Of a stretch of DNA of 64,000 bases, positions 1-64,000 are shown in pieces. The stretch spans positions 1-64,000 of the forward strand of contig JALHRQ010000001.1 in assembly GCA_022841375.1 (NCBI GenBank), read 5' to 3'. The notes under the pieces were generated by a model, which searched no databases, was not told the origin of the DNA, and saw only the letters and a program-made list of their open reading frames with translations. Made by a program: the position numbers and the translations under genes. Each line of letters begins with the position of its first letter. The first letter of the stretch is position 1. The stretch is from Burkholderiales bacterium (GTDB taxonomy: Bacteria; Pseudomonadota; Gammaproteobacteria; Burkholderiales; SG8-41).

Positions 1-5
1 ATTTG

Positions 6-81
6 TGGCGTCCCCACGGGGATTCGAACCCCGGTTACCGCCGTGAAAGGGCGATGTCCTAGGCCTCTAGACGATAGGGAC
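6..81 (-). tRNA. tRNA-Glu (anticodon TTC)
   Basis: Read on the minus strand this is a complete 76-nt cloverleaf: acceptor GTCCCTA pairs with TGGGGAC, the T arm contains GGTTCGAATCC, and the anticodon loop is CTTTCAC, giving TTC. The 3' GCCA is encoded in the DNA. It lies downstream of tRNA-Ala and of gltX on the same strand, so the glutamyl-tRNA synthetase and its tRNA may share a transcript. Confidence 0.97.
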
Positions 82-109
82 TGCGTCTGATTACAGCGAG
101 GTGTTCTGC

Positions 110-185
<76 letters not shown>

Positions 186-235
186 ACGAGAGCGGCGAAT
201 TATACCGATGCATCCCGGGACTGTAAACCCGGAAT

Positions 236-1639
236 TCAGCCCGGAAAGGCCTTTAATTCCAGCGCCATGCGTGCCAACGCCTGATCGCGTCCGATCAGTT
301 CGAGTGTTGCATCCACCGACGGCGTTTGCGGTTCACCGGTGACCATGATCCGCAACGGCATCGCCAGCTTGGGAAACTTCAACTGGTATTCCGCGACGAC
401 CGCTTTCATCGCCGCACTGATGCTGGCGCGGTCCCAGGTGATTTGCGCGAGCCTGCGATGCAGATCCTCCACCGCGGGTCGCACATCTGCAGTGTAATGC
501 TGCGCGCGCAATTCGGCGGAGGGCTCCAGCGCACGATAGAAATACACCGCCGCATCCGCAAGCTCTTCGATCGTGCTGACCCGCTCCTTCAGCAGCGCAA
601 CCACGCGCTGCGGCGCAGGCCCGGCCGCGACATTGCAGCCATCGCGCTCCAGAAACGGCACCATCAGCTGTGCGAGACGCGCGTCATCAGTCTCTTTGAT
701 GTACTGCTGGTTCAGCCAGCCGAGTTTCTCCGGGTCAAAACGTGCCGGTGAACGGCTGATGTGCGCCAGGTCAAACCATTCGACCAGCTGTTGCATCGAG
801 AATTTCTCTTCATCGCCATGCGACCAGCCGAGGCGCGCGAGGTAATTGTTGAGCGCTTCAGGCAGATAACCGTCCTCGTGATACTGCATCACGCTGACCG
901 CACCGTGGCGTTTCGACAGCCGCTCGCCGTCAGCACCGAGGATCATCGGCAGATGCGCGAACAGCGGCAGCTTCGCCCCCAGCGCGCGGTAGATGTTGAT
1001 CTGCCGCGGCGTGTTGTTGACATGATCATCGCCGCGCACGACATGGGTGATGTCCATGTCGATATCATCGATCACCACGCCGAAGTTGTAGGTCGGAATG
1101 CCGTCGGCGCGCATGATCACCAGATCATCAAGTTCTGCGTTGGCTACGGTGATCGGTCCCTTGACCAGATCATTGAACGTCACCTCACCGGTATCCGGCG
1201 TGCGGAAGCGGATCACGGGTTGAGCCCCTGCGGGCGGCGTCAGCCCCAGGCGTTTTGCATTCTCCGGCCGCCAGCGACCGTCGTAACGCGGCTTGTCGCC
1301 GCGCGCGCGCTGCGCTTCGCGCAAGGCATCGATCTCTTCGCGTGTGGCGTAACAGTGATAGGCATGGCCGTCGCGCAGCAACTGCTCCACGGCGGCCTGG
1401 TAACGGTCCAGGCGCTGCATCTGGAAATACGGGCCTTCGTAGTCCAGTCCCAGCCAATTCATGCCGTCGAGAATGGCCTGCACCGAGACATCGGTCGAAC
1501 GCTCGCGATCGGTATCCTCGACGCGCAGGATGAAAGTGCCGCCATGCTGCCTGGCGTAAGCCCAGCAGAACAGCGCGGTGCGCGCGCCGCCGATATGCAG
1601 ATAACCGGTCGGGCTGGGAGCGAAACGGGTTCTAACCAT
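236..1639 (-). CDS. gltX: Glutamyl-tRNA synthetase
   Basis: Charges tRNA-Glu with glutamate in the cytoplasm (class I aminoacyl-tRNA synthetase). The 467-residue product has the family's normal length. Residues 8-20 carry the HIGH-type signature ([14 protein letters not shown], with HIGG at 15-18), and LSKRHGA at about 240 is the KMSKS-equivalent loop. The Rossmann catalytic core is followed by the C-terminal anticodon-binding region. The ATG at 1639 sits directly before the [11 protein letters not shown] start that is usual for the family. tRNA-Ala and its own tRNA-Glu follow downstream on the same strand with no terminator that I can see. I cannot tell from sequence alone whether it is strictly discriminating (Glu only), but the presence of tRNA-Glu(TTC) fits the normal role. 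Confidence 0.98.
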
Positions 1640-1701
1640 GATGTGGCCGCAAAAAAGACACTATTTTACGTTACGCGGCCATCACAGACGCCCGATTCGG
1701 T

Positions 1702-2943
1702 CTAGAACCGGTCCGGGCGGTACGGCGTGAGATCGATGCGCGACGGCCGCCCGGCAACCATATCGGCAATCAGCCTTCCGGTCGGCGCCCCACCACACAG
1801 GCCGACATGGCCGTGGCCGAACGCGTAATAGACGTTGTCGAACCGGGTTGCGCGACCAATTACCGGGGTTGAGTCCGGCATCGACGGCCGCCGCCCCATC
1901 CATTGCGTTGAATCCACACGACTGATACCGGGAAACAGGCGCTGCATCAGCACCTCCAGGATTTCCGCGCGACGGTAATCAGGTTCTGCATGGATGCCGG
2001 CAATTTCGCTTTGCCCGGCAATACGCAGCCCCATTTCCATCGGCGTCACAAAACATTTGTGCTCCGGCACCATCACCGGCATCGGCAACGAAAACCGCGG
2101 GTCGGAATAGGTCACGTGATACCCGCGTTCGGCTTCGAGCGGCACCGGGTCGCCGAGAGCCGCGCTGAATTCATTGGAATGCGCGCCGGCGCAGATCACC
2201 AGCTTCTCGACCGGCAGCAGACCGGCATCCGTACGCAGCGCCCGCGGGCCATCGGGGCCGAAATCGATGCCCAGCACCTGGCGTTGCAGCAGTTTGCCGC
2301 CATTGCGTTCGAATTCGACTGCAAGCGACTTGGTCAACCGTTCCGGATTGGCACACCAGCCATGATCATGCAGGAACAGTCCCATGCGGAAATCGCCCTG
2401 CAGCTGCGGCAATCGCGCGCGGATACCGTCGGCATCCAGCTCATCGATGACGACGCCGCGATCCCGGCGCAATTTCCAACCCAGCGCATCGGCCGCGTAG
2501 GCTTTGCGATCAGAATACACCACCACATAACCGCTTTTATGGATCAGGTCTTCGACGCCGGCGCTTTTGATCAGCGGCGCATAGGCCTCAAAAGTCTGCG
2601 ACAGCAGCGCACGCAAACCATCGGCGATGCGTTCGACCTTGCGGCGATCGGCGGAAGCCACAAAACGCAGCAGCCAGGGCAAAGCCTGCGGCAGATAGGA
2701 CAAACGCAAGGACAGGGGTCCCAGTGGATCCAGCAGGTAACCAGGCACTTGTGAAAGGATGCCCGGCATCGCAATCGGCACGCAGGACCCTGGGCTGAGG
2801 ATGCCGGCATTACCAAAGGAACAGTATTCGCCCGGGGGACGCTGATCGACCACCGTCACCGCATGGCCGTCGCGCTGCAGGTAGCTGGCCGTAGCCATGC
2901 CGACGATGCCGGCGCCGATGACGGTGATGTTATGGGATTGCAT
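1702..2943 (-). CDS. D-amino acid dehydrogenase-like FAD oxidoreductase (DadA family)
   Basis: A 413-residue member of the DAO/DadA flavoprotein family, which oxidatively deaminates D-amino acids (or related amines) and usually passes electrons to the respiratory chain. The N-terminus VIGAGIVGMATASYLQ has the GxGxxG dinucleotide-binding motif at residues 10-15. The CSFGNAGILSPGS segment is characteristic of DadA proteins, and the C-terminal half has YAFGHGHVGLCGGAPTGRL for FAD contact. Length matches DadA (about 410-435). No alanine racemase or Lrp-type regulator lies next to it, so the substrate is not fixed by context; D-alanine, D-proline or hydroxyproline are possible. It is a single gene, with gltX downstream on the same strand (63 bases apart) and tRNA-Val divergent. 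Confidence 0.85.
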   Translation of the reverse strand: MQSHNITVIGAGIVGMATASYLQRDGHAVTVVDQRPPGEYCSFGNAGILSPGSCVPIAMPGILSQVPGYLLDPLGPLSLRLSYLPQALPWLLRFVASADRRKVERIADGLRALLSQTFEAYAPLIKSAGVEDLIHKSGYVVVYSDRKAYAADALGWKLRRDRGVVIDELDADGIRARLPQLQGDFRMGLFLHDHGWCANPERLTKSLAVEFERNGGKLLQRQVLGIDFGPDGPRALRTDAGLLPVEKLVICAGAHSNEFSAALGDPVPLEAERGYHVTYSDPRFSLPMPVMVPEHKCFVTPMEMGLRIAGQSEIAGIHAEPDYRRAEILEVLMQRLFPGISRVDSTQWMGRRPSMPDSTPVIGRATRFDNVYYAFGHGHVGLCGGAPTGRLIADMVAGRPSRIDLTPYRPDRF

Positions 2944-3009
2944 GAGAGGCCGATTATAGCCAGCGGTTTGGCGGCCGACAGCCTCCGATGGTAGAATTCG
3001 CGCCGGCTT

Positions 3010-3084
3010 GGGCGGTTAACTCAGCGGTAGAGTGCCACCTTCACACGGTGGAAGCCACTGGTTCGATCCCAGTACCGCCCACCA
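3010..3084 (+). tRNA. tRNA-Val (anticodon CAC)
   Basis: A 75-nt cloverleaf: acceptor GGGCGGT pairs with ACCGCCC, the anticodon stem CCACC/GGTGG closes the loop TTCACAC (anticodon CAC), the T arm contains GGTTCGATCCC, and ACCA is encoded. It overlaps the longest possible upstream extension of the nudC reading frame, which is one reason to place the nudC start further in. Confidence 0.96.
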
Positions 3085-3163
3085 CTCTCACCCCGTTAAT
3101 GCGCCACAGGTTCGGCACATCCGCCAGCGGCTATACTCACGAATCCCATTTCGAGTAGCCATC

Positions 3164-4003
3164 GTGTCCGAACAGTACACCCCGCTTGTAACGCCGCCGC
3201 CGGACAACCATACGCCGGCCGTGTGGTTCGCATTTCAGCGTTCGGCCATTATCGTCAGCGACATGGCGTCCGCGGAACTGCCCTGCTGCCGCGATCTTGC
3301 AGACCACGGCGTAAACCCGGTGCGCAGTCATTACCTCGGCCTGCTCGGGGAACAACATTGCTACGCCGCCGATATCGAAGAAGGTCATCCGCTCCCCGAC
3401 GGTTGGGCGACGCTGGGCCTGCGCGATCTGTTCGGCATGGTCGACGGCACCGTCGCCGCACTGTCCGGTCGCGCGCTGCAGATCATCGACTGGGAGCGCA
3501 ACCATCAGTTCTGCAGCCGCTGCGGCACGCCGATGAAAGCGCGCACCGACGAACGCGCTCGCGCCTGTCCGGCCTGCCGTTTCACCAGTTACCCGCCGGT
3601 ATCCCCCGCGGTCATGGTGTTGATCACCCGCGGCCGCGAATTGCTGCTGGCGCGCAAATCGGTGTGGCCGCCGGGGCGTTATTCGGCGATTGCCGGCTTT
3701 GTCGAACCGGGTGAAAAGCTCGAAGACACCGTGGTGCGTGAAACCCGCGAGGAAGTCGGCGTCGAAGTCACCAATCTGCAGTATTTCGGCAGCCAGCCCT
3801 GGCCATTCCCGCACTCGCTGATGGTCGCGTTCACCGCCGAATATGCGGGCAGCGAAGTCAGGCCCGACGGCGTCGAAATCGAGGAAGCCAGCTGGTTTGA
3901 TGTCGAGGCGCTGCCCAATCTGCCGCCGAGCGTCAGCATTTCCCGTCGCCTGATCACCACGGTCGCCGCCGAACTCGCGCGAAAATATCCGCACCGCACC
4001 TGA
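3164..4003 (+). CDS. nudC: NADH pyrophosphatase / RNA NAD-decapping Nudix hydrolase
   Basis: Hydrolyses NAD(H) to NMN(H) and AMP, and in characterised homologues removes NAD caps from RNA. From the GTG at 3164 the product is 279 residues. A four-cysteine zinc ribbon begins at C117 (CSRCGT...CPACRF). It is followed by the Nudix box GFVEPGEKLEDTVVRETREE starting near residue 178 and then SQPWPFPHSLM, the motif that separates NudC from other Nudix enzymes. The open frame extends up to 3032, but that would run through tRNA-Val, so I chose the GTG, which gives the usual family length. tal follows 24 bases downstream on the same strand. Confidence 0.93.
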   Translation: MSEQYTPLVTPPPDNHTPAVWFAFQRSAIIVSDMASAELPCCRDLADHGVNPVRSHYLGLLGEQHCYAADIEEGHPLPDGWATLGLRDLFGMVDGTVAALSGRALQIIDWERNHQFCSRCGTPMKARTDERARACPACRFTSYPPVSPAVMVLITRGRELLLARKSVWPPGRYSAIAGFVEPGEKLEDTVVRETREEVGVEVTNLQYFGSQPWPFPHSLMVAFTAEYAGSEVRPDGVEIEEASWFDVEALPNLPPSVSISRRLITTVAAELARKYPHRT

Positions 4004-4027
4004 AGTTTTTTCCGGAATACAAATCCC

Positions 4028-5125
4028 ATGAACATGCCGAACATGAACCCGCTGCTCCGTCTGCACGCCATCGGCCAGCGCATCTGGCTCGACAACCTGT
4101 CGCGCACGCTGCTGCAGGAAGGCGCATTGCTGAAACTGATCAATGAAGACCGAATTGCCGGCGTCACCTCGAATCCGTCAATTTTCTACAAGGCGATCAG
4201 CGAAAGCCCCTATTACCGCGAAGAACTGCAAAGCCTGAAAGCGGACAAGACGCTCACTTCCGAACAGCGTTACGAAACCCTCGCCGTCGCCGACATCCGC
4301 AGCACATGCGACCTGTTGCTGGCTTTGTACAAAAGCACCGACGGTGATGACGGCTATGTCAGCCTCGAGGTTTCCCCCGCGCTGGCCCCAGACGCCCAAG
4401 CCACTGTCGCGGCCGGCCTGCGTCTGAAAGCTGCTGTCGGCCGTGACAACCTGCTGATCAAAGTGCCGGCCACAGCCGCGGGGCTGACCGCGATCGAGGA
4501 ACTCGTCGCGAAAGGTTGCTCGGTCAACGTCACACTGATGTTTTCATTGCGCCATGTGCGCGAGGTGGCCGGAGCCTACCTGCGTGGCATCCAGCGGCTC
4601 GACGCCAACGGTGGCGATCTGCGCAAAGTCAGATCGGTGGCGAGCCTGTTCCTCAGCCGCGTCGACACATTGATCGACAAACGCCTTGAAATCATCGGCG
4701 GTGAAGCGCTGGCGCTGCGCGGACGCACGGCTGTTGCGCTTGCCCGCATCGCCTACCAGGATGCACTCGGTTATTTTTCGACGACGGTCTTCAGCGAACT
4801 GGCAAAACGCGGCGCCCGTCCGCAAACCATGCTGTGGGCGAGTACCGGCACCAAAAATCCAGCCTTCAGTGATGTGCTGTATATCGAATCCCTGATCGGC
4901 CCCAATACCATCAACACCGTGCCTGACGGCACGCTGGCGGCGTTCCGCGACCATGGCAAGGCGGAACAAACGCTGACTCGCGATCTCGATGCAGCGAGGG
5001 CACAGTTCGCAGCGCTGCAACAGCTCGGTATCGACCTTGACGCCGCCGGCGACGAACTGCAGAGCGAAGGTTTGAAACTGTTTGAGGATTCGTTCCGGCA
5101 GTTGCTGGCGTTGACTGCCGCCTGA
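4028..5125 (+). CDS. tal: Transaldolase (long, type-2 class)
   Basis: Pentose-phosphate pathway enzyme that moves a dihydroxyacetone unit between sugar phosphates (sedoheptulose-7-P + glyceraldehyde-3-P to erythrose-4-P + fructose-6-P). The 365-residue length matches the roughly 370-residue class found in actinobacteria, cyanobacteria and many Betaproteobacteria rather than the 317-residue TalB type. Seen are WLDNLSRTLL near the N-terminus, GVTSNPSIFYKA (phosphate-site loop), NLLIKVPATAAG with the probable Schiff-base lysine K145, and a late WASTGTKNPAF. It lies close behind nudC and converges on dnaQ. Two in-frame ATGs lie close together at 4028 and 4034; I keep the first. Confidence 0.95.
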   Translation: MNMPNMNPLLRLHAIGQRIWLDNLSRTLLQEGALLKLINEDRIAGVTSNPSIFYKAISESPYYREELQSLKADKTLTSEQRYETLAVADIRSTCDLLLALYKSTDGDDGYVSLEVSPALAPDAQATVAAGLRLKAAVGRDNLLIKVPATAAGLTAIEELVAKGCSVNVTLMFSLRHVREVAGAYLRGIQRLDANGGDLRKVRSVASLFLSRVDTLIDKRLEIIGGEALALRGRTAVALARIAYQDALGYFSTTVFSELAKRGARPQTMLWASTGTKNPAFSDVLYIESLIGPNTINTVPDGTLAAFRDHGKAEQTLTRDLDAARAQFAALQQLGIDLDAAGDELQSEGLKLFEDSFRQLLALTAA

Positions 5126-5140
5126 AGGCGGCTGATCCCG

Positions 5141-5845
5141 TCAGTTCGCCAGACAGCGCCACACCGAACCGCCGCTGGCCTTGTCGATATCGGCCAGTTG
5201 CGATTCATGCGCCGCGACTTCAGCTTCACTCGCGCGCAGCACTACCAATTTGAGGTTGCCGCGCTCGAAGTTTACCGCTCTGGTTTCCGCACGGGCGCCT
5301 TCTGATTCAACGATCAGGCTGTCCTGGCCGCGGGTCATCGCCAGATAAACTTCCGCCAGCAGCTCCGCATCCAGCAGCGCGCCGTGCAGCGTGCGTGCCG
5401 AGTTATCAATCTGATAGCGCTCGCACAGGGAATCCAGGCCGTTGCGCTTGCCGGGATGCAGGTCCTTGGCCATGCGCAGCGTGTCGATGACGGCAGGGCA
5501 AATGGTCGCGAGTTTTTTCCTGCGCACCAGCGCCAGTTCGGCGTCGAGAAAACCGATATCGAAAGGCGCGTTGTGGATGATCAGTTGGGCGCCAGTGATG
5601 TACTCGAGCAATTCATCGACAACTTCGGCGAACTTCGGTTTGTCGCTGAGAAATTCCGTGGTCAGACCATGCACCTGCAGTGCGCCCTCGTCGCTGTCGC
5701 GTCCCGGATTGAGATACCGGTGGAAGTGTCTGCCGGTCAGCCGTCGGTTGACCATTTCGACACCGGCAACCTCGATGATGCGATGGCCGAGCCTGGGTTC
5801 GAGACCCGTGGTTTCCGTATCCAGAATGATCTGCCGCATCGCCAT
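5141..5845 (-). CDS. dnaQ: DNA polymerase III epsilon subunit (3'-5' proofreading exonuclease)
   Basis: Proofreading subunit of the replicative polymerase; removes misincorporated nucleotides. The DEDDh exonuclease motifs are visible: ExoI ILDTETTGL with D9 and E11, ExoII around IIHNAPFDIGFLDAEL, and ExoIII HGALLDAELLAEVYL containing the catalytic His and Asp. The 234-residue length and the C-terminal tail (the polymerase-binding region) are normal. Its ATG shares one base with the rnhA stop (TAATG), so translation is probably coupled. The order yafS-rnhA-dnaQ next to gloB and mltD reproduces the Escherichia coli arrangement, except that here rnhA and dnaQ are co-directional instead of divergent. 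Confidence 0.96.
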   Translation of the reverse strand: MAMRQIILDTETTGLEPRLGHRIIEVAGVEMVNRRLTGRHFHRYLNPGRDSDEGALQVHGLTTEFLSDKPKFAEVVDELLEYITGAQLIIHNAPFDIGFLDAELALVRRKKLATICPAVIDTLRMAKDLHPGKRNGLDSLCERYQIDNSARTLHGALLDAELLAEVYLAMTRGQDSLIVESEGARAETRAVNFERGNLKLVVLRASEAEVAAHESQLADIDKASGGSVWRCLAN

Positions 5846-6297
5846 TAACCGATTTTTCCGTTCATCACACTATCCACGCCCTGATTGGCCAGCGCATCGG
5901 CACGCTCATTGCCGTCATGCCCTGCATGGCCTTTCACCCACAACCATTCAATCCGGTGCTGTGCGGCCAGTTCATCGAGCTGTCGCCACAGATCTTCGTT
6001 CTTGACAGGTTTTTTGTCAGCCGTCTTCCAGCCGCGTTTTTTCCACGAGTGTATCCATTCCGAGATGCCCTGCTGCACATACTTGGAGTCGGTGTGCACC
6101 CGGACCTGACTTTGCCGCTTCAGCGCCTCCAGCGCGCGGATCACCGCGGTCAATTCCATCCGGTTGTTGGTGGTCTGCAGTTCGCCGCCGAAGATTTCGC
6201 GCGCATGCCCGCCGCTGCGCAGCAAAGCGCCCCATCCGCCAACCCCGGGATTGCCCTTGCACGCACCATCGGTATAGATGTCTACGGTCTCGCTCAT
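5845..6297 (-). CDS. rnhA: Ribonuclease HI
   Basis: Cleaves RNA in RNA:DNA hybrids and helps clear R-loops and primers. The 150-residue protein has the RNase H fold signature [19 protein letters not shown] at the N-terminus (catalytic D10), [10 protein letters not shown] (catalytic E), [12 protein letters not shown] (catalytic D) and [18 protein letters not shown] with the final His/Asp. Length matches E. coli RnhA (155). The start codon forms an ATGA overlap with the upstream methyltransferase gene and its stop overlaps the dnaQ start, so the three genes form one tightly packed operon. Confidence 0.97.
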
Positions 6298-7067
6298 TTC
6301 ACGCGCGCCTTGACCGCCACGCCGTCCTTGTCACGCACGTCACGCCCCTCGCGCACCCGCTCCGGCATCGGCGCCAGATTCTTTTTGGGTACCACCTGAT
6401 CGCTCCACTTCGGCATGATCAGGCGGATGCCGCGCACGCGTTTGACCGCCTGCAGGAAATATACGCCGCCGGCGATGGGCCACCAGCGGTCGCCGGCTTT
6501 TTCCATGAAAGCAAAACGGTCCAGCCATTTCTGTTCGCTGCAGGGCGGCGCGTAACACGCCATTGAGCCGGCAACAATTTCAAGCCCCAGCAGCGCGAAC
6601 CAGTCCTTGACCCGCGGCAGATGGATAAATCGGCCCTGCCACGGAAATTCACCGCGTCCGCCCAAGCCGAGGCGCGCACCCCACAGACTCAGCGGATTGA
6701 ATCCGGCAATCACCACCTGTCCTTCGGGGCGCAGCGCACGCGCCACTTCACGCACGATCTGGTGCGGATGATCGGAAAACTCCAGCGTATGCGGCAGCAC
6801 CATCAGATCGACACTATTGGACTCGATCGGCAGGTCACAAAAATCGGCGCGCAGTCCTGCACTGGCGTCACGGCCCACCTGCACACGCAGCGGGATGCGG
6901 CTCGCGCGCAGCAGGTTCAGCTCCTCCATGCCGAGTTGCAGGGCGTGATAGCCGAAAATATCGGCAACGGCGTTATCGAAATAGGCCTGCTCGCGCGCAA
7001 GCACGTACTGGCCCAGCGGCGTCGCCAGCCACTGCGTCGCGGCAGTCTTTGCGTCCACAATTGACAT
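6294..7067 (-). CDS. SAM-dependent methyltransferase-like protein (YafS-type)
   Basis: A 257-residue protein resembling the methyltransferase-11 family, in the position occupied by yafS in enterobacteria (between gloB and rnhA). Visible features are [20 protein letters not shown], which corresponds to motif II/post-II of class I methyltransferases, and [15 protein letters not shown] (motif III). The usual glycine-rich motif I (DxGxGxG) is not evident; the equivalent stretch reads [16 protein letters not shown], so activity is uncertain. The C-terminus is lysine/arginine rich. No substrate can be named. The 4-base overlap with rnhA implies co-translation. The start codon overlaps the -35 box of the divergent gloB promoter. 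Confidence 0.8.
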
Positions 7068-7088
7068 GCCGTGAGTTTAAATCATAAT
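7061..7088 (+). promoter_or_regulatory. Sigma-70 promoter of gloB
   Basis: A perfect -35 box TTGACA (7061-7066) is followed by a 16-base spacer and -10 CATAAT (7083-7088). The predicted transcription start near 7095 would give a leader of about 20 bases before the ATG at 7117. The -35 box overlaps the first codons of the divergent methyltransferase gene. Confidence 0.65.
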
Positions 7089-7116
7089 CGACCGCTGATC
7101 TGCAATGGAGCATCAA

Positions 7117-7887
7117 ATGGCTGCCTGTGAAGTCGTGGCATTGCGCGCGTTCGCCGACAATTACATCTGGACAATCCGCGACGAACGTTTTGCAGCCGTC
7201 GTCGATCCGGGCGAGGCACAGCCGGTGATCGATTATCTGCAGCGCGAAAACCTGACGCTGGTCGCCATACTCAACACCCATCACCATGCCGATCATGTCG
7301 GCGGCAACGCGACGCTGCTGGCGCGCAGCCCGGTCCCGGTATTCGGCCCGCGCGACGAACGCATTCCCGAAGTCAGCGTCAGGCTCGCTGACGGGGAGCA
7401 TTTCAGACTGCCGCACTTCGACATCGACATGGAAACACTGGAAATCCCCGCGCATACCCGCTCGCATATCGCCTTCGTCGGCGACGGCATGCTGTTCTGC
7501 GGCGACACACTGTTTGCGGCAGGTTGCGGCCGCCTGTTCGAAGGCACACCCCGACAGATGCACGACTCGCTGACGCGATTGAGCCGCCTTCCGGACGACA
7601 CCCGCGTTTACTGCGGCCATGAATACACGCTGTCGAACATCAAGTTTGCGCGAGCGGTCGAGCCCGGCAACACGCTGCTGCCCTCGCTTGAAGCGCGCAT
7701 GCAGGCGCTGCGCGACAAAGACCAGCCAACCCTGCCCTCAACCATCGCCCAGGAAAAAGCCACCAACCCTTTTGTACGCGTGAATGCGCCCGGCGTGATT
7801 CAAAGCGCGAACGCCCGCGCCGGCAAAAAACTCACCGATCCGGTCAGTGTTTTGGCAGAAATTCGCGACTGGAAGAACAATTTCTGA
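7117..7887 (+). CDS. gloB: Hydroxyacylglutathione hydrolase (glyoxalase II)
   Basis: Hydrolyses S-D-lactoylglutathione to lactate and glutathione, the second step of methylglyoxal detoxification. It has the metallo-beta-lactamase fold with the metal-binding motif THHHADH at residues 54-60 and further ligands in FCGDTLFAAGCGRLFEG (Asp) and VYCGHEY (His). The C-terminal substrate-binding part ends near AEIRDWKNNF. I start at the ATG at 7117 because GGAG lies 6 bases upstream. The ATG at 7105 would give 260 residues but overlaps that ribosome-binding site and lies only about 10 bases from the predicted transcription start. The 256-residue product has the normal length. Divergent from the yafS-like operon and followed by mltD. 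Confidence 0.95.
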   Translation: MAACEVVALRAFADNYIWTIRDERFAAVVDPGEAQPVIDYLQRENLTLVAILNTHHHADHVGGNATLLARSPVPVFGPRDERIPEVSVRLADGEHFRLPHFDIDMETLEIPAHTRSHIAFVGDGMLFCGDTLFAAGCGRLFEGTPRQMHDSLTRLSRLPDDTRVYCGHEYTLSNIKFARAVEPGNTLLPSLEARMQALRDKDQPTLPSTIAQEKATNPFVRVNAPGVIQSANARAGKKLTDPVSVLAEIRDWKNNF

Positions 7888-7960
7888 ACAAACCGTGGCG
7901 AAATTCACGCCAAATCTGTGATTTTTTCGGTAAATTATTGATTTTGAAGAATAATCCGGT

Positions 7961-7990
7961 TTGACAACCTGGCGCCCCGACGGCTAACAT
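7961..7990 (+). promoter_or_regulatory. Candidate sigma-70 promoter of mltD
   Basis: TTGACA (7961-7966) is followed by an 18-base spacer and TAACAT (7985-7990). It is placed about 50 bases upstream of the mltD ATG in otherwise AT-rich intergenic sequence. A short inverted repeat GGCTGCC/GGCAGCC (8004-8019) lies in the leader. Confidence 0.5.
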
Positions 7991-8038
7991 CCCCCCATCG
8001 TCAGGCTGCCACGGCAGCCGAAACTGGAAAAATCCTGC

Positions 8039-9448
8039 ATGATAAAAATCGCTGCGCGCTGCACCCTCCTCGGTCTTGTTGCCCTCGCTACAGCGTGCGC
8101 GCAATTGCCGACAGAGACAGCATCAACTGACCCCTCCGCAAAGCCACAACTGTCCGCGCCGGATCCCATCGCTCAACTGGCCGCACAGACCAGCCCGGTT
8201 AACCCGCCGCTCGCCGTTGTTGCCGCGCCGGAACCCCAAATCAAGGCCCCGCCCAAAGACGTCTGGGAACGCGTGCGCAACGGTTACACCATGAAGCCGA
8301 TGGATACCGAACTGGTTCGGCACTGGGAAAACTTTTATTCGGCCAAACCCGAATATTTCGCGCGCATGGTGGACCGCAGCAGCCACTATCTTTTCCACAT
8401 CATTGAAGAAATCGAACGCCGCAAGATGCCCGCCGAGGTCGCCCTGCTGCCGATGATTGAATCCGCCTACAACCCGCAGGCCTACTCCAAGGCCCATGCC
8501 TCAGGCCTGTGGCAGTTCATCCCCTCCACCGGCAAGCACTACGGCCTGCGCCAGAACTGGTGGTATGACGGCCGTCGCGACGTAATCGCTGCCACCAATG
8601 CTGCGCTGGACTATCTGGAGAAACTCTACGGCATGTTTGGCGACTGGGAACTTGCGCTGGCTTCTTATAACTGGGGCGAAGGCGCTGTCGGCCGCGCCAT
8701 TGCGCGCAACCAGGCCAAGGGCCTGCCGACAGACTATGCGAGCCTGACCATGCCGGCGGAGACCCGCAACTATCTGCCGAAACTGATCGCCGTCAAAAAC
8801 ATCATCGCTGAACCCGCACGATTCGGCGTCAAGCTCGCCAGCGTTCCCAACGAGCCGTATTTCCAGGCTGTCACCGTCAAACGCCATATTGACCTCAAGC
8901 TGGCGGCCAAGTTTGCCAACATGCCGTTGGATGATTTCCGTTTCCTCAACCCGGCGCACAACAAACCGGTGATCAAATCCGACGGCAGCGAAACCATTGT
9001 GCTGCCCCGTAACCGGGTCTCTATTTTCCTGGCTAACCTTGAAAATCACGACAAGCCGCTGGTGTCGTGGCAGGCGCATACCGTAAAAGCCGGTGAAAAG
9101 CCTGAAAAAATTGCCGCTGTCTATGGCATGAGCGTAAATGAACTGAAGCAGGTCAACAACATCACTGCCGGTAACAAGTTCCGCACCGGCTTACCGCTGC
9201 TGGTGCCGGTGAAAGAAGGCGCAACACCCAACCTGCCTGACCTTCCGGCCACGCCGGTAACGCTGTCCAAGGCTTACAACACGGCCCGCACGACCCACGT
9301 CAAGGGCAGCAAACCGGTGAAACATGCGGCCAAAACCACGGTCGCCAAACGTTCACCGGCAAAACGCGCACAGACTCCGGTTAAAGCCAGCGCCAAAACA
9401 AAACTCCCGGCCAAACCTGCTGTCGTTGCTTCGCAGTCCCGGCGTTAA
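8039..9448 (+). CDS. mltD: Membrane-bound lytic murein transglycosylase D (lipoprotein)
   Basis: Cleaves the glycan strands of peptidoglycan, forming 1,6-anhydromuropeptides. The N-terminus is a lipoprotein signal (KIAARCTLLGLVALATAC, lipid-modified Cys at about 21). An SLT/lysozyme-like domain follows, with the catalytic glutamate in PMIESAYNP (E141) and the ASGLWQFIPSTG and ALASYNWGEGAVGRA motifs of family 1D. One clear LysM peptidoglycan-binding repeat (HTVKAGEKPEKIAAVYGMS) lies near residue 350; a second, degenerate one may precede it. The last 70 or so residues are an unusual Lys/Ala/Pro-rich tail. Length 469 compares with 452 in E. coli. It converges on the ABC transporter operon and the stop codons overlap. 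Confidence 0.94.
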   Translation: MIKIAARCTLLGLVALATACAQLPTETASTDPSAKPQLSAPDPIAQLAAQTSPVNPPLAVVAAPEPQIKAPPKDVWERVRNGYTMKPMDTELVRHWENFYSAKPEYFARMVDRSSHYLFHIIEEIERRKMPAEVALLPMIESAYNPQAYSKAHASGLWQFIPSTGKHYGLRQNWWYDGRRDVIAATNAALDYLEKLYGMFGDWELALASYNWGEGAVGRAIARNQAKGLPTDYASLTMPAETRNYLPKLIAVKNIIAEPARFGVKLASVPNEPYFQAVTVKRHIDLKLAAKFANMPLDDFRFLNPAHNKPVIKSDGSETIVLPRNRVSIFLANLENHDKPLVSWQAHTVKAGEKPEKIAAVYGMSVNELKQVNNITAGNKFRTGLPLLVPVKEGATPNLPDLPATPVTLSKAYNTARTTHVKGSKPVKHAAKTTVAKRSPAKRAQTPVKASAKTKLPAKPAVVASQSRR

Positions 9449-11472
9449 TCCTGTTTGCAGAGATGGCAGCGCGCCACATGGGTCGCGCTGAGACGCTGGG
9501 CATCGGGATAAACGGATGCGCAGTGCGTCACCGCCACAGCGCAGCGCGGATGGAAATGGCAGCCTGACGGGGGATTCACCGGTGACGGCAGATCACCCGC
9601 CAGGCGCAGCACCGGCCTGGCAGCCTGCGGATCGGCAGCCGGCACTGCCGCCAGTAACGACTGGGTATAAGGATGGCGCGGCGCACGCAGCACGTCATCG
9701 ACCGACCCCTGCTCGACAATACGCCCCAGGTACATCACCGCCACCTCATCGGCCATGTAATCGATGACCGACATGTTGTGGCTGATGAACAGATAAGCCA
9801 GCCCCTTCTCGCGCTGCAGGCGTTTCAGCAGATTGAGGATTTGCGCCTGAACGGATACGTCAAGCGCACTGGTCGGCTCATCACAGACAATCAGTTGCGG
9901 CTCCACCGACAACGCGCGGGCGATGGCAATGCGCTGGCGCTGGCCGCCGGAAAACTCATGGGGATAACGACCTTTGATATCAGGCGACAGCCCGACCTCG
10001 GTCAGCAGAGCATCAATGCGCTGCTGACGGTCTGCAGCACCGGCGCCCACACCCAGCGCCAGCAAACCTTCTTCCAGTGCATCGCCAATGCGCACCCGCG
10101 GATTCAGAGAGGCGTACGGATCCTGGAAAATGATCTGTACATCGCGTCGCCGCGCCCGCAGGGCCTTGCGGTCAAGCGCCAGAAAATCTGCGCCGCCCAG
10201 CAGCACCTGACCGCCTGTGGGGGCCACCAGACGCAGCAGGCCCTTGCCCACTGTGGTCTTGCCGCAACCTGATTCACCGACCAGACCCAACGTCCGTCCC
10301 GGAAAGATGTCGAGCGTGACGCCGTCCACCGCACGCACATGACCGGATACACGCTGCAGCAGTCCCTTGCGGATCGGAAAATAAACCTGCAGGTCTTTCA
10401 CCTGCAGCAAAGCACCGCTGCCCTCGTCCTGCGCGCGCCGCGCCGCGATCTGCGCACCCTGGTCGGCAGTTGATTCTGCTCCGGGCGCCGTTTGCGCAGC
10501 CACCTCCGCATACAAATGACATCGGGCTTCGTGTTCATCGCCCACTACGTGCCACGCCGGCAATGTGCCTGCACAATGCGGCAGCACACGATCGCAACGC
10601 TCGGCAAACCGGCAGCCGGTGAACAGCCGGTGCAGCGGCGGCACCGCGCCGGGTATCGCCGCCAGCATGCGGTTGCGGCCGGCACGCTCCGGCAGCGAGT
10701 CAAACAGCTTGCGGGAATACGGATGTGCCGGCCCCTTGAAAAAAGTCTGCACCGGGCCGGTTTCGATGATCTCGCCGGCGTACATCACCGCCACCTGCTG
10801 CGCCATCTGCGCGACCACACCCAGGTCATGGGTGATCAGCAGCATCGCCATGCCGTGCGAGCGCTGCAGGTCGCGCAGCAGTTCCAGCACCTGTGCCTGC
10901 ACCGTGACGTCAAGCGCGGTGGTCGGTTCGTCGGCAATCAGCAGCGCCGGATCACAGGCCAAGGCCATCGCGATCATCACCCGCTGTTTCATGCCGCCGG
11001 AGAGCTGGAAGGGATATTCGTTTACGCGCCGTGCCGCATCGGGCATGCGCACGGCATCCAGCAGTTCGATGACCCGCGCGTCGACCGCGGCCCCGCTCAG
11101 CGCGGTATGCCGGCTTACTGATTCGGCAATCTGCGCGCCGATGGTCATCACCGGATTCAAAGACAGCCCGGGTTCCTGAAAAATCATCGCCACCCGGCGG
11201 CCGCGCACATCGCGCATCTGCGACTCCGGCAGCACCAGCAGGTTCTGCCCGTCGAGTTCCACGACACCGCCGGTGATCGTCGCCGCATCCGGCAGCAGGC
11301 GCATCAGCGACAGCGCCGTCATCGACTTGCCGCAGCCCGACTCGCCGACCAGCGCAAAGGTTTCGCCCGCAGCGATATCGAACGAAACGCCGTCGACCGC
11401 GCGCACCGGCGGGCCGTCGCCGTGGATCTGCGTTCGCAGATCGCGCACCCTCAGCAGCGGTTTTGTGCTCAT
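9445..11472 (-). CDS. Oligopeptide-type ABC transporter, fused double ATPase (YejF-like)
   Basis: Energises the importer encoded by the three upstream genes. The 675-residue protein is a tandem fusion of two DppD/OppF-type ATPases. The first has [12 protein letters not shown] (Walker A, about residue 39), [15 protein letters not shown] (signature) and [12 protein letters not shown] (Walker B). The second has [26 protein letters not shown] and [12 protein letters not shown]. Each half ends in the oligopeptide-ABC C-terminal motif with cysteines ([28 protein letters not shown]), which in relatives can carry an Fe-S cluster. YejF is about 530 residues, so the linker between halves is longer here. 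Its start overlaps the permease stop by 4 bases, and its stop overlaps that of mltD. Likely substrates are peptides, but this is inferred. Confidence 0.93.
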
Positions 11473-12896
11473 GCCGCGGCTCCTGCGCGTACCAGCCGGG
11501 GATCGAAGGCGTCACGCACGGCATCGGCAAAAATATTGGCCGCCAGCACCAGCGCCAGCATGAACACAAAGGCCGCCGCCAGCGACCACCACACCATCGG
11601 CTCGCGCGCCATTTCCAGTCGCGCGCTGTTGATCATCGTGCCGAAGCTGATCATCGACGGGTCGACGCCGACGCCGACATAGGACAGCACCGCTTCCGCC
11701 AGCACCAGGCCGCTGAAATCCATCACCAGCGCAATCATCACGATATGCATCACATTGGGCATCACATGGCGCATCATTACGCGCCAGTGCGACACGCCGA
11801 AGGCATGCGCCGCCTGGATATATTCGAGCTCGCGCAATTTCAGCGTCTCGCCGCGCAGCAACCGGCACAACCCCGTCCAGCTGGTGACGCCGAGAATCAC
11901 GCACAGTGCAATCAGCCGCACGTCGGCGCGAATCTCGGTGGTCGGGAACAGCGCCGCATGATTTTCGATATAAACCTGCATCATCAGCACTGCAGCCGCA
12001 ATCAGCAGCACCCCGGGGATCGAGGACAACGTCGTGTAGAGGTACTGGATCATGTCGTCCACCCTGCCTTTGAAATAACCCGCCATCACGCCCAGCACCA
12101 GCGCAAAAGGCAACATCACCAGCGTCGCCAGCGTGCCGATCACCATGCCGGTGCGGATGCTCTTCAGCGCCTGGTACAACACGTCCTGCCCGACCTTGTC
12201 GGTGCCGAACACATGGTAATGCGGGGCAAGCGCTACTACCGGGCCCGCGATCACCGCCAGAACGGCCAACGCACCCAACGCCGCCCTCCAGGGCACCGCC
12301 GTGCGGCCGCGCCAGATATCGTTCCAGGCCGCATCGATGCCGATACCGGAACGCTGTGCCACCGCAGCGCCCAGTGCCACAGCAGCGGTAAACCACAGCA
12401 GCAGGGCCACCGCCAAACCACGGAATCCGCGCAACGCGATGTCCCCCGCCCGGTCCGCCGCCGGATCTTTCAGATGCGCGCCGCCATGACGCAGACGCGG
12501 AAACTCGCGCACCTCGCGGCCATCGGGCAATTGCAGCGTTTCCTTGGCATACAGATGTGTCGCCAGCGGCGCCGAATAGGTTTTTTCGCGTTTGACGCGC
12601 AGCGGTTCCAGCACGCGGTCAAGCAGGCTGCGCACCTCAGTGGCGTACGCGAGCTTGCCGTCCTGCGGCGGCAGCAACGGCCGGTAATGCACCGAGTCGA
12701 GCAGGCCGGCCAGCACAAAGGTGGCGAGAATTACCGCCGCGGCAATGCCGCTGGCGCTGCGACTGACCCGCGACCAGGGCGCGCGCAGATGCGGCCGGGC
12801 ACTGGCATAGGCGGCATAACCTGCAATGGCCGCGACCAGCAGCCAGACCAGCGCATCGGTCCACAACAGCTCGAAGCGGAACGGAAACAACGTCAT
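11469..12896 (-). CDS. ABC transporter permease (YejE/DppC-like) with N-terminal extension
   Basis: Inner-membrane permease of the oligopeptide-type importer. The C-terminal 300 residues carry the usual BPD-transport domain. The EAA-type loop is near RELEYIQAAHAFGVSHWRVM, preceded by GTDKVGQDVLYQALKSIRTG, the DppC-type hallmark. At 475 residues it is about 130 longer than YejE (341). The extra N-terminal part contains two hydrophobic segments (about residues 10-28 and 47-66) and a hydrophilic loop with PDGREVREFPRLRHGGAHL. Similar insertions occur in some permeases of this group, so this may be a subfamily trait. It overlaps both neighbours by 4 bases (ATGA), consistent with one co-translated operon. 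Confidence 0.9.
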   Translation of the reverse strand: MTLFPFRFELLWTDALVWLLVAAIAGYAAYASARPHLRAPWSRVSRSASGIAAAVILATFVLAGLLDSVHYRPLLPPQDGKLAYATEVRSLLDRVLEPLRVKREKTYSAPLATHLYAKETLQLPDGREVREFPRLRHGGAHLKDPAADRAGDIALRGFRGLAVALLLWFTAAVALGAAVAQRSGIGIDAAWNDIWRGRTAVPWRAALGALAVLAVIAGPVVALAPHYHVFGTDKVGQDVLYQALKSIRTGMVIGTLATLVMLPFALVLGVMAGYFKGRVDDMIQYLYTTLSSIPGVLLIAAAVLMMQVYIENHAALFPTTEIRADVRLIALCVILGVTSWTGLCRLLRGETLKLRELEYIQAAHAFGVSHWRVMMRHVMPNVMHIVMIALVMDFSGLVLAEAVLSYVGVGVDPSMISFGTMINSARLEMAREPMVWWSLAAAFVFMLALVLAANIFADAVRDAFDPRLVRAGAAA

Positions 12897-13870
12897 GAGA
12901 AACGCACCCGCGGATCAACCAGCGTATAGGACAGGTCGGTCAGGATCAGGCCGATCACGTAGAGCACGGAACCGAGGAACACCATCACCCGCACAATCGC
13001 AAAATCCTGCTGACCGATGGCGTCGATGGTGTAACTGCCCAGCCCCGGAATGCCGAAAAAGGATTCGGTGATCAGTGCACCCATGAACAGCAGCGGAATC
13101 ACCACCACCACGCCGGTGAGTATCGGGATCATCGCGTTCTGCAGCACATGACGGAACAGCACGCGTGCCTCCGACAGGCCCTTGGCGCGCGCGGTGCGCA
13201 CATAGTCCTTGTTGATCTCCTCGAGAAAAATCGTGCGATACCAGCGTGCATTGCCGCCGATGCCGCTGATCACGCCGATCAGTACCGGCAGCGCGAGGAA
13301 CTTGATCGCATCGAAGCCGCCGTTGTAGCCGGAGATCGGCACCAGGTTCCACAGTTTGCCGAAGATGAACTGGCCGCCGATGATGTAGAACAGCGTCGAT
13401 ATCGACATCATCAGCACGCACAGCACCACACCCCAGAAGTCGAGCACGGTGGCCCGGAAAAAGGCCATCAGCAGCGCGAATGAGATGTAGACCAGCAATC
13501 CGATCAGAAAAGCCGGCAGTTGCACGGCAAGGCTGGGCCACATTCGGGTGCTGATGTCATAACCAATGTTGCGTCCCTGGTCCGACTCGCCGAACTGGAA
13601 CGCAAACAGCTTCACCGACTTGTCGTAAAACACGGTCTCGGTAACACGCTCAAAGCCTGATACTTTATCGTTTAAAAACAATGGCTTATGATATCCCCGT
13701 TCAAGCTTCCATTTTTCCACCGCTTCGGGGGTGACGCGCTTGGCGCCAAGCTGCGCGCGCGCCATGTCATCCGGCGTGTTGACGAAAAAAAACAGCGCAA
13801 ACGTCAGCACATTGACGCCGATCAGCACGAACACGCCGTAGATCAGGCGTCGGAGTATGTATCCGCTCAT
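12893..13870 (-). CDS. ABC transporter permease (YejB/DppB-like)
   Basis: The first permease of the importer. From the ATG at 13870 the protein is 325 residues and begins MSGYILRRLIYGVFVLIGVN, the standard start of DppB-type permeases (one membrane span, then a periplasmic region, then the BPD domain). ARAKGLSEARVLFRHVLQNA is the EAA loop that docks on the ATPase. The frame stays open for 41 codons further upstream, but those codons lie inside the receptor gene and the ATG at 13870 makes an ATGA overlap with that gene's stop, so I use it. Length and topology are normal for YejB. Confidence 0.93.
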   Translation of the reverse strand: MSGYILRRLIYGVFVLIGVNVLTFALFFFVNTPDDMARAQLGAKRVTPEAVEKWKLERGYHKPLFLNDKVSGFERVTETVFYDKSVKLFAFQFGESDQGRNIGYDISTRMWPSLAVQLPAFLIGLLVYISFALLMAFFRATVLDFWGVVLCVLMMSISTLFYIIGGQFIFGKLWNLVPISGYNGGFDAIKFLALPVLIGVISGIGGNARWYRTIFLEEINKDYVRTARAKGLSEARVLFRHVLQNAMIPILTGVVVVIPLLFMGALITESFFGIPGLGSYTIDAIGQQDFAIVRVMVFLGSVLYVIGLILTDLSYTLVDPRVRFS

Positions 13871-16080
13871 GCACGCTCCCCGGCCACGGCGGTACGCCGC
13901 TCCCGCCGGCGGTATGCGGACACGGCCGGCCACGCACCCAACCCCAGCACAACGGCGACCAGCGCCAACGGCCATAGCACCGGTGAGTTCCATGCGCGAC
14001 GCTGTTGCGCGCGCAATGCCGGCTCCAGACGCTGATATTTGAGACTGTTGTTGGCAATCTGGTTCGGCTTGCGGTTATGCACCCAGCCGTGATGCAGCGT
14101 GTAGTCCTTGGGGAAAAAACTCCACACCCAGGGCGCGTCATGACGCAGCAGCGCGATCATGCGGTCGATGATCGCCTGCCGTTCGGTGCCGTTGGGCATG
14201 TGTTTCATGCGCTCGAACAGGTGATCGAATTCGGGATTGCTGTAGTTCGACGCGTTTTCGCCCTGCGTCTTCGCGCGCGACTGCGGGCCGTGAAACAGGA
14301 ACAGGAAGTTTTCGGGGTCGGGATAGTCGGCGTTCCAACCCATGAAAAACAACTGCGCAGTGCCGCGGCGCAATTTGTCCTGCAAACGATTAAAGTCCGT
14401 GGCGCGAATCACCAGCTGGATGCCCAGCCGGGCGAACTGGTTGATATACCAGTCGAGTCGCGCCTTGCTATCCGCGCCGGTGGACGTCGTATCCAGATGC
14501 AACAGCAGCGGCTGGCCGCTTTTGGCATCGCGGCCATTCGGATACCCGGCTTCGGCGAGGAGCTGTTTGGCCTGGGCCAGGGTTTTGCGCTGCGCCTCAC
14601 CGTTGCGCCATTCATAAACATAGGGATTGATGCCCGCAGCATCGGCATCGCGATATCCGAATATGCCCGGCGGCACCGGCCCGTGCGAGGGCACACCGCG
14701 GCCATTGCGGAATATCGAAATAAACTCCTCCTGGTCGATGACCATCGATACCGCCAGCCTGAGCTTGCGCGCCTTTTCGCGCATCTGCTCGTCACCCTGG
14801 CCGCCGACCAGCGGATCCAGCATGTTGAAACCCAGATAAAACACGCTGGTCGCCAGCGAGGTCTGCAGGCTGATGCCACGCTTTACCATGTCCTCCGACA
14901 GCGTGACATCGCCCTGCCCCGAAAACTGCACCGCCTGGTCAAAAGTATCGGACGCGATGCCCGATGCGTCGTAATACCCCTGGAGGAACTTGTTCCAGTA
15001 CGGAATCTGCTCCTTCTCCAGGCTGAACACTACACGGTCGATGAACGGCAGCGGCTTGCCGGCATCCTGCAGCAGGCCGCGTCCGGCATCGCCCGGTTCA
15101 CCTTCGGCAGGATAGGTTTCTCCGCGGTAATTCGGGTTGCGCTCCAGCACCATCTGCCGGTTCGGATTGTTGACCGTCAACATGTACGGCCCTGAACCGA
15201 TCGGATACCAGTCGAGCGTAATGTTCTTCTGCGCCAGCCCGGGCTGGCCATAAAAACGATCCGCTTCTGGCGGCACCGGCGCGAAAAACGGCATCGCCAG
15301 CCAGTAGGCAAACTGCGGATACTTGCCGCGCACGCGCACCGCGTAAGTATGGCGGTCGATCACCCGGACACCGGACAAGGCATGCGGCTCCAGGTCGATG
15401 AACGCGTGTTCGGGCAAACCGGCTGCGGCCTTGCCCAGTTCCCCTGCAAGTTCTTTCAAACCCACCACATAGTCGGTCATCAATTGCAGTATCGGCGAAT
15501 GCAGGCGCGGGTGCGCCAGACGTTTGATCTGGTGCACATAGTCGGCAGCGACCAGTTCGCGGGTACCGGTATGTTTGAAGTCGCCCAGCGTGTCGATACC
15601 GCGCAGATCGGTTGCGGTCAGCGTCTGATACCGCGCTTTGCCCGTTTCATCCACGGCCAGCGCCGGATGCGGCTGATACAGCACGCCCTTCTTCACCGCA
15701 ATCACGTATTCGCTGAACACCACGCGCTCTGCGGGTGCGTTGTCCGGGAGCTTGCGGCCAGCGGCGTCGAGATAAACCGGTTTGGGCACTACTTCTGCGC
15801 CGAACGGAATCAATTCATAGGGCCGCTTAAGATAGTGATACTGCAGCGGCGGTTGATAAATGTTGGCGATGAACGCAAATTCGTTCTCGGCATACGACTG
15901 TACCGGATCGAGATGTTTGGGACGTTCGGAAAAGGAGGTGTAGAGCGTATTCGAACCCGCCTCCGCTGCCGGATAGGGGTCATTCCAGGGTGATCCGCTG
16001 CAGCCCGCGACTATGGTGATTACTAAAAGTGGAGCGAGCAGCGGGGCAATCAGCGGCAGACGGTAACGAAGCGAAGTCAT
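13867..16080 (-). CDS. ABC transporter substrate-binding lipoprotein (SBP_bac_5) with C-terminal membrane span
   Basis: Extracytoplasmic receptor of the importer, 737 residues. The signal ends in a lipobox (LLVITIVAGC), so the mature protein starts with a lipidated Cys near residue 27. The SBP_bac_5 fold then runs through DWYPIGSGPYMLTVNNPNRQ, FLGFNMLDP and AQLFFMGWNADYPDPENF, which match the oligopeptide-receptor family (YejA-like relatives are about 600 residues). It then adds a hydrophobic stretch SPVLWPLALVAVVLGLGAW about 35 residues from the end, followed by RRRERR. This looks like a transmembrane segment with a positive cytoplasmic tail, which is unusual for a periplasmic receptor. It is the promoter-proximal gene of the operon and is divergent from fabI. 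Confidence 0.88.
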   Translation of the reverse strand: MTSLRYRLPLIAPLLAPLLVITIVAGCSGSPWNDPYPAAEAGSNTLYTSFSERPKHLDPVQSYAENEFAFIANIYQPPLQYHYLKRPYELIPFGAEVVPKPVYLDAAGRKLPDNAPAERVVFSEYVIAVKKGVLYQPHPALAVDETGKARYQTLTATDLRGIDTLGDFKHTGTRELVAADYVHQIKRLAHPRLHSPILQLMTDYVVGLKELAGELGKAAAGLPEHAFIDLEPHALSGVRVIDRHTYAVRVRGKYPQFAYWLAMPFFAPVPPEADRFYGQPGLAQKNITLDWYPIGSGPYMLTVNNPNRQMVLERNPNYRGETYPAEGEPGDAGRGLLQDAGKPLPFIDRVVFSLEKEQIPYWNKFLQGYYDASGIASDTFDQAVQFSGQGDVTLSEDMVKRGISLQTSLATSVFYLGFNMLDPLVGGQGDEQMREKARKLRLAVSMVIDQEEFISIFRNGRGVPSHGPVPPGIFGYRDADAAGINPYVYEWRNGEAQRKTLAQAKQLLAEAGYPNGRDAKSGQPLLLHLDTTSTGADSKARLDWYINQFARLGIQLVIRATDFNRLQDKLRRGTAQLFFMGWNADYPDPENFLFLFHGPQSRAKTQGENASNYSNPEFDHLFERMKHMPNGTERQAIIDRMIALLRHDAPWVWSFFPKDYTLHHGWVHNRKPNQIANNSLKYQRLEPALRAQQRRAWNSPVLWPLALVAVVLGLGAWPAVSAYRRRERRTAVAGERA

Positions 16081-16101
16081 CGCGCAAAAGTGTAGCCGAT
16101 A

Positions 16102-16128
16102 TTGGCGGGCGCGGCTTCTGGTTATAAT
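16102..16128 (+). promoter_or_regulatory. Candidate sigma-70 promoter of fabI
   Basis: A perfect -10 hexamer TATAAT (16123-16128) lies 46 bases upstream of the fabI ATG. The best -35 match is TTGGCG (16102-16107) with a short 15-base spacer. The region separates divergent genes (ABC receptor to the left, fabI to the right). Confidence 0.5.
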
Positions 16129-16174
16129 CGCCCCGCGTCTGCTCTATTCTGATTAGTTACGCTAAGGGAACACC

Positions 16175-16960
16175 ATGGCATTCCTGCAAGACAAAAAGAT
16201 CCTGATCACCGGCCTGCTCTCCAACCGCTCCATCGCCTACGGCATCGCCAAGGCGGCACATCGGGAAGGCGCGCAACTGGCCTTCACCTACCAGGGTGAG
16301 GAAATCCGCGAGCGGGTGCAGAAACTCGCCTCGGATTTCGGCACCGTGCAGGTGCTGCCCTGCGACGTCACCCAGGATGAACAGATCGACGCGCTGTTCT
16401 CATCGCTGCAGCGCGAATGGGGTCATATGGACGGCGTCGTGCATTCCATCGCCTATGCCCCGCGCGAGGCGTTGAAAGGCGAGTTTCTTGACGGCCTCAC
16501 CCGCGACGCCTTCAAAATGGCCCACGACATCAGCAGCTACAGCTTCGCCGCGCTGGCCAGGGGCGCAGTGCCGCTGATGGCCGGACGCCAGGGCGCCCTG
16601 CTCACGTTGAGCTATCTCGGCGCAATCCGTACTGTGCCGCATTACAACGTCATGGGTCTCGCCAAGGCCAGCCTGGAAGCGTGCGTACGTTATCTGGCGA
16701 CCAACCTGGGCCCGCAGGGCATCCGCGTCAATGGCGTCTCAGCAGGGCCGATCAAAACCCTGGCCGCAGCCGGCATCGGTGATTTCAACAGGATCCTCAA
16801 ATACGTCGAAGAAAACGCGCCGATGCGGCGCAACGTCACCATCGACGATGTCGGCAATGTCGCGGCCTTCCTGCTCTCCGAACTGGCCGCCGGCATTACC
16901 GGCGAAATCACCTACGTCGACAGCGGCTTTAACACCACCGTCGGCGGCATGCGCGAATAA
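16175..16960 (+). CDS. fabI: Enoyl-[acyl-carrier-protein] reductase (NADH), FabI type
   Basis: Last reductive step of each cycle of fatty-acid elongation: reduces trans-2-enoyl-ACP with NADH. The 261-residue protein starts MAFLQDKKILITGLLSNRSI, with the FabI-specific cofactor loop, and has the atypical SDR pair Tyr-X6-Lys in YNVMGLAKASLEA. SAGPIKTLAAAGI and the C-terminal GITGEITYVDSGFNTT are standard. It is the target of triclosan-type inhibitors in relatives. A ribosome-binding AAGGGA precedes the ATG. It is monocistronic: a strong bidirectional terminator follows. Confidence 0.97.
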   Translation: MAFLQDKKILITGLLSNRSIAYGIAKAAHREGAQLAFTYQGEEIRERVQKLASDFGTVQVLPCDVTQDEQIDALFSSLQREWGHMDGVVHSIAYAPREALKGEFLDGLTRDAFKMAHDISSYSFAALARGAVPLMAGRQGALLTLSYLGAIRTVPHYNVMGLAKASLEACVRYLATNLGPQGIRVNGVSAGPIKTLAAAGIGDFNRILKYVEENAPMRRNVTIDDVGNVAAFLLSELAAGITGEITYVDSGFNTTVGGMRE

Positions 16961-16978
16961 CCACGCCCGGCACTTGAT

Positions 16979-17011
16979 AAAAAAGGGCGGCTCTGTGAGC
17001 CGCCCTTTTTT
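16979..17011. terminator. Bidirectional intrinsic terminator between fabI and ppiD
   Basis: A perfect 9-bp stem GGGCGGCTC (16985-16993) pairs with GAGCCGCCC (16997-17005) around loop TGT. It is flanked by six A on the left and six T on the right, so it can end both the rightward fabI transcript and the leftward ppiD transcript. Confidence 0.93.
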
Positions 17012-17035
17012 ATTGCTGCCAACGCTTCAATCCGG

Positions 17036-18973
17036 TCAGGATTTTTTCTCGACCTGATCCTTGCGGATCTTCACATCCGATTTCTGTTTAAGACTGGCCA
17101 GGTAAGCCGCCAGCTCCGCCTGCCCAGCCACCTGACGCAGGGTCTGTGCGATGGCGTTCTGCTTGTCCTTGGCGCCGTCGGCAGCGTCCTGAATCTTGCT
17201 GATGCGTACCAGCATAAAGGCGCCGCCGGCAATCTCGACACCAGCGTAGGCCGGAACCTTGCTGACATCGGTCTTGAATGCCTGGCGCAAGGCGTCAACC
17301 GGCACACCCTTGGGATCACCACGGCTGACCAGCAGCGGCGCGCTCCACGTGATCTGGGCGCCCTTACTCTCACCTTTAGCCGCATCTTTTCCAGCATCTT
17401 TACCCGCCTCTTTGCCTTCCCGCAACGCGGTCAGGCGGGCACGGCCATCCTGCGCCGCCAACTGGCCGGCCTGCTGCAGTGTCAGTTTTTTGGTCAGCGC
17501 CGCGCTGATCTGCTCGAACGGCTGCACCACCGACGGTTTATGCTCGATGACCCGCGCCGCCATCAGCACGCCGGGCGCCAGTTCGATCGCTTCGCTGTTG
17601 CGTTTGTTGTTCAGCACATCGTCCGAAAAAATGGCCTTCAGCAGCTTCGGATTGGCCAATAGCGGGCTATCGCCGCCGTTGCGGGATATCCAGCCGCTTT
17701 TCTGCGGTACAGCCTTGATCAGATCAGCCGCGGGTTTCAGGCTGTCCGATTGCTCGAACAGCGTGGTGCTGAAATTCTCCGATATTTCAGCAAACTTGCG
17801 ACCGGCCTGCTGTTTCTTCAGGTCGGCCTCGATTTCCGGACGTGCTTCCTCGAAAGATTTCGCCTTGCCGCCGCGCACAGTGGTCAAACGGATGATGTGG
17901 AAACCGAACTCGGTTTCCACCGGTTGCGAAATATCGCCGGCCTTCATCGTGAACACCGCATCATCAAAGGCCTTGACCATCGAACCGCGCTCAAAGAAAC
18001 CCAGGTCGCCGCCATTGGCGGCCGAACCCGGATCCTGCGAATGCTGTTTGGCCAGCGCCGCAAAATCCCTGGGATTCTTCTTCACCTGCGCATGGATTTC
18101 ATCGGCCTTGGCCCTGGCTTTTTTCCTGGCATCGGCACCGCTTTCGGCAGCAATCAGGATATGACTGGCCTGGCGCGCCTCCTTGACCTCGAACCGCTTC
18201 ATATTCTCGTCGTAGGCCTTGCGTACGTCGGCCGCCGAAGGCTGGATCTGCGCGAGGATAGCCTCGCCGCTGAGCAATACAAATTCAATGCGCACCTGCT
18301 CGGGGACGCGGAACTCGTCCTGGTGGCCGTCGTAGTATTTTTTCGCTGCATCGGCCTCGAGCTTGACCTGCGGCAAGAAACGATCAGCCGCCAGCGTGAA
18401 GTAACTGACCTCGCGCTGTTGCTCGGAAATGCGCAGCAGATTGGCCGCTTCCGACCGCGACACGAAGGAGGAAGCCACGTACGGATACGCGGCATGCTCG
18501 GAGACCATGTCCTGGCGCACGCGCTGCTCGAAAATCAGTGGGGTCATCGACTGCGCCTTGAGCAGCTCTTCGTAGCGCTCATAGGAGAACTTGCCGTCGA
18601 CCTTGAACGCTTCGATACTGGCAACGATGTCCTGAATCTGGCGGTCGGTAATCACCAGACCGGCCTTTGCGGCGCGCTCAAACAGCAGCCGCTGCTGCAC
18701 CAGGTTGTCGAGCACCGAAAAGCGCAACTCGTTGCTGTCGAGCATTGCCGGATCGACACGGCCACCGGCCATGCGCTGCAGCGCATCCTGACGCTCGCGC
18801 AAGGCCTGCGAAAACTCTTCCTGGGTAATCCGGTAGTCGCCCACCGTCGCAATGCTGCCGCCGGAGCTGCCGCCCTGAAAATAGGAATCGATACCGAAAA
18901 AGGCAAAAGGCAGCACGATCATTGCCAGAATCAGCTGCATCAGCCGTTTATTTTTATATACAAAATTGTACAT
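17036..18973 (-). CDS. ppiD: Periplasmic folding factor / peptidyl-prolyl isomerase D (PpiD/SurA-like)
   Basis: Membrane-anchored periplasmic chaperone that helps newly exported outer-membrane proteins fold. From the ATG at 18973 the protein has 645 residues: cytoplasmic N-terminus MYNFVYKNKRLMQ, one membrane span (about residues 14-33), a SurA_N-like chaperone region, and a parvulin (PPIC-type) domain including ARQASHILIA, GGDLGFFERGSMV and VETEFGFHIIRL. A C-terminal chaperone part follows. I start 8 codons inside the longest frame because GGAGAGAG stands just upstream of this ATG and the protein then begins like E. coli PpiD. It lies downstream of lon, as in many Proteobacteria, with two tRNA genes in between. 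Confidence 0.92.
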   Translation of the reverse strand: MYNFVYKNKRLMQLILAMIVLPFAFFGIDSYFQGGSSGGSIATVGDYRITQEEFSQALRERQDALQRMAGGRVDPAMLDSNELRFSVLDNLVQQRLLFERAAKAGLVITDRQIQDIVASIEAFKVDGKFSYERYEELLKAQSMTPLIFEQRVRQDMVSEHAAYPYVASSFVSRSEAANLLRISEQQREVSYFTLAADRFLPQVKLEADAAKKYYDGHQDEFRVPEQVRIEFVLLSGEAILAQIQPSAADVRKAYDENMKRFEVKEARQASHILIAAESGADARKKARAKADEIHAQVKKNPRDFAALAKQHSQDPGSAANGGDLGFFERGSMVKAFDDAVFTMKAGDISQPVETEFGFHIIRLTTVRGGKAKSFEEARPEIEADLKKQQAGRKFAEISENFSTTLFEQSDSLKPAADLIKAVPQKSGWISRNGGDSPLLANPKLLKAIFSDDVLNNKRNSEAIELAPGVLMAARVIEHKPSVVQPFEQISAALTKKLTLQQAGQLAAQDGRARLTALREGKEAGKDAGKDAAKGESKGAQITWSAPLLVSRGDPKGVPVDALRQAFKTDVSKVPAYAGVEIAGGAFMLVRISKIQDAADGAKDKQNAIAQTLRQVAGQAELAAYLASLKQKSDVKIRKDQVEKKS

Positions 18974-19013
18974 GGCTCTCTCTCCAGGATCGCGCATTCA
19001 GTGCGCGGATAAC

Positions 19014-19042
19014 AAAAAAGGCGAACCGGGTTCGCCTTTTTT
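19014..19042. terminator. Intrinsic terminator between tRNA-Asp and ppiD
   Basis: GGCGAAC (19020-19026) and GTTCGCC (19030-19036) form a 7-bp stem around CGG with six A before and six T after. It probably ends the leftward lon/tRNA-Val/tRNA-Asp transcript just before ppiD. Confidence 0.85.
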
Positions 19043-19049
19043 CTAAAGT

Positions 19050-19126
19050 TGGCGGAGTGGACGGGACTCGAACCCGCGACCCCCGGCGTGACAGGCCGGT
19101 ATTCTAACCAACTGAACTACCACTCC
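19050..19126 (-). tRNA. tRNA-Asp (anticodon GTC)
   Basis: A 77-nt cloverleaf on the minus strand: GGAGTGG acceptor, anticodon loop CTGTCAC (GTC), T arm GGTTCGAGTCC and encoded GCCA. It is paired with tRNA-Val 33 bases upstream on the same strand. Confidence 0.97.
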
Positions 19127-19159
19127 AGTTTATTGCTGTATTTCATACCACGGTGCTGC

Positions 19160-19235
19160 TGGTGGGTGCTGACGGGATCGAACCGCCGACATTCGCCTTG
19201 TAAGGGCGACGCTCTACCAGCTGAGCTAAGCACCC
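19160..19235 (-). tRNA. tRNA-Val (anticodon TAC)
   Basis: A 76-nt cloverleaf on the minus strand starting GGGTGCTTAGCTCAGCTGG. The anticodon stem TCGCC/GGCGA closes CTTACAA (anticodon TAC), and ACCA is encoded. Together with tRNA-Val(CAC) at 3010 this window carries two valine isoacceptors. Confidence 0.97.
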
Positions 19236-19348
19236 GCATCTGATCTGCTCGCATCTCAACCTGCAGCATCAGCATCCTGCTGCGACACCCTGCGAAACAA
19301 AGGGCCGGATTGTAGCCCAATCCGGCCCCGATTTCCAGCTTTGCAGAC

Positions 19349-21757
19349 TCAGTGCTTGATCGCCGCCGGCGTTGCACCCTCTCCCGCGGGCGGCACCGGT
19401 ACCGCAGCCTCCTCGGGCAGTGCCTGAGGTTTGCGTTCCAGCGCCAGTTCCAGCACCTGATCGATCCATTTCACCGGATGAATGTCGAGCTTGTTTTTCA
19501 CGTTGTCCGGAATTTCCTTCAGGTCTTTCACATTTTCTTCCGGAATCAATACGGTCTTGATGCCGCCGCGATGTGCCGCCAGCAGCTTCTCCTTCAGACC
19601 ACCGATCGGCAGCACTTCGCCGCGTAGCGTGATCTCGCCGGTCATCGCCACATCGGCGCGCACCGGGATGCCGGTCAGCACCGACACCATCGCCGTGCAC
19701 AGGCCAATACCGGCGCTGGGACCGTCTTTCGGCGTTGCACCTTCCGGCAAATGGATGTGGATGTCGTTCTTCTGGTAGAAGTCCGCCTGGATGCCCAGAC
19801 GCTGCGAACGCGCGCGCACCACCGACATCGCCGCCTGCACCGACTCCTGCATGACCTCACCGAGCTTGCCGGTGGTGGTCATCTTGCCCTTGCCGACCAT
19901 GGTCGCCGCCTCAATCGACAGCAGTTCGCCGCCGACTTCGGTCCACGCCAGGCCATTGACCTGGCCGATCTGATTTTTCTTCTCGGCAATACCGAAGGAA
20001 TAACGCCGCACCCCGAGATACTTGTCGAGATTGCGCGCGCTCACCGTGATCTTGCGCTCCTTGCCGCCGCTGACCAGTTCCTTCACCACCTTGCGGCAGA
20101 TCTTGGACACTTCGCGATCGAGGCTGCGCACGCCGGCCTCGCGCGTGTAATAACGCACGATGTCGCGCAGCGCACTGTCCGACACCACCAGTTCATCACC
20201 CTTGAGTCCATGATTCTGCATGGTCTTCGGCAGCAGGTGATGCTCGGCGATATGGACTTTTTCGTCCTCGGTGTAACCCGATAAACGGATCACTTCCATG
20301 CGATCAAGCAGCGCCGCCGGGATGTTGAGTGTGTTGGCCGTGGCCACGAACATCACGTCCGAGAGGTCGTATTCGACTTCAATGTAGTGATCGACGAAAG
20401 TGTGGTTCTGCTCGGGATCCAGCACCTCGAGCAGCGCCGACGCCGGGTCACCCCGGAAGTCCATCCCCATCTTGTCAACTTCATCAAGCAAAAACAACGG
20501 ATTACGAACACCCACTTTGGACATGTTCTGAAGAATCTTGCCGGGCATCGAACCGATGTAAGTGCGACGATGACCGCGGATCTCGGCCTCGTCGCGCACG
20601 CCACCGAGTGACATGCGGATGAACTTGCGATTGGTCGCGCGGGCAATCGACTGGCCGAGCGAGGTCTTGCCGACGCCGGGAGCGCCGACCAGGCACAGGA
20701 TCGGCGCCTTCAACTTGTCGACACGCTGCTGTACGGCCAGGTACTCGACGATGCGTTCCTTGACCTTATCCAGACCGTAGTGATCCTCGTCGAGCACTTT
20801 CTCGGCGACTTTCAGGTCGGTGCTGATCTTGCTCTTCTTGCGCCAAGGCAGGCCGATCAGCGCGTCGATGTAGTTGCGTACGACTGTGGCTTCGGCGGAC
20901 ATCGGCGACATCAGCTTGAGCTTTTTCAGTTCGGCGTCGGCCTTCTTGCGCGCGTCCTTGGGCATGCGCGCACCACGGATCTTTTTCTCGATCTCGTCGA
21001 TGTCCGCGCCTTCCTCGGTTTCGCCGAGTTCCTTCTGGATCGCCTTGACCTGTTCGTTCAGGTAGTACTCGCGCTGGCTTTTCTCCATCTGGCGCTTGAC
21101 GCGGCCGCGGATGCGCTTCTCCACCTGCAGGATGTCGAGTTCGCCTTCGACAACCTTCAGCAGGTGCTCAAGGCGCTGCTTGACGCTGATCATCTCCAAC
21201 ACTTCCTGCTTCTGCTCCAGCTTGAGCGGCAGGTGCGCCGCGATGGTGTCGGCCAGACGGCCCGCTTCGTCGATACCAGCGAGCGAAGTCAGGATTTCCG
21301 GCGGAATCTTCTTATTCAGCTTCACGTACTGATCGAACTGCTGGATCATCGTGCGCCGCATGGCTTCGGTTTCGCTGTCCGTATCCGGTTCGCTGGCGAT
21401 CGGCGTCACCTGCACCGTGAAGTGCGTCTTGACGTCTTCTATGCTGTGGATGCGCGCGCGCTGGCTGCCTTCGACCAGCACCTTCACGGTACCGTCCGGC
21501 AGTTTCAGCATCTGCAGGATGTTGGCAATGCTGCCGACGTCATACAGGTCTTCCGGCGAAGGCTCGTCCTTGGCGGCGGATTTCTGCGCCACCAAAACGA
21601 TGCTTTTCCCGGCTTCCATCGCTGTTTCCAGCGCTTTAATCGACTTGGGCCGTCCCACAAACAGGGGAATGACCATGTGCGGGAACACCACAACATCCCT
21701 CAAGGGGAGTAGCGGAATTTCCAACTTGCTGATTTCATTACTGTTTTGGTCATTCAT
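19349..21757 (-). CDS. lon: ATP-dependent protease Lon (LonA)
   Basis: Cytoplasmic AAA+ protease that degrades misfolded and regulatory proteins. The 802-residue chain has the N-terminal LAN domain ([20 protein letters not shown]), a coiled middle region, the AAA+ module with Walker [13 protein letters not shown] and [10 protein letters not shown] (Walker B), and the serine-lysine protease domain with [10 protein letters not shown] (S681, equivalent to E. coli S679). The frame opens with a GTG at 21766, but that GTG is part of the Shine-Dalgarno AGGTGA of the ATG at 21757, which I take as the start. The C-terminal 25 residues are Pro/Ala-rich. It follows clpX in the tig-clpP-clpX-lon order common in Proteobacteria. 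Confidence 0.97.
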
Positions 21758-21790
21758 TGGGGTCACCTGAGAGTTTCAACATAATTCAGC

Positions 21791-21815
21791 TTGGGGCGTG
21801 CGCCTGCAAATCAAG
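21791..21815 (-). promoter_or_regulatory. Candidate heat-shock (sigma-32-like) promoter of lon
   Basis: On the minus strand CTTGAT (21815-21810) is followed after 13 bases by CCCCAA (21796-21791). This resembles the sigma-32 consensus CTTGAA-N12-14-CCCCAT. It lies 34 bases upstream of the lon ATG in the 149-base clpX-lon gap. lon is heat-shock regulated in many Proteobacteria; the match here is by eye only. Confidence 0.45.
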
Positions 21816-21915
21816 CGCCGCATACAGATCATCCCATGAAAGTGGGGAAACCACTCCCTTGCCGTCCTTGCCGGACATCAAAACTGCTGCGGGGGCCTGG
21901 AGCACCCGCCTCCGG

Positions 21916-23184
21916 TCAGACGGTTGATCCGGCAACTTTGGGCTGGTCCGAGTAGATGAGCAAGGGAGCAGCGTCGCTGAGGATGGTGCCTTCATCAACA
22001 ACCACCTTGACGACGTTTTCCATCGACGGCAGGTCGAACATCGTGTTCAGCAGCGTGTGCTCAAGAATCGAGCGCAGGCCGCGCGCACCCGTCTTGCGTT
22101 CCATCGCCTTGCGCGAAATCGCCTTCAATGCGCCGTCACGCACTTCCAGCTCGACACCTTCCATGCTGAACATTTTCTGGAACTGCTTGAGCAGCGCGTT
22201 TTTCGGCTGCGTGAGGATTTCGATCAAGGCAGTTTCGTCCAGCTCGGCCAGCGTCGCCACCACCGGCAAACGGCCGACGAATTCCGGGATCAGCCCGAAC
22301 TTGATCAGGTCTTCAGGCTGGCAGTCGCGCAGCACCTTGGCCGTATCACGACGATTGTCCTTGCTGCGCACGTCAGCGCCGAAACCGATGCCGCTCTTTT
22401 CGGAACGCGCACGAATCACCTTGTCGAGGCCGTCGAATGCGCCACCGCAAATGAACAGGATGTTGGTGGTATCGACCTGCACGAATTCCTGATTCGGATG
22501 CTTGCGCCCGCCCTGCGGCGGCACCGAAGCCGTGGTGCCTTCGATCAGTTTCAGCAGCGCCTGCTGCACGCCTTCGCCCGACACGTCACGGGTGATCGAC
22601 GGGTTGTCCGACTTGCGCGAAATCTTGTCGATTTCGTCGATATAAACAATGCCGCGCTGCGCCTTCTCGACGTCGTAGTCGCATTTCTGCAGCAGCTTCT
22701 GGATGATGTTTTCGACGTCCTCGCCGACGTAGCCGGCTTCGGTCAGCGTCGTCGCATCCGCCATCACGAACGGCACATTGAGCAGCCGCGCCAGTGTCTG
22801 CGCGAGCAGCGTCTTGCCGGAGCCGGTCGGACCGACCAGCAGGATGTTCGACTTCGCCAGTTCAACGTCGTCGTTCTTGCCGACGCTGCGCAGGCGTTTG
22901 TAGTGGTTGTACACCGCCACCGAAAGGATTTTCTTGGCGACGTCCTGGCCGATCACGTACTGATTGAGGATGTCGCGGATCTCGTGCGGCACCGGCAGGT
23001 CGGATTTGGCGCCCTTGGCGGCATCGCCGCCCTGGGTTTCCTCGCGAATGATGTCATTGCAGAGTTCGATGCACTCATCACAGATGAACACCGACGGTCC
23101 TGCGATGAGCTTCCGCACTTCGTGCTGGCTCTTGCCGCAGAACGAGCAGTACAACAGCTTTTCACCGCTCACTTTTTCGGTCAT
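21916..23184 (-). CDS. clpX: ClpX, ATP-binding unfoldase subunit of ClpXP
   Basis: AAA+ ring that recognises, unfolds and feeds substrates to ClpP. The 422-residue protein has the N-terminal C4 zinc-binding domain (CSFCGKS...CDECIELC) used for adaptor and substrate binding. The Walker A is [15 protein letters not shown], the Walker [11 protein letters not shown], and the sensor/arginine region is near [10 protein letters not shown]. The IGF-type loop that docks on ClpP reads SGIGFGADV. All sequence features and the length are ordinary. It lies 63 bases downstream of clpP on the same strand, with lon beyond. Confidence 0.98.
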
Positions 23185-23247
23185 TACCGCAACCCTTTGC
23201 TGACTGTTTTGATGTGACCGCCCGTCGTTTCAATCATCCGGCCCGGA

Positions 23248-23895
23248 TCAGGCTGCGACTACGTCGCCGCGGCTGGTCAGGACCTTGTCGACCAGACCGT
23301 AGTTTACCGACTGCTCGGCGGAAAGGAAGTTGTCCCGATCGGTGTCTTTTTCAATCGCCGACACGTCCTTGCCCGAATGTTTGGCAAGGATTTCATTCAG
23401 TTTTGCCTTGAGGTAGAGGATTTCCTTGGCATGAATCTCGATGTCCGAAGCCTGCCCCTGGAAACCGCCCATCGGCTGGTGAATCATTACCCGCGAGTTG
23501 GGCAGGCAGAAGCGCTTGCCGTTGGCGCCCGCGGTCAACAGCAGCGCGCCCATGCTCGCCGCCTGGCCCACACAAAGGGTGGACACGTCCGGCTTGATGA
23601 ACTGCATGGTGTCGTAAATCGCCAGGCCGGCTGAAACCGAGCCACCGGGGGAATTGATATAGAAGGAAATGTCCTTGTCAGGATTCTCCGACTCAAGAAA
23701 CAGCAACTGGGCGATGATCAGATTGGCGGTCGAATCATTGACCGGTCCGACCAGGAAAACCACGCGCTCGCGCAACAGGCGCGAGTAGATATCGTAGGCC
23801 CGTTCGCCGCGGCCGCTCTGCTCGATCACCATCGGCACCAGGCCGAGATTCTGCGGTTCCTGCATCATCGAGTACGGCTCGGTAAAGCCCTTCAT
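23248..23895 (-). CDS. clpP: ATP-dependent Clp protease proteolytic subunit
   Basis: Serine protease that forms the double-heptamer chamber of ClpXP/ClpAP. The 215-residue protein has the catalytic serine in [11 protein letters not shown] (S114) and the histidine in [10 protein letters not shown] (H139), with the Asp of the triad further on ([10 protein letters not shown] region). An N-terminal propeptide of about 14 residues is expected by analogy with E. coli. Its start codon overlaps the trigger-factor stop (ATGA), so expression is translationally coupled to tig. Confidence 0.98.
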
Positions 23896-25202
23896 TTGGC
23901 ATTCCCCATCAGTTCGTCGAACGTCACGGCTTCATCCTTGACCTGCGCTGTTGCCAGCGCCCAGTTCACCACGTTCTCTTCCAGCACCACCGACTCGATG
24001 TCACGCAAGCGCTCCGGCGACTGGTAGAACCATTTAACCACTTCCTGCGGATGCTCGTAACTCTGCGCCTGCTCTTCGACCAGGGCCCGCACCTGTTCCG
24101 GTTTGGCCTGCAGATTCTGCCCGCGCACCACCTCGGACAGGATCAGGCCCAAAGTCACCCGGCGCTGTGCCTGCTTCTCGAAAATGTCCGCCGGCAGCGG
24201 AATGTTTTCATTGACCGGGATGCCGCGCGACGCCAGATCCTGACGCGCCATCTGCTGCAGGCGCTCCACTTCCATGTCGACCAGTGCCTTCGGCACTTCG
24301 ATTTTGGTTACTTCCATCAGCGCGTCCATCACGCGCTCCTTGGTCCTGGCCTTCAGCCGCGCCTTGACCTCGCGCTCAAGGTTGCCGCGGATTTCCGTGC
24401 GCATCTTGGCCAGATCGCCGTCTTCTACGCCCAGGCTTTTCGCAAATTCAGCGTCGATCACCGGCAGTTTCGGCGCCGAGACCTCCTTCACGGTCACCGC
24501 AAACACTGCGGTCTTGCCCGCCACTTCCTTGCCCGCGTAATCATCGGGGAACTTCAGGTCAAACTTCTTGCTGTCTCCGGCCTTCATGCCAGGAAGGCTC
24601 TTTTCGAACTCCGGCAGGAAGCGGCCGTCACCAAGAACCACACTCTGGCCTTCGGCCTTGCCGCCGGCGAATTCCACGCCGTCGATGGTGCCGACATAAT
24701 CCATGGTCACGCGATCGCCGTTCTCCGCTGCGCGATCCGCCGCCTCGTAACTGACGCGCTGCTTGCGCATGATTTCCAGCGTCTTGTCGATCTCCGTTTC
24801 CGACACTTCCAGCGTGGCACGGGTAACGTTCGCTTTGGTCACGTCACCCACCACCACCTCGGGATACACCTCAAAGGTCGCGCTGTAGCTGAAATCGCTG
24901 GCGCCATCGACCGGCGGCGCGGCGTCGAACTTCGGATAGCCAGCAACGCGCAGGTTCTGTTGGGTAACGGCATCGCCGAAGGTTTTCTGCAGCGTGTCGC
25001 CGAGGACTTCCTGACGAACCTGCGGGCCGAACTGCTTGACCACCACCGTCAACGGCACTTTGCCCGGACGGAAGCCATCAATCCTGACGGTGCGCGTGAG
25101 TCGCTTGAGGCGTGATTCAACCTCCCCATCAATGTCTGCCATCGGCACCGTAATGTTCAGCTTGCGCTGGAGTGATCCCAGCGTTTCCAAATTCGCTTGC
25201 AT
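23892..25202 (-). CDS. tig: Trigger factor (ribosome-associated chaperone and prolyl isomerase)
   Basis: Binds nascent chains at the ribosome exit tunnel. The 436-residue protein shows the N-terminal ribosome-binding domain with the signature [12 protein letters not shown] (the family GFRxGKxP loop). A FKBP-type isomerase domain follows (about residues 160-245: [39 protein letters not shown]), then the helical C-terminal chaperone arms. Length equals that of E. coli (432). It is first in the tig-clpP-clpX-lon block; tRNA-Leu lies 34 bases upstream on the same strand. Confidence 0.98.
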
Positions 25203-25236
25203 CGAAAATTCCCTGTTGAGTTAATCCGTAGCGCCC

Positions 25237-25321
<85 letters not shown>

Positions 25322-25399
25322 GCTGCAACAACGGCGCCCGGGCCCGCCTGGACCTGCATTTGCCGGCACCGCCGTCCTTTTGCAACCCCTTGATTGTAA

Positions 25400-25405
25400 T
25401 ATAAT
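25400..25405 (+). promoter_or_regulatory. Candidate -10 box upstream of hpnC
   Basis: A perfect TATAAT lies in a short AT-rich patch 59 bases upstream of the hpnC ATG. The -35 region is poor (CTTTTG at 17-base spacing, or TTGCAA at 14), so strength and identity are uncertain. Confidence 0.4.
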
Positions 25406-25463
25406 TGCTGTCAAACAAGGCCGCAGGCTGGCATCTGCACCCGAAATATAAGCCAAGCCCTTG

Positions 25464-26297
25464 ATGGAGCTCTCTTTTCCGCACCCCGTGGCCGTCGACC
25501 ATTACGAAAATTTCCCGGTTGCGTCCGTTTTGCTGCCTGCCCGGCTGCGGCGCCCGATCGCCCTGATCTATCGTTTTGCCCGCGAATCCGACGACTTTGC
25601 CGACGAAGGCGAACTGCCGGACGCCGAGCGCCTGGCCCTGCTGGCGACTTTCGGCCGCGAACTGCAGCGCATCGAACGCGGCGAGCCGCCCGGCATTCCA
25701 TGGTTCGCCGACCTCGCCGCGATAATTCGTGAACACGGTCTGCCGATCCAACTGTTCCACGACCTGCTGTCGGCCTTCGCCCAGGACGTCACCACCAAAC
25801 GTTATGCCGATTACGCCGGCGTGCTCGACTACTGCCGCCGCTCGGCCAACCCGGTCGGCCGCCTGCTGCTGTATCTCTACGACGCCGCCAGCGAACAGAA
25901 TCTGCAATACTCCGATGCCATCTGCACCAGCCTGCAGCTGATCAACTTCTGGCAGGACGTGGCGATCGACTGGCAAAAAGACCGTGTCTATTTCCCCCAA
26001 AACGACATGCATCGGCTGGGCGTCAGTGAAGCGCAGATCGCAGCCGGGGATACTGGCGGCCACTGGCGGGATCTGATGAATTTCGAGGTGCAACGCACGC
26101 GCGAACTGCTCTACAGCGGCCTGCCGCTGGGCCGCGTACTAAAAGGTCGCATCGGCCTTGAAATGCGCATGATCATCGCCGGTGGCGACCGCATTCTCGA
26201 AAAAATTACTGCGGTGCGCGGCGACGTCTTCCGCCACCGACCTGTGCTGACCAAACCGGACTGGGCGCTGATGCTGTTCCGCTCGCTGCTGTCATGA
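25464..26297 (+). CDS. hpnC: Squalene synthase-like HpnC (hydroxysqualene synthase)
   Basis: In the HpnCDE route HpnC converts presqualene diphosphate to hydroxysqualene. The 277-residue trans-isoprenyl-synthase-fold protein starts MELSFPHPVAVDHYENFPVA, a typical HpnC start. It has the two acidic diphosphate-binding motifs: SDDFAD near residue 38 and WQDVAIDWQKDRVYFP near residue 160. I begin at the ATG at 25464 rather than the TTG one codon earlier. Its stop overlaps the hpnD start (ATGA), so the pair is co-translated. No hopene cyclase gene is present here; hpnE lies 17 kb away at 43472. Confidence 0.92.
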   Translation: MELSFPHPVAVDHYENFPVASVLLPARLRRPIALIYRFARESDDFADEGELPDAERLALLATFGRELQRIERGEPPGIPWFADLAAIIREHGLPIQLFHDLLSAFAQDVTTKRYADYAGVLDYCRRSANPVGRLLLYLYDAASEQNLQYSDAICTSLQLINFWQDVAIDWQKDRVYFPQNDMHRLGVSEAQIAAGDTGGHWRDLMNFEVQRTRELLYSGLPLGRVLKGRIGLEMRMIIAGGDRILEKITAVRGDVFRHRPVLTKPDWALMLFRSLLS

Positions 26298-27142
26298 TCG
26301 ATCCGCACCAGTACTGCCAGGACAAGGCTGCCGGCAGCGGTTCCAGCTTTTATTACAGCTTTCTGTTCCTGCCGAAGGAACGCCGCCGCGCGATCACTGC
26401 GTTGTACGCCTACTGCCGCGAAGTGGATGACGTTGTCGACGAATGTGCCGACGCCGGCGTCGCGCGCACCAAGCTCGCGTGGTGGCGTGACGAAGTGGGA
26501 CGGATTTACACCGGCAAGGCCCAGCATCCGGTCGCACGCGCCCTCGCCGATATTGTGCAACCTTTCACCATCACCGAAGACCAGCTGCTGCTGGTGATCG
26601 ACGGCATGGCGATGGACCTCGACTACAACCGCTATCCGGATTTCGACACGCTGAAAACCTACTGCCATCGCGTCGCCGGCGTGGTCGGCCTGATGTCGGC
26701 GCGCATTTTCGGATTTAAGGACCCGCGCACGCTGGAATATGCCGCAGAACTCGGCCTGGCTTTCCAATTGACCAATATCATCCGCGACGTCGGCGAGGAC
26801 GCACGCCGCAACCGCATCTACCTGCCGCTGGATGAACTCGCCGCGGCGGGCATCGATGCCTCGCAGATCGTCCACGTCAGCGCGAAAGTTCAGGCGAGCG
26901 ACGCTTTCCGCCAGTTGATGGGGCTGCAGGTCGAACGTGCACTCGCGACGTATGACGCCGCATTTGGCAAACTGCCTGCTGGTGACCGCAAACCTCAATT
27001 GCCGGGCATCATCATGGCCGCCATCTATCGCACGCTGCTCGACGAAATCCGCGCTGACGGCTGCCGCGTACTGACACACCGTACTTCGCTGACGCCGCTG
27101 CGCAAGCTGTGGATTGCACTCAAGACCTGGATCAAGGGATAA
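26294..27142 (+). CDS. hpnD: Presqualene diphosphate synthase HpnD
   Basis: Condenses two farnesyl diphosphates into presqualene diphosphate, the first committed step toward squalene and hopanoids. The 282-residue protein carries both aspartate motifs (REVDDVVDECAD near residue 45 and RDVGEDARRNRIYLP near residue 165) and the N-terminal GSSFYYSFLFLPKERR of HpnD proteins. It is translationally coupled to hpnC by a 4-base overlap. The pair HpnC/HpnD needs HpnE to finish squalene; that gene is encoded elsewhere in this window. Confidence 0.94.
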   Translation: MIDPHQYCQDKAAGSGSSFYYSFLFLPKERRRAITALYAYCREVDDVVDECADAGVARTKLAWWRDEVGRIYTGKAQHPVARALADIVQPFTITEDQLLLVIDGMAMDLDYNRYPDFDTLKTYCHRVAGVVGLMSARIFGFKDPRTLEYAAELGLAFQLTNIIRDVGEDARRNRIYLPLDELAAAGIDASQIVHVSAKVQASDAFRQLMGLQVERALATYDAAFGKLPAGDRKPQLPGIIMAAIYRTLLDEIRADGCRVLTHRTSLTPLRKLWIALKTWIKG

Positions 27143-27157
27143 CAAAGGAATCGTTTG

Positions 27158-27913
27158 ATGGACCTGCAACTGAAGGGCAAAACCGCACTCGTCACCGGCA
27201 CCAGCCAGGGCATCGGCCGCAGCATCGCCAAAATGCTCGCCGCCGAAGGCGTAAAGCTGTGCATCGCCGCGCGCCGCAAAAACCTGCTTGATGATCTTGC
27301 AAAAGAAATCATCGCCGCCGGCGGCATTGCGCCCGCCGTCGTCGAAATTGACATCATGCAGGACGGGGCTCCGCAGAAACTCGCCGACGCCGCGCGCGCC
27401 GCGCTTGGCCACATCGACATCCTTGTCAACAGCGCGGGCGGCAGCCGCCCGGCGATTCCCATCGACGCACCCGAAGAAGAATGGGAGAGCGTGATGATGC
27501 TGAATTTCGTGCGCGTGCGTCAGCTCACCCACGCCGTGCTGCCGGATATGATCAAAAGCAACTGGGGACGCGTGATCAACCTCTCCGGCAAATCCGAACC
27601 TGACGCCCTGCTCGCCGCGACACCGGCCAAAGCCGCCATCCACGGCTGGTCCAAGGGCCTGTCGCGGAAGGTCGGCAAACACGGCATCACCGTCAACTGC
27701 CTGGCGCCGGGACGCATCATGAGCGAACAGATCCGCCGCAAATATTCAGCAGAATTCCGTGCCCACGAGGAACAGAACGAGATTCCGCTCGGCCGCTACG
27801 GCGAACCCGAGGAAATCGCCGCGATGGCGGTATTTCTCGCTTCACAGCGGGGCAGTTACGTCACCGGCACGGTGATTCCGGTCGACGGCGGCATGCGCCG
27901 CTTCGCGTTCTGA
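27158..27913 (+). CDS. Short-chain dehydrogenase/reductase (SDR)
   Basis: A 251-residue classical SDR: cofactor motif TGTSQGIGRSIAK near residue 13, NSAGG, a KSNWGRVINLSGKSEP segment, and the C-terminal GSYVTGTVIPVDGGMRRF. The usual catalytic Tyr-X3-Lys is altered: where YxxxK is expected the sequence reads ATPAKAAIHGW, with a lysine but no tyrosine at the -4 position, so the catalytic mechanism needs checking. The substrate is unknown. It follows hpnD by 15 bases and may be co-transcribed, but nothing ties it to hopanoid synthesis. I start at the ATG at 27158; a TTG lies one codon earlier. Confidence 0.82.
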   Translation: MDLQLKGKTALVTGTSQGIGRSIAKMLAAEGVKLCIAARRKNLLDDLAKEIIAAGGIAPAVVEIDIMQDGAPQKLADAARAALGHIDILVNSAGGSRPAIPIDAPEEEWESVMMLNFVRVRQLTHAVLPDMIKSNWGRVINLSGKSEPDALLAATPAKAAIHGWSKGLSRKVGKHGITVNCLAPGRIMSEQIRRKYSAEFRAHEEQNEIPLGRYGEPEEIAAMAVFLASQRGSYVTGTVIPVDGGMRRFAF

Positions 27914-27927
27914 ACGAACTCACCGCC

Positions 27928-28272
27928 ATGATCGCAGTCATCTTTGAAGTGTGGCCCGCACCGGGCCGCAAGCAGGAATACCTGGATCTCGCCGCCGGGC
28001 TGCGGCCCTTGCTGGAACAGGTCGATGGGTTCATCTCGATCGAGCGTTTCGAAAGTCTCAGCGAACCCGGCAAGATTCTTTCGCTGTCGGTATTCCGGGA
28101 CGAAGCCGCAGTCGAACGCTGGCGTCAGCTCGAGCAGCACCGAAGCGCGCAGGTTCGCGGCCGCGGCGGCGTTTTCCGCGATTACCGGTTGCGGGTCGCC
28201 GGCGTAATCCGCGACTACGGCATGATCCAGCGCGACCAGGCGCCTGAAGACAGTCGCAACACACACGGCTGA
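27928..28272 (+). CDS. Antibiotic-biosynthesis-monooxygenase-fold (ABM) protein
   Basis: A small 114-residue protein with the dimeric alpha/beta-barrel ABM fold: IAVIFEVWPAPGRKQEYLDL at the N-terminus, then VDGFISIERFES and KILSLSVFRDEAAVERWR, which are the usual conserved strands. Members include quinol monooxygenases, haem-degrading enzymes and many proteins without known function. It starts 14 bases after the SDR and is probably in the same transcript. I infer an oxidative or stress-linked role only from the fold. The Arg-rich C-terminal 30 residues are not part of the domain. Confidence 0.8.
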   Translation: MIAVIFEVWPAPGRKQEYLDLAAGLRPLLEQVDGFISIERFESLSEPGKILSLSVFRDEAAVERWRQLEQHRSAQVRGRGGVFRDYRLRVAGVIRDYGMIQRDQAPEDSRNTHG

Positions 28273-28350
28273 CGCTGAAAACGAGCCAGAGCCACATCAA
28301 CATGACACGGGACTGTGTTATGTATTGATCTCATTTTCGGAATACCACCC

Positions 28351-30078
28351 GTGCCGCACAGCATCAACCTGATCACCACACTCGCCGCCGCATTCGGCCT
28401 TGCTCTGCTCTTCGGCCTGGGTGCTGCACGCCTGAAACTGCCGCCGCTGGTTGGCTATCTGGTCGCGGGCATGCTGATCGGGCCGCACACCCCGGGGTTT
28501 GTCGCCGACATGGAACTCGCCAGCCAGCTCGCCGAAATCGGCGTGATGCTGCTGATGTTCGGCGTCGGCCTGCATTTGTCGATCGATGATTTGCTGTCGG
28601 TGCGCAAAATTGCCCTTCCCGGTGCGATCGTGCAGATTGCCGTCGCCACCGCACTGGGCATGGGCGTCGCCCATTTCTGGGGCTGGTCAATGGGCGCGGG
28701 CCTGGTCTTTGGACTCGCGCTGTCGGTCGCCAGCACCGTGGTATTGCTCAAGGCGCTGGAAAGCCGCGGCGCCATGGACTCGATGAACGGCCGCATTGCC
28801 GTCGGCTGGCTGGTGGTCGAAGACCTGGTGATGGTGCTGGCACTGGTGCTGTTGCCGCCGCTGGCGGGCATACTCGGCGGCAGCGGCGGCAACGTGTCCG
28901 CCGTCGAACTTCTGAAAACCCTGGGTTACACCCTGGGACAAGTGGCGATTTTTGTCGTGCTGATGCTGGTCATCGGCAAACGCCTGTTTCCCTGGCTGCT
29001 GTGGCAGGTCGCGCGCACCGCGTCGCGCGAATTGTTCACCTTGTGCGTGATCGCTGCCGCGGTGGGCATCGCCTATGGCGCCGCCGCGCTGTTCGGCGTG
29101 TCATTCGCGCTGGGCGCGTTTTTCGCGGGCATGGTGCTGCGTGAATCCGAACTGAGCCACCGCGCCGCCGAAGAATCGCTGCCGCTGCGCGACGCATTCG
29201 CCGTGCTGTTTTTCGTCTCGGTCGGCATGCTGTTCGACCCGCGCATGCTCCTCGACAGTCCACTGCACGTGCTGGGCGTCGTCGCCATCATCATATTCGG
29301 CAAATCGCTGGCGGCTTTCGCCATCGTGCTGGCGTTTCGTTACCCGCTGAATACCGCGCTGACGGTTTCCGCCAGTCTCGCCCAGATTGGCGAATTCTCT
29401 TTCATTCTCGCGGGTCTCGGGGTCAGCCTGAAACTGCTCCCGCTCGAGGGTCAGAGCCTGATCCTCGCCGGCGCGGTCATTTCCATTGCGCTCAATCCTC
29501 TGGTGTTCAGCGTGATTGAACCCCTGCGCCGCTGGATACAGTCGCGATCGGATGTCGCCCGCGTGATGGAGCGCCGCACCGACCCGCTCGCCGCCCTGCC
29601 CGACAGCACGGAGCCTAAGTTTCTCACCGGCCATGTGCTGATCGTCGGCCACGGTCGCGTCGGCCGGCGTATTGCCAATGCGCTGGCCCAGGAAGGTGTC
29701 GCTGTGGTCGTCGCGGAACAGAATCGTGAAACCGTCCAGACCTTGCGCGGCCGCGGCATTCCCGCGGTGTCGGGCGATGCTGCCGAACCCGCGGTACTGA
29801 TCCAGGCGCATGTCGCGAAAGCACGCATCCTGGTCATCGCCATGTCGGACTCGGCACGGGCGCAACGGATGATCGATACCGCGCACAAGCTCAATCCGGA
29901 AATCGAGATCATCGTGCTCACCCACAGCGACGAAGAAGCCAAGCGCTTGCTCAGCGATCGCCCGGACCGCGTGTTTGTCGGCGAGCATGAACTGGCGTCG
30001 GGCATGACGCAATACGTACTCGACCGCATCAAGGACCGCGGCACCGACAACGATCAGTCGGTTACGACAACAACTTGA
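28351..30078 (+). CDS. Kef-type cation/proton antiporter (CPA2) with TrkA-N domain
   Basis: An integral-membrane potassium or sodium/proton antiporter of the YbaL/KefB type. About 12 hydrophobic segments fill residues 5-385 (for example LVGYLVAGMLIGPHTPGF, FFAGMVLRESELSHRAAEES). A cytoplasmic TrkA-N/RCK nucleotide-binding domain follows (HVLIVGHGRVGRRIANAL). The frame opens with a GTG at 28315, but homologues begin close to the first membrane span (HSINLITTLAAAFG), so I start at the GTG at 28351 (575 residues). No ancillary kefF/kefG-like gene lies nearby. The 3' end overlaps the convergent HupE-like gene by 17 bases. Confidence 0.87.
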   Translation: MPHSINLITTLAAAFGLALLFGLGAARLKLPPLVGYLVAGMLIGPHTPGFVADMELASQLAEIGVMLLMFGVGLHLSIDDLLSVRKIALPGAIVQIAVATALGMGVAHFWGWSMGAGLVFGLALSVASTVVLLKALESRGAMDSMNGRIAVGWLVVEDLVMVLALVLLPPLAGILGGSGGNVSAVELLKTLGYTLGQVAIFVVLMLVIGKRLFPWLLWQVARTASRELFTLCVIAAAVGIAYGAAALFGVSFALGAFFAGMVLRESELSHRAAEESLPLRDAFAVLFFVSVGMLFDPRMLLDSPLHVLGVVAIIIFGKSLAAFAIVLAFRYPLNTALTVSASLAQIGEFSFILAGLGVSLKLLPLEGQSLILAGAVISIALNPLVFSVIEPLRRWIQSRSDVARVMERRTDPLAALPDSTEPKFLTGHVLIVGHGRVGRRIANALAQEGVAVVVAEQNRETVQTLRGRGIPAVSGDAAEPAVLIQAHVAKARILVIAMSDSARAQRMIDTAHKLNPEIEIIVLTHSDEEAKRLLSDRPDRVFVGEHELASGMTQYVLDRIKDRGTDNDQSVTTTT

Positions 30079-31180
30079 TATCCAGCGCGCGCTCTGCCAG
30101 CCAGATCGCAGCGAGTATGGCCACGATCACCGAACCGCCGGCAAATACCACGCGCGAATAAAAACGCGTGGCGCGCAGCGCAAATGCCAGCGGCAGGAAC
30201 ACCGCGACAATGGCCAGTTGCCCCAGTTCGACACCGACATTGAAACCGAACAGCGACGACAGCAGCGCATCGCCGGGAAGACCGAGATCGGTCAGCACCG
30301 ACGCAAAACCAAAACCGTGGATCAGGCCGAAGGCGAAGGCCATCGCCCAGCGCCGCTCGCTGACCAGCGGATACAGATTGTTCAGCGCTGCGAACACCAC
30401 TGAAGCCGCAATCACCGACTCCACCAGCCGCGACGGCAACGAGATCAGTTCCAGTGCAGCCAGACTCAGCGTGATTGAATGCGCCACCGTAAACGCGGTG
30501 ACGACTTTGAGCACCTCCCAGAATGCCGGCGCAAACCGCGATACCGGCAGCCAGGTTTGCGCTTCACGTCGCAAAACCGCGGGCAGCAGCAGTGCCAGCA
30601 GGAACAGCACATGGTCGAATCCGATCCAGATGTGCCACACGCCTTCCCGCACATAGGTCACGATCTGCTCGAACACCGAGGGCGCTGCCAGGTTGAAAGT
30701 CTGCTCCGCGCGCTCGGGGCCGAACACGGCGGTCTGCGTCACGCTGCCGGATTCGATGCGCGCGAGGCCGCGATGCGTGGGATCGAGTTCAAAAAACAGG
30801 CTGTAGCGGATTTTCAGCGTGCCGGCGGCTGCGCACTCGCCGCTGAAACGGATTACCGCATACGCGCCATCGCTGTGGCGGTCGACCAGATGGTCGGTTG
30901 CCTGTAAGGGGCATGCCGCGTCACCCGCCGTCACCTGCAGCCGCGCCAGCGCATACGACGCCACATCCGGGTGCCGCGCGGAGAGTTCTCCCCAGGTGAT
31001 TTCGCCGTTGCCGTCCGCATCCAGCCCGATCGCGTATTCCAGGTCGCGCAGCGCAATGTCCCACTGTCCCGAGACATGGCCGGGCTCCGATTTGAAACTC
31101 AGATAACTGTCACTGGGCTTGTGGGCCTGCGCGACCGCACTGGCAACCAACAACAGCAGCATGACCATCAGCCGCTTCAC
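30062..31180 (-). CDS. HupE/UreJ-like membrane protein with EF-hand-like motif
   Basis: A 372-residue exported/membrane protein. It has a signal peptide (LMVMLLLLVASAVAQA), then a periplasmic domain of about 150 residues containing DADGNGEITWGEL near residue 54, which matches an EF-hand calcium loop. The C-terminal half has six or so membrane segments and the diagnostic VWHIWIGFDHVLFLLALLLP of the HupE/UreJ_2 family. Relatives have been discussed as metal (nickel/cobalt) transporters, but no hydrogenase or urease genes are present here. The start is a GTG overlapping the stop of the upstream TPR gene (GTGA), so the two are translationally coupled and probably act together. Function unknown. 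Confidence 0.82.
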   Translation of the reverse strand: MKRLMVMLLLLVASAVAQAHKPSDSYLSFKSEPGHVSGQWDIALRDLEYAIGLDADGNGEITWGELSARHPDVASYALARLQVTAGDAACPLQATDHLVDRHSDGAYAVIRFSGECAAAGTLKIRYSLFFELDPTHRGLARIESGSVTQTAVFGPERAEQTFNLAAPSVFEQIVTYVREGVWHIWIGFDHVLFLLALLLPAVLRREAQTWLPVSRFAPAFWEVLKVVTAFTVAHSITLSLAALELISLPSRLVESVIAASVVFAALNNLYPLVSERRWAMAFAFGLIHGFGFASVLTDLGLPGDALLSSLFGFNVGVELGQLAIVAVFLPLAFALRATRFYSRVVFAGGSVIVAILAAIWLAERALDIKLLS

Positions 31181-32364
31181 GGTTTGCCTCCCATGAGCTT
31201 CTGCGCCAGCGCGGCAAGTTGCGGATCTTCGTGTCGGGACTGCGCCAGCCAGTCGAGCACCGGCTGCGCGGCATCGCGACGGCCGGCGGCCACTGCAGCT
31301 TCGAGCAGAATGCGTGCGTCGTAGGGTTCACGCTGGATCGCCCAGTTCGCCACTGCCAGTTGCAGCGCGCGGGTGTTGTTGCGTTCAACCGACAACTGGA
31401 AGCGCGACTCTTCCTGACGGTGCAGCGTGTCGCCGCGCATCGCGGCGGCGGCAAAGCGTTCACGCAGCGTCTGCGCGTAGGTCTTGAATTCCGCAATATT
31501 CAGCGCCTGTGCCGCCAGCGTCAGCCGCAGCAGCAGCACGTCGGAACGCACCCAGTCGCGCAGCAGCGTGACGGCTTCGGCATGGCGGCCATGATCAATG
31601 AGGAAGTCGCCGTAATTGGACAGCAAATACTGGCTGGTGATGTTCAGGGCCAGCGCGCGGCGGTAATAGCGTTCGGCATCCGCCGTGCGCCCAAGGCGCG
31701 TCGCCAGATCGGCCAGTCGTGTCAGCAGCCACAACTGTCCCTCGGGACTGCTGCCGGCGTGGCGCGCCAGCAGATCTGCAAGCTGGCGTTCGGCCGCCGC
31801 CGCCTGCCCGGTCTGGCCGTCGATATAGGCCAGGCAACTGGCCCAGTAGAGTTCCTTTTCGCGTGCGCGCATGGTTTCGCAGTCACGCCGCGCCCCGGCA
31901 TAGTCGGCCAGCACAGTCAGCACTGCGGAGCGGCCGCTGAGGGTTTCATAATGACCGGGGTCGCGCTGCAGGGCCTGCGCGAACAATTCCAGCGCCGGCG
32001 CATATTCATGGCGCCACTGCAGCAGTTTGCCGCGCAAATAAAGGATGTCGGCCGGTGCTTTTGGATCGGCAGCCCACGGCGCCATCGCGGCCTCGGCATA
32101 ACCGATATATCGGGGATCGCCTTCGGCGCCTGCCAGCGCGTAATAGGCGCTGGCCACTTTCATCGCCAGCACGGGATCACGCGGCGCAGCAGCCAGCCGT
32201 GCACGATCAGCAGCCAGCGCCCGCGCGCGCTCGTCGCCCCGGTTCATCGGCAGACGCTCCAGCACTGTCGCGGCATCGGTCGGACGGAAGGGCTCGGCAG
32301 CAACGAATCCGCCAGACAGCAAAACTACAATCGTCAACAGCCCCAGCAATGAACTCAAATACAT
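31177..32364 (-). CDS. Exported tetratricopeptide-repeat protein
   Basis: A 395-residue protein with an N-terminal signal peptide (LLTIVVLLSGGFVAAEPF) and a helical body rich in Ala, Leu and Arg. Several TPR-like units are visible, such as ADILYLRGKLLQWRHEYAPA, RTADAERYYRRALALN and GRHAEAVTLLRDWVRSD. TPR proteins are scaffolds for protein-protein contacts. Its only strong functional link is the 4-base overlap with the HupE-like gene, which suggests a two-component periplasmic/membrane module. No enzymatic motif was seen. I am confident of the coding status and repeat class, not of the function. Confidence 0.8.
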   Translation of the reverse strand: MYLSSLLGLLTIVVLLSGGFVAAEPFRPTDAATVLERLPMNRGDERARALAADRARLAAAPRDPVLAMKVASAYYALAGAEGDPRYIGYAEAAMAPWAADPKAPADILYLRGKLLQWRHEYAPALELFAQALQRDPGHYETLSGRSAVLTVLADYAGARRDCETMRAREKELYWASCLAYIDGQTGQAAAAERQLADLLARHAGSSPEGQLWLLTRLADLATRLGRTADAERYYRRALALNITSQYLLSNYGDFLIDHGRHAEAVTLLRDWVRSDVLLLRLTLAAQALNIAEFKTYAQTLRERFAAAAMRGDTLHRQEESRFQLSVERNNTRALQLAVANWAIQREPYDARILLEAAVAAGRRDAAQPVLDWLAQSRHEDPQLAALAQKLMGGKP

Positions 32365-32382
32365 AAACAGTCTTCAGAAATG

Positions 32383-32408
32383 AAAAAAGGCAGGGCCGGA
32401 GCCCTGCC
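32383..32408 (-). terminator. Intrinsic terminator of the small Lys-rich protein gene
   Basis: On the minus strand GGCAGGGC and GCCCTGCC (32408-32401 with 32396-32389) form an 8-bp stem with a 4-base loop. Six T follow (32388-32383). It directly follows the 66-codon gene and precedes the TPR gene, separating the two units. Confidence 0.88.
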
Positions 32409-32427
32409 TTCTGCAAGCTGAGAAGAA

Positions 32428-32628
32428 TTACTTCTTGTCGGCTTTTTTCTCGTCTTTCTTGGCTTCAGCTTTCGGAGCATCTTTCTTGGCTTCAGCTTTC
32501 GGTGCGTCTTTCTTGGCTTCAGCTTTCGGTGCGTCTTTCTTCATGCCTTCTTCGTGCTTGGCGGCGATAGCACCAAAGCTGACAGCGGCGAAAGCGGCGG
32601 CAATAATAGCGGCGAAAATTTTGTTCAT
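32428..32628 (-). CDS. Small exported lysine/alanine-rich repeat protein
   Basis: A 66-residue protein with a good signal peptide (KIFAAIIAAAFAAVSFGAIA, cleavage expected before AKHEEG). The mature part is almost only Lys, Ala, Glu, Asp and Pro: three perfect 9-residue repeats KKDAPKAEA followed by KKDEKKADKK. The gene has a strong ribosome-binding site (GAGGAA 6 bases upstream of the ATG) in AT-rich sequence and its own terminator, so it looks like a well-expressed monocistronic gene. Similar short basic repeat proteins are widespread in Betaproteobacteria without assigned function. A periplasmic or nucleoid/polyanion-binding role is possible but speculative. Confidence 0.78.
   Translation of the reverse strand: MNKIFAAIIAAAFAAVSFGAIAAKHEEGMKKDAPKAEAKKDAPKAEAKKDAPKAEAKKDEKKADKK
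32455..32543. repeat. Three 27-bp in-frame tandem repeats
   Basis: The unit TCTTTCTTGGCTTCAGCTTT plus CGGTGCG occurs three times head to tail inside the small Lys-rich gene, encoding KKDAPKAEA on the minus strand. The copies differ at only one or two bases, so copy number may vary between strains. Confidence 0.85.
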
Positions 32629-32916
32629 TTTTAATTCCTCATTAATTAAGTTTGGAACACGGCGGCCGGATTAGGGCCACTGGAACCGAAAAACGCGCTG
32701 AAAGCTCATTGGTTGACACCTGGAGACGCTGCGATCCACTGCAAGCATCTGACTGATACCCCCTGCTGGTTCAATCGCGTGGACCGAATAATAAACGAAA
32801 ACAGCAACTTGCGCTGAAATTCCGGATAATCCTGCGTCGCAACCCGGAGACACCCCACCCGACCCTGTTACACCTCGTTACACATGAGCAACCCGGCCGC
32901 GGGGTGATTTCGACGA

Positions 32917-33912
32917 CTATCGGGACGACTTTGCCAACCCGAGCTCGGTCAGGATGTCCTTGATTTCGCCATATTCTTCGCCGATATAGCGAGTCGTTTC
33001 AGCGCTGTTGCGGTAGCTGTTGGACATCTGCGCCGCAGCCAGATCTTCGTTCCATTCCTTACTCTGGGTCAGGGTCCTGAAAGCGTTGTCCCAATAGCCC
33101 ACCTGGGCCGGGTTCAGACCTTTGGGCGCAATCAGCAGCCGCCAGTTGTCCGCCACCATTGCAAAACCGGCCTCCTTCGCGGTCGGCAACCTGGCCAGCG
33201 CGCCCGGCAGTCTCTGCGGTGCGGCAATCGCCAGGGGACGAATGGTGCCGGCAGCCGAGGCCGCCGCAATCGACGATGCCGAATTGACCCATACCGCGAC
33301 ATGTCCGCCCAGCGTTGCAGTCAGGGCTTCTCCGCCGCCGTTGTAGATCACCACTTTGAGTTTTTTCACATCCGCACCCGCCGCCCGTGCCAGCAGCCCG
33401 GCCGCGATGTGGTTGGCGCCGCCCGCGGTGCTGGAGGTGCCGATCGGCACCGATTCCGGGTTCTCGCGCAGCGCCTTGGCCAGTTCAGCCAAGGTTTTGT
33501 ACGGGGAATCCGCTTTCACCGCAAAACCGATGTATTCGCTGATCAGCAGCGAGATCGGCGTGAAGTCGGTGTAGTTCAGCGTACTGCGGCCGGTAATGTG
33601 GTTGGTGACGATGTTGTACGAAGTGACCTGCAGCAGATGCGCATCGCCCGCTTTGGGCGCCATATAGGCCCACGCCACCGCACCGCCGGCCCCCGGCTTG
33701 TTGAGCACCGTGGCGGTGACCGGCAGCGCCTTCTGCTCCTGCCAGATTTTCTGGATCAGCCGCGCCGTTCGATCCGTGCCGGTGCCGGGACTGGACCCGA
33801 CGATGATCTCGACATTGCGCTCGGGTTTCCACGCGCCCTGCGCAAACGCCATACCGCCAGTCAGCGTACACGCCATCCCCGCCAGCCATGCCACCTTAAG
33901 ACTCGCTCTCAT
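32917..33912 (-). CDS. Bug-family (TctC-like) tricarboxylate transporter receptor
   Basis: A periplasmic solute-binding protein of the tripartite tricarboxylate transporter receptor class, 331 residues. The signal peptide is RASLKVAWLAGMACTLTGGMAFA. The Bug pattern is clear: RNVEIIVGSSPGTGTDRTARLI, then VLNKPGAGGAVAWAYMA, and TSSTAGGANHIAAGLL in the second lobe. I start at the ATG at 33912 because GGAGG is 8-12 bases upstream; the longest frame adds 10 codons. No TctA or TctB membrane genes are next to it, so it is an orphan receptor, as is common in Burkholderiales and relatives. It is 42 bases downstream of a GMC oxidoreductase on the same strand; the ligand may be connected with that enzyme. 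Confidence 0.9.
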   Translation of the reverse strand: MRASLKVAWLAGMACTLTGGMAFAQGAWKPERNVEIIVGSSPGTGTDRTARLIQKIWQEQKALPVTATVLNKPGAGGAVAWAYMAPKAGDAHLLQVTSYNIVTNHITGRSTLNYTDFTPISLLISEYIGFAVKADSPYKTLAELAKALRENPESVPIGTSSTAGGANHIAAGLLARAAGADVKKLKVVIYNGGGEALTATLGGHVAVWVNSASSIAAASAAGTIRPLAIAAPQRLPGALARLPTAKEAGFAMVADNWRLLIAPKGLNPAQVGYWDNAFRTLTQSKEWNEDLAAAQMSNSYRNSAETTRYIGEEYGEIKDILTELGLAKSSR

Positions 33913-33954
33913 CGCATTTCCTCCAAATGATTTACCCGCCACCAGCCACGCATT

Positions 33955-35574
33955 CTAGCCACGCCGCACCAACCCCGCCCCCCGTTCGGCAATCATCATC
34001 ACCGGCGCATTGGTGTTGCCCGACGTAATGGTTGGCATCACTGAGGCATCGATCACCCGCAAACCCTGAATGCCGCGCACCCGCAGTTGGGTATCAACCA
34101 CCGCAGTCGCGTCATCGGCGCGGCCCATTTTGCAGGTGCCGACCGGGTGAAAAATTGTGGTGCCGATCTGCCCGGCGGCCTGCACCAGCTCGACATCACT
34201 TTGAAACTGCGGCCCCGGCATGAATTCCACCGGAGAGAAGGGATTCAAAGCAACAGATTCGTTGACAATGCGCCGCGTCAGCCGGATCGCCTCCACCGCA
34301 ACCCTGCGGTCTTCTTCGGTCGCCAGATAATTCGGCGTAATCGCCGGATGTGCGCGCGGATCCTTCGATGTGATGCGCACCGAACCGCGCGAGGTCGGCC
34401 GCACATTGCACACGCTGGCGGTGAACGCCGGAAACTGGTGCGGCGGCTCGCCGAAACGGTCCAGCGATATCGGCTGCACATGGTATTCAAGATTCGGCGT
34501 CGCCTGCGCCGGATCGGATTTGACAAAGGCACCGAGCTGCGACGGCGGCATGGTCAGCGGACCGGTGCGCTTGAACGCATATTCCAGCGCCATCTTCGCC
34601 TTCGCCCACCACGAATCGAGCATGGTGTTCAGCGTCAGTGCTTTGTTATTCACCCGGAACGCCAGCCGCAATTGCAGATGATCCTGCAGGTTCTCGCCCA
34701 CCGGCAGATCCTGCACCACGGCGATGCCATGCTGCTGCAACAAGGCCGCGGGGCCGATGCCCGACAGTTGCAGGATCTGCGGGCTGCCGATGGCGCCCGC
34801 CGACAGAATCGTTTCGCGGCTTGACCCGGCATGTTCAGACACGCCGTTGCGCGAGAATTCGACGCCGGTCGCACGTTTACCCTCGAAGGTCACGCGATGC
34901 ACCAGCGCATTCGTCACTACCGTCAGGTTCGGCCTTGAACGCACCGGATCCAGAAACGCCCGCGCCGCGCTCCAGCGCACGCCGCTTTTCTGGGTGACTT
35001 CAAAACGCGACACGCCTTCATTGTTGCCGCGGTTGAAATCGTCGGTCGCCGGTATGCCCGCTGCAACCGCTGCATCCCTGAACGCATCAATGATGTCCCA
35101 CTGCACCCGCGGCGTTTCGACGCGAAGTTCGCCGCCGGCACCATGTTTTTCATCGGCGCCGCGCCAGTAATCTTCGGATTGCATGAACACCGGCAGCACC
35201 TGCGGCCATGACCAGCCGGCATCACCCGTCAGTTGCGCCCACTCGTCGTAATCACGTGCCTGACCGCGCAGATAGAGCATCGCGTTGATCGACGATGAGC
35301 CGCCGATGACGCGGCCGCGCGGATAGTTGATCGCTCGGCCGTTAAGTCCGGGTTCGGCGACGGTCTTGTAGCACCAGTCGGTGCGCGGATTGCCGATGCA
35401 GTACAGATAACCGACGGGTATGCGGATCCACATCCAGTCGTCGTTGCCGCCGGCTTCGATCAGCAGCACCGACACCGTGGGGTCGGCCGACAGCCGGTTC
35501 GCCAGCACGCAGCCGGCGCTGCCGGCACCAACGATGACGTAGTCAAATGTGCCGAATGAGGGAAGCGAAGGCAT
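33955..35574 (-). CDS. GMC-family FAD-dependent oxidoreductase (choline/alcohol dehydrogenase-like)
   Basis: A 539-residue flavoprotein of the glucose-methanol-choline family, which oxidises alcohols to aldehydes. The FAD-binding FDYVIVGAGSAGCVLANRL is at the N-terminus. GMC signature 1 (PRGRVIGGSSSINAMLYLRG, near residue 85) and signature 2 (GAIGSPQILQLSGIGP, near residue 260) are present. The C-terminal catalytic region has FHPVGTCKMG (His) and TSGNTNAPVMMIAERGA (Asn). Length and motifs match BetA/AlkJ-type dehydrogenases. The substrate is not given by context: the betaine pathway genes betB and betI are absent. The orphan Bug receptor follows on the same strand. Confidence 0.93.
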   Translation of the reverse strand: MPSLPSFGTFDYVIVGAGSAGCVLANRLSADPTVSVLLIEAGGNDDWMWIRIPVGYLYCIGNPRTDWCYKTVAEPGLNGRAINYPRGRVIGGSSSINAMLYLRGQARDYDEWAQLTGDAGWSWPQVLPVFMQSEDYWRGADEKHGAGGELRVETPRVQWDIIDAFRDAAVAAGIPATDDFNRGNNEGVSRFEVTQKSGVRWSAARAFLDPVRSRPNLTVVTNALVHRVTFEGKRATGVEFSRNGVSEHAGSSRETILSAGAIGSPQILQLSGIGPAALLQQHGIAVVQDLPVGENLQDHLQLRLAFRVNNKALTLNTMLDSWWAKAKMALEYAFKRTGPLTMPPSQLGAFVKSDPAQATPNLEYHVQPISLDRFGEPPHQFPAFTASVCNVRPTSRGSVRITSKDPRAHPAITPNYLATEEDRRVAVEAIRLTRRIVNESVALNPFSPVEFMPGPQFQSDVELVQAAGQIGTTIFHPVGTCKMGRADDATAVVDTQLRVRGIQGLRVIDASVMPTITSGNTNAPVMMIAERGAGLVRRG

Positions 35575-35610
35575 TAATTATTTATCAAATAAAATCAATA
35601 ACTTATACAC

Positions 35611-35703
35611 CCCCTCTCCCCATGGTTTCATGGGGAGAGGGGCAACCACAAGGATCTCGCAGCCCCTCTCCCTAACCCTCTCCCCGTTAAAACGGGGAGA
35701 GGG
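35611..35703. repeat. Pair of long perfect palindromes (CCCTCTCCCC repeats)
   Basis: Two hairpins share the core CCCTCTCCCC. The first is 14 bp (35611-35624 with 35629-35642, loop GTTT), the second 13 bp (35676-35688 with 35691-35703, loop AA). They lie between two minus-strand genes (GMC oxidoreductase and NHL protein). They could act as transcription terminators or mRNA stabilisers, but the shared core argues for a dispersed intergenic repeat family. Confidence 0.85.
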
Positions 35704-35717
35704 AATGAAAAGCGCGC

Positions 35718-36617
35718 TCAGGAGTTTTTCACCAGTTTCTGCACATTCCAGTTCAGCGAATCCGCGACATAGATATTGTCCTGCGCGTCGAGGGCGAGGT
35801 AATGCGCTTCGCCGTATTGGTTCGGCCCCTTGCCCTGGCCACCGGTGGCGGCGAGCAGATTCAGATCCAAGTCGAGCTTCATAATGCGGCCGGTGTGGCC
35901 GTGCGCCATCATGATGTGTTTGCCGTCGCTCATCAAACACAGTCCGCAGGGCGTGCCGGGATGCGCTTTTTCGCGCAAAAAATGGCCATCGCCATCAAAC
36001 ACCTGCAGCCGCTCGTTAGTACGATCAGCGATAACAACCTGTCCTAGCGGATCGACCAGCACCGCATGCGGCTGGTTGAACTGCCCCGCTTCCTTGCCTT
36101 CGCCGCCCCAGGTAAGGAGGAATGTGCCGTCGGCAGCGAACTTCAGCACACGGGATTCGCCCTTGCCGTGACCCTGCGTCACATAAAACTCGCCCCTGGG
36201 TCCGAAGGCAATGTCATTGGGTTCATTGAAGCAACGCAAATGCCCGGCCTGGTGCCAGTCGGTCGGCCGCCCCTTCACCCCGAGCACCATCAGGATGCGC
36301 CCCTCGGCATTCATTTTCACAACAATGTGCGCAACGGTATCCGTGGTCCAGATGTTGCCCTGCGCGTCGAGGCGCAGCCCGTGCGGATTGTCGAACACGC
36401 CGCGACCCAGTGAACGCAGATACATGCCCTGCGGATTGAACTCCATCAAGGCATGTTCATTGCGGCTGAAGACGAGAATGTTGCCGTTGCCGCGCACCGC
36501 GACCGCTGAACACGGCCCGAAATTGACGCCCTCGGGCAGATGAAAAATGTCCGGCACGACACGGTAATTCAACTCCGGTACGTTCTGCTGGACTGCGATG
36601 GTCGCGGCTTGCACCAT
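35718..36617 (-). CDS. NHL-repeat protein, peptidylglycine alpha-hydroxylating lyase-like beta-propeller
   Basis: A 299-residue six-bladed beta-propeller made of NHL repeats (for example NPHGLRLDAQGNIWTTD, FNEPNDIAFGPRGEFYVTQG, FNQPHAVLVDPLGQVVIADR, GEAHYLALDAQDNIYVADS). It resembles the lyase domain of peptidyl-alpha-hydroxyglycine alpha-amidating enzymes that annotators often assign to this family. Bacterial members have unknown substrates. I start at the ATG at 36617, where AAGGAGATG provides a ribosome-binding site; the open frame extends 31 codons further without one. No signal peptide is obvious. It lies upstream of the GMC oxidoreductase and the Bug receptor on the same strand, separated from them by the palindrome pair. 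Confidence 0.84.
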   Translation of the reverse strand: MVQAATIAVQQNVPELNYRVVPDIFHLPEGVNFGPCSAVAVRGNGNILVFSRNEHALMEFNPQGMYLRSLGRGVFDNPHGLRLDAQGNIWTTDTVAHIVVKMNAEGRILMVLGVKGRPTDWHQAGHLRCFNEPNDIAFGPRGEFYVTQGHGKGESRVLKFAADGTFLLTWGGEGKEAGQFNQPHAVLVDPLGQVVIADRTNERLQVFDGDGHFLREKAHPGTPCGLCLMSDGKHIMMAHGHTGRIMKLDLDLNLLAATGGQGKGPNQYGEAHYLALDAQDNIYVADSLNWNVQKLVKNS

Positions 36618-36826
36618 GAACATCTCCTTGAATGGCATTGTTGTTTTGGCCGCGCACCGGCGTTGCGGCTGGTGGCGGGAGAATACCGCGATTCCGCGCC
36701 GGCGGCGCACCGCCAGTCGCCGCTCAACATGTGGGCAAAACAGCGATTTGCAGCGTTCCGCGCCGCATCACCCCGCCCCGGGTTCAGGGCTAGAATGCAC
36801 CATCCCAACGACTCACCGGAGCCGCC

Positions 36827-37390
36827 ATGCGCCACTCATACCGCATCATTCCCGCCCTCGTCCTGTGCCTGCTCGCCGTTCCCGCCGCCGCGCAGCAGAA
36901 CATGAAACCCGGCCTGTGGGAGGTCACCAACAAGATGGGCGGCAGCGGCGACATGGGCACGAAGATGGCCTCGGCGCAGGCCGAGATGCAGAAGCAGCTT
37001 GCGGCGATGCCGCCCGAGCAGCGCAAACAAATGGAAAAAATGATGGCTGACAAAGGCGTCGGCATGGCGCCCGGCGGCGCGCCGGGCGGTGGCATGGCGG
37101 CGCGCGTGTGCATCAGCAAGGAAATGGCCGCGCGCAACGAACCGCCGGCGCAACAGGGCGACTGCAAACAGGAACAGCTGCAAAAAAGCGGCAACACCAC
37201 CCGCTTCAAATTCAGCTGCAGCAAACCGCCGGCCACCGGCGAAGGCGAATACACGCTGCATTCGCCCGAGCACTACACCATGAAAATCAAAACCACCAGC
37301 CAGGTCAAAGGCAAAGCGGAACAAATGACCATGGACGCGCAGGGCAAGTGGCTGTCGAATGACTGCGGCAACCTGAAACCCGCCAAATAA
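36827..37390 (+). CDS. DUF3617 domain-containing exported protein
   Basis: A 187-residue protein with a signal peptide (IIPALVLCLLAVPAAAQ). The hallmark KPGLWEVTNKM comes immediately after cleavage, and cysteines lie in RVCISKEM, GDCKQEQL and FSCSKPP and near the C-terminus (SNDCGNL), a pattern typical of DUF3617. A methionine- and glutamine-rich insert (about residues 50-85: MQKQLAAMPPEQRKQMEKMM) precedes the core and is longer than usual. The function of the family is not known. A possible -10 box TAGAAT lies at 36791-36796. Confidence 0.86.
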   Translation: MRHSYRIIPALVLCLLAVPAAAQQNMKPGLWEVTNKMGGSGDMGTKMASAQAEMQKQLAAMPPEQRKQMEKMMADKGVGMAPGGAPGGGMAARVCISKEMAARNEPPAQQGDCKQEQLQKSGNTTRFKFSCSKPPATGEGEYTLHSPEHYTMKIKTTSQVKGKAEQMTMDAQGKWLSNDCGNLKPAK

Positions 37391-37433
37391 GCCCCCGCGG
37401 CCGGCGCCATCTGATCACCCCGCCGGTCCAGCC

Positions 37434-38813
37434 ATGACAGCCCCGAACGCCGCGCCGGCCACCAAAACGGATACCGCCGGACCCCCGATCGCGGACCATC
37501 AGGCGCAGCAACTGATTGCCGGGCAGATCCGGCTGCTCTACCAGAACACCCATCTGGCGCAGGTGGTGACACTGATGAACGGCGCGCTGCTGGCGGTGAT
37601 CCAGAGCACGGCCCTCGGCTACCACGCCGTCATTCCCTGGTTCACGCTGCTCTCCATGGTCAGCCTCTCGCGCATCGCGCTGGCGGTTGCCTACGAGCGC
37701 TCGACACCAGAGGCCAAATTGTCACCTGCCTGGCGCACCCGCTATTGCATCGCCGCGGCGCTGGCCGGCGCAATCTGGGGCGCCTCCAGTTTCATGCTGT
37801 TCACGCCGGACTCCTTCGTCCATCAGATTTTCCTCGCCTTCGTGCTGTCCGGAATGATCGCCGGCGCCATTGGCATCATGGCGGCGTGGTATCCCGCTTT
37901 TGCGCTGTTTTCGGTGCTGACCGCATTACCCACCGTGCTGCGTTTCGCGATGGTCGGCGAAGGCATGCACGTGGCGATGGCCTGGCTGATCTTCCTGTTC
38001 ATGGCCACCATGCTGGTGGTCGCCCATCGCGTCAATCGCGCGATTGTCGAGTCCCTGCAACTGCGTTTCGAAAACCAGAAACTCATCAACGAACTGGAAC
38101 GGCGCGTCAGCGAACGCACGCGCGAGCTGTCGCGCGCCAACGAAGAGCTCGATAAATTCGCCTCCGCCGCTTCGCACGACCTGCAGGAACCGCTGCGCAC
38201 GGTCGCCAACTTCGCCGAACTGCTCAACACCCGCTATGCCGACCGCCTCGACAGCGACGGCCGCGAATTCATCGGCTTCGTGGTCTCGGGCGCGCACCGC
38301 ATGCGCAAACTGATCGACGACCTGCTGGCCTACGCCCGCGTCGACGCCAAAACGCCACCTGCTGTCGATATCGACTGCAACATCATCGTCAGCGAACTGC
38401 GCAACGACCTCAAAGCCGCTATCGAAGAAAGCGGCGCCGTCATCGACTGCGAACCGCTGCACCCGGTGCACGGCAACCCGGGGCAGATCAAACAGGTGTT
38501 TTCCAACCTGCTGGCCAATGCCATCAAGTTCCGCCGCGACGAACCTCCGCATATTCGCATCCGCTCGGTGCGGGAAGGCGACCGCTGTATAATTTCCGTC
38601 CAGGACAACGGTATCGGCATTCCAGAGAAATACCGGTCACGGATTTTCGACATGTACGAACGCCTGCACAGTTCGACCCGTTACCCGGGTACCGGCATGG
38701 GTCTCGCGCTGTGCAAGAAAATCACAGGGGTGCACCATGGAACAATATGGGTTGATTCCGCAGAAGGGCACGGCTCGACATTTCATTTCAGCCTACCTGC
38801 CGCACGGGGATGA
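37434..38813 (+). CDS. Membrane sensor histidine kinase (phytochrome-like HisKA class)
   Basis: A 459-residue two-component sensor. Residues 40-205 contain about six hydrophobic segments with little periplasmic sequence, so the signal is probably sensed in or at the membrane. A short coiled coil follows (ENQKLINELERRVSERTREL). The HisKA motif SHDLQEPLRTVANFAELL contains the phospho-acceptor H248. The ATPase domain has an N box (LLANAIKFRRDEPPH), G1 (DNGIGIPEKY) and G2 (GTGMGLALCKKI). The SHDLQEPLR form is typical of kinases that pair with Rcp1-like single-domain regulators, and exactly such a gene overlaps the 3' end. Confidence 0.92.
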   Translation: MTAPNAAPATKTDTAGPPIADHQAQQLIAGQIRLLYQNTHLAQVVTLMNGALLAVIQSTALGYHAVIPWFTLLSMVSLSRIALAVAYERSTPEAKLSPAWRTRYCIAAALAGAIWGASSFMLFTPDSFVHQIFLAFVLSGMIAGAIGIMAAWYPAFALFSVLTALPTVLRFAMVGEGMHVAMAWLIFLFMATMLVVAHRVNRAIVESLQLRFENQKLINELERRVSERTRELSRANEELDKFASAASHDLQEPLRTVANFAELLNTRYADRLDSDGREFIGFVVSGAHRMRKLIDDLLAYARVDAKTPPAVDIDCNIIVSELRNDLKAAIEESGAVIDCEPLHPVHGNPGQIKQVFSNLLANAIKFRRDEPPHIRIRSVREGDRCIISVQDNGIGIPEKYRSRIFDMYERLHSSTRYPGTGMGLALCKKITGVHHGTIWVDSAEGHGSTFHFSLPAARG

Positions 38814-39246
38814 AGGTCAGGACGGGAGTGGTCGACCGATCGAAATCCTGCTGGTCGAAGATAATCCCGCGGACGTGCGCATGATGCAGGAAGCCCTGTT
38901 GATGGCCCAGATCCCGCACCAGTTGGCACTGGTCACCGACGGCGAAGAAGCCCTGCAATACCTGAACCGGCAGGATAAATATTCCGCCGCCACGCGCCCC
39001 GACATCGTGCTGCTCGACATCAAGCTGCCCAAAATCAGCGGCCACGGCGTGCTCGAAGCCATTCGCAACAATCCCGAGCTGCGTACGCTGCCGGTGATGA
39101 TCCTCACCAGTTCCTCCGCCCCGCAGGACCGCAGCACCAGCGAGAACCTGCAGGCCACGCACTTCATCACCAAACCCGTCGGCCTCAACGTGCTGGCCGG
39201 CGACATCAAGATCATCAACGCCCTGGTCAAGCGCAGCGGCATCTGA
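38737..39246 (+). CDS. Single-domain response regulator (Rcp1-like)
   Basis: A 169-residue receiver-only regulator. After a 35-residue leader come ILLVEDNPADVRMM (acidic pocket), RPDIVLLDIKLPKISGHG with phospho-acceptor D94, MILTSSSAP and HFITKPVGL (conserved Thr/Ser and Lys). The only in-frame ATG is at 38737, inside the kinase gene, giving a 77-base overlap in a different frame. An AGGGG sequence precedes it, so I accept this start, although a TTG at 38752 is possible. No output domain is present, so it must act through protein contacts or a phosphorelay. It clearly belongs to the upstream kinase. Confidence 0.88.
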   Translation: MEQYGLIPQKGTARHFISAYLPHGDEGQDGSGRPIEILLVEDNPADVRMMQEALLMAQIPHQLALVTDGEEALQYLNRQDKYSAATRPDIVLLDIKLPKISGHGVLEAIRNNPELRTLPVMILTSSSAPQDRSTSENLQATHFITKPVGLNVLAGDIKIINALVKRSGI

Positions 39247-39302
39247 TCCCGCCGTTCATCGCGGCGGGGTGCCTGCCAAACATTTATCAATGGGCGCTGC
39301 GT

Positions 39303-39863
39303 ATGGCATGGGACTCCACGCCAAATATCGTTCAAGGTCCTGACGGCGTTGAAATCACCGCTAAATGGTTCAGCACGCCGGCGCTCATTGTCGGCGCCAT
39401 CGGCATTTATCTGGTGTTTGATCTGCTGTCTGATTTCGTGTTTCGGGTTTTGCCGGGGAGCGGCTCAAGGCCGGACCCGTGGCTGGCCCTGCCGGGACTC
39501 ATCGCCGCAGGCGCACTGTGTTACGCCGCACTGGCCTGCTGCATCAATCGCACGCGCGTCGAAATCCGCGCATCCAGTATCATCATCAGCAACGGCCCGT
39601 TGCCGTGGCCGGGTAAAAAGCGGTTTGAACTCAATGATATACGAATGGTGTACAACACCATGGCGCTACGCCTCAAGCATTACAGACGGAGCAAGAATGT
39701 CACCTCCTTTGTCGTCATGGCAGTAACGGGAAACAACCAGCACATTCAGTTGGTGAAAGCGGCTGACCGGAAAAATGCCGACGAAATCGAAACCATCATC
39801 AAAGCGCAACTGGGGCTGAAGCCATCCGCAAGCCCCAAAACGAATCAGACAAAACCGAATTGA
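39303..39863 (+). CDS. Hypothetical membrane protein with two spans and a PH-like cytoplasmic part
   Basis: I do not recognise a named family. The 186-residue product has two hydrophobic segments (about residues 25-48, STPALIVGAIGIYLVFDLL, and 60-83, LALPGLIAAGALCYAALACC). A predicted beta-rich stretch follows (TRVEIRASSIIISNGPLPW, KRFELNDIRMVYNTM) that resembles the bacterial PH-like/YdbT-type pattern. The C-terminal tail is Lys/Asn-rich. There is no clear ribosome-binding site before the ATG at 39303. It lies alone between the response regulator and a Bug receptor. Confidence 0.65.
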   Translation: MAWDSTPNIVQGPDGVEITAKWFSTPALIVGAIGIYLVFDLLSDFVFRVLPGSGSRPDPWLALPGLIAAGALCYAALACCINRTRVEIRASSIIISNGPLPWPGKKRFELNDIRMVYNTMALRLKHYRRSKNVTSFVVMAVTGNNQHIQLVKAADRKNADEIETIIKAQLGLKPSASPKTNQTKPN

Positions 39864-39876
39864 CGCCGGAGATCAC

Positions 39877-40839
39877 TTGAACCACACCCTTACCGCCATT
39901 GCAGCCGCCCTGCTGACACTCAACGCCACCGCCCACGCCGCCGACCCCTACCCCAGCAAAGTCATCCGCATGATCGTCCCACTCGCCCCCGGCGGCACCG
40001 GCGACACGCTGGCGCGCACCGTCGGCGAGGAAATGGGCAAGATCCTCGGTACCAACGTCGTCATCGACAATCGCCCCGGCGCCGGCGGCCTGATCGGCAC
40101 GCAGACGGTCGCCGGCGCAGCCCCCGACGGCTACACCCTCATCAATGTGAGCCCATCACACGTGATCAACCCGGCGCTGTACAGCGGCAAGACCTACGAC
40201 CCGATCAGGGATTTCGAACCGGTGATCCACATCGCCAACACCTACCAGATCATCGTCGCCCATCCGTCACTGCCGGCGAAGAACCTGAAGGAACTGATCG
40301 CGATGGCCAAAGCCACGCCGGGCAAACTGTCCTACGGCTCCGCCGGCACCGGCTCGGCGACGCACCTCAACATGGAACTGTTCAAATCCATGGCCGGCGT
40401 CGACATCACCCACATTCCGTACAAAGGCAGCACCTTCGCGCGCATGGACACCGTCGGCGGCCAGGTGCAACTCGCCATGGACGGCCTGCTGCCCGTGCTG
40501 CCGCTAATCAAGGAAGGCAAACTGCGCCCGCTCGGCTTGACCAGCACCAAACGCTCACAGATCGCTCCCGACATCCCGACCATCGGCGAAATCGTCCCCG
40601 GCTACGGCACCGACACCTGGTACGGCGTACTCGCCCCGGCGAAAACGCCAAAGCCGATCATCGCCACACTGCACGGCGCTGCGCTGAAGGCGATGAACAC
40701 GCCGGCAACGGCGGCGCGGTTGAAACAACTGGGGACTGATGCGGTGGGTGGGACTTCAGAGCAGTTTGGGAAACTGATTGCGAGTGAGGCGAAGCTTTGG
40801 GCGAAGGTGGTGCAGGTTTCGGGGGCGAAAGTTAATTAA
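39877..40839 (+). CDS. Bug-family (TctC-like) solute-binding receptor
   Basis: A second orphan tripartite-tricarboxylate-type receptor, 320 residues. The signal peptide is NHTLTAIAAALLTLNATAHA. Bug signatures include KVIRMIVPLAPGGTGDTLAR, VVIDNRPGAGGLIGTQTVA and SYGSAGTGSATHLNMELF (ligand-carboxylate binding loops). The start is a TTG with GGAGA 5 bases upstream. Membrane components are absent. The last 40 or so codons (from about 40720) switch from C-ending to G- and T-ending codons, unlike the rest of the gene. Possible ligands are small di- or tricarboxylates; the PrpF/GalD-like gene 1.4 kb downstream handles such compounds, but a link is only suggestive. Confidence 0.9.
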   Translation: MNHTLTAIAAALLTLNATAHAADPYPSKVIRMIVPLAPGGTGDTLARTVGEEMGKILGTNVVIDNRPGAGGLIGTQTVAGAAPDGYTLINVSPSHVINPALYSGKTYDPIRDFEPVIHIANTYQIIVAHPSLPAKNLKELIAMAKATPGKLSYGSAGTGSATHLNMELFKSMAGVDITHIPYKGSTFARMDTVGGQVQLAMDGLLPVLPLIKEGKLRPLGLTSTKRSQIAPDIPTIGEIVPGYGTDTWYGVLAPAKTPKPIIATLHGAALKAMNTPATAARLKQLGTDAVGGTSEQFGKLIASEAKLWAKVVQVSGAKVN

Positions 40840-40867
40840 GTAAAAGCATACCTACTCAAACACTCGC

Positions 40868-41779
40868 ATGAAAATCTCCCAAATCACTCGCCGCGACATA
40901 GTCGATGCAATTTCCGTTGAGAAAATCAACTGGAGTGGGCGAATGGAGGAGTCTGAATTTTTATCACGCCTATTTAATTTGTCAGCAATCCCGTCAACAG
41001 ACCATCGCTTTAAAGATGCGGCAGGAGATATCTGGCAGCACCGCGTAAATAACTTCGATTGGGATAGTGATTGGGTTTTCTACGACTCTCGATTTAATTT
41101 AATGAATGGCGATGACGAAGATTTCCTTTCATTTTTATGCGAAACAATCCATCCAGTTGTAAGACCTGACCCAACCGAGGCAGAAAGAATCTGCCAGCTA
41201 TACAATGAATATTTACGGAACGATGGTTTTCAGATTATCGAAAAAACGAGACTGTCTGGGAAGCCAGTATTCATTGGTCGATATGTAGGGACTGGTGTGA
41301 CGCCCGCGATTGCTGCCGCCAAATCAACTCTTGGTGGCACAGACTCTGGTTATATCTTTCAGCAAATTACAAGAATGGAAGCCGCAGTAGGGAACGATCC
41401 AGCGTTAGCAATTGGCACAGCAAAGGAGCTACTGGAGTCTTGCTGCAAAACAATTCTTACTGACAGAGAAGTTGCTTTTACAAAGTCAGCGGACTTACCA
41501 GAATTAGTCAAATTAACCGTCAAATCTCTGGAGTTAACGCCTGACGATATTCCAGAAAAAGCCAAAGCTGCGGAAACCATCAAGCGTTTACTCAGTAATT
41601 TAGGCACTATCGCTCAAGGCATCTCGGAACTAAGAAATCAATATGGAACGGGGCACGGTAAGGCAGCGGGCGCCAAGGGCCTAAATTCGCGTCACGCAAA
41701 ACTGGCCGTTGGTGCAGCCTCCACATTGGCAGTATTCCTAGCTGAAACTCACAGCGAAAAGCCTGCAAAACCAAGTTAG
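40868..41779 (+). CDS. AbiJ-like abortive-infection protein (N-terminal AbiJ domain plus Abi_C)
   Basis: A 303-residue probable phage-defence protein. The N-terminal 140 residues (TRRDIVDAISVEKINWSGRM, FLSRLFNLSAIPSTDHRF, WQHRVNNFDWDSDWVFYDSR, FLCETIHPVVRPDPTEA) match the AbiJ N-terminal domain type found in Abi proteins. The C-terminal half has the Abi_C pattern AIGTAKELLESCCKTILTD and RNQYGTGHGKAAG (H263). Codon use and base composition are clearly more AT-rich than the neighbours, which points to horizontal transfer. It sits between the 3' end of a Bug gene and a 450-base repeat-filled gap. Members are single-gene systems, so no partner is needed. The domain assignment is from memory of the motif pattern. 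Confidence 0.8.
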   Translation: MKISQITRRDIVDAISVEKINWSGRMEESEFLSRLFNLSAIPSTDHRFKDAAGDIWQHRVNNFDWDSDWVFYDSRFNLMNGDDEDFLSFLCETIHPVVRPDPTEAERICQLYNEYLRNDGFQIIEKTRLSGKPVFIGRYVGTGVTPAIAAAKSTLGGTDSGYIFQQITRMEAAVGNDPALAIGTAKELLESCCKTILTDREVAFTKSADLPELVKLTVKSLELTPDDIPEKAKAAETIKRLLSNLGTIAQGISELRNQYGTGHGKAAGAKGLNSRHAKLAVGAASTLAVFLAETHSEKPAKPS

Positions 41780-42120
41780 CCACCCTTCCGAGCCGCCGAG
41801 TAGCGCAGCGCGGCCGGGGGAAGTCGGCGAGGACTGTCTGAGCCATTGCCGCTCAGCGGCAATGGCGAGTTCCGCAGCCGCCCGGCTGTGCGAGCAACGC
41901 AGGGGACCCCGAAGGGGCGGCGAAGCAGGGTCGCCTTCTCTTTGGTTACTTTCTCTTGGCGAAGCAAGAGAAAGTAACTAGCAGCCGGGCTACCCCCGGC
42001 GAAGTTGAAGTACCGCAATTCCAGTGGCAAGGACGCCCTTCGACAGGCTCAGGGCGAACGGTGGTTTTGGGCATACTCAAAATCAAAACCTTGGATTCCG
42101 GCTTGTGCCGGAATGACGGC
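41780..42120. repeat. Repeat-filled intergenic region with four palindromic elements
   Basis: This is the only gene-free stretch over 300 bases (41780-42228). It holds a near-perfect palindrome CCATTGCCGCT-C-AGCGGCAATGG (41843-41865). A 14-bp perfect hairpin follows, GTTACTTTCTCTTG (41945-41958) with CAAGAGAAAGTAAC (41965-41978). Next is a CGCCCTTCGACAGGCTCAGG-type repeat (42034-42056), and last ATTCCGGC-TTGT-GCCGGAAT (42095-42114). The third and fourth resemble repeats that recur between genes in many Beta- and Gammaproteobacteria. I see no coding sequence here apart from chance frames. Confidence 0.75.
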
Positions 42121-42228
42121 ATCTAGCGTTACGCATGCTGGAACGTCAGATACTCACCCCGCTCCGCCGCTCTATAATCATCACTCCATTTGTCAGCAAA
42201 GCTGCCCCCGGCAGCCCCGGAGTCCGAC

Positions 42229-43341
42229 ATGCAAACCAAAATCCCCTGCGTCATCATGCGCGGCGGCACCTCGAGAGGCCCCTTCCTCCTCAAGGACGAC
42301 CTCCCCAGCGACCCCGCCACCAGAGACGAAGTCCTGTTAGCCATCATGGGCTCCCCCCACGAAATCCAGGTCGACGGCATCGGCGGTTCGCATTCAGTGA
42401 CCAGCAAAGTCGCGATGATCAGCAAATCCACACGCCCCGACGCCGACGTCGATTATTTTTTCGCGCAGGTGCAGATCCACGAAAAATTCGTCGACACCAA
42501 ACCGACCTGCGGCAACATGCTGGTCGCCGTCGGCCCCTTCGCCATCGATGCCGGGCTGGTGCCGGCGCAGGACGGCGAAACCACGGTGCGCATTTACAGC
42601 GTCAACACCGAATCGCTGGTCGAGGCCATCGTGCAGACCCCCGGCAAACAGGTTCAGTACGAAGGCGACGCATCGATCGACGGCGTGCCCGGCACTGCGG
42701 CGCCGGTAGGAATCAATTTCAGCGATGCCATCGGTGCGGTCACCGGCAAGATGCTGCCGACCGGCAAAGCGCTGGACGTGATCGACGGTGTCGAAGTGAG
42801 CTGTGTCGATATTGCGATGCCCATTGTGATGATGCGTGCCGCCGACATGGGCAAGACCGGTTATGAAAGCGCAGTAGAACTGGATGCTGACCGCGTACTG
42901 ATGGAACGCATGGAAGCCATCCGCCGCAAGGCCGGCGTATTGATGGGCATGGGCGACGTGTCGAAAAACGTGGTGCCGAAAATCACGCTGCTCGCCAAAC
43001 CGCGCCACGGCGGCACCATCAGCTCGCGTTATTTTGTGCCCGAGACCTGCCACAAATCGCATCCGGTCACCGGCACGGTATGCATCAGCGCCGCCTGCGC
43101 GATTCCCGGCACGCTGGCTGCAGAGATCGCGCCGCTGAAACCGGCGCCGCAGGGCATGGTGAAAATTGAACATCCGTCGGGGATGATCCTGATTGACCTT
43201 GATGCGGATTTTATGAACGGCAAACAGGAGCTGCGTCGTGCGGCGCTGGTGCGTACGGCGCGGCGGATTTTCGAAGGCAGCGTGATGGTCCCGTCGCAGA
43301 TCTGGGCGGGTAAATCTGCGGCTGCGAAGCGTGCGGCTTGA
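42229..43341 (+). CDS. PrpF/GalD-family isomerase (4-oxalomesaconate tautomerase-like)
   Basis: A 370-residue member of the PrpF family (diaminopimelate-epimerase fold), whose members isomerise small unsaturated tricarboxylates: GalD converts 4-oxalomesaconate tautomers in gallate breakdown, and PrpF isomerises aconitate. Seen are KIPCVIMRGGTSRGPFLLK, DGIGGSHSVTSKVAMI, PTCGNMLVAVGPFA with the conserved Cys, and FEGSVMVPSQIWAG at the end. The LMGMGDVSKNVVPKITLL segment resembles GalD proteins more than PrpF, so I favour the tautomerase. The start at 42229 has CCGGAG upstream. No other gallate genes (galA-C) are near, so the pathway remains unproven. Confidence 0.82.
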   Translation: MQTKIPCVIMRGGTSRGPFLLKDDLPSDPATRDEVLLAIMGSPHEIQVDGIGGSHSVTSKVAMISKSTRPDADVDYFFAQVQIHEKFVDTKPTCGNMLVAVGPFAIDAGLVPAQDGETTVRIYSVNTESLVEAIVQTPGKQVQYEGDASIDGVPGTAAPVGINFSDAIGAVTGKMLPTGKALDVIDGVEVSCVDIAMPIVMMRAADMGKTGYESAVELDADRVLMERMEAIRRKAGVLMGMGDVSKNVVPKITLLAKPRHGGTISSRYFVPETCHKSHPVTGTVCISAACAIPGTLAAEIAPLKPAPQGMVKIEHPSGMILIDLDADFMNGKQELRRAALVRTARRIFEGSVMVPSQIWAGKSAAAKRAA

Positions 43342-43370
43342 TTCCTGAGACACTCAAGACCTCCACTACC

Positions 43371-43445
43371 GTCACTCCGGCGGAAGCCGGAGTCCAGAGA
43401 TTTTCTGAACGCCCAAACTGGATTCCGGCTTTCGCCGGAATGACG
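43371..43445. repeat. Inverted pair of CCGGC hairpin repeats
   Basis: Two related hairpins face each other. ACTCCGGC-GGAA-GCCGGAGT (43374-43393) is in one orientation. ATTCCGGC-TTTC-GCCGGAAT (43422-43441), followed by GACG, is in the other. The second is nearly identical to the copy at 42095-42114. Together they form a composite, REP/BIME-like unit between the isomerase gene and hpnE. Confidence 0.8.
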
Positions 43446-43471
43446 AGCTGCTTTTGTGACGGATACCGGTC

Positions 43472-44758
43472 ATGACAACATCCACCACAGTCGCAGTCAT
43501 CGGCGGCGGTTACGCCGGTATGTCTGCGGCGGTGGAACTCGCCAGCCGCGGTGTTGCGGTGACGGTGTTTGAAGCCGCGCCCGCGTTGGGTGGCCGCGCG
43601 CGCCGCGTCACCGTCAACGACACCGCGCTCGACAACGGGCTGCACATCCTGATCGGCGCGTATTCCGAAACACTAAGACTGATTGACAAGGTCGCGCCGA
43701 AGCGGGATTCCTTCCTGCGCCTGCCGCTGGATTTGCAGATCCACAATCAATTCCATCTGCGCGCGCCCAAGTTGCCTGCGCCGCTGCATGTGGCGTGGGC
43801 ACTGTTCACCGCGAAGGGCATAGGCTTAGAAGACAAACGCGCCGCCGCGCGGTTCATGAATGCGATGAAGTCTTGCCAATATCAACTGCCGCAGGACTGC
43901 ACGGTTGCCGCCCTGCTCGCCGAACATCTGCAACCCGTTGTTTTAATTGAATATTTATGGGGCCCGTTGTGTGTGGCCGCACTCAACACGCCGGCACAAC
44001 GCGCTTCGGCGCAGGTGTTTCTCAATGTATTGCGCGACAGCCTCGGCGCCGGCCGCGCCGCCAGTGATCTGCTGCTGGCGCGCATGGACCTCACTGCGCT
44101 GCTGCCGAAACCGGCGGCGGATTACGTGCGCGCGCGCGGCGGGCAGGTCGAACCGGGCGCCACCGTTGAGCGCATCACGCGTGATGGCGATGGCTTTAAT
44201 GTGCAGGTGCACGGCACCATGCGGCGTTTCGCCCGGGTGATCTGCGCGGTGGCGCCGCATCGCGTGACGCCGCTGCTCGCGGACATTGCGGAACTGCACA
44301 CGACCGCACAGCAGATTGAAGCCCTGCGATACGAACCCATCCATTCAGTATGGCTGCAGTTCGACGGCACAGTGAAGCTGCCGTCACCGATGATCGGTCT
44401 CGCTGGCAGTCCGGCGCAGTGGCTGTTCGACCGCGAGGCGATCTGCGGCCAGCGCGGGCTGATCGGCGCGGTGATCAGCGCTTCGGAAGAACAGGTCGGC
44501 GAAGCGCAGAATGATCTGGCGCGGCGTGTCGTCGCGGATATCGCTGCGGCTTTCGGCCCGCTGCCCAAGTTGTTGTGGCACCGCGTGATCGCCGAAAAAC
44601 GTGCGACCTTCAGCTGCACGCCCGACTTGGTGCGTCCCGCAGTGCAGACGCCCTGCCCCGGTTTTGTATTGGCCGGCGACTATGTGGCCGGTGATTATCC
44701 GGCGACCATTGAAGCCGCCGTGCGCAGCGGTGTTCATGCCGCGACTCTGATTCGATAA
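43472..44758 (+). CDS. hpnE: Hydroxysqualene dehydroxylase HpnE
   Basis: A FAD-dependent enzyme that reduces hydroxysqualene to squalene, completing the HpnCDE pathway. The 428-residue protein has the N-terminal dinucleotide motif VAVIGGGYAGMSAAVELASR, then FEAAPALGGRARRV and DNGLHILIGAYSETLRLI, which are typical of HpnE rather than of other amine-oxidase-like flavoproteins. The C-terminal FVLAGDYVAGDYPATIEAAVRSG is the FAD-closing motif. It stands alone here: hpnC and hpnD are at 25.5-27.1 kb on the same strand. It is flanked on both sides by intergenic repeats (43371-43445 and 44761-44906). Confidence 0.9.
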   Translation: MTTSTTVAVIGGGYAGMSAAVELASRGVAVTVFEAAPALGGRARRVTVNDTALDNGLHILIGAYSETLRLIDKVAPKRDSFLRLPLDLQIHNQFHLRAPKLPAPLHVAWALFTAKGIGLEDKRAAARFMNAMKSCQYQLPQDCTVAALLAEHLQPVVLIEYLWGPLCVAALNTPAQRASAQVFLNVLRDSLGAGRAASDLLLARMDLTALLPKPAADYVRARGGQVEPGATVERITRDGDGFNVQVHGTMRRFARVICAVAPHRVTPLLADIAELHTTAQQIEALRYEPIHSVWLQFDGTVKLPSPMIGLAGSPAQWLFDREAICGQRGLIGAVISASEEQVGEAQNDLARRVVADIAAAFGPLPKLLWHRVIAEKRATFSCTPDLVRPAVQTPCPGFVLAGDYVAGDYPATIEAAVRSGVHAATLIR

Positions 44759-44760
44759 CC

Positions 44761-44906
44761 CGTAGCCCGGATGCGCCCCGAAGGAAGTCCTCTTGGGGGA
44801 GAGGCCGCAGGCCAGAATCCGGGGGATGTAAAACTACGCATACACGCAGTGCCCGGAAAAATGGATACGCCCACCCCGGATTCCGCTGCGCTTCATCCGG
44901 GCTACG
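44761..44906. repeat. 146-bp element bounded by 13-bp perfect inverted repeats (MITE-like)
   Basis: CGTAGCCCGGATG (44761-44773) at the left end matches CATCCGGGCTACG (44894-44906) at the right end as a perfect inverted repeat. Inside are related fragments (CAGAATCCGGGGGATG; CACCCCGGATTCCGC). The end sequence is like the widespread GTAGCCCGGATG repeat. The element has no coding potential and sits between hpnE and the ETF-QO gene. Confidence 0.8.
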
Positions 44907-44931
44907 AGCCCTGGGACATCATCGCTCAGCG

Positions 44932-44937
44932 TATAAT
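44932..44937 (+). promoter_or_regulatory. Candidate -10 box upstream of the ETF-QO gene
   Basis: A perfect TATAAT lies 31 bases upstream of the ATG at 44969, immediately to the right of the inverted-repeat element. A convincing -35 hexamer at the right distance was not found. Confidence 0.35.
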
Positions 44938-44968
44938 CCCGTAATAAATCATCAACATGGAGCGAGAA

Positions 44969-46618
44969 ATGGCCGAACGCGAAGCCATGGAGTATGACGT
45001 TGTCATCGTTGGCGCCGGTCCCGCCGGCCTCGGTGCGGCGATCCGCCTGAAACAACTGGCTGCGGAACAGGGCCGCGAGGTCAATGTCTGCGTGCTCGAA
45101 AAAGGCTCGGAAGTCGGCGCGCATATTCTCTCCGGCGCGGTAATGGACCCGATCGCGCTGAATGAACTGATTCCGGACTGGAAGGAAAAGGACGCCCCGC
45201 TCAATGCGCCGGTCAGCGAAGACCGCTTCATGATCTTGAGCGAAACCGGTTCATTCAGGATTCCCTCCGCGTTGCTGCCCGAATGTTTCCAGAACCACGG
45301 CAACTATGTGATCAGCCTCGGCAACGTCGTGCGCTGGATGGGCCAGCAGGCGGAAGCGCTGGGTGTGGAAATATTCCCCGGCTTTGCCGCTGCGGAAGTG
45401 CTGTTTCATGACGACGGTCGCGTCAAAGGTGTTGCCACCGGCGACATGGGCATCGGCCGAGACGGCCAGCCCACCGAAGCGCATCAGGTCGGCATGGAGC
45501 TGCACGCAAAATACACATTTTTCGCTGAAGGCTGCCGCGGTCACCTCGGCAGGCAACTGCAGGCGAAATTCAATCTGCGCGACGGCGTTGATCCGCAGGT
45601 CTATGGCATCGGCCTCAAGGAATTGTGGGAAATCAAACCGGAACTGCACCAGCCCGGGCTGGTGGTGCACACCGCCGGCTGGCCGCTGGGCAGCGACACC
45701 TATGGCGGCTCCTTCCTGTATCACCTCGAAAACAACCAGATCGCCATCGGTTACGTGGTCGGGCTTGCCTACAAGAATCCGTACTTGAGCCCGTATGAGG
45801 AATTCCAGCGTTACAAGACGCATCCGGAAATCCGCAAGTTCCTCGACGGCGGCAAACGCATTTCATACGGCGCGCGCGCCATCGCCGCCGGCGGCCTGCA
45901 GTCGCTGCCGAAACTGGTATTCCCCGGCGGTTGCCTGATCGGCGACGACGCGGGTTTCCTCAATGCCTCGCGCATCAAGGGCAGCCACACCGCAATCAAG
46001 TCGGGCATGCTCGCCGCTGAAGCCGCGTACGCGGCGCTGGCTGCGGAAACCCCTGCTCCCGAGCTGACCACCTACCCGGAATCGTTCAAGTCGAGCTGGC
46101 TGCATGACGAACTGCACCGCGCGCGCAACTTCAAGCCGTGGATGAGCAAGGGCCTGTGGACGGGCACGATGATGGTCGGCATCGATCAGGTGCTGTTCCG
46201 CGGCAAGGCGCCGTGGACGCTGCATCACGCCCACGCCGACCACGAATGCCTGCGCCCGAAAACCGAATACACGCCGATCAGCTACCCGAAGCCCGACGGC
46301 GTGATCACCTTCGACCGGCTGTCGTCGGTGTTCATTTCCAACGTCAACCACAATGAAGACCAGCCCATCCATCTGACGCTGAAGGATGCGTCAGTGCCGG
46401 TCAATGTCAACCTTGAACTTTACGACGCACCCGAGCAACGTTATTGCCCGGCCGGTGTCTATGAGATCGTGCGCAATGACGACGGCAGCAACCCGCGACT
46501 GCAGATCAATGCGCAGAACTGTGTGCACTGCAAAACCTGCGACATCAAGGATCCGACGCAGAATATCGTCTGGGTGACGCCGGAAGGCGGCGGCGGACCG
46601 AACTACCCGAATATGTAA
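44969..46618 (+). CDS. Electron transfer flavoprotein-ubiquinone oxidoreductase (ETF-QO)
   Basis: Inner-membrane-associated flavo/iron-sulfur protein that takes electrons from reduced ETF (fed by acyl-CoA dehydrogenases) and reduces ubiquinone. The 549-residue protein has the FAD motif [19 protein letters not shown] and [20 protein letters not shown] near the N-terminus. The C-terminal 4Fe-4S cluster ligands are in [10 protein letters not shown] and [13 protein letters not shown], and it ends with [10 protein letters not shown] as in the family. I choose the ATG at 44969 because GGAG lies 8 bases upstream; the ATG at 44957 covers that site. It links directly to the fatty-acid degradation genes on its right. 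etfA and etfB are not in the window. Confidence 0.95.
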
Positions 46619-46674
46619 TTCAGCACGTCCCGCTGCAACCCGGCCGCGGGCATCACAAAGAGATCTGGGCGCGG

Positions 46675-48210
46675 ATGCCACTTCTGTTCAAACTGTCATT
46701 GTTTCTGGGACGCCGCTCGGTCAGAACTGTACTGTCGCTGGTGCTGACAACCGTGCTCGGTTTGATGGTCATCGCGACCATCTACTTCACGCTGTTCGAC
46801 CTGCAGTGGCTGGCCTTTCTCGGCGGCATCCTGTTCGCCGCCGTGCTGTCGATGGCCAGCCAGGCGTCAAAGGCGGAATGGCTGATCATCCGCCGCACCA
46901 CTCAGCTCGACCGCGCCCGGGAACAGCTGCAACGCGAGGCGGCGCGCCGCAAGATCTCCGAGGATGCGATGAGCGCGAACCAGGTGCGCATGCGCATGAT
47001 CAACGACCTGCTGCCGATTCCGATGATGTTCGTCGACCGCGACCTGCGCATTCACGAACAGAACAAGGCGCTGCGCGAACTGACAAAAATGCCGCAGGAG
47101 CAGATCGAAGGCCAGCTGCTGCGTGACGTCATGGGTGTTCAGTACATGACCATGCTCCCCCACTGCCGCGAAGCGCTGACCGGCACGCCGGATGAATATC
47201 CGCTGCTGTGGCATGTCGGCGGCAGTGATGAGGAAAGCTACAAGGTCAAACACGTGCCGCATCCGCCGGGAAGTGATCGGCCGATCGGGTTTTATATCGT
47301 GATGCTGCCCGAACGCGCCGCCGCCAGCGCGGCAACACCCAGCGAACCCCCGGGCAGCGACAGCAGCACCGGCTTTGATCCGCGGGCCGCCATCACCAGT
47401 GAAAACGGCGAAACGATGTATCTGCATTCGATCAGCGACCGGCTGATGGAGGGCGATGATCCGCGCAGAAAACTGGTGCGCGCGCTGGAGCAAAACGAAT
47501 TCATCCTGTTCGCGCAGAAGATTCTGCCGCTGAAAACGCTGCCTTTCGATCACGGTTGTTACGAGATCCTGCTGCGGCTGCGCGAAGAAGAGGACAATCT
47601 GCTGCCGCCCGGCGGTTTTATCCCGATGGCGGAGCGGTACGGCATGACCGAGGACATTGACCGCTGGGTGGTACGCAATGTAATCAGCTGGTCGCTGGAG
47701 CAGAAACAGAAAACCCCATCATGGGATATTCCGGTGTTTTGCATCAACCTGTCGGAAGCCGCCATTGTCAACCCGGAATTCGCGCGGTTTGTGCGGCAGG
47801 AACTGCAGCGCTCCGCATTTCCGGCCGGCCAGCTGTGCTTCGAGATCGGCGAACTGGAGACCATCAGCAATCACGGGAATGTCGGCAACTTCATCGCCGC
47901 GCTGAAGCCGGCTGGGTGCCGCTTCACCGTCGACGGCTTCGGCAGCGTCAAGCTGTCGTTCTCGAATCTGAGCGGACTGCGACTGGATTTCATCAAGATC
48001 GACGGCGTGATCATCCAGAACATGTTCAAAACACCGGCAGACCTGACCAAACTGCAGGCGATCATCGGTGTTTGCGCGAAGCTGGGCATCCGCACGATTG
48101 CCGAATTCGTCGAAGACGATCGCACAGTGGCGAAGTTGCGGGAAATCGGAGTCGATTACGCGCAGGGCTTCGGCATCGACCGCCCCGGACCCATCACCAA
48201 AATAAGCTGA
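46675..48210 (+). CDS. Membrane-anchored PAS-EAL protein with altered metal site
   Basis: A 511-residue cyclic-di-GMP-type protein. It has two membrane spans (about residues 15-37 and 42-62), a coiled coil (TQLDRAREQLQREAARRKIS), a PAS domain (about 100-215; INDLLPIPMMFVDRDLRIHE), a low-complexity linker, then an EAL domain from about 265. EAL landmarks: EILLRLREE at 297 in place of EVLLR, INLSEA, CFEIGELE, LDFIKIDG, RTIAEFVE, YAQGFGI. The usual DDFGTG loop reads DGFGSV (D420, G421), so one metal-binding aspartate is lost. It has no GGDEF domain. It may be a weak phosphodiesterase or a c-di-GMP receptor. Confidence 0.87.
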   Translation: MPLLFKLSLFLGRRSVRTVLSLVLTTVLGLMVIATIYFTLFDLQWLAFLGGILFAAVLSMASQASKAEWLIIRRTTQLDRAREQLQREAARRKISEDAMSANQVRMRMINDLLPIPMMFVDRDLRIHEQNKALRELTKMPQEQIEGQLLRDVMGVQYMTMLPHCREALTGTPDEYPLLWHVGGSDEESYKVKHVPHPPGSDRPIGFYIVMLPERAAASAATPSEPPGSDSSTGFDPRAAITSENGETMYLHSISDRLMEGDDPRRKLVRALEQNEFILFAQKILPLKTLPFDHGCYEILLRLREEEDNLLPPGGFIPMAERYGMTEDIDRWVVRNVISWSLEQKQKTPSWDIPVFCINLSEAAIVNPEFARFVRQELQRSAFPAGQLCFEIGELETISNHGNVGNFIAALKPAGCRFTVDGFGSVKLSFSNLSGLRLDFIKIDGVIIQNMFKTPADLTKLQAIIGVCAKLGIRTIAEFVEDDRTVAKLREIGVDYAQGFGIDRPGPITKIS

Positions 48211-48228
48211 AGGCCCTGCAGCGCGGCC

Positions 48229-48807
48229 TCAGCTGCCGAGCATGCCTTTTTTGAGATCGGCATCGGCGGGACTTTCGCCCAGCCAGATACGCAGCAACGC
48301 GCGGTTGAAATCGGCGCCGGGAATGACGCCTTTGGTGCTGTTGTTGACGATAATGCGTGTGCCCTGATCGGGCAAGTAATCAATCAGGATGACGTCGCCG
48401 GGCTTCGTCACCTTGACGGACTCGAATATCGCGCGCAATTGTTTCACCCGCGAATCCAGTTTCGCCATGTCGTCGACGCCGTGGTTGTTCTTCAGGCCGT
48501 CTTCAAGCGCACCAAACAATTGATCGGACGACAGTTCTCGCAGCATGTGCAGCGCAATGCGCTTGGCATCGGCATTGTTGATGACGGCGTTTGCCGCAGC
48601 GGTTTTTGCGCTCAGGTACAGCGCGCCGATATAAACCTTGAACAGGAAGCGCGTGCGTACACCGGCGCCGTTGAGCCGCAGTTCGGCCCCGCCCTCGGCG
48701 ACGCGCGCCGTGTCCGCCAGTTTGACGCCTTCGAGTTCGGCAGCGGCAACACCTTGCGCCAGGCACAGAGCCAGGGAGTACGTTATAAGTATTTGTTTTA
48801 ATTGCAT
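48229..48807 (-). CDS. Chalcone-isomerase-like exported protein
   Basis: A 192-residue protein with a signal peptide (ILITYSLALCLAQGVAAA) and the chalcone-isomerase-like domain: RTRFLFKVYIGALYLSAKTA, KRIALHMLRELSSDQ and GVIPGADFNRALLRIWLGE. Bacterial members of this fold are non-catalytic in the plant sense and some bind fatty acids. That is of interest because the gene is the last one of the minus-strand fatty-acid degradation block, 38 bases after fadA. A strong GGGAGG ribosome-binding site precedes the ATG. A role as a periplasmic fatty-acid binder is an inference. Confidence 0.85.
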   Translation of the reverse strand: MQLKQILITYSLALCLAQGVAAAELEGVKLADTARVAEGGAELRLNGAGVRTRFLFKVYIGALYLSAKTAAANAVINNADAKRIALHMLRELSSDQLFGALEDGLKNNHGVDDMAKLDSRVKQLRAIFESVKVTKPGDVILIDYLPDQGTRIIVNNSTKGVIPGADFNRALLRIWLGESPADADLKKGMLGS

Positions 48808-48845
48808 TTTTTATACCTCCCTCACCCGTTGACACGTACTGCCCG

Positions 48846-50045
48846 CTAAAGCGCTTCGAACACGCCTGCAGCACCCATGCCGGTGCCGATGCACATGGTC
48901 ACCATGCCGTATTTCTGTTTGCGGCGGCGCAAGCCGTGCAGCAAGGTCGCGACGCGAATCGCGCCGGTGGCGCCCAGCGGATGGCCCAGCGCAATCGCGC
49001 CGCCCAAAGGATTCACTTTCAGCGGATCGAGACCGAGTTCACGGATCACCGCCAGAGACTGCGCGGCAAACGCCTCGTTGAGTTCGATCCAGTCCAGTTG
49101 ATCTTTAGTGAGTCCCGCCTGATGCAACACCTTGGGTATCGCCTTCACCGGGCCGATGCCCATGACGTCCGGCGGTACGCCGGCCACCGCATAGCCGACA
49201 AAACGGCCCAGCGGCTGGAGCTTGTAACGATTCATCGCCGCCTCACTCATCAGCACCACGGCACCCGCGCCATCCGACATCTGCGAACTGTTTCCGGCGG
49301 TGACGCTGCCTTTTACGGCAAACGCCGGCTTCAGTTTGGCCAGCGTCTCGACGGAGGTATCACGACGCGGACCTTCGTCGTGTTCGGCACGACGGGTCTT
49401 CACGGTGACTTCGCGCATATTCAGATCGGGTAAACGGTCATTGATGTCGTACGCGGTTATTTCATTGCTGAATTCACCGCCATCGGTCGCCCGCACCGCG
49501 CGGCGATGGCTTTCGGCGGCAAACAGGTCCTGGTCGTCGCGGCTGACTTTCCACTGATCAGCCACGCGTTCAGCGGTGATTCCCATGCCGTAAGCGATGG
49601 CGACGTTTTCATCCCGGGCAAACACCGCAGGACTGAAGCTCGGTTTGTTGCCGCCCATCGGCACCATGCTCATGCTTTCGGTGCCGGCCGCGATCATCAC
49701 CTCGGCTTCGCCGAGGCGGATACGCGCGGCGGCATCGGCCACAGCCTGAAGCCCTGATGAACAGAACCGGTTCAGCGTCAGGCCCGGCACGGTGTCGGGA
49801 AAACCCGCAAGCAGCAGGCCGATGCGGGCGACGTTCATGCCCTGCTCACCCTCCGGCATCGCGCAGCCGGCAATGACGTCACCGACCTCGTGCAAGTCCA
49901 GCCCCGGGCATTGCGCGACCACGCTTTTCAGCACATGCGCCAGCAGATCATCGGGGCGCACGTTTTTGAGCATGCCGCGCGGCGCCTTGCCCACCGGCGA
50001 ACGGGTTGCGGCAACGATGTAGGCATCCTGGATTTGTTTGGTCAT
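48846..50045 (-). CDS. fadA: Acetyl-CoA acyltransferase (3-ketoacyl-CoA thiolase), FadA-like
   Basis: Thiolytic last step of beta-oxidation. The 399-residue protein has the nucleophilic cysteine in [15 protein letters not shown] (C95), [31 protein letters not shown] (His) and the second catalytic cysteine in [13 protein letters not shown] at the end. I start at the ATG at 50045, which has AAGGAG upstream; the frame continues 19 codons further without a site. Its partner, the HCDH/hydratase gene, lies 250 bases upstream on the same strand. That gap contains the remnant of a second copy of the partner gene's end and a heptamer repeat. Confidence 0.94.
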
Positions 50046-50126
50046 TCGATACTCCTTGAGACGGGAGTGAGGGGTTAGGCGCGAGGCGTCAGGGGGGTCC
50101 ACTGGTCATTACTGTTGCGTGTTTTC

Positions 50127-50168
<42 letters not shown>

Positions 50169-50171
50169 CAA

Positions 50172-50236
50172 TCAGTTTCTCAATGGTTTGCCATTTTTCA
50201 GCATATGCTCAATCCGGGCCTGTGTTTTTTGGCTAC
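50172..50236 (-). pseudogene. Vestigial C-terminal tail of a second fadB-type gene
   Basis: Read on the minus strand these bases encode AKKTQARIEHMLKNGKPLRN followed by TGA. This differs from the end of the intact gene just upstream (EKTQARIEHMLKTGKPLRN) by one residue over the last 18. A 31-base block (50200-50230) is identical to 50328-50358. The following 27 bases are different at most third codon positions (CTCAAGACG versus CTGAAAAAT), so this is not a recent copy of the same tail but the relic of a diverged tandem paralogue whose body has been deleted. No reading frame extends further upstream of the relic. Confidence 0.82.
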
Positions 50237-50299
50237 GACATGACCTGAAGGTCAGTCTCCGCCGAAAAACAAGATATTGTTGTTCCAACAGCAAGCCCC

Positions 50300-52789
50300 T
50301 CAGTTCCTGAGGGGCTTTCCCGTCTTGAGCATATGCTCAATCCGGGCCTGTGTTTTTTCAGTGGCGATCAGTTCCATGAAGTGCTGACGCTCAAGATCGA
50401 GGAACCACTGTTCATCGACCAGGCTACCGCCTTCAATATCGCCGCCGCACATCACCGTCGCCACCTTGGTGGCGATCAGGTTGTCGTGTTCGGAAATATG
50501 GCCGCCGGCACGCATGTTTTCGACAAAAGCACGAATCGTGGCAATGCCGCTGCGGCCCAGCACGGGTATCGCCTTGGCGCGCAGCGGCGGCCGGTACCCG
50601 GCGGCGGCCATCGCCCGTGCTTCCGATTTGGCGATTTCCAGCAGCTCGAAGCGGTTCATCACCACGCGGTCGGTCGCGCGCAGGTAGCCGAGCTCGCGCG
50701 CGTGTTCGGCGCTGCGCCCGACTTCAGCCATCGCCACTGCCTTGAAATATTTCTGCAGGAAGGGTGACATGTCGCCGCCCTTGGCGTCGGCTGCGGCGCG
50801 CATCGCGAATTCCTTGCAACCGCCGCCCGCTGGCAACAGGCCGACGCCGACCTCAACCAGGCCGATGTAACTTTCCAGGGTGGCCACGGCGCGATCGCAA
50901 TGCATGATGAATTCGCAGCCGCCGCCCAGCGCCAGGCCGTCCACGGCGGCCACCGTCGGCACCATTGAATATTTGAGCATCTGCGTAGTGATCTGGAACT
51001 GCTCGACCAGGTGTTCAACTTCGGCGAGCTTGCCGGCCATCAATTGATCGGCGACACCGATCTGCCGCGCCGCTTTCAGCGCCAGCGATTCGGCTTCGCG
51101 TCTGACGCTCTTGAACAGTTTCCCCAGTGCCGACGGTGCCGCGCGTTTTTCACCGCCGCCCGCCGGCGTCTTTTTCAGATTGGCGCCCACCGAAAACGGC
51201 GCTTCGGTCTGCCAGATCACCAGGCCGGCGTAGTTGCGTTCGGCTTCGGCGATGGCCTGTTGCACGCCTTCAAGTACATCGTCGCCGATCGCATGCATGC
51301 GACTTTTGAAACTGACCACGGCAATGTCGTCGCCGGTGTGCCAGCAGCGCACGCCATCGGTTTCGAAAATCGTCGAGCCGTAGCGCCGTTCTTCGCCGAC
51401 GAGTTTGTCCGGGAACGGCTGGCGTTTGTAAACTGCCAGAGACGAGCGCGGCTGGTAGGCATCGGGCACTGGTGCAAAGGATCCGTCGGGACGGTGCACG
51501 CCGCTGCGCGACGGATTGACCGCCCATGCCGGCAACGGCGTCTTGACCATCGCACGTCCTGCGGCAATGTCTTCGGCGACCCAGTCGGCGATCTGCCGCC
51601 AGCCGGCCGACTGCCAGATCTCGAACGGTCCGGTATCCCAGCCGAAACCCCAACGGATCGCAAAATCCAGGTCGCGCGCGTTGTGCGCGATCGATGCGAG
51701 GTGCAGCGCGCAGTAGTGAAAACTGTCGCGGAATATCGACCAGATCAACTGGGCCTGCGGATGCGTCGAGGCATGCAGCTGCGCAAATCGTTCGGCTACA
51801 TTCTTGTTTTTGAGGATTTCGACCACCGCTTCGTCGGCCTTGCCGTCGGCGTTGCGATAGCTGCCCGATTGCAGATCGAGCACGTGAATGTCGCGGCCGA
51901 CCTTCTGGTAGACGCCCTTGCGCGACTTCTGGCCCAGCGCACCCTGGTCGATCAGCGCCTGCAGCCACGCCGGCACACCGTAATATTTGTGCCAAGGATC
52001 GTCGGGCAGCGTATCGCGCATGGTGTTGACAACATGAGCGAAGGTATCGAGGCCGACGACGTCGGCGGTGCGGAAGGTGGCGCTGCGCGGCCGCCCGATC
52101 AGCGAACCGGTCAGCGCATCGACGGTGTCGAAACCGATGCCCAGGCGTTCGGCGTGATGGATGGTCGCCAGCATCGAAAACACGCCGACGCGGTTGGCAA
52201 TGAAATTCGGCGTGTCTTTCGCACGCACCACGCCCTTGCCCAGCGTGGTGACCAGAAAACGTTCCAGTTCATCGAGTATGCCGGCCTCGGTGCCGTCGCA
52301 GGCGATGAGTTCGACCAGATGCATGTAACGCGGCGGATTGAAAAAATGTACGCCGCAGAAGCGCGGCCGCTGTTGTTCCGGGAACGACGCGGCCAGCCGG
52401 TTGATCGACAGGCCCGAGGTATTGCTGGCGAATATGGTGCGGTCGCCGAGATAAGGCGCCACTTTGCGATAAAGGTCGGCCTTCCAGTCCATGCGTTCGG
52501 AAATCGCCTCAATGACGATGTCGCAGTCGCGCAGCGCGTCGAGGTGCTGATCATAATTGGCCGGCTCGATCATATCGGCACAGTCTTTGGTCGCCAGCGG
52601 CGACGGTTCCAGCTTCTTGAGATTGGCAATGGCCTTGAGCACATTGCCGTTGGGGTCACCCTCCTTCGCCGCCAGCTCGAAAAGCATGACCGGAACGCGC
52701 GCATTGATCAGGTGGGCGGCAATCTGCGCGCCCATCACGCCGGCGCCGAGAACGGCGACCTTGCGCACCACGAGGGGGGAATGGGACAT
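50300..52789 (-). CDS. 3-hydroxyacyl-CoA dehydrogenase / enoyl-CoA hydratase (FadN/FadB-type)
   Basis: A bifunctional beta-oxidation enzyme, 829 residues. The NAD-dependent dehydrogenase comes first (VAVLGAGVMGAQIAAHLINA near residue 12; ASNTSGLSINRLAASFPEQQ; FCGVHFFNPPRYMHLVELI). The dehydrogenase C-terminal domains follow, then a crotonase domain at residues 500-700 (VAAVDGLALGGGCEFIMHCD). This order is that of Bacillus FadN, the reverse of E. coli FadB. A perfect 11-bp hairpin (50293-50303 with 50307-50317) covers the stop codon. A diverged duplicate of its last 18 codons lies 65 bases beyond the stop codon. Confidence 0.94.
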   Translation of the reverse strand: MSHSPLVVRKVAVLGAGVMGAQIAAHLINARVPVMLFELAAKEGDPNGNVLKAIANLKKLEPSPLATKDCADMIEPANYDQHLDALRDCDIVIEAISERMDWKADLYRKVAPYLGDRTIFASNTSGLSINRLAASFPEQQRPRFCGVHFFNPPRYMHLVELIACDGTEAGILDELERFLVTTLGKGVVRAKDTPNFIANRVGVFSMLATIHHAERLGIGFDTVDALTGSLIGRPRSATFRTADVVGLDTFAHVVNTMRDTLPDDPWHKYYGVPAWLQALIDQGALGQKSRKGVYQKVGRDIHVLDLQSGSYRNADGKADEAVVEILKNKNVAERFAQLHASTHPQAQLIWSIFRDSFHYCALHLASIAHNARDLDFAIRWGFGWDTGPFEIWQSAGWRQIADWVAEDIAAGRAMVKTPLPAWAVNPSRSGVHRPDGSFAPVPDAYQPRSSLAVYKRQPFPDKLVGEERRYGSTIFETDGVRCWHTGDDIAVVSFKSRMHAIGDDVLEGVQQAIAEAERNYAGLVIWQTEAPFSVGANLKKTPAGGGEKRAAPSALGKLFKSVRREAESLALKAARQIGVADQLMAGKLAEVEHLVEQFQITTQMLKYSMVPTVAAVDGLALGGGCEFIMHCDRAVATLESYIGLVEVGVGLLPAGGGCKEFAMRAAADAKGGDMSPFLQKYFKAVAMAEVGRSAEHARELGYLRATDRVVMNRFELLEIAKSEARAMAAAGYRPPLRAKAIPVLGRSGIATIRAFVENMRAGGHISEHDNLIATKVATVMCGGDIEGGSLVDEQWFLDLERQHFMELIATEKTQARIEHMLKTGKPLRN

Positions 52790-52868
52790 GGCTGAAGCTC
52801 CGGGTAGCCTGCGACGATTCTAGCACCGTAGCCGGACGCCTCGTATGCGCGGACCGGTACAGACGGCC

Positions 52869-52898
52869 AAAAAATAAGGGCGGCCCGCAGGCCGCCCG
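52869..52898 (-). terminator. Intrinsic terminator downstream of fadL
   Basis: On the minus strand GGGCGGCC (52898-52891) pairs with GGCCGCCC (52886-52879) around a 4-base loop. TTATTTTTT follows. It ends the fadL transcript and separates it from the FadN/FadB-type gene. Confidence 0.88.
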
Positions 52899-52918
52899 TT
52901 TCAAAACAGGATCAACGA

Positions 52919-54292
52919 TCAGAAGTTGTGCCGATATTGTACGCTGAGGATATCTACCTTATTGTTGTTATACGAACCCATCAACGAGCCACGCCCAGCG
53001 ACCAGGGCCGGCGTCAATGAGGGTGCGCCGTTCATGTTGATCGCAGCGTCTTTGACAAAAATGTGTGCGTAACCGAAATCGATCACGCCCTGCGGTGAAA
53101 GCCGGTATTGAGCACCGATTGACAGCCAGGTACGGTCCTGATCCGGCACACGGGGCGTGCGCAAGGAATCCTGTGTTGGCGTCTGGTCAATAGCGACGCC
53201 GGTACGGACCATCCACTGACTGTTGTAGCGATAGTTTGCGCCGACACCGTAACGCCATGTATCGCGCCAGCCGAACGGCGTGCTTTCCAGCAGAAATCCA
53301 TTGTTACGCACAATATTGAGCGTCTCAATGCTGCTCCATTCGGTCCGCGTGGCGTCAGCCATGAATTCCCAGTTGCCGGCCTTGTGTTTGCCAGCGAAGG
53401 AATACGAAGCCGGCATTTTGACGTTGGCCGATACCGATCCGTCACCCGCCTGATTGGCCACCGCAGTGAGTCCGAGCAACGCGTTTATGGAAGCAGGCCG
53501 CCCGTAATACTGAACAGTACCACCCAGCGTGTAGTTCATCGCTGAGCGATAGCTAAAGCCGAGGGTGGTATTCGGCGCCGGGTTGAACATGAAACCAAAA
53601 TTGAAACCCCAGGCACTGTCACTTCCCTTGATGCTGTTGCTGCCTTCCGTATTGTTGGGGACGCCGGGAACACCACCCGCTGAAGCCAGAAAACTATAGT
53701 TGATACCCTTGTTCAGTTCGGCTTCGATGCGCTGCCAATTCAGTCCAACGCCTACAGAAAAAGTGTCATTGACCTTGTAGGCCAGGGTCGGATTGATGTT
53801 GATGGTCTCGATTGAGGATTTCAGTGCATGGAAACGCCCCATCCAGTTGGCATCGTAATCGGTCATCATCCCGAACGGCGCATTTACACCGACACCGGCG
53901 AATAACTGAGGATCAATCTGCCATGACAGATAAAAATTGGGAACTGCCGCCGGCTGTCCGGCATCACCGCCTGTGCCGTTCATCGCAAAAGGGCCTGCCA
54001 GACCCACCGTCGAAACTGCCGGCGTATTGTTCGCCGACGGACTGAATTTGGCGGAAGGAACGATCAGATGCAGCGCGCCGACAACCTGCCGTCCGGGCAG
54101 CCGGGTCAGTCCGGCCGGATTGAAATATATTGTGCTCGCATCTTCAGCGGCCGCTGCGGCCCCCGCATAAGCGTTGCCAAGACCGCTCGCATTCTGCTCG
54201 ATCAGCGCAAAACCTGAGGCCTGCACCGTTCCCGCCATCGCGGTGATCGCCGCACTGACCGCCACAAAAACCAGACTGTTTGTTTTTTTCAT
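52919..54292 (-). CDS. fadL: Outer-membrane long-chain fatty acid transporter (FadL/OmpP1 family)
   Basis: A 14-stranded beta-barrel that takes up long-chain fatty acids or other hydrophobic compounds across the outer membrane. The 457-residue precursor has a signal peptide (VFVAVSAAITAMAGTVQA). The mature N-terminus SGFALIEQNASGLGNAYAGA and DASTIYFNPAGLTRLPGRQV are characteristic of the FadL family plug. The C-terminal residue is Phe (VQYRHNF), as required for barrel assembly. A GGAGGGG site precedes the ATG and a terminator follows. Genomic context (fadD, fadE, fadA, FadN/FadB-type) makes fatty acids the most likely substrate, but aromatic hydrocarbons are transported by some relatives. Confidence 0.93.
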   Translation of the reverse strand: MKKTNSLVFVAVSAAITAMAGTVQASGFALIEQNASGLGNAYAGAAAAAEDASTIYFNPAGLTRLPGRQVVGALHLIVPSAKFSPSANNTPAVSTVGLAGPFAMNGTGGDAGQPAAVPNFYLSWQIDPQLFAGVGVNAPFGMMTDYDANWMGRFHALKSSIETININPTLAYKVNDTFSVGVGLNWQRIEAELNKGINYSFLASAGGVPGVPNNTEGSNSIKGSDSAWGFNFGFMFNPAPNTTLGFSYRSAMNYTLGGTVQYYGRPASINALLGLTAVANQAGDGSVSANVKMPASYSFAGKHKAGNWEFMADATRTEWSSIETLNIVRNNGFLLESTPFGWRDTWRYGVGANYRYNSQWMVRTGVAIDQTPTQDSLRTPRVPDQDRTWLSIGAQYRLSPQGVIDFGYAHIFVKDAAINMNGAPSLTPALVAGRGSLMGSYNNNKVDILSVQYRHNF

Positions 54293-54414
54293 AACCCCTC
54301 CATAACATCGATGATTAAATTAGGAAAAGTATAAAACCACCATCCATGCTCTAGTCTTTTCGGGATATTACTCCCGCCAGCCCGGATCACAAGGGTGCCG
54401 GCGGGGTAAGTAAT

Positions 54415-54846
54415 TCATGGTTGCGCGGATACCACACGCGGACGCCGGTTGTCATCCACTGCGACATAAGTCAGCACTGCCTCGGTCACCCGCACGCACT
54501 CCTCACGTGCGGCGCGCCGCTGCGCATACACCGTGACGTCAACCGTAATCGACGTACGGCCCACCTTGATCACTTCGGCATAAAAACTGACCAGATCACC
54601 GACAAACACCGGTTGTTTGAATACAAACGAGTTCACCGCGATGGTCGCCACCCGTCCTTTGGCCAGGCGCATCGCCGGGACGCTTCCGGCCAGATCGACC
54701 TGCGACATGATCCAGCCGCCGAAGATGTCGCCGGTGTAGTTGGCATCCGCGGGCATCGGGATCACGCGCAGCATCGGATCCTTGCCTGCGGGCAGCGTAG
54801 TCGTTTCAGGGCGCTCGCCCGCCGTTTGCCGCTGTTCCGCAGTCAT
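54415..54846 (-). CDS. Acyl-CoA thioesterase (YciA-type hotdog fold)
   Basis: A 143-residue hotdog-fold thioesterase that hydrolyses acyl-CoA to free acid and CoA. The signature ANYTGDIFGGWIMSQVDLAG includes the conserved Asp of the YciA/ACOT group, and the VNSFVFKQPVFVGDLVSFYA and VDVTVYAQR strands follow. Length is normal (E. coli YciA is 132). It starts 30 bases after the fadD stop and probably belongs to the fadE-to-thioesterase transcript. It may release acyl chains to protect CoA pools during beta-oxidation. Confidence 0.9.
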   Translation of the reverse strand: MTAEQRQTAGERPETTTLPAGKDPMLRVIPMPADANYTGDIFGGWIMSQVDLAGSVPAMRLAKGRVATIAVNSFVFKQPVFVGDLVSFYAEVIKVGRTSITVDVTVYAQRRAAREECVRVTEAVLTYVAVDDNRRPRVVSAQP

Positions 54847-54876
54847 GTTCGAATTCCATTGTTGATGATCGCCCCG

Positions 54877-56691
54877 TCAATGCCCGGCATACATCTGATC
54901 GATTTCAGCATTGAATTTCTCCAGCACTTTGGCGCGACGCAATTTCATCGTCGGCGTCATCAGGCCATTCTCCACGGTCCATGGTTCCAGGGTCGCGGTA
55001 ATCCGGCGCACCTGTGCGTAACCCGGAAATTCGGCAATCTGCGTTGACACGCGCTGCAGGATCAGTTGTTCAGCATGTTCGGACCGCAACAAGGTCTCGT
55101 TCCGGGAATCGATGCCGGCCTCTGCTGCAAGCTTGTGCCATCGGTCGGCATTCAACACGGTCATCACCGTCAGGAACGGCTTGCCTTCACCAAGCAAAAT
55201 GACCTGCTCGAACAGCGGATCGCGCATGATTGCCGCCTCCATATCGTTGGGCGGCACCTTCTCGCCGTTCGACAATACGATGATTTCCTTCAACCGCCCG
55301 GTGATGAACACATGGCCCTGATCGCCGATGCGGCCGATGTCGCCGGAATTGAGCCAGCCGTCGGCCTCGATCATCGCCCGCGTGGCCTCTTCGTTGTTCC
55401 AGTAGCCCATCATCACGTTGGGCCCCTTGATCATCACCGCGTTTTTGTCGCCGATTTTGACCTGCACACCGGGTATCGGCTGACCGACGCTGGCGGGGAT
55501 GTTGTTTTCGGGACGGTTGGCGCTGGCAATGGGACTGGTTTCCGTCAGACCATAACCCTGCAGGATGGGCAGGCCCAGACCGATGAAAATGCGCGAGATT
55601 TCCGGTGGCAATGCAGCGCCGCCGGACAACGCGTAACGCAGCCGCCCGCCCAGACGCGCCAACACCTTGGACGCGACCAGTTTGTTGAGCAGCGGCCACA
55701 GCAGGAACGACGGCTGCCATGGCGCGCGGCCCTGGGCGTGCTCAAAGCGGGCATATCCGACATCAGCCGCGAGCATGAACAGTTTCTTGCGCAGCGGCGG
55801 GCCTTCCTCAAGTTTGGCGCGAATAGCGCCCCAGATGCGCTCGTAAATCCGCGGCACCGAAACCAGCATGGTCGGTCGCACAGTTTGCAGGTCTTCGGCC
55901 AGTTGCGGAATCGAGCGTGCGTAGGCCACGGTCGAACCGGACATCACCGTCAGGTAATAACCGCAGGTGCGTTCAAACGTATGCGACAGCGGCAGGAAAG
56001 ACATGAATATGTCGTCATGTCCGGTAGCGAGCACGGTCAGCGCGGAAGCGGTGTTGGACAGGATGTTGTCGTGCGACAGCATCACGCCCTTGGGCCGTCC
56101 GGTGGTGCCGGAGGTATAGACAATGGTCGCCAGCGTATTGCCGGGACGCGACAGATGCCGCGTCGCACCGCCGTCATCCGGCAGCCATTCACCGATCCAT
56201 TTAAGACGCGCATCACCGGCCGCGGACTGCGGCGCGTTCACCGTCAGGAATCGCAGCACGCTGCGCAGCTCGCCGACGACATCGCGCAAAGACTGCCATT
56301 GTTCGTCGCCCTCGACCAGCAGCACCTTGCAGTCGGCATTATTAATAATGTAGGCGACGTTGTCGGCGCGATCCTGCGTATACAGCGGGACCACGACCAA
56401 CCCCAGGCCCAGGGCGGCCTGATCGAACATCACCCACTCCGGTGAATTGCGCAGCATCACCGCAACACGATCGCCGGGCTTGAGGCCGTCCTTCTCCAGC
56501 GCCGCCTGCCAGCGCGCCACCTGACGGTCCATCTGCGCCCAGGTGTAGTCGCGCCAGTTGCGGTGTTGCTCGTTAAAGGCTTTGTAGGCCACCAGATCCG
56601 GCGTGCGCTGCACGCGCTCGCGAAACAGGCCATCCAGGGTACCGGCGGTCGCCATCGCAATGACGTGCGATACATCTTTGTTTTTATTCAT
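54877..56691 (-). CDS. Long-chain acyl-CoA synthetase (AMP-forming, FadD/FAA-like)
   Basis: Activates fatty acids with ATP and CoA before beta-oxidation. The 604-residue protein has the AMP-binding P-loop IVYTSGTTGRPKGVMLSHDN (about residue 192), ILQGYGLTETSPIASA (adenine motif), NSGDIGRIGDQGHVFITGR and RLKEIIVLSNGEKVPPNDME. The last is the form seen in the eukaryote-like long-chain (FAA15) class rather than E. coli FadD. MYAGH ends the protein. A short intergenic gap (26 bases) separates it from the upstream SDR gene, so it is likely in the fadE operon. Confidence 0.93.
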   Translation of the reverse strand: MNKNKDVSHVIAMATAGTLDGLFRERVQRTPDLVAYKAFNEQHRNWRDYTWAQMDRQVARWQAALEKDGLKPGDRVAVMLRNSPEWVMFDQAALGLGLVVVPLYTQDRADNVAYIINNADCKVLLVEGDEQWQSLRDVVGELRSVLRFLTVNAPQSAAGDARLKWIGEWLPDDGGATRHLSRPGNTLATIVYTSGTTGRPKGVMLSHDNILSNTASALTVLATGHDDIFMSFLPLSHTFERTCGYYLTVMSGSTVAYARSIPQLAEDLQTVRPTMLVSVPRIYERIWGAIRAKLEEGPPLRKKLFMLAADVGYARFEHAQGRAPWQPSFLLWPLLNKLVASKVLARLGGRLRYALSGGAALPPEISRIFIGLGLPILQGYGLTETSPIASANRPENNIPASVGQPIPGVQVKIGDKNAVMIKGPNVMMGYWNNEEATRAMIEADGWLNSGDIGRIGDQGHVFITGRLKEIIVLSNGEKVPPNDMEAAIMRDPLFEQVILLGEGKPFLTVMTVLNADRWHKLAAEAGIDSRNETLLRSEHAEQLILQRVSTQIAEFPGYAQVRRITATLEPWTVENGLMTPTMKLRRAKVLEKFNAEIDQMYAGH

Positions 56692-56717
56692 CTTTACCTC
56701 CTCCAGGCTGCGACAAG

Positions 56718-57539
<822 letters not shown>

Positions 57540-57542
57540 CGC

Positions 57543-58334
57543 TCAGACTCCCTTGAACAGCGGTTTACGTTTGGCGTTGAATGCATCAACGCCCTCGGCA
57601 AAATCCGCACCGGCGGCACATCGCGCAAATGCCAGCGCTTCAGCCTGAAGGTGCGCCGGCAGATTTTGCAGCAACGCATGATTGGCCAGCGCCTTGGTTT
57701 CAGCATAGGCACGTGCCGGGCCTGCCGCCAGCCGCTGCGCCAGTTCTGCTGTTGCGGCGGCCAGTTCCACCGGGGCCACAACCCGATTAACCACGCCGCA
57801 GTGCTGCAGCGTGGCGGCATCCAGCATGTCGGCCAGCAGCATCATTTCCATCGCCCGCTGATAACCGATGAGCCGCGGCAGAAACCAGGTCGCTCCGCCG
57901 TCGGGACTGGCGCCGATGCGCGCATAGGCGAGGGAGAACTGGGTATCCGCAGCCGCAAGTACCAGATCACAGGCCAGCATGATGCTGAAACCGGCGCCGG
58001 CGACGGCGCCATGCACCGAAGCAATCACCGGTTTGGGCGCGCGACGCAAAGCGAGTATGCCGCGGTTCAGCGCATCAGCGAGTTCCGGTACCAGCGCGGC
58101 CATCTGCGGCAACTCGCGCGCAAACATCGCCACATCGCCGCCGGCGACGAATGCCGGTCCGGCCCCGCGCAGCACCACCACCCGCGCGAGACTGTCGGCA
58201 GCAGCACGTTCGGCAGCAGCGCAAAAACTGCGGATGGTTGCTGCGTCGAGCGCGTTCATCACCGCCGGCCGGTCAAAAGTCAGCATGGCGATTCCATCAT
58301 CCACGGCATAACGCACACAACCGCCGGTGGTCAT
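57543..58334 (-). CDS. Enoyl-CoA hydratase/isomerase family protein
   Basis: A 263-residue crotonase-fold enzyme. The oxyanion-hole regions are seen at FVAGGDVAMFARELP and ASVHGAVAGAGFSIMLACDL (GAGF). The catalytic glutamates of classical hydratase are not evident at the expected position: the second region reads ARIGASPDGGATWFLPRLIG with an Asp (as in isomerase-type members). It may therefore be an isomerase or a hydratase of different specificity, perhaps handling unsaturated chains. Its ATG overlaps the fadE stop by 4 bases (ATGA), so it is co-translated with fadE. Confidence 0.87.
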   Translation of the reverse strand: MTTGGCVRYAVDDGIAMLTFDRPAVMNALDAATIRSFCAAAERAAADSLARVVVLRGAGPAFVAGGDVAMFARELPQMAALVPELADALNRGILALRRAPKPVIASVHGAVAGAGFSIMLACDLVLAAADTQFSLAYARIGASPDGGATWFLPRLIGYQRAMEMMLLADMLDAATLQHCGVVNRVVAPVELAAATAELAQRLAAGPARAYAETKALANHALLQNLPAHLQAEALAFARCAAGADFAEGVDAFNAKRKPLFKGV

Positions 58335-60847
58335 GGCTGGCGCCCGCGCGCAAGCGCCTCGAAAGTGACGGCCTGAGTGGTCTGGTAGAACTCCGATTTG
58401 CCGAAGTCTTTCGGAAAATCATCGACCATGATCGCCTTCCGGCGCAGTTCGGCGGCGCGCTGCAGCAGGCCAAACTCGGTTTCGGTGATCACGCCATTCT
58501 TCAGGCCTTCGGCCGCAACCTGATCGGCGTGACCGCGCCCGAGACTGCCCGCCTGCTGCGCTGCGCGCAGCTTGGCTTCCACCGGTTCAGCCGCGATTGC
58601 AGCCTCCAGCGCCGACTCCAGCGTGCGCACTGCGTCGTTTTCATCTTTGGAGATGAACACCCCGCGGGTCAGGCGGTTGCGCGACGACCCCGGCGTCATC
58701 ATCAGCCGCACCACGTCATGGCCCAGCGGATCGCGCGGCGGCGCAAACTCGCGGCCGTACGGCATCACCACCGGAAATATCAGTATGCGCAGCAACCAGG
58801 CCGCCACCGGCCAGGGCAGATTTTCAAAAATCGAATAAAACGATTCCTCGATGCGGTTCAGACAGTCGAGCAGGCCCCAGCGCACCAGAGGCAGATCGGA
58901 TTCCGGACGGCCGTCGTCCTCGTAACGCTTGAGCACGGTCGAGGCCAGATAGAGCTGGCTCAGTACATCACCCAATCGGGCTGAAAGACGCTCCCTTCGT
59001 TTCAGCGTACCGCCGCAGAGAAACATCGCCACATCGGCGGTCAATGCAAAACCGCTGGAGAGCCGGGTGAACTGCTGATAATAATGGCGCAGTTCCGGCG
59101 CGCCGGGCACCGCGGTCATACGGCCGCCGGTGAGCCCCATCCACAACACCCGTGCGACGTTGGATACCGTAAACGCGATGTGTCCGCAAAAAGCCTTGTC
59201 GATCGCGCGCACGGCATTGGCGTGATCGGTTTCGCGGGTGGCCTCAATTTCCTTGAGTACCCAGGGATGGCCGCGGATCGCCCCCTGACCGAAGATGATC
59301 ATGGTCCGCGTCAGGATGTTGGCGCCTTCGACGGTGATCGCGATCGGCGTCTGCATATAGGCACTGGCGAGGTAATTGCTGGGTCCCAGGCAGATGCCTT
59401 TGCCGCCGTGCACGTCCATCGCATCGTTGATGACCTGGCGACCGCGTTCGGTCAGGTGGTATTTGACGATTGCCGACACCACCGACGGTTTTTCGCCGAG
59501 ATCCACCGCGCCCGCGGTCATCACCCGCGCCGCATCCATCACATACAGATTGCCGGCGATGCGTGCCATCGCCTCCTCGACGCCTTCGAAGCGGCCGATC
59601 GACAGTTTGAACTGCTGACGCACGCGGCCGTAGGCGCCGGTGGTCAGCGCCGCCAGCTTGGAAATGCCGACACCATTGGCCGGCAGCGAAATCGAACGCC
59701 CCGCGGCGAGACAGTTCATCAGCATGGTCCAGCCCTGGCCGGCCTGCTCAATACCGCCGATGATGCATTCCATCGGCACAAACACGTCACGCCCCCAGTT
59801 CGGACCGTTCATGAACGTCGAGTTCATCGCGCGATGGCGGCGGCCGATATGTACGCCCGGCGTGTCGGTAGGCACCAGCGCCAGCGTGATGCCGAGGTCA
59901 TCCTGCTCATTTCCCCCGTTAGCGAGCAGATGATCCGGGTCGTAAAGCCGGAACGCCAGCCCGAGCAGCGTCGCCACCGGACCCAGCGTGATGTAACGCT
60001 TCTCCCAGGTGAGACGGATGCCCAGCACATCGGTTTTGCCCTGCCATTCGCCTTTGCACACGATGCCGAAATCGGGAATGCCACCGGCATCCGAACCCGC
60101 TTCGGGACTGGTCAGCGCGAAACACGGCATCTCCAGACCTTTGGCAAGGCGCGGCAGATAGTAGTCTTTCTGTTCCTTGGTGCCGTAATGCAACAGCAGC
60201 TCGGCGGGCCCCAGAGAATTGGGCACCATCACCGACACCGCCGCGGTGCCGCTGCGCGTGGTGAGTTGCATCACCACCTGCGAATGCGCCAGCGCCGAAA
60301 AGCCGAGGCCGCCGTATTCGCGCGGAATGATCATGCCAAGGAAACCTTGCTCCTTGATGAACTGCCACACCGCAGGCGGCATGTCGGTCATTTCATGGGT
60401 AATCTGCCAGTCGCTGAGCATTTCGCACAGTTCACTCAAAGGACCGTCGATGAACGCCTGTTCAGCCGCACTCAGACGCGGCTTCGGATAGGCGAGCAGC
60501 TTGTTCCAGTCCGGACTGCCGCTGAACAGTTCGCCGTCCCACCAGACAGTACCGGCTTCCAGCGCTTCGCGTTCGGTCTGGGACACCTGCGGCAGAATAC
60601 GACGGAATACGGCAAGCATCGGCGTACCGACCAGCAAACGGCGCAACGGCGACGGAATGGCGATCAGCGAACAGACGGCAAGAACAACCCAGCCCGTCTT
60701 GAGCAGTGCCGGTGGCCACCACGCGGCTTCGCCGAAAACCCACAGCAGCGCCACGAACACCGCGGACCACACCCATGCCGGGAGGCGGTGGTAGGCCAGA
60801 AACCACGCCAGCGCCAATGCGCCCAGCAGTGAAAGAAGAAGGCTCAT
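58331..60847 (-). CDS. fadE: Acyl-CoA dehydrogenase, FadE type
   Basis: Introduces the trans-2 double bond in acyl-CoA, passing electrons to ETF and the quinone pool. The 838-residue protein matches E. coli FadE (814): two N-terminal membrane segments (LLSLLGALALAWFLAYHRL and VVLAVCSLIAIP), the acyl-CoA dehydrogenase core (CFALTSPEAGSDAGGIPDFG; NGPNWGRDVFVPMECIIGG; DVHGGKGICLGPSNYLASAY), and the DUF1974 C-terminal domain. The start ATG overlaps the stop of a 35-codon leader ORF (60844-60951). It is the first enzyme gene of an operon ending with the thioesterase gene. Confidence 0.95.
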   Translation of the reverse strand: MSLLLSLLGALALAWFLAYHRLPAWVWSAVFVALLWVFGEAAWWPPALLKTGWVVLAVCSLIAIPSPLRRLLVGTPMLAVFRRILPQVSQTEREALEAGTVWWDGELFSGSPDWNKLLAYPKPRLSAAEQAFIDGPLSELCEMLSDWQITHEMTDMPPAVWQFIKEQGFLGMIIPREYGGLGFSALAHSQVVMQLTTRSGTAAVSVMVPNSLGPAELLLHYGTKEQKDYYLPRLAKGLEMPCFALTSPEAGSDAGGIPDFGIVCKGEWQGKTDVLGIRLTWEKRYITLGPVATLLGLAFRLYDPDHLLANGGNEQDDLGITLALVPTDTPGVHIGRRHRAMNSTFMNGPNWGRDVFVPMECIIGGIEQAGQGWTMLMNCLAAGRSISLPANGVGISKLAALTTGAYGRVRQQFKLSIGRFEGVEEAMARIAGNLYVMDAARVMTAGAVDLGEKPSVVSAIVKYHLTERGRQVINDAMDVHGGKGICLGPSNYLASAYMQTPIAITVEGANILTRTMIIFGQGAIRGHPWVLKEIEATRETDHANAVRAIDKAFCGHIAFTVSNVARVLWMGLTGGRMTAVPGAPELRHYYQQFTRLSSGFALTADVAMFLCGGTLKRRERLSARLGDVLSQLYLASTVLKRYEDDGRPESDLPLVRWGLLDCLNRIEESFYSIFENLPWPVAAWLLRILIFPVVMPYGREFAPPRDPLGHDVVRLMMTPGSSRNRLTRGVFISKDENDAVRTLESALEAAIAAEPVEAKLRAAQQAGSLGRGHADQVAAEGLKNGVITETEFGLLQRAAELRRKAIMVDDFPKDFGKSEFYQTTQAVTFEALARGRQP

Positions 60848-60951
60848 GTCAGTGCGTTGCCCTCGAAGTTGATCGTTGACGCCATGCCGGCAACCAGATT
60901 ACACGCCACATGCAGCGGCGACAATGTCTGGATGCCTGCGACGAATTTCAT
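60844..60951 (-). CDS. Possible 35-codon leader ORF coupled to fadE
   Basis: On the minus strand the ATG at 60951 opens a frame of 35 codons (MKFVAGIQTLSPLHVACNLV to NALT) whose TGA overlaps the fadE ATG as ATGA. The same 4-base coupling is used at the fadE/hydratase junction. A stop codon lies two codons upstream, so the ORF cannot be an N-terminal extension of a longer gene. There is no clear Shine-Dalgarno sequence before it, and no family is recognised. It may be a translational leader, a small membrane-type peptide, or chance. Confidence 0.4.
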   Translation of the reverse strand: MKFVAGIQTLSPLHVACNLVAGMASTINFEGNALT

Positions 60952-60975
60952 AAGTTATTGATTGATATTTATAAT
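60947..60975 (+). promoter_or_regulatory. Candidate promoter for the glycosyltransferase gene
   Basis: A perfect -10 TATAAT (60970-60975) stands in an AT-rich patch 17 bases after TTCATA (60947-60952), a 4-of-6 match to the -35 consensus. Transcription would start near 60982, giving a 175-base leader before the ATG at 61157. The same AT-rich block probably also holds the leftward fadE promoter. Confidence 0.45.
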
Positions 60976-61156
60976 TAAAGTTCACCATGATTGATTTCAC
61001 AGCCCGCACCCACTCCCTGCCCGATTCGCCCGCCATCCTTCACCGGCAAAACTCCCTTACCGCTTCCACCAACGACAGGCCCGCAAGCGCCAAAGACAGT
61101 TGTCGCGATACCATCAGCCTGTCGGTTCATTTCCACTGTTAAAAATTCCTTCATTC

Positions 61157-64000
61157 ATGACTGCAACCACGACGCTGGTCACAGCGGTTTTCGAGCTGGG
61201 ACGCGCATCGCTCGCGCCCCCTTTCCACCGCGATCCCGATCATTACCGCAGGCACCTGCCGGCAGTGCTGGCCATCGACCTGCCGATGGTCATTTACACC
61301 GACACGGCGCACGAAGCGCTGGTACGCAGCCTGCGCGGCGACAAACCGACGCGGGTGCAGCTGCTGGATCCCGCCCGGCTTGCCGAACATGCGCTGTATC
61401 AGCCGGTGCAGCGCATCCGGCAAGATCCGGCCTGGCTGTCCCAGGCGCAGTGGCTGCCGGACAGCCCGCAGGCGGCGCTGCCCGCCTACAACCCGGTGGT
61501 GATGACCAAGCCCTTGTGGCTGTACGAACAGGCACAGCAGAACCCGTTTTCCAGCACGCATTTTTACTGGATCGATGCCGGCCTCGGCCACACGGTGTCT
61601 CCCGAACTGCTGCAGGCGGCCAGCTTCATCCGTCTTGCGCAGCAGCACCAGCGTTTCCTGCTGTTGTGTTACCCGCATGATCCGCAGCGTGAAGTGCACG
61701 GATTCGACGCCGCGGCACTGGCCCGGCTCGCCGGCGTCAAGCGCACGTGCTGGGTTGCCCGCGGCGGATTCTTCGGCGGTGCGGCGGCGTACGTCAATCA
61801 AATGGCCGCCCGCTACAGCCATCACCTCGAACAGACCCTCGCACAGGGGCTGATGGGCACCGAGGAATCCATCCTCACCCTGCAAAGTTATGCCGAGGAC
61901 GATCTCTTCGACCTGCAGTTCATCGGAGCCGACGGCCTCGTCCAGCCCTTCTTCGATCAACTCGCCCGGCAACGGCCCGGTGACACCGGCACGGCGCGCG
62001 CGCTGCTGCCCGGACTGTGCGAAACCTGGTTCGTGTCGTACAACACGCCGCTGCAGTTCGAACGCCTGCTCGATTCGATCACTGCCGCCGACCCGGCGCT
62101 GCTGCGCACCGCCCGCCGCGTGCTGATCAACAACTCCACTGACGCCGTCACCTTCGAACACTACGACGCGCTATGCGCGCGTTACGGCATCGAGCAGATC
62201 CGCGAGGGCAACCGCGGCATCAACGGCGCGCGCATCCACGCCGCCGACCTGTTCCACCGCGGCGGCGGCCACGCCATGTTCTGGTTCGAGGACGACATGC
62301 TGCTGGTCGGCGAGGACGAGTTGCCCGCCGCCTGCGAGAACGGCCTGTCTCGGCATGTGCATGAAGCCGGCGCCACTTGCCTCGCCGTGCAACAGCGCGA
62401 GTTCGCCGATTACGTGAAATTCAGCTTCAGCGAGGTGTTCGGCGCGCACCATACCCAGTGGGGCTGGATCAACCTCAATGAACAGGCGCGTACACACTAT
62501 TTCCCCGGCGCCATCGATGCCCCTCGGGCGAGCTTCAACCACATCCAGAGCCTGGCCCATGTGCCGTACGCCGTGGGCGAGGTCTATTACAGCAACTGGC
62601 CGCAGGTGGTCACCCGCCGCGGCACCCGCAAGCTGTTTTTCGACGAGCGGCGCGAACCCTGCTACGAGCAGTACTGGACCGCGCGCTCCTTCGAGCTGCT
62701 GCGCCTGGGTCACCTCAAGGCGGCGGTGCTGCTGGCCTCGCCGGTTCATCACCACCGTACCGAGGATTACGCACGGGTCGAGCGGGTCGAATACCAGCGT
62801 CTGGAAGATGCCGCCAAGCCGATCACCCCGGCCGTCGCCGCGCCGCCGGCGCCGGCCCCTGCAGCACGGCGCGACTGGCCGCAGGAACCGGGCACGATTT
62901 TCGTGTCCATCGCCAACTACCGCGACAGCGAAACCCCGCACACCATCCGCAGCCTGCTCTCCAATGCCTCCTGGCCCCGGCGCATCCGCATCGGCGTGTT
63001 TTCCCAGGTGGTGCCCGGCGACGATGACGACTGCCTGCCGCCGCAGGACCTTGCCGCCGGACAGCTGCGCGAAATCCGCTGCCATGCCAACGACAGCCTC
63101 GGCGCCTGCTGGGCGCGCAGCCGCATCCTCGAGGAACTGCTGCAGGGCGAGGAATACGTGCTGCAGATCGACAGCCACATGCGTTTCGAGCCGGGCTGGG
63201 ACGGCACGCTGCTCGACATGCTCCGCCGCTGCCCGACGCCGCAGGCAATGATCACCACCTATCCGCCGGCCTACGCGCCGCCGGCGGAACGGGGCAGCCC
63301 TGCGCTCAACCTGCTGGCCGCCGATGCCTTCAACGACATGGGCATCCTGATGGTGAAGCCGCGCGCCATCGACCCGCGCGAGCCGCTGACAGGGCCGCCG
63401 CCCTCCGCCTTCCTCAGCGCCAACCTGCTGTTCGGGCCGGCGGCGGCCTTTCGCGAAGTGCGCTATGACCCGCAGCTGTATTTCCACGGCGAGGAAATCT
63501 CGATGGCCGCGCGCTTCTGGACCCACGGCTGGGACCTCTACGCGCCGGACCGCTGCGTGATGTACCACGACTACAGCACCGACCGCGGCCGCCCGCGCCA
63601 CTGGGAGGACCGCCGCAACTGGGTGATGTTCAACATGCGCTCTTTTGCGCGGCTGCGCCACCTCTTCGGCATCGAGCACAGCCGCGACCCGGTGGTGCTG
63701 CGCGCAATCGATCAGTACGGCCTCGGCAGCGTGCGCAGCCTCGCCGACTACGAGGCCTACGCCGACGTCGACTTCAGGACCGCGCGCATCGGCAGCCGCG
63801 CCGCGGACGCGCGTTTTCCCGTTCCGCCTGCCGCACAGGCATTGCTCCGTCTGAAGCAGCAGCGCGCGCGCTACCTCGAGCGTCTGCCCGGCGAGGATAC
63901 CTACACGCCGGTACGCGAAACGCGCTGCGGCGAGGCGTCGACGCTGGCCGCCACCGACAAGCTGCGTCCGGCGCTGGCGAACTGGTTGCGCGAACACGGC
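61157..64000 (+). CDS. Multi-domain glycosyltransferase (HtrL-like, GT2-like and GlcNAc-transferase domains), 3' end outside the window
   Basis: An uninterrupted frame of 948 codons from the ATG at 61157 runs past the window edge. Residues 1 to about 270 resemble HtrL/YibB proteins: TLVTAVFELGR, VVMTKPLWLYEQ and FYWIDAGLGHT around residue 139. Residues 288-545 look like a GT-A/GT2 domain: ETWFVSYNTPLQFERLLDSI, VLINNSTD, NRGINGARIHAADLF and an acidic FEDDM (377-381) like a metal-binding DXD motif. After an Ala/Pro-rich linker, residues 579 onward match the GlcNAc-transferase (Skp1-type) family: TIFVSIANYRDSETPHTIRS, LQIDSHMRFEPGWD (D672, H674), FHGEEISMAARFWTHGWDLY. No signal peptide, so probably cytoplasmic. 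The acceptor is unknown. There is no ribosome-binding site of note at the ATG. Confidence 0.82.
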   Translation, partial: MTATTTLVTAVFELGRASLAPPFHRDPDHYRRHLPAVLAIDLPMVIYTDTAHEALVRSLRGDKPTRVQLLDPARLAEHALYQPVQRIRQDPAWLSQAQWLPDSPQAALPAYNPVVMTKPLWLYEQAQQNPFSSTHFYWIDAGLGHTVSPELLQAASFIRLAQQHQRFLLLCYPHDPQREVHGFDAAALARLAGVKRTCWVARGGFFGGAAAYVNQMAARYSHHLEQTLAQGLMGTEESILTLQSYAEDDLFDLQFIGADGLVQPFFDQLARQRPGDTGTARALLPGLCETWFVSYNTPLQFERLLDSITAADPALLRTARRVLINNSTDAVTFEHYDALCARYGIEQIREGNRGINGARIHAADLFHRGGGHAMFWFEDDMLLVGEDELPAACENGLSRHVHEAGATCLAVQQREFADYVKFSFSEVFGAHHTQWGWINLNEQARTHYFPGAIDAPRASFNHIQSLAHVPYAVGEVYYSNWPQVVTRRGTRKLFFDERREPCYEQYWTARSFELLRLGHLKAAVLLASPVHHHRTEDYARVERVEYQRLEDAAKPITPAVAAPPAPAPAARRDWPQEPGTIFVSIANYRDSETPHTIRSLLSNASWPRRIRIGVFSQVVPGDDDDCLPPQDLAAGQLREIRCHANDSLGACWARSRILEELLQGEEYVLQIDSHMRFEPGWDGTLLDMLRRCPTPQAMITTYPPAYAPPAERGSPALNLLAADAFNDMGILMVKPRAIDPREPLTGPPPSAFLSANLLFGPAAAFREVRYDPQLYFHGEEISMAARFWTHGWDLYAPDRCVMYHDYSTDRGRPRHWEDRRNWVMFNMRSFARLRHLFGIEHSRDPVVLRAIDQYGLGSVRSLADYEAYADVDFRTARIGSRAADARFPVPPAAQALLRLKQQRARYLERLPGEDTYTPVRETRCGEASTLAATDKLRPALANWLREHG

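Follow-up and report, generated by a model that had tools for sequence, protein, structure and literature searches.

What does a gene glycosylate that joins, in one chain, parts recalling several different glycosyltransferases, and how far does it extend beyond the 64,000 nucleotides analysed here (the window)? The frame opens on the plus strand with the ATG at 61157 and is still open at the window end (64000); followed in the window's genome (G000), it reaches its stop codon at contig positions 66119-66121 and encodes 1654 residues (1157-6118 plus the stop in the numbering of locus L003). The sequence-only reading had described a single joined frame, which holds, with three domains, which become six: the sequence beyond 64000, whose inspection it had proposed, contains a second GT60 and methyltransferase domains, hidden because the window cuts the gene before the second GT60 and the bulk of the two methyltransferase-like domains. 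Their order is HtrL_YibB, GT2x (a GT-A domain without a Pfam match), GT60, methyltransferase, GT60 and methyltransferase, and the features lying in the window are the following:

61157..64000, + strand: start of the fusion gene; the window covers the first 948 of 1654 codons and the gene ends at 66121
61166..61915, + strand: HtrL_YibB domain, residues 4-253 (PF09612, E 8.5e-13, 48.9 bits against a cut-off of 24.1)
61988..62776, + strand: GT2x, second GT-A domain by its predicted fold, residues 278-540 (region about 278-545)
62888..63766, + strand: first GT60 domain, residues 578-870 (PF11397)
63869..64000, + strand: opening part of a methyltransferase-like domain, the first of two, from near residue 905 (Methyltransf_12/11/25), continuing past the window

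An assembly or frameshift artefact was considered as the origin of this architecture and rejected; such an error is unlikely because G015, a genome of the same genus, has the same joined frame over query residues 2-1652 (copy L037, about 85-86% identity), because G009 carries a copy, severed by the contig end, that is 79% identical over query residues 5-663, and because the codon alignment of the G000 and L037 copies gives an overall dN/dS of 0.17, with values of 0.05-0.44, all below 1, in eight of eight stretches, the mark of purifying selection. The fusion is found in 3 of 61 genomes. Plasmid matches amount to 22 records, none covering more than 80% of the query, and among those listed (the best 20 of the 22) only GT60 or methyltransferase parts are concerned. 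Searches by sequence retrieve no related solved structure, a comparison with PHROGs assigns no family to residues 1-566 at E 0.01, and the hydropathy scan finds no strongly hydrophobic segment in the protein (peak 19-residue mean of 1.37).

The first domain had been assigned to HtrL/YibB from motifs and the PF09612 profile, past its cut-off, confirms this; the score against the YibB equivalog TIGR02192 lies below the cut-off (59.3 bits vs 264.9), and judged by these profiles the domain is a member of YibB's family and not YibB itself. Its model (pLDDT 90) has a GT-A fold resembling GT6 blood-group/alpha-3-galactosyltransferases, with 6gx1 as structural match (Z 13.5 over model 1..269), and the WIDAG motif at 61568-61582 holds the invariant Asp140. 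Pfam lists the function of HtrL_YibB as unknown.

The middle region, previously called GT2-like, is GT-A-like in its predicted fold, while the GT2 profile is unmatched: the Pfam search of the window's own sequence gives no family, PF00535 (GT2) included, and PF00535 is matched by 2 of the 38 members of the set A2 (best E 7.2e-6). The model matches 5ggf (POMGNT1; Z 15.1 over model 278..535), 1fo8 (Z 14.4) and B4GALNT1 9h6k (Z 16.5 over model 172..544), which we take to be GT-A enzymes, and the acidic FEDDM motif at 62285-62299 includes the invariant E378, D380 and M381. Among 399 genomes drawn from the order, which did not include G015 and G009, GT2x occurs only in the own genome and, as a stand-alone homologue, in G109; the plasmid records searched gave no match.

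The attribution of the third region to the Skp1-type GlcNAc-transferase family (GT60) is supported, PF11397 matching the fusion with E 9.6e-133 (443 bits against a cut-off of 21) in four stretches that form two domains, 62% identical to each other and each past the cut-off in the genome scan. In both copies DxD is replaced by DxH (DSH at residues 672 and 1232, the first at 63170-63178), a motif given for GT27 and GT60 in the available part of PMC7185993. The fold search, performed with the model of the first GT60-MT module of L037 (91% identical), places polypeptide GalNAc-transferases (GT27, mucin-type) at all ranks from 1 to 29 (Z 24.3-20.6), the next unrelated match having Z 17.5; by structure prediction, the three separate GT-A folds expected between 61157 and 64000 are indeed present. 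GT60 passes the cut-off in 10 genomes of such a draw of 399 from the same order, and the GT60 of the fusion falls in the bacterial GT60-MT branch, outside the viral branch. The remaining two domains are class I SAM methyltransferases by profile (Methyltransf_25/12/11 past cut-off) and by a glycine-rich motif I, DAGCG, at residues 954, already outside the window, and 1513; the fold-search listing, which matches to the GT60 domain fill, has no row for the methyltransferase part.

The genomic context points to a candidate acceptor. The convergent neighbour of the fusion gene encodes a two-partner-secretion (TPS) adhesin, TpsA, with a Thr/Pro-rich tract; Pfam domains are TPS and YDG in TpsA, and the TpsA/TpsB pair also gives POTRA_2 and ShlB. 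The pairing is seen in all three fusion loci with a readable flank, which are related and one of which is an interrupted copy: G000, G015 (L006, L037) and Thiobacillus UBA12164 (L038), where HtrL was identified by eye in a frame interrupted at ambiguous bases of the assembly. The TpsA C-terminus is found in 2 of 61 genomes, both carrying the fusion; in G009, 79% complete and with the contig cut, the fusion copy is present and the C-terminus is not matched. By a single criterion, the tract is present in 3/3 fusion-adjacent adhesins and in 0/20 other TPS exoproteins from the same genus and family that lack a fusion neighbour (Fisher p 6e-4).

The reading that we consider likely is a soluble cytoplasmic protein O-glycosyltransferase with several active sites, dedicated to the threonine tract of the convergent TpsA, on which short, probably methylated sugar chains would be added before export; the guess of a protein acceptor made from the letters thus finds support in the genomic context. 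The GT60 domains would start the chain, most likely by transferring an alpha-linked N-acetylhexosamine, which by family precedent may be GlcNAc, to threonines of the tract; the HtrL and GT2x domains would append further sugars, the methyltransferase domains would cap or decorate the glycan, and the modified adhesin would then leave through Sec and the TpsB pore. A processive enzyme, as previously supposed, is not supported, since different and separately conserved active sites would fit a stepwise addition better.

HtrL_YibB members sit in lipooligosaccharide outer-core loci, as given in a portion of PMC4172580, and the structural matches include polysaccharide synthases, for example chondroitin polymerase, both of which observations suit a builder of surface polysaccharide or lipooligosaccharide side chains whose adjacency to the adhesin is incidental. 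The likeness to those LPS/LOS proteins extends to the family of the first domain, although in the same portion of the source they are uncharacterised and the window's domain lies below the equivalog cut-off. We regard this explanation as unlikely: the pairing with the adhesin stays while the opposite flank varies among G000, G015 and G009, no polysaccharide export genes stand out among the ORFs listed for some 25 kb on and around the gene, four of which were profiled as proteins, and the predicted GT60 fold is closest to polypeptide transferases.

That the enzyme is a protein O-glycosyltransferase with another exported main acceptor, or that the threonine tract is merely a spacer drifting near such loci, appears quite improbable to us. 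Only 17 of 46 GT60-MT loci have a tract nearby and the window's genome contains four further TPS genes; however, the tract is absent from all four of their proteins, and across the three adhesins its sequence changes yet its composition is kept, the flanking C-terminal sequence being still alignable.

A hydroxyproline acceptor, as in the Skp1 Gnt1 system of protists, had been hinted at in the sequence-only reading and would agree with the shared family, with the prolines of the tract and with the fact that in some other bacteria a 2OG-Fe(II) oxygenase, of the kind to which prolyl hydroxylases belong, is encoded next to GT60 or fused with it. In this locus it is very unlikely because PF13640 (2OG-FeII_Oxy_3), the only oxygenase family sought, has no match in G000, which is 99% complete; moreover, the partner domain in the fusion is a methyltransferase and the neighbour offers a threonine tract.

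The two N-terminal domains also have a viral side. Of 47 viral GT60 records tested, 39 contain a gene with HtrL-GT2x over almost its entire length, and therefore these domains and GT60 probably serve one pathway. The same frequency among viral records could indicate a captured phage set for DNA hypermodification, together with TAGT (TET-associated glycosyltransferase, PF20691), matched by one of 38 A2 members (E 4.8e-4) and not by the window sequence itself, and with one viral member that matches a glucosyl-HMC glucosyltransferase PHROG (E 0.0018). These matches are weak and single, the GT60 of the same fusion has a predicted polypeptide-transferase fold and belongs to the bacterial GT60-MT branch, and the neighbourhood is that of an adhesin, all of which leave this origin with only a very slight probability.

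The association with Thr/Pro tracts is not limited to the fusion. Of 80 named bacterial loci, 23 have an ORF with a tract no more than 3 kb from GT60, and 2 of 72 control windows contain one (p 1.2e-5), by a criterion fixed only after the first tracts had been seen and with unmatched lengths (6 kb for control windows, on average 4.9 kb for near stretches); in viruses, 49 of 80 GT60 loci have a tract, and the paired comparison gives 12/20 vs 4/20 control stretches (p 0.022). By the same criterion 57/80 bacterial and 31/80 viral loci show no tract, some with the contig ending at GT60 and others with intact flanks, and 11 tract bins are also counted within 590 kb lying more than 3 kb from GT60. 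Profiling of neighbours covered 71 of 174 candidate ORFs, with shadow-frame-like ORFs left out, plus three from L033, which are exporter-like genes known beforehand, a biased sample.

Since the fusion adjoins a secreted surface protein with a Thr-rich tract, the locus suggests a bacterial counterpart of animal and protist mucin-type glycosylation, some parts of which also occur in phages. We find the arguments evenly balanced for a broader proposal, in which the GT60 enzymes of bacteria and viruses would make up a mucin-type O-glycosylation system, each encoded next to a Thr/Pro-repeat surface protein of its own (a TPS adhesin, a type I-secreted giant adhesin or a viral PT-repeat protein), HtrL-GT2x would be the chain extender, the window gene would hold the whole pathway in one chain, and a sister branch, in which an oxygenase resembling prolyl hydroxylases is coupled or fused to GT60, would correspond in bacteria to the Skp1 hydroxyproline pathway. 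If so, mucin-type glycosylation of Thr/Pro-rich surface proteins would extend from animals and protists to bacteria and their viruses, a function would be gained for HtrL_YibB, for an unnamed GT-A domain and for a viral gene pair, and the origin of the protist GT60 and Skp1 pathways would be concerned; enzyme and acceptor would be encoded side by side and therefore easy to test, and a soluble one-chain enzyme would be available for O-glycoprotein production.

Among the closest known systems are the protist polypeptide alpha-GlcNAc transferases of T. cruzi and Dictyostelium: according to PMC8724618, mucin-type O-glycosylation in protists begins with enzymes of the pp-alphaGlcNAcT family, GT60, and the likeness comprises Pfam family, DxH, GT27-like fold and an adjoining Thr-rich acceptor region. 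Unlike these enzymes, the GT60 of the fusion comes from a bacterium, is present in two copies and shares its chain with methyltransferase and two more GT-A domains, and its acceptor is putative. HMW1C/HMW1 of Haemophilus and Actinobacillus similarly ties a glycosyltransferase to a TPS adhesin with TpsA/TpsB adjacency; however, in the part of PMC3012730 at hand HMW1C is a GT41 enzyme, N-linking to asparagine, whereas the fusion has GT60 beside a Thr/Pro tract, and GT41 is absent among the seven Pfam families listed for it at E up to 1. PgtA, the bifunctional transferase of the second and third sugars in the Skp1 pathway, shares several transferase activities on one soluble chain in a GT60-started pathway, but in the excerpts of PMC6939170 and PMC8724618 it is built from other GT families without the GT60 step that the fusion includes. 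Mycobacteriophage virion glycosylation, known here by citation alone (PMC12619734), likewise places glycans on phage proteins. In the literature searched, outside which most subscription papers lie, no paper was found in which GT60 from bacteria or phages acts on Thr/Pro tracts, and none describes an HtrL-GT60 fusion; PF11397 is named there only for a brown alga.

The continuous frame claimed by the sequence-only reading is real. It starts from the ATG at 61157; the window takes in the initial 64 kb of a contig 828 kb long in this genome (G000), where the frame ends at G000:C1:66121 and gives a product of 1654 residues. Its domain order is HtrL – GT2x – GT60 – MT – GT60 – MT, GT2x being a GT-A domain and MT a methyltransferase domain; residues 278-545, which correspond to GT2x, matched no family in Pfam.

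Domains of the fusion protein assigned with Pfam
Residues 4-253: HtrL_YibB
Two copies: PF11397 (GT60)
Two copies: class I methyltransferase (Pfam profiles)

The GT60 copies share 62% identity and both keep DSH; the MT copies share 50% and both keep DAGCG. A search of 61 genomes (its own and 60 relatives) found the whole fusion in G000 and in the same-genus G015, and in G009 a copy truncated where the contig stops. L037, a named locus (JAIENU01, a 'Burkholderiales bacterium' MAG), and G015 are evidently one genome, because both place the copy on contig C155. Between G000 and L037 the overall dN/dS is 0.17, with 0.05-0.24 for the domains and 0.23 and 0.44 for two linkers, and the fusion is a maintained gene. 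A related copy in Thiobacillus UBA12164 (L038) is interrupted: GT2x and GT60 share one frame, MT lies in another that overlaps it, and the assembly has ambiguous bases.

The model of residues 1-566, obtained with a 38-sequence alignment (A2), is confident (pLDDT 90, pTM 0.88). The first predicted domain (1..269) aligns to GT6 blood-group synthases (6gx1, Z 13.5, rmsd 3.5, 198 residues) and the second to B4GALNT1 (9h6k, Z 16.5, rmsd 3.2, 205 residues) and POMGNT1 (5ggf, Z 15.1, rmsd 3.2, 191 residues), with matches also to GnT-I (1fo8, Z 14.4) and others. The best whole-length Foldseek rows were lysyl hydroxylase LH3 and collagen galactosyltransferase, likewise proteins with several GT-A-type domains. 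For the GT60-MT module, modelled on the L037 copy with a 42-sequence alignment (pLDDT 87.7, pTM 0.76), rows 1-29 were all polypeptide GalNAc-transferases (Z 24.3 to 20.6), followed by B4GALNT1 (17.5), and mucin peptides are present in several of the matched transferase structures. These transferases are described in PMC8724618 as initiating mucin-type O-glycosylation. The domains, their fusion, conservation and context were observed directly; the acceptor, sugars and order of steps are inferred. We think that the fusion works much as HMW1C does, glycosylating an adhesin in the cytoplasm, but with mucin-type initiation chemistry; in contrast to HMW1C, it is a GT60 and not a GT41 member.

The convergent gene on the far side of the fusion encodes a 1722-residue two-partner-secretion (TPS) exoprotein, TpsA, with an extended signal peptide, a TPS domain and YDG repeats, and is followed by its TpsB partner (POTRA_2, ShlB) and a GT4-type glycosyltransferase gene (L003:13819-15123 (-) = G000:C1:73819-75123), which may belong to the same pathway as the fusion. 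In G015 the end of an orthologous TpsA again faces the fusion; the genes on the other flank, named by eye, are an acyl-CoA dehydrogenase in G000, a ferredoxin-type reductase in G015 and different genes in G009. A search with the TpsA C-terminus found 2 of the 61 genomes, G000 and G015, each also carrying the fusion. Elsewhere in G015, a TPS domain (G015:C274:86294-86971 (-)) lies within a 26,674-codon open frame of ~80 kb.

At 102-139 residues from its C-terminal end TpsA carries a Thr/Pro-rich tract, in which four and five Thr in a row stand between prolines, and the orthologous TpsA of L038 has its own version. In the three TpsA compared, the sequence behind the tract and part of that ahead align well; the tract sequence differs, yet 20-23 Thr per 70 residues are retained. 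With a tract defined throughout as 40 consecutive residues containing at least 10 Thr, at least 5 Pro and at least 22 Thr+Ser+Pro, all 3 adhesins beside the fusion have one, against 0 of 20 other TPS exoproteins of the same genus and family, G000 itself supplying four (Fisher p 6e-4); these controls were hand-picked from 109 matches with long frames favoured, and two frames are cut by the stretch end.

A quick tree built from 144 GT60 domains (SH-aLRT support only, without bootstrap) places the five domains of the fusion in a single group (96) within the bacterial GT60-MT branch, the single L038 domain with copy 1, and 30 of 32 viral copies in a separate branch (99). The GT60 copy of G109 falls in the viral branch and its gene adjoins a stand-alone GT2x gene; the two (L034:9179-11404 (-)) lie, by eye, amid a type VI secretion-like cluster. 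The most parsimonious history is the joining of an adhesin-type GT60-MT gene to a virus-type HtrL-GT2x gene, with the GT60-MT part duplicated afterwards.

The large phage records XacN1, CM1 and RAS14 contain GT2x homologues; XacN1 and RAS14 have the HtrL-GT2x pair, 35% identical to the window protein over residues 12-551 and 23-545, respectively, with GT60 a few genes away. Between GT60 and HtrL-GT2x, XacN1 has a gene with a carbamoyl transferase annotation (L161:3282-5579), possibly for further glycan decoration. GT60 is very common in viral contigs, with at least 553 IMG/VR relatives, of which 80 were used. Together with two phages, these gave an HtrL-GT2x gene in 49 of 82 loci; for 47 of the 80 the whole record was tested, with a match in 43, nearly full length in 39. 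A tract ORF is present in 49 of the 80 viral loci (40/66 without near-copies); among the 49, its median distance to GT60 is 165 bases. In 20 viral contigs with a second stretch read, the tract was in 12 GT60 stretches and 4 control stretches (p 0.022). Certain viral tracts extend several hundred residues, such as the TPTNTPTLTQ-like repeats adjoining GT60 genes at L170:266-4366, L229:1250-5830 and others. Against PHROGs, three of five viral tract proteins, including that of L170, match only unknown-function families and two had no match; our guess is that they are virion proteins.

Named genomes were scanned with six GT60 domains, and the best 80 of 256 relatives comprise 46 GT60-MT, 2 fusion, 7 tandem GT60 and 25 other GT60 loci. 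Of these 80, 23 have a tract no more than 3 kb from GT60 (GT60-MT 17/46, fusion 2/2, tandem 0/7, other 4/25), a count that may be too low because several contigs end within repeats. Of the six-kb control windows, 2/72 had a tract (2/69 minus masked ones), both resembling shadow frames; they were taken from the start of contig C1, 20 kb at most, in 40 of 48 genomes (531 kb, 28 kb of it N), with similar G+C (58% against 60%). The commonest Pfam families among 74 selected neighbour proteins, three of them exporter-like genes of L033, are those of type I secretion (HlyD_3 7, HlyD_D23 6, outer-membrane efflux 4, ABC transporter 4); 'PT disordered repeat' (3) and LapD (2) also occur, and unrelated families such as RtcB likewise reach 3. 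From these families and the tracts, the wider GT60 family is therefore often near large secreted adhesins, whereas the fusion in the window goes with a TPS adhesin. By eye, in G337 (L036:5539-5916 and 9757-14270) a GT60 gene precedes HlyD-like and peptidase-type ABC exporter-like genes; the small glycine-leader peptide encoded upstream may be a glycosylated bacteriocin. The tandem proteins (L075, L076, L078, L085, L088, L091, L116), of Rickettsiales and other (alpha)proteobacteria, have ~1400-2450 residues and three or four GT60 domains, some being cut by contig ends; that of L075 has an additional AhpC/TSA redoxin-like domain.

Hydroxyproline was hinted at as an acceptor from the sequence; prolyl hydroxylases are among the 2OG-Fe(II) oxygenases. 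Since G000 had no PF13640 match, the acceptor is more likely threonine. GT60 is described as glycosylating protist Skp1 on hydroxyproline (PMC6939170, PMC8724618). Profile matches to 2OG-Fe(II) oxygenases were found in 13 of the best 80 of 256 named loci, mostly in or beside the GT60 gene (4.5 kb off in L108), whereas none of 60 control stretches had one. The Pfam check, covering nine of the 13, confirmed PF13640 in eight and in one viral locus (L164), and did not confirm it for L083; L068:1132-2997 is a GT60-oxygenase fusion. These loci are a possible bacterial branch of Skp1-type hydroxyproline glycosylation. Among the confirmed loci, the PF13640 oxygenase is in the C-terminal parts of the L075 and L088 proteins, and is near, adjacent to or fused with GT60 at L082, L095, L096 and L110.
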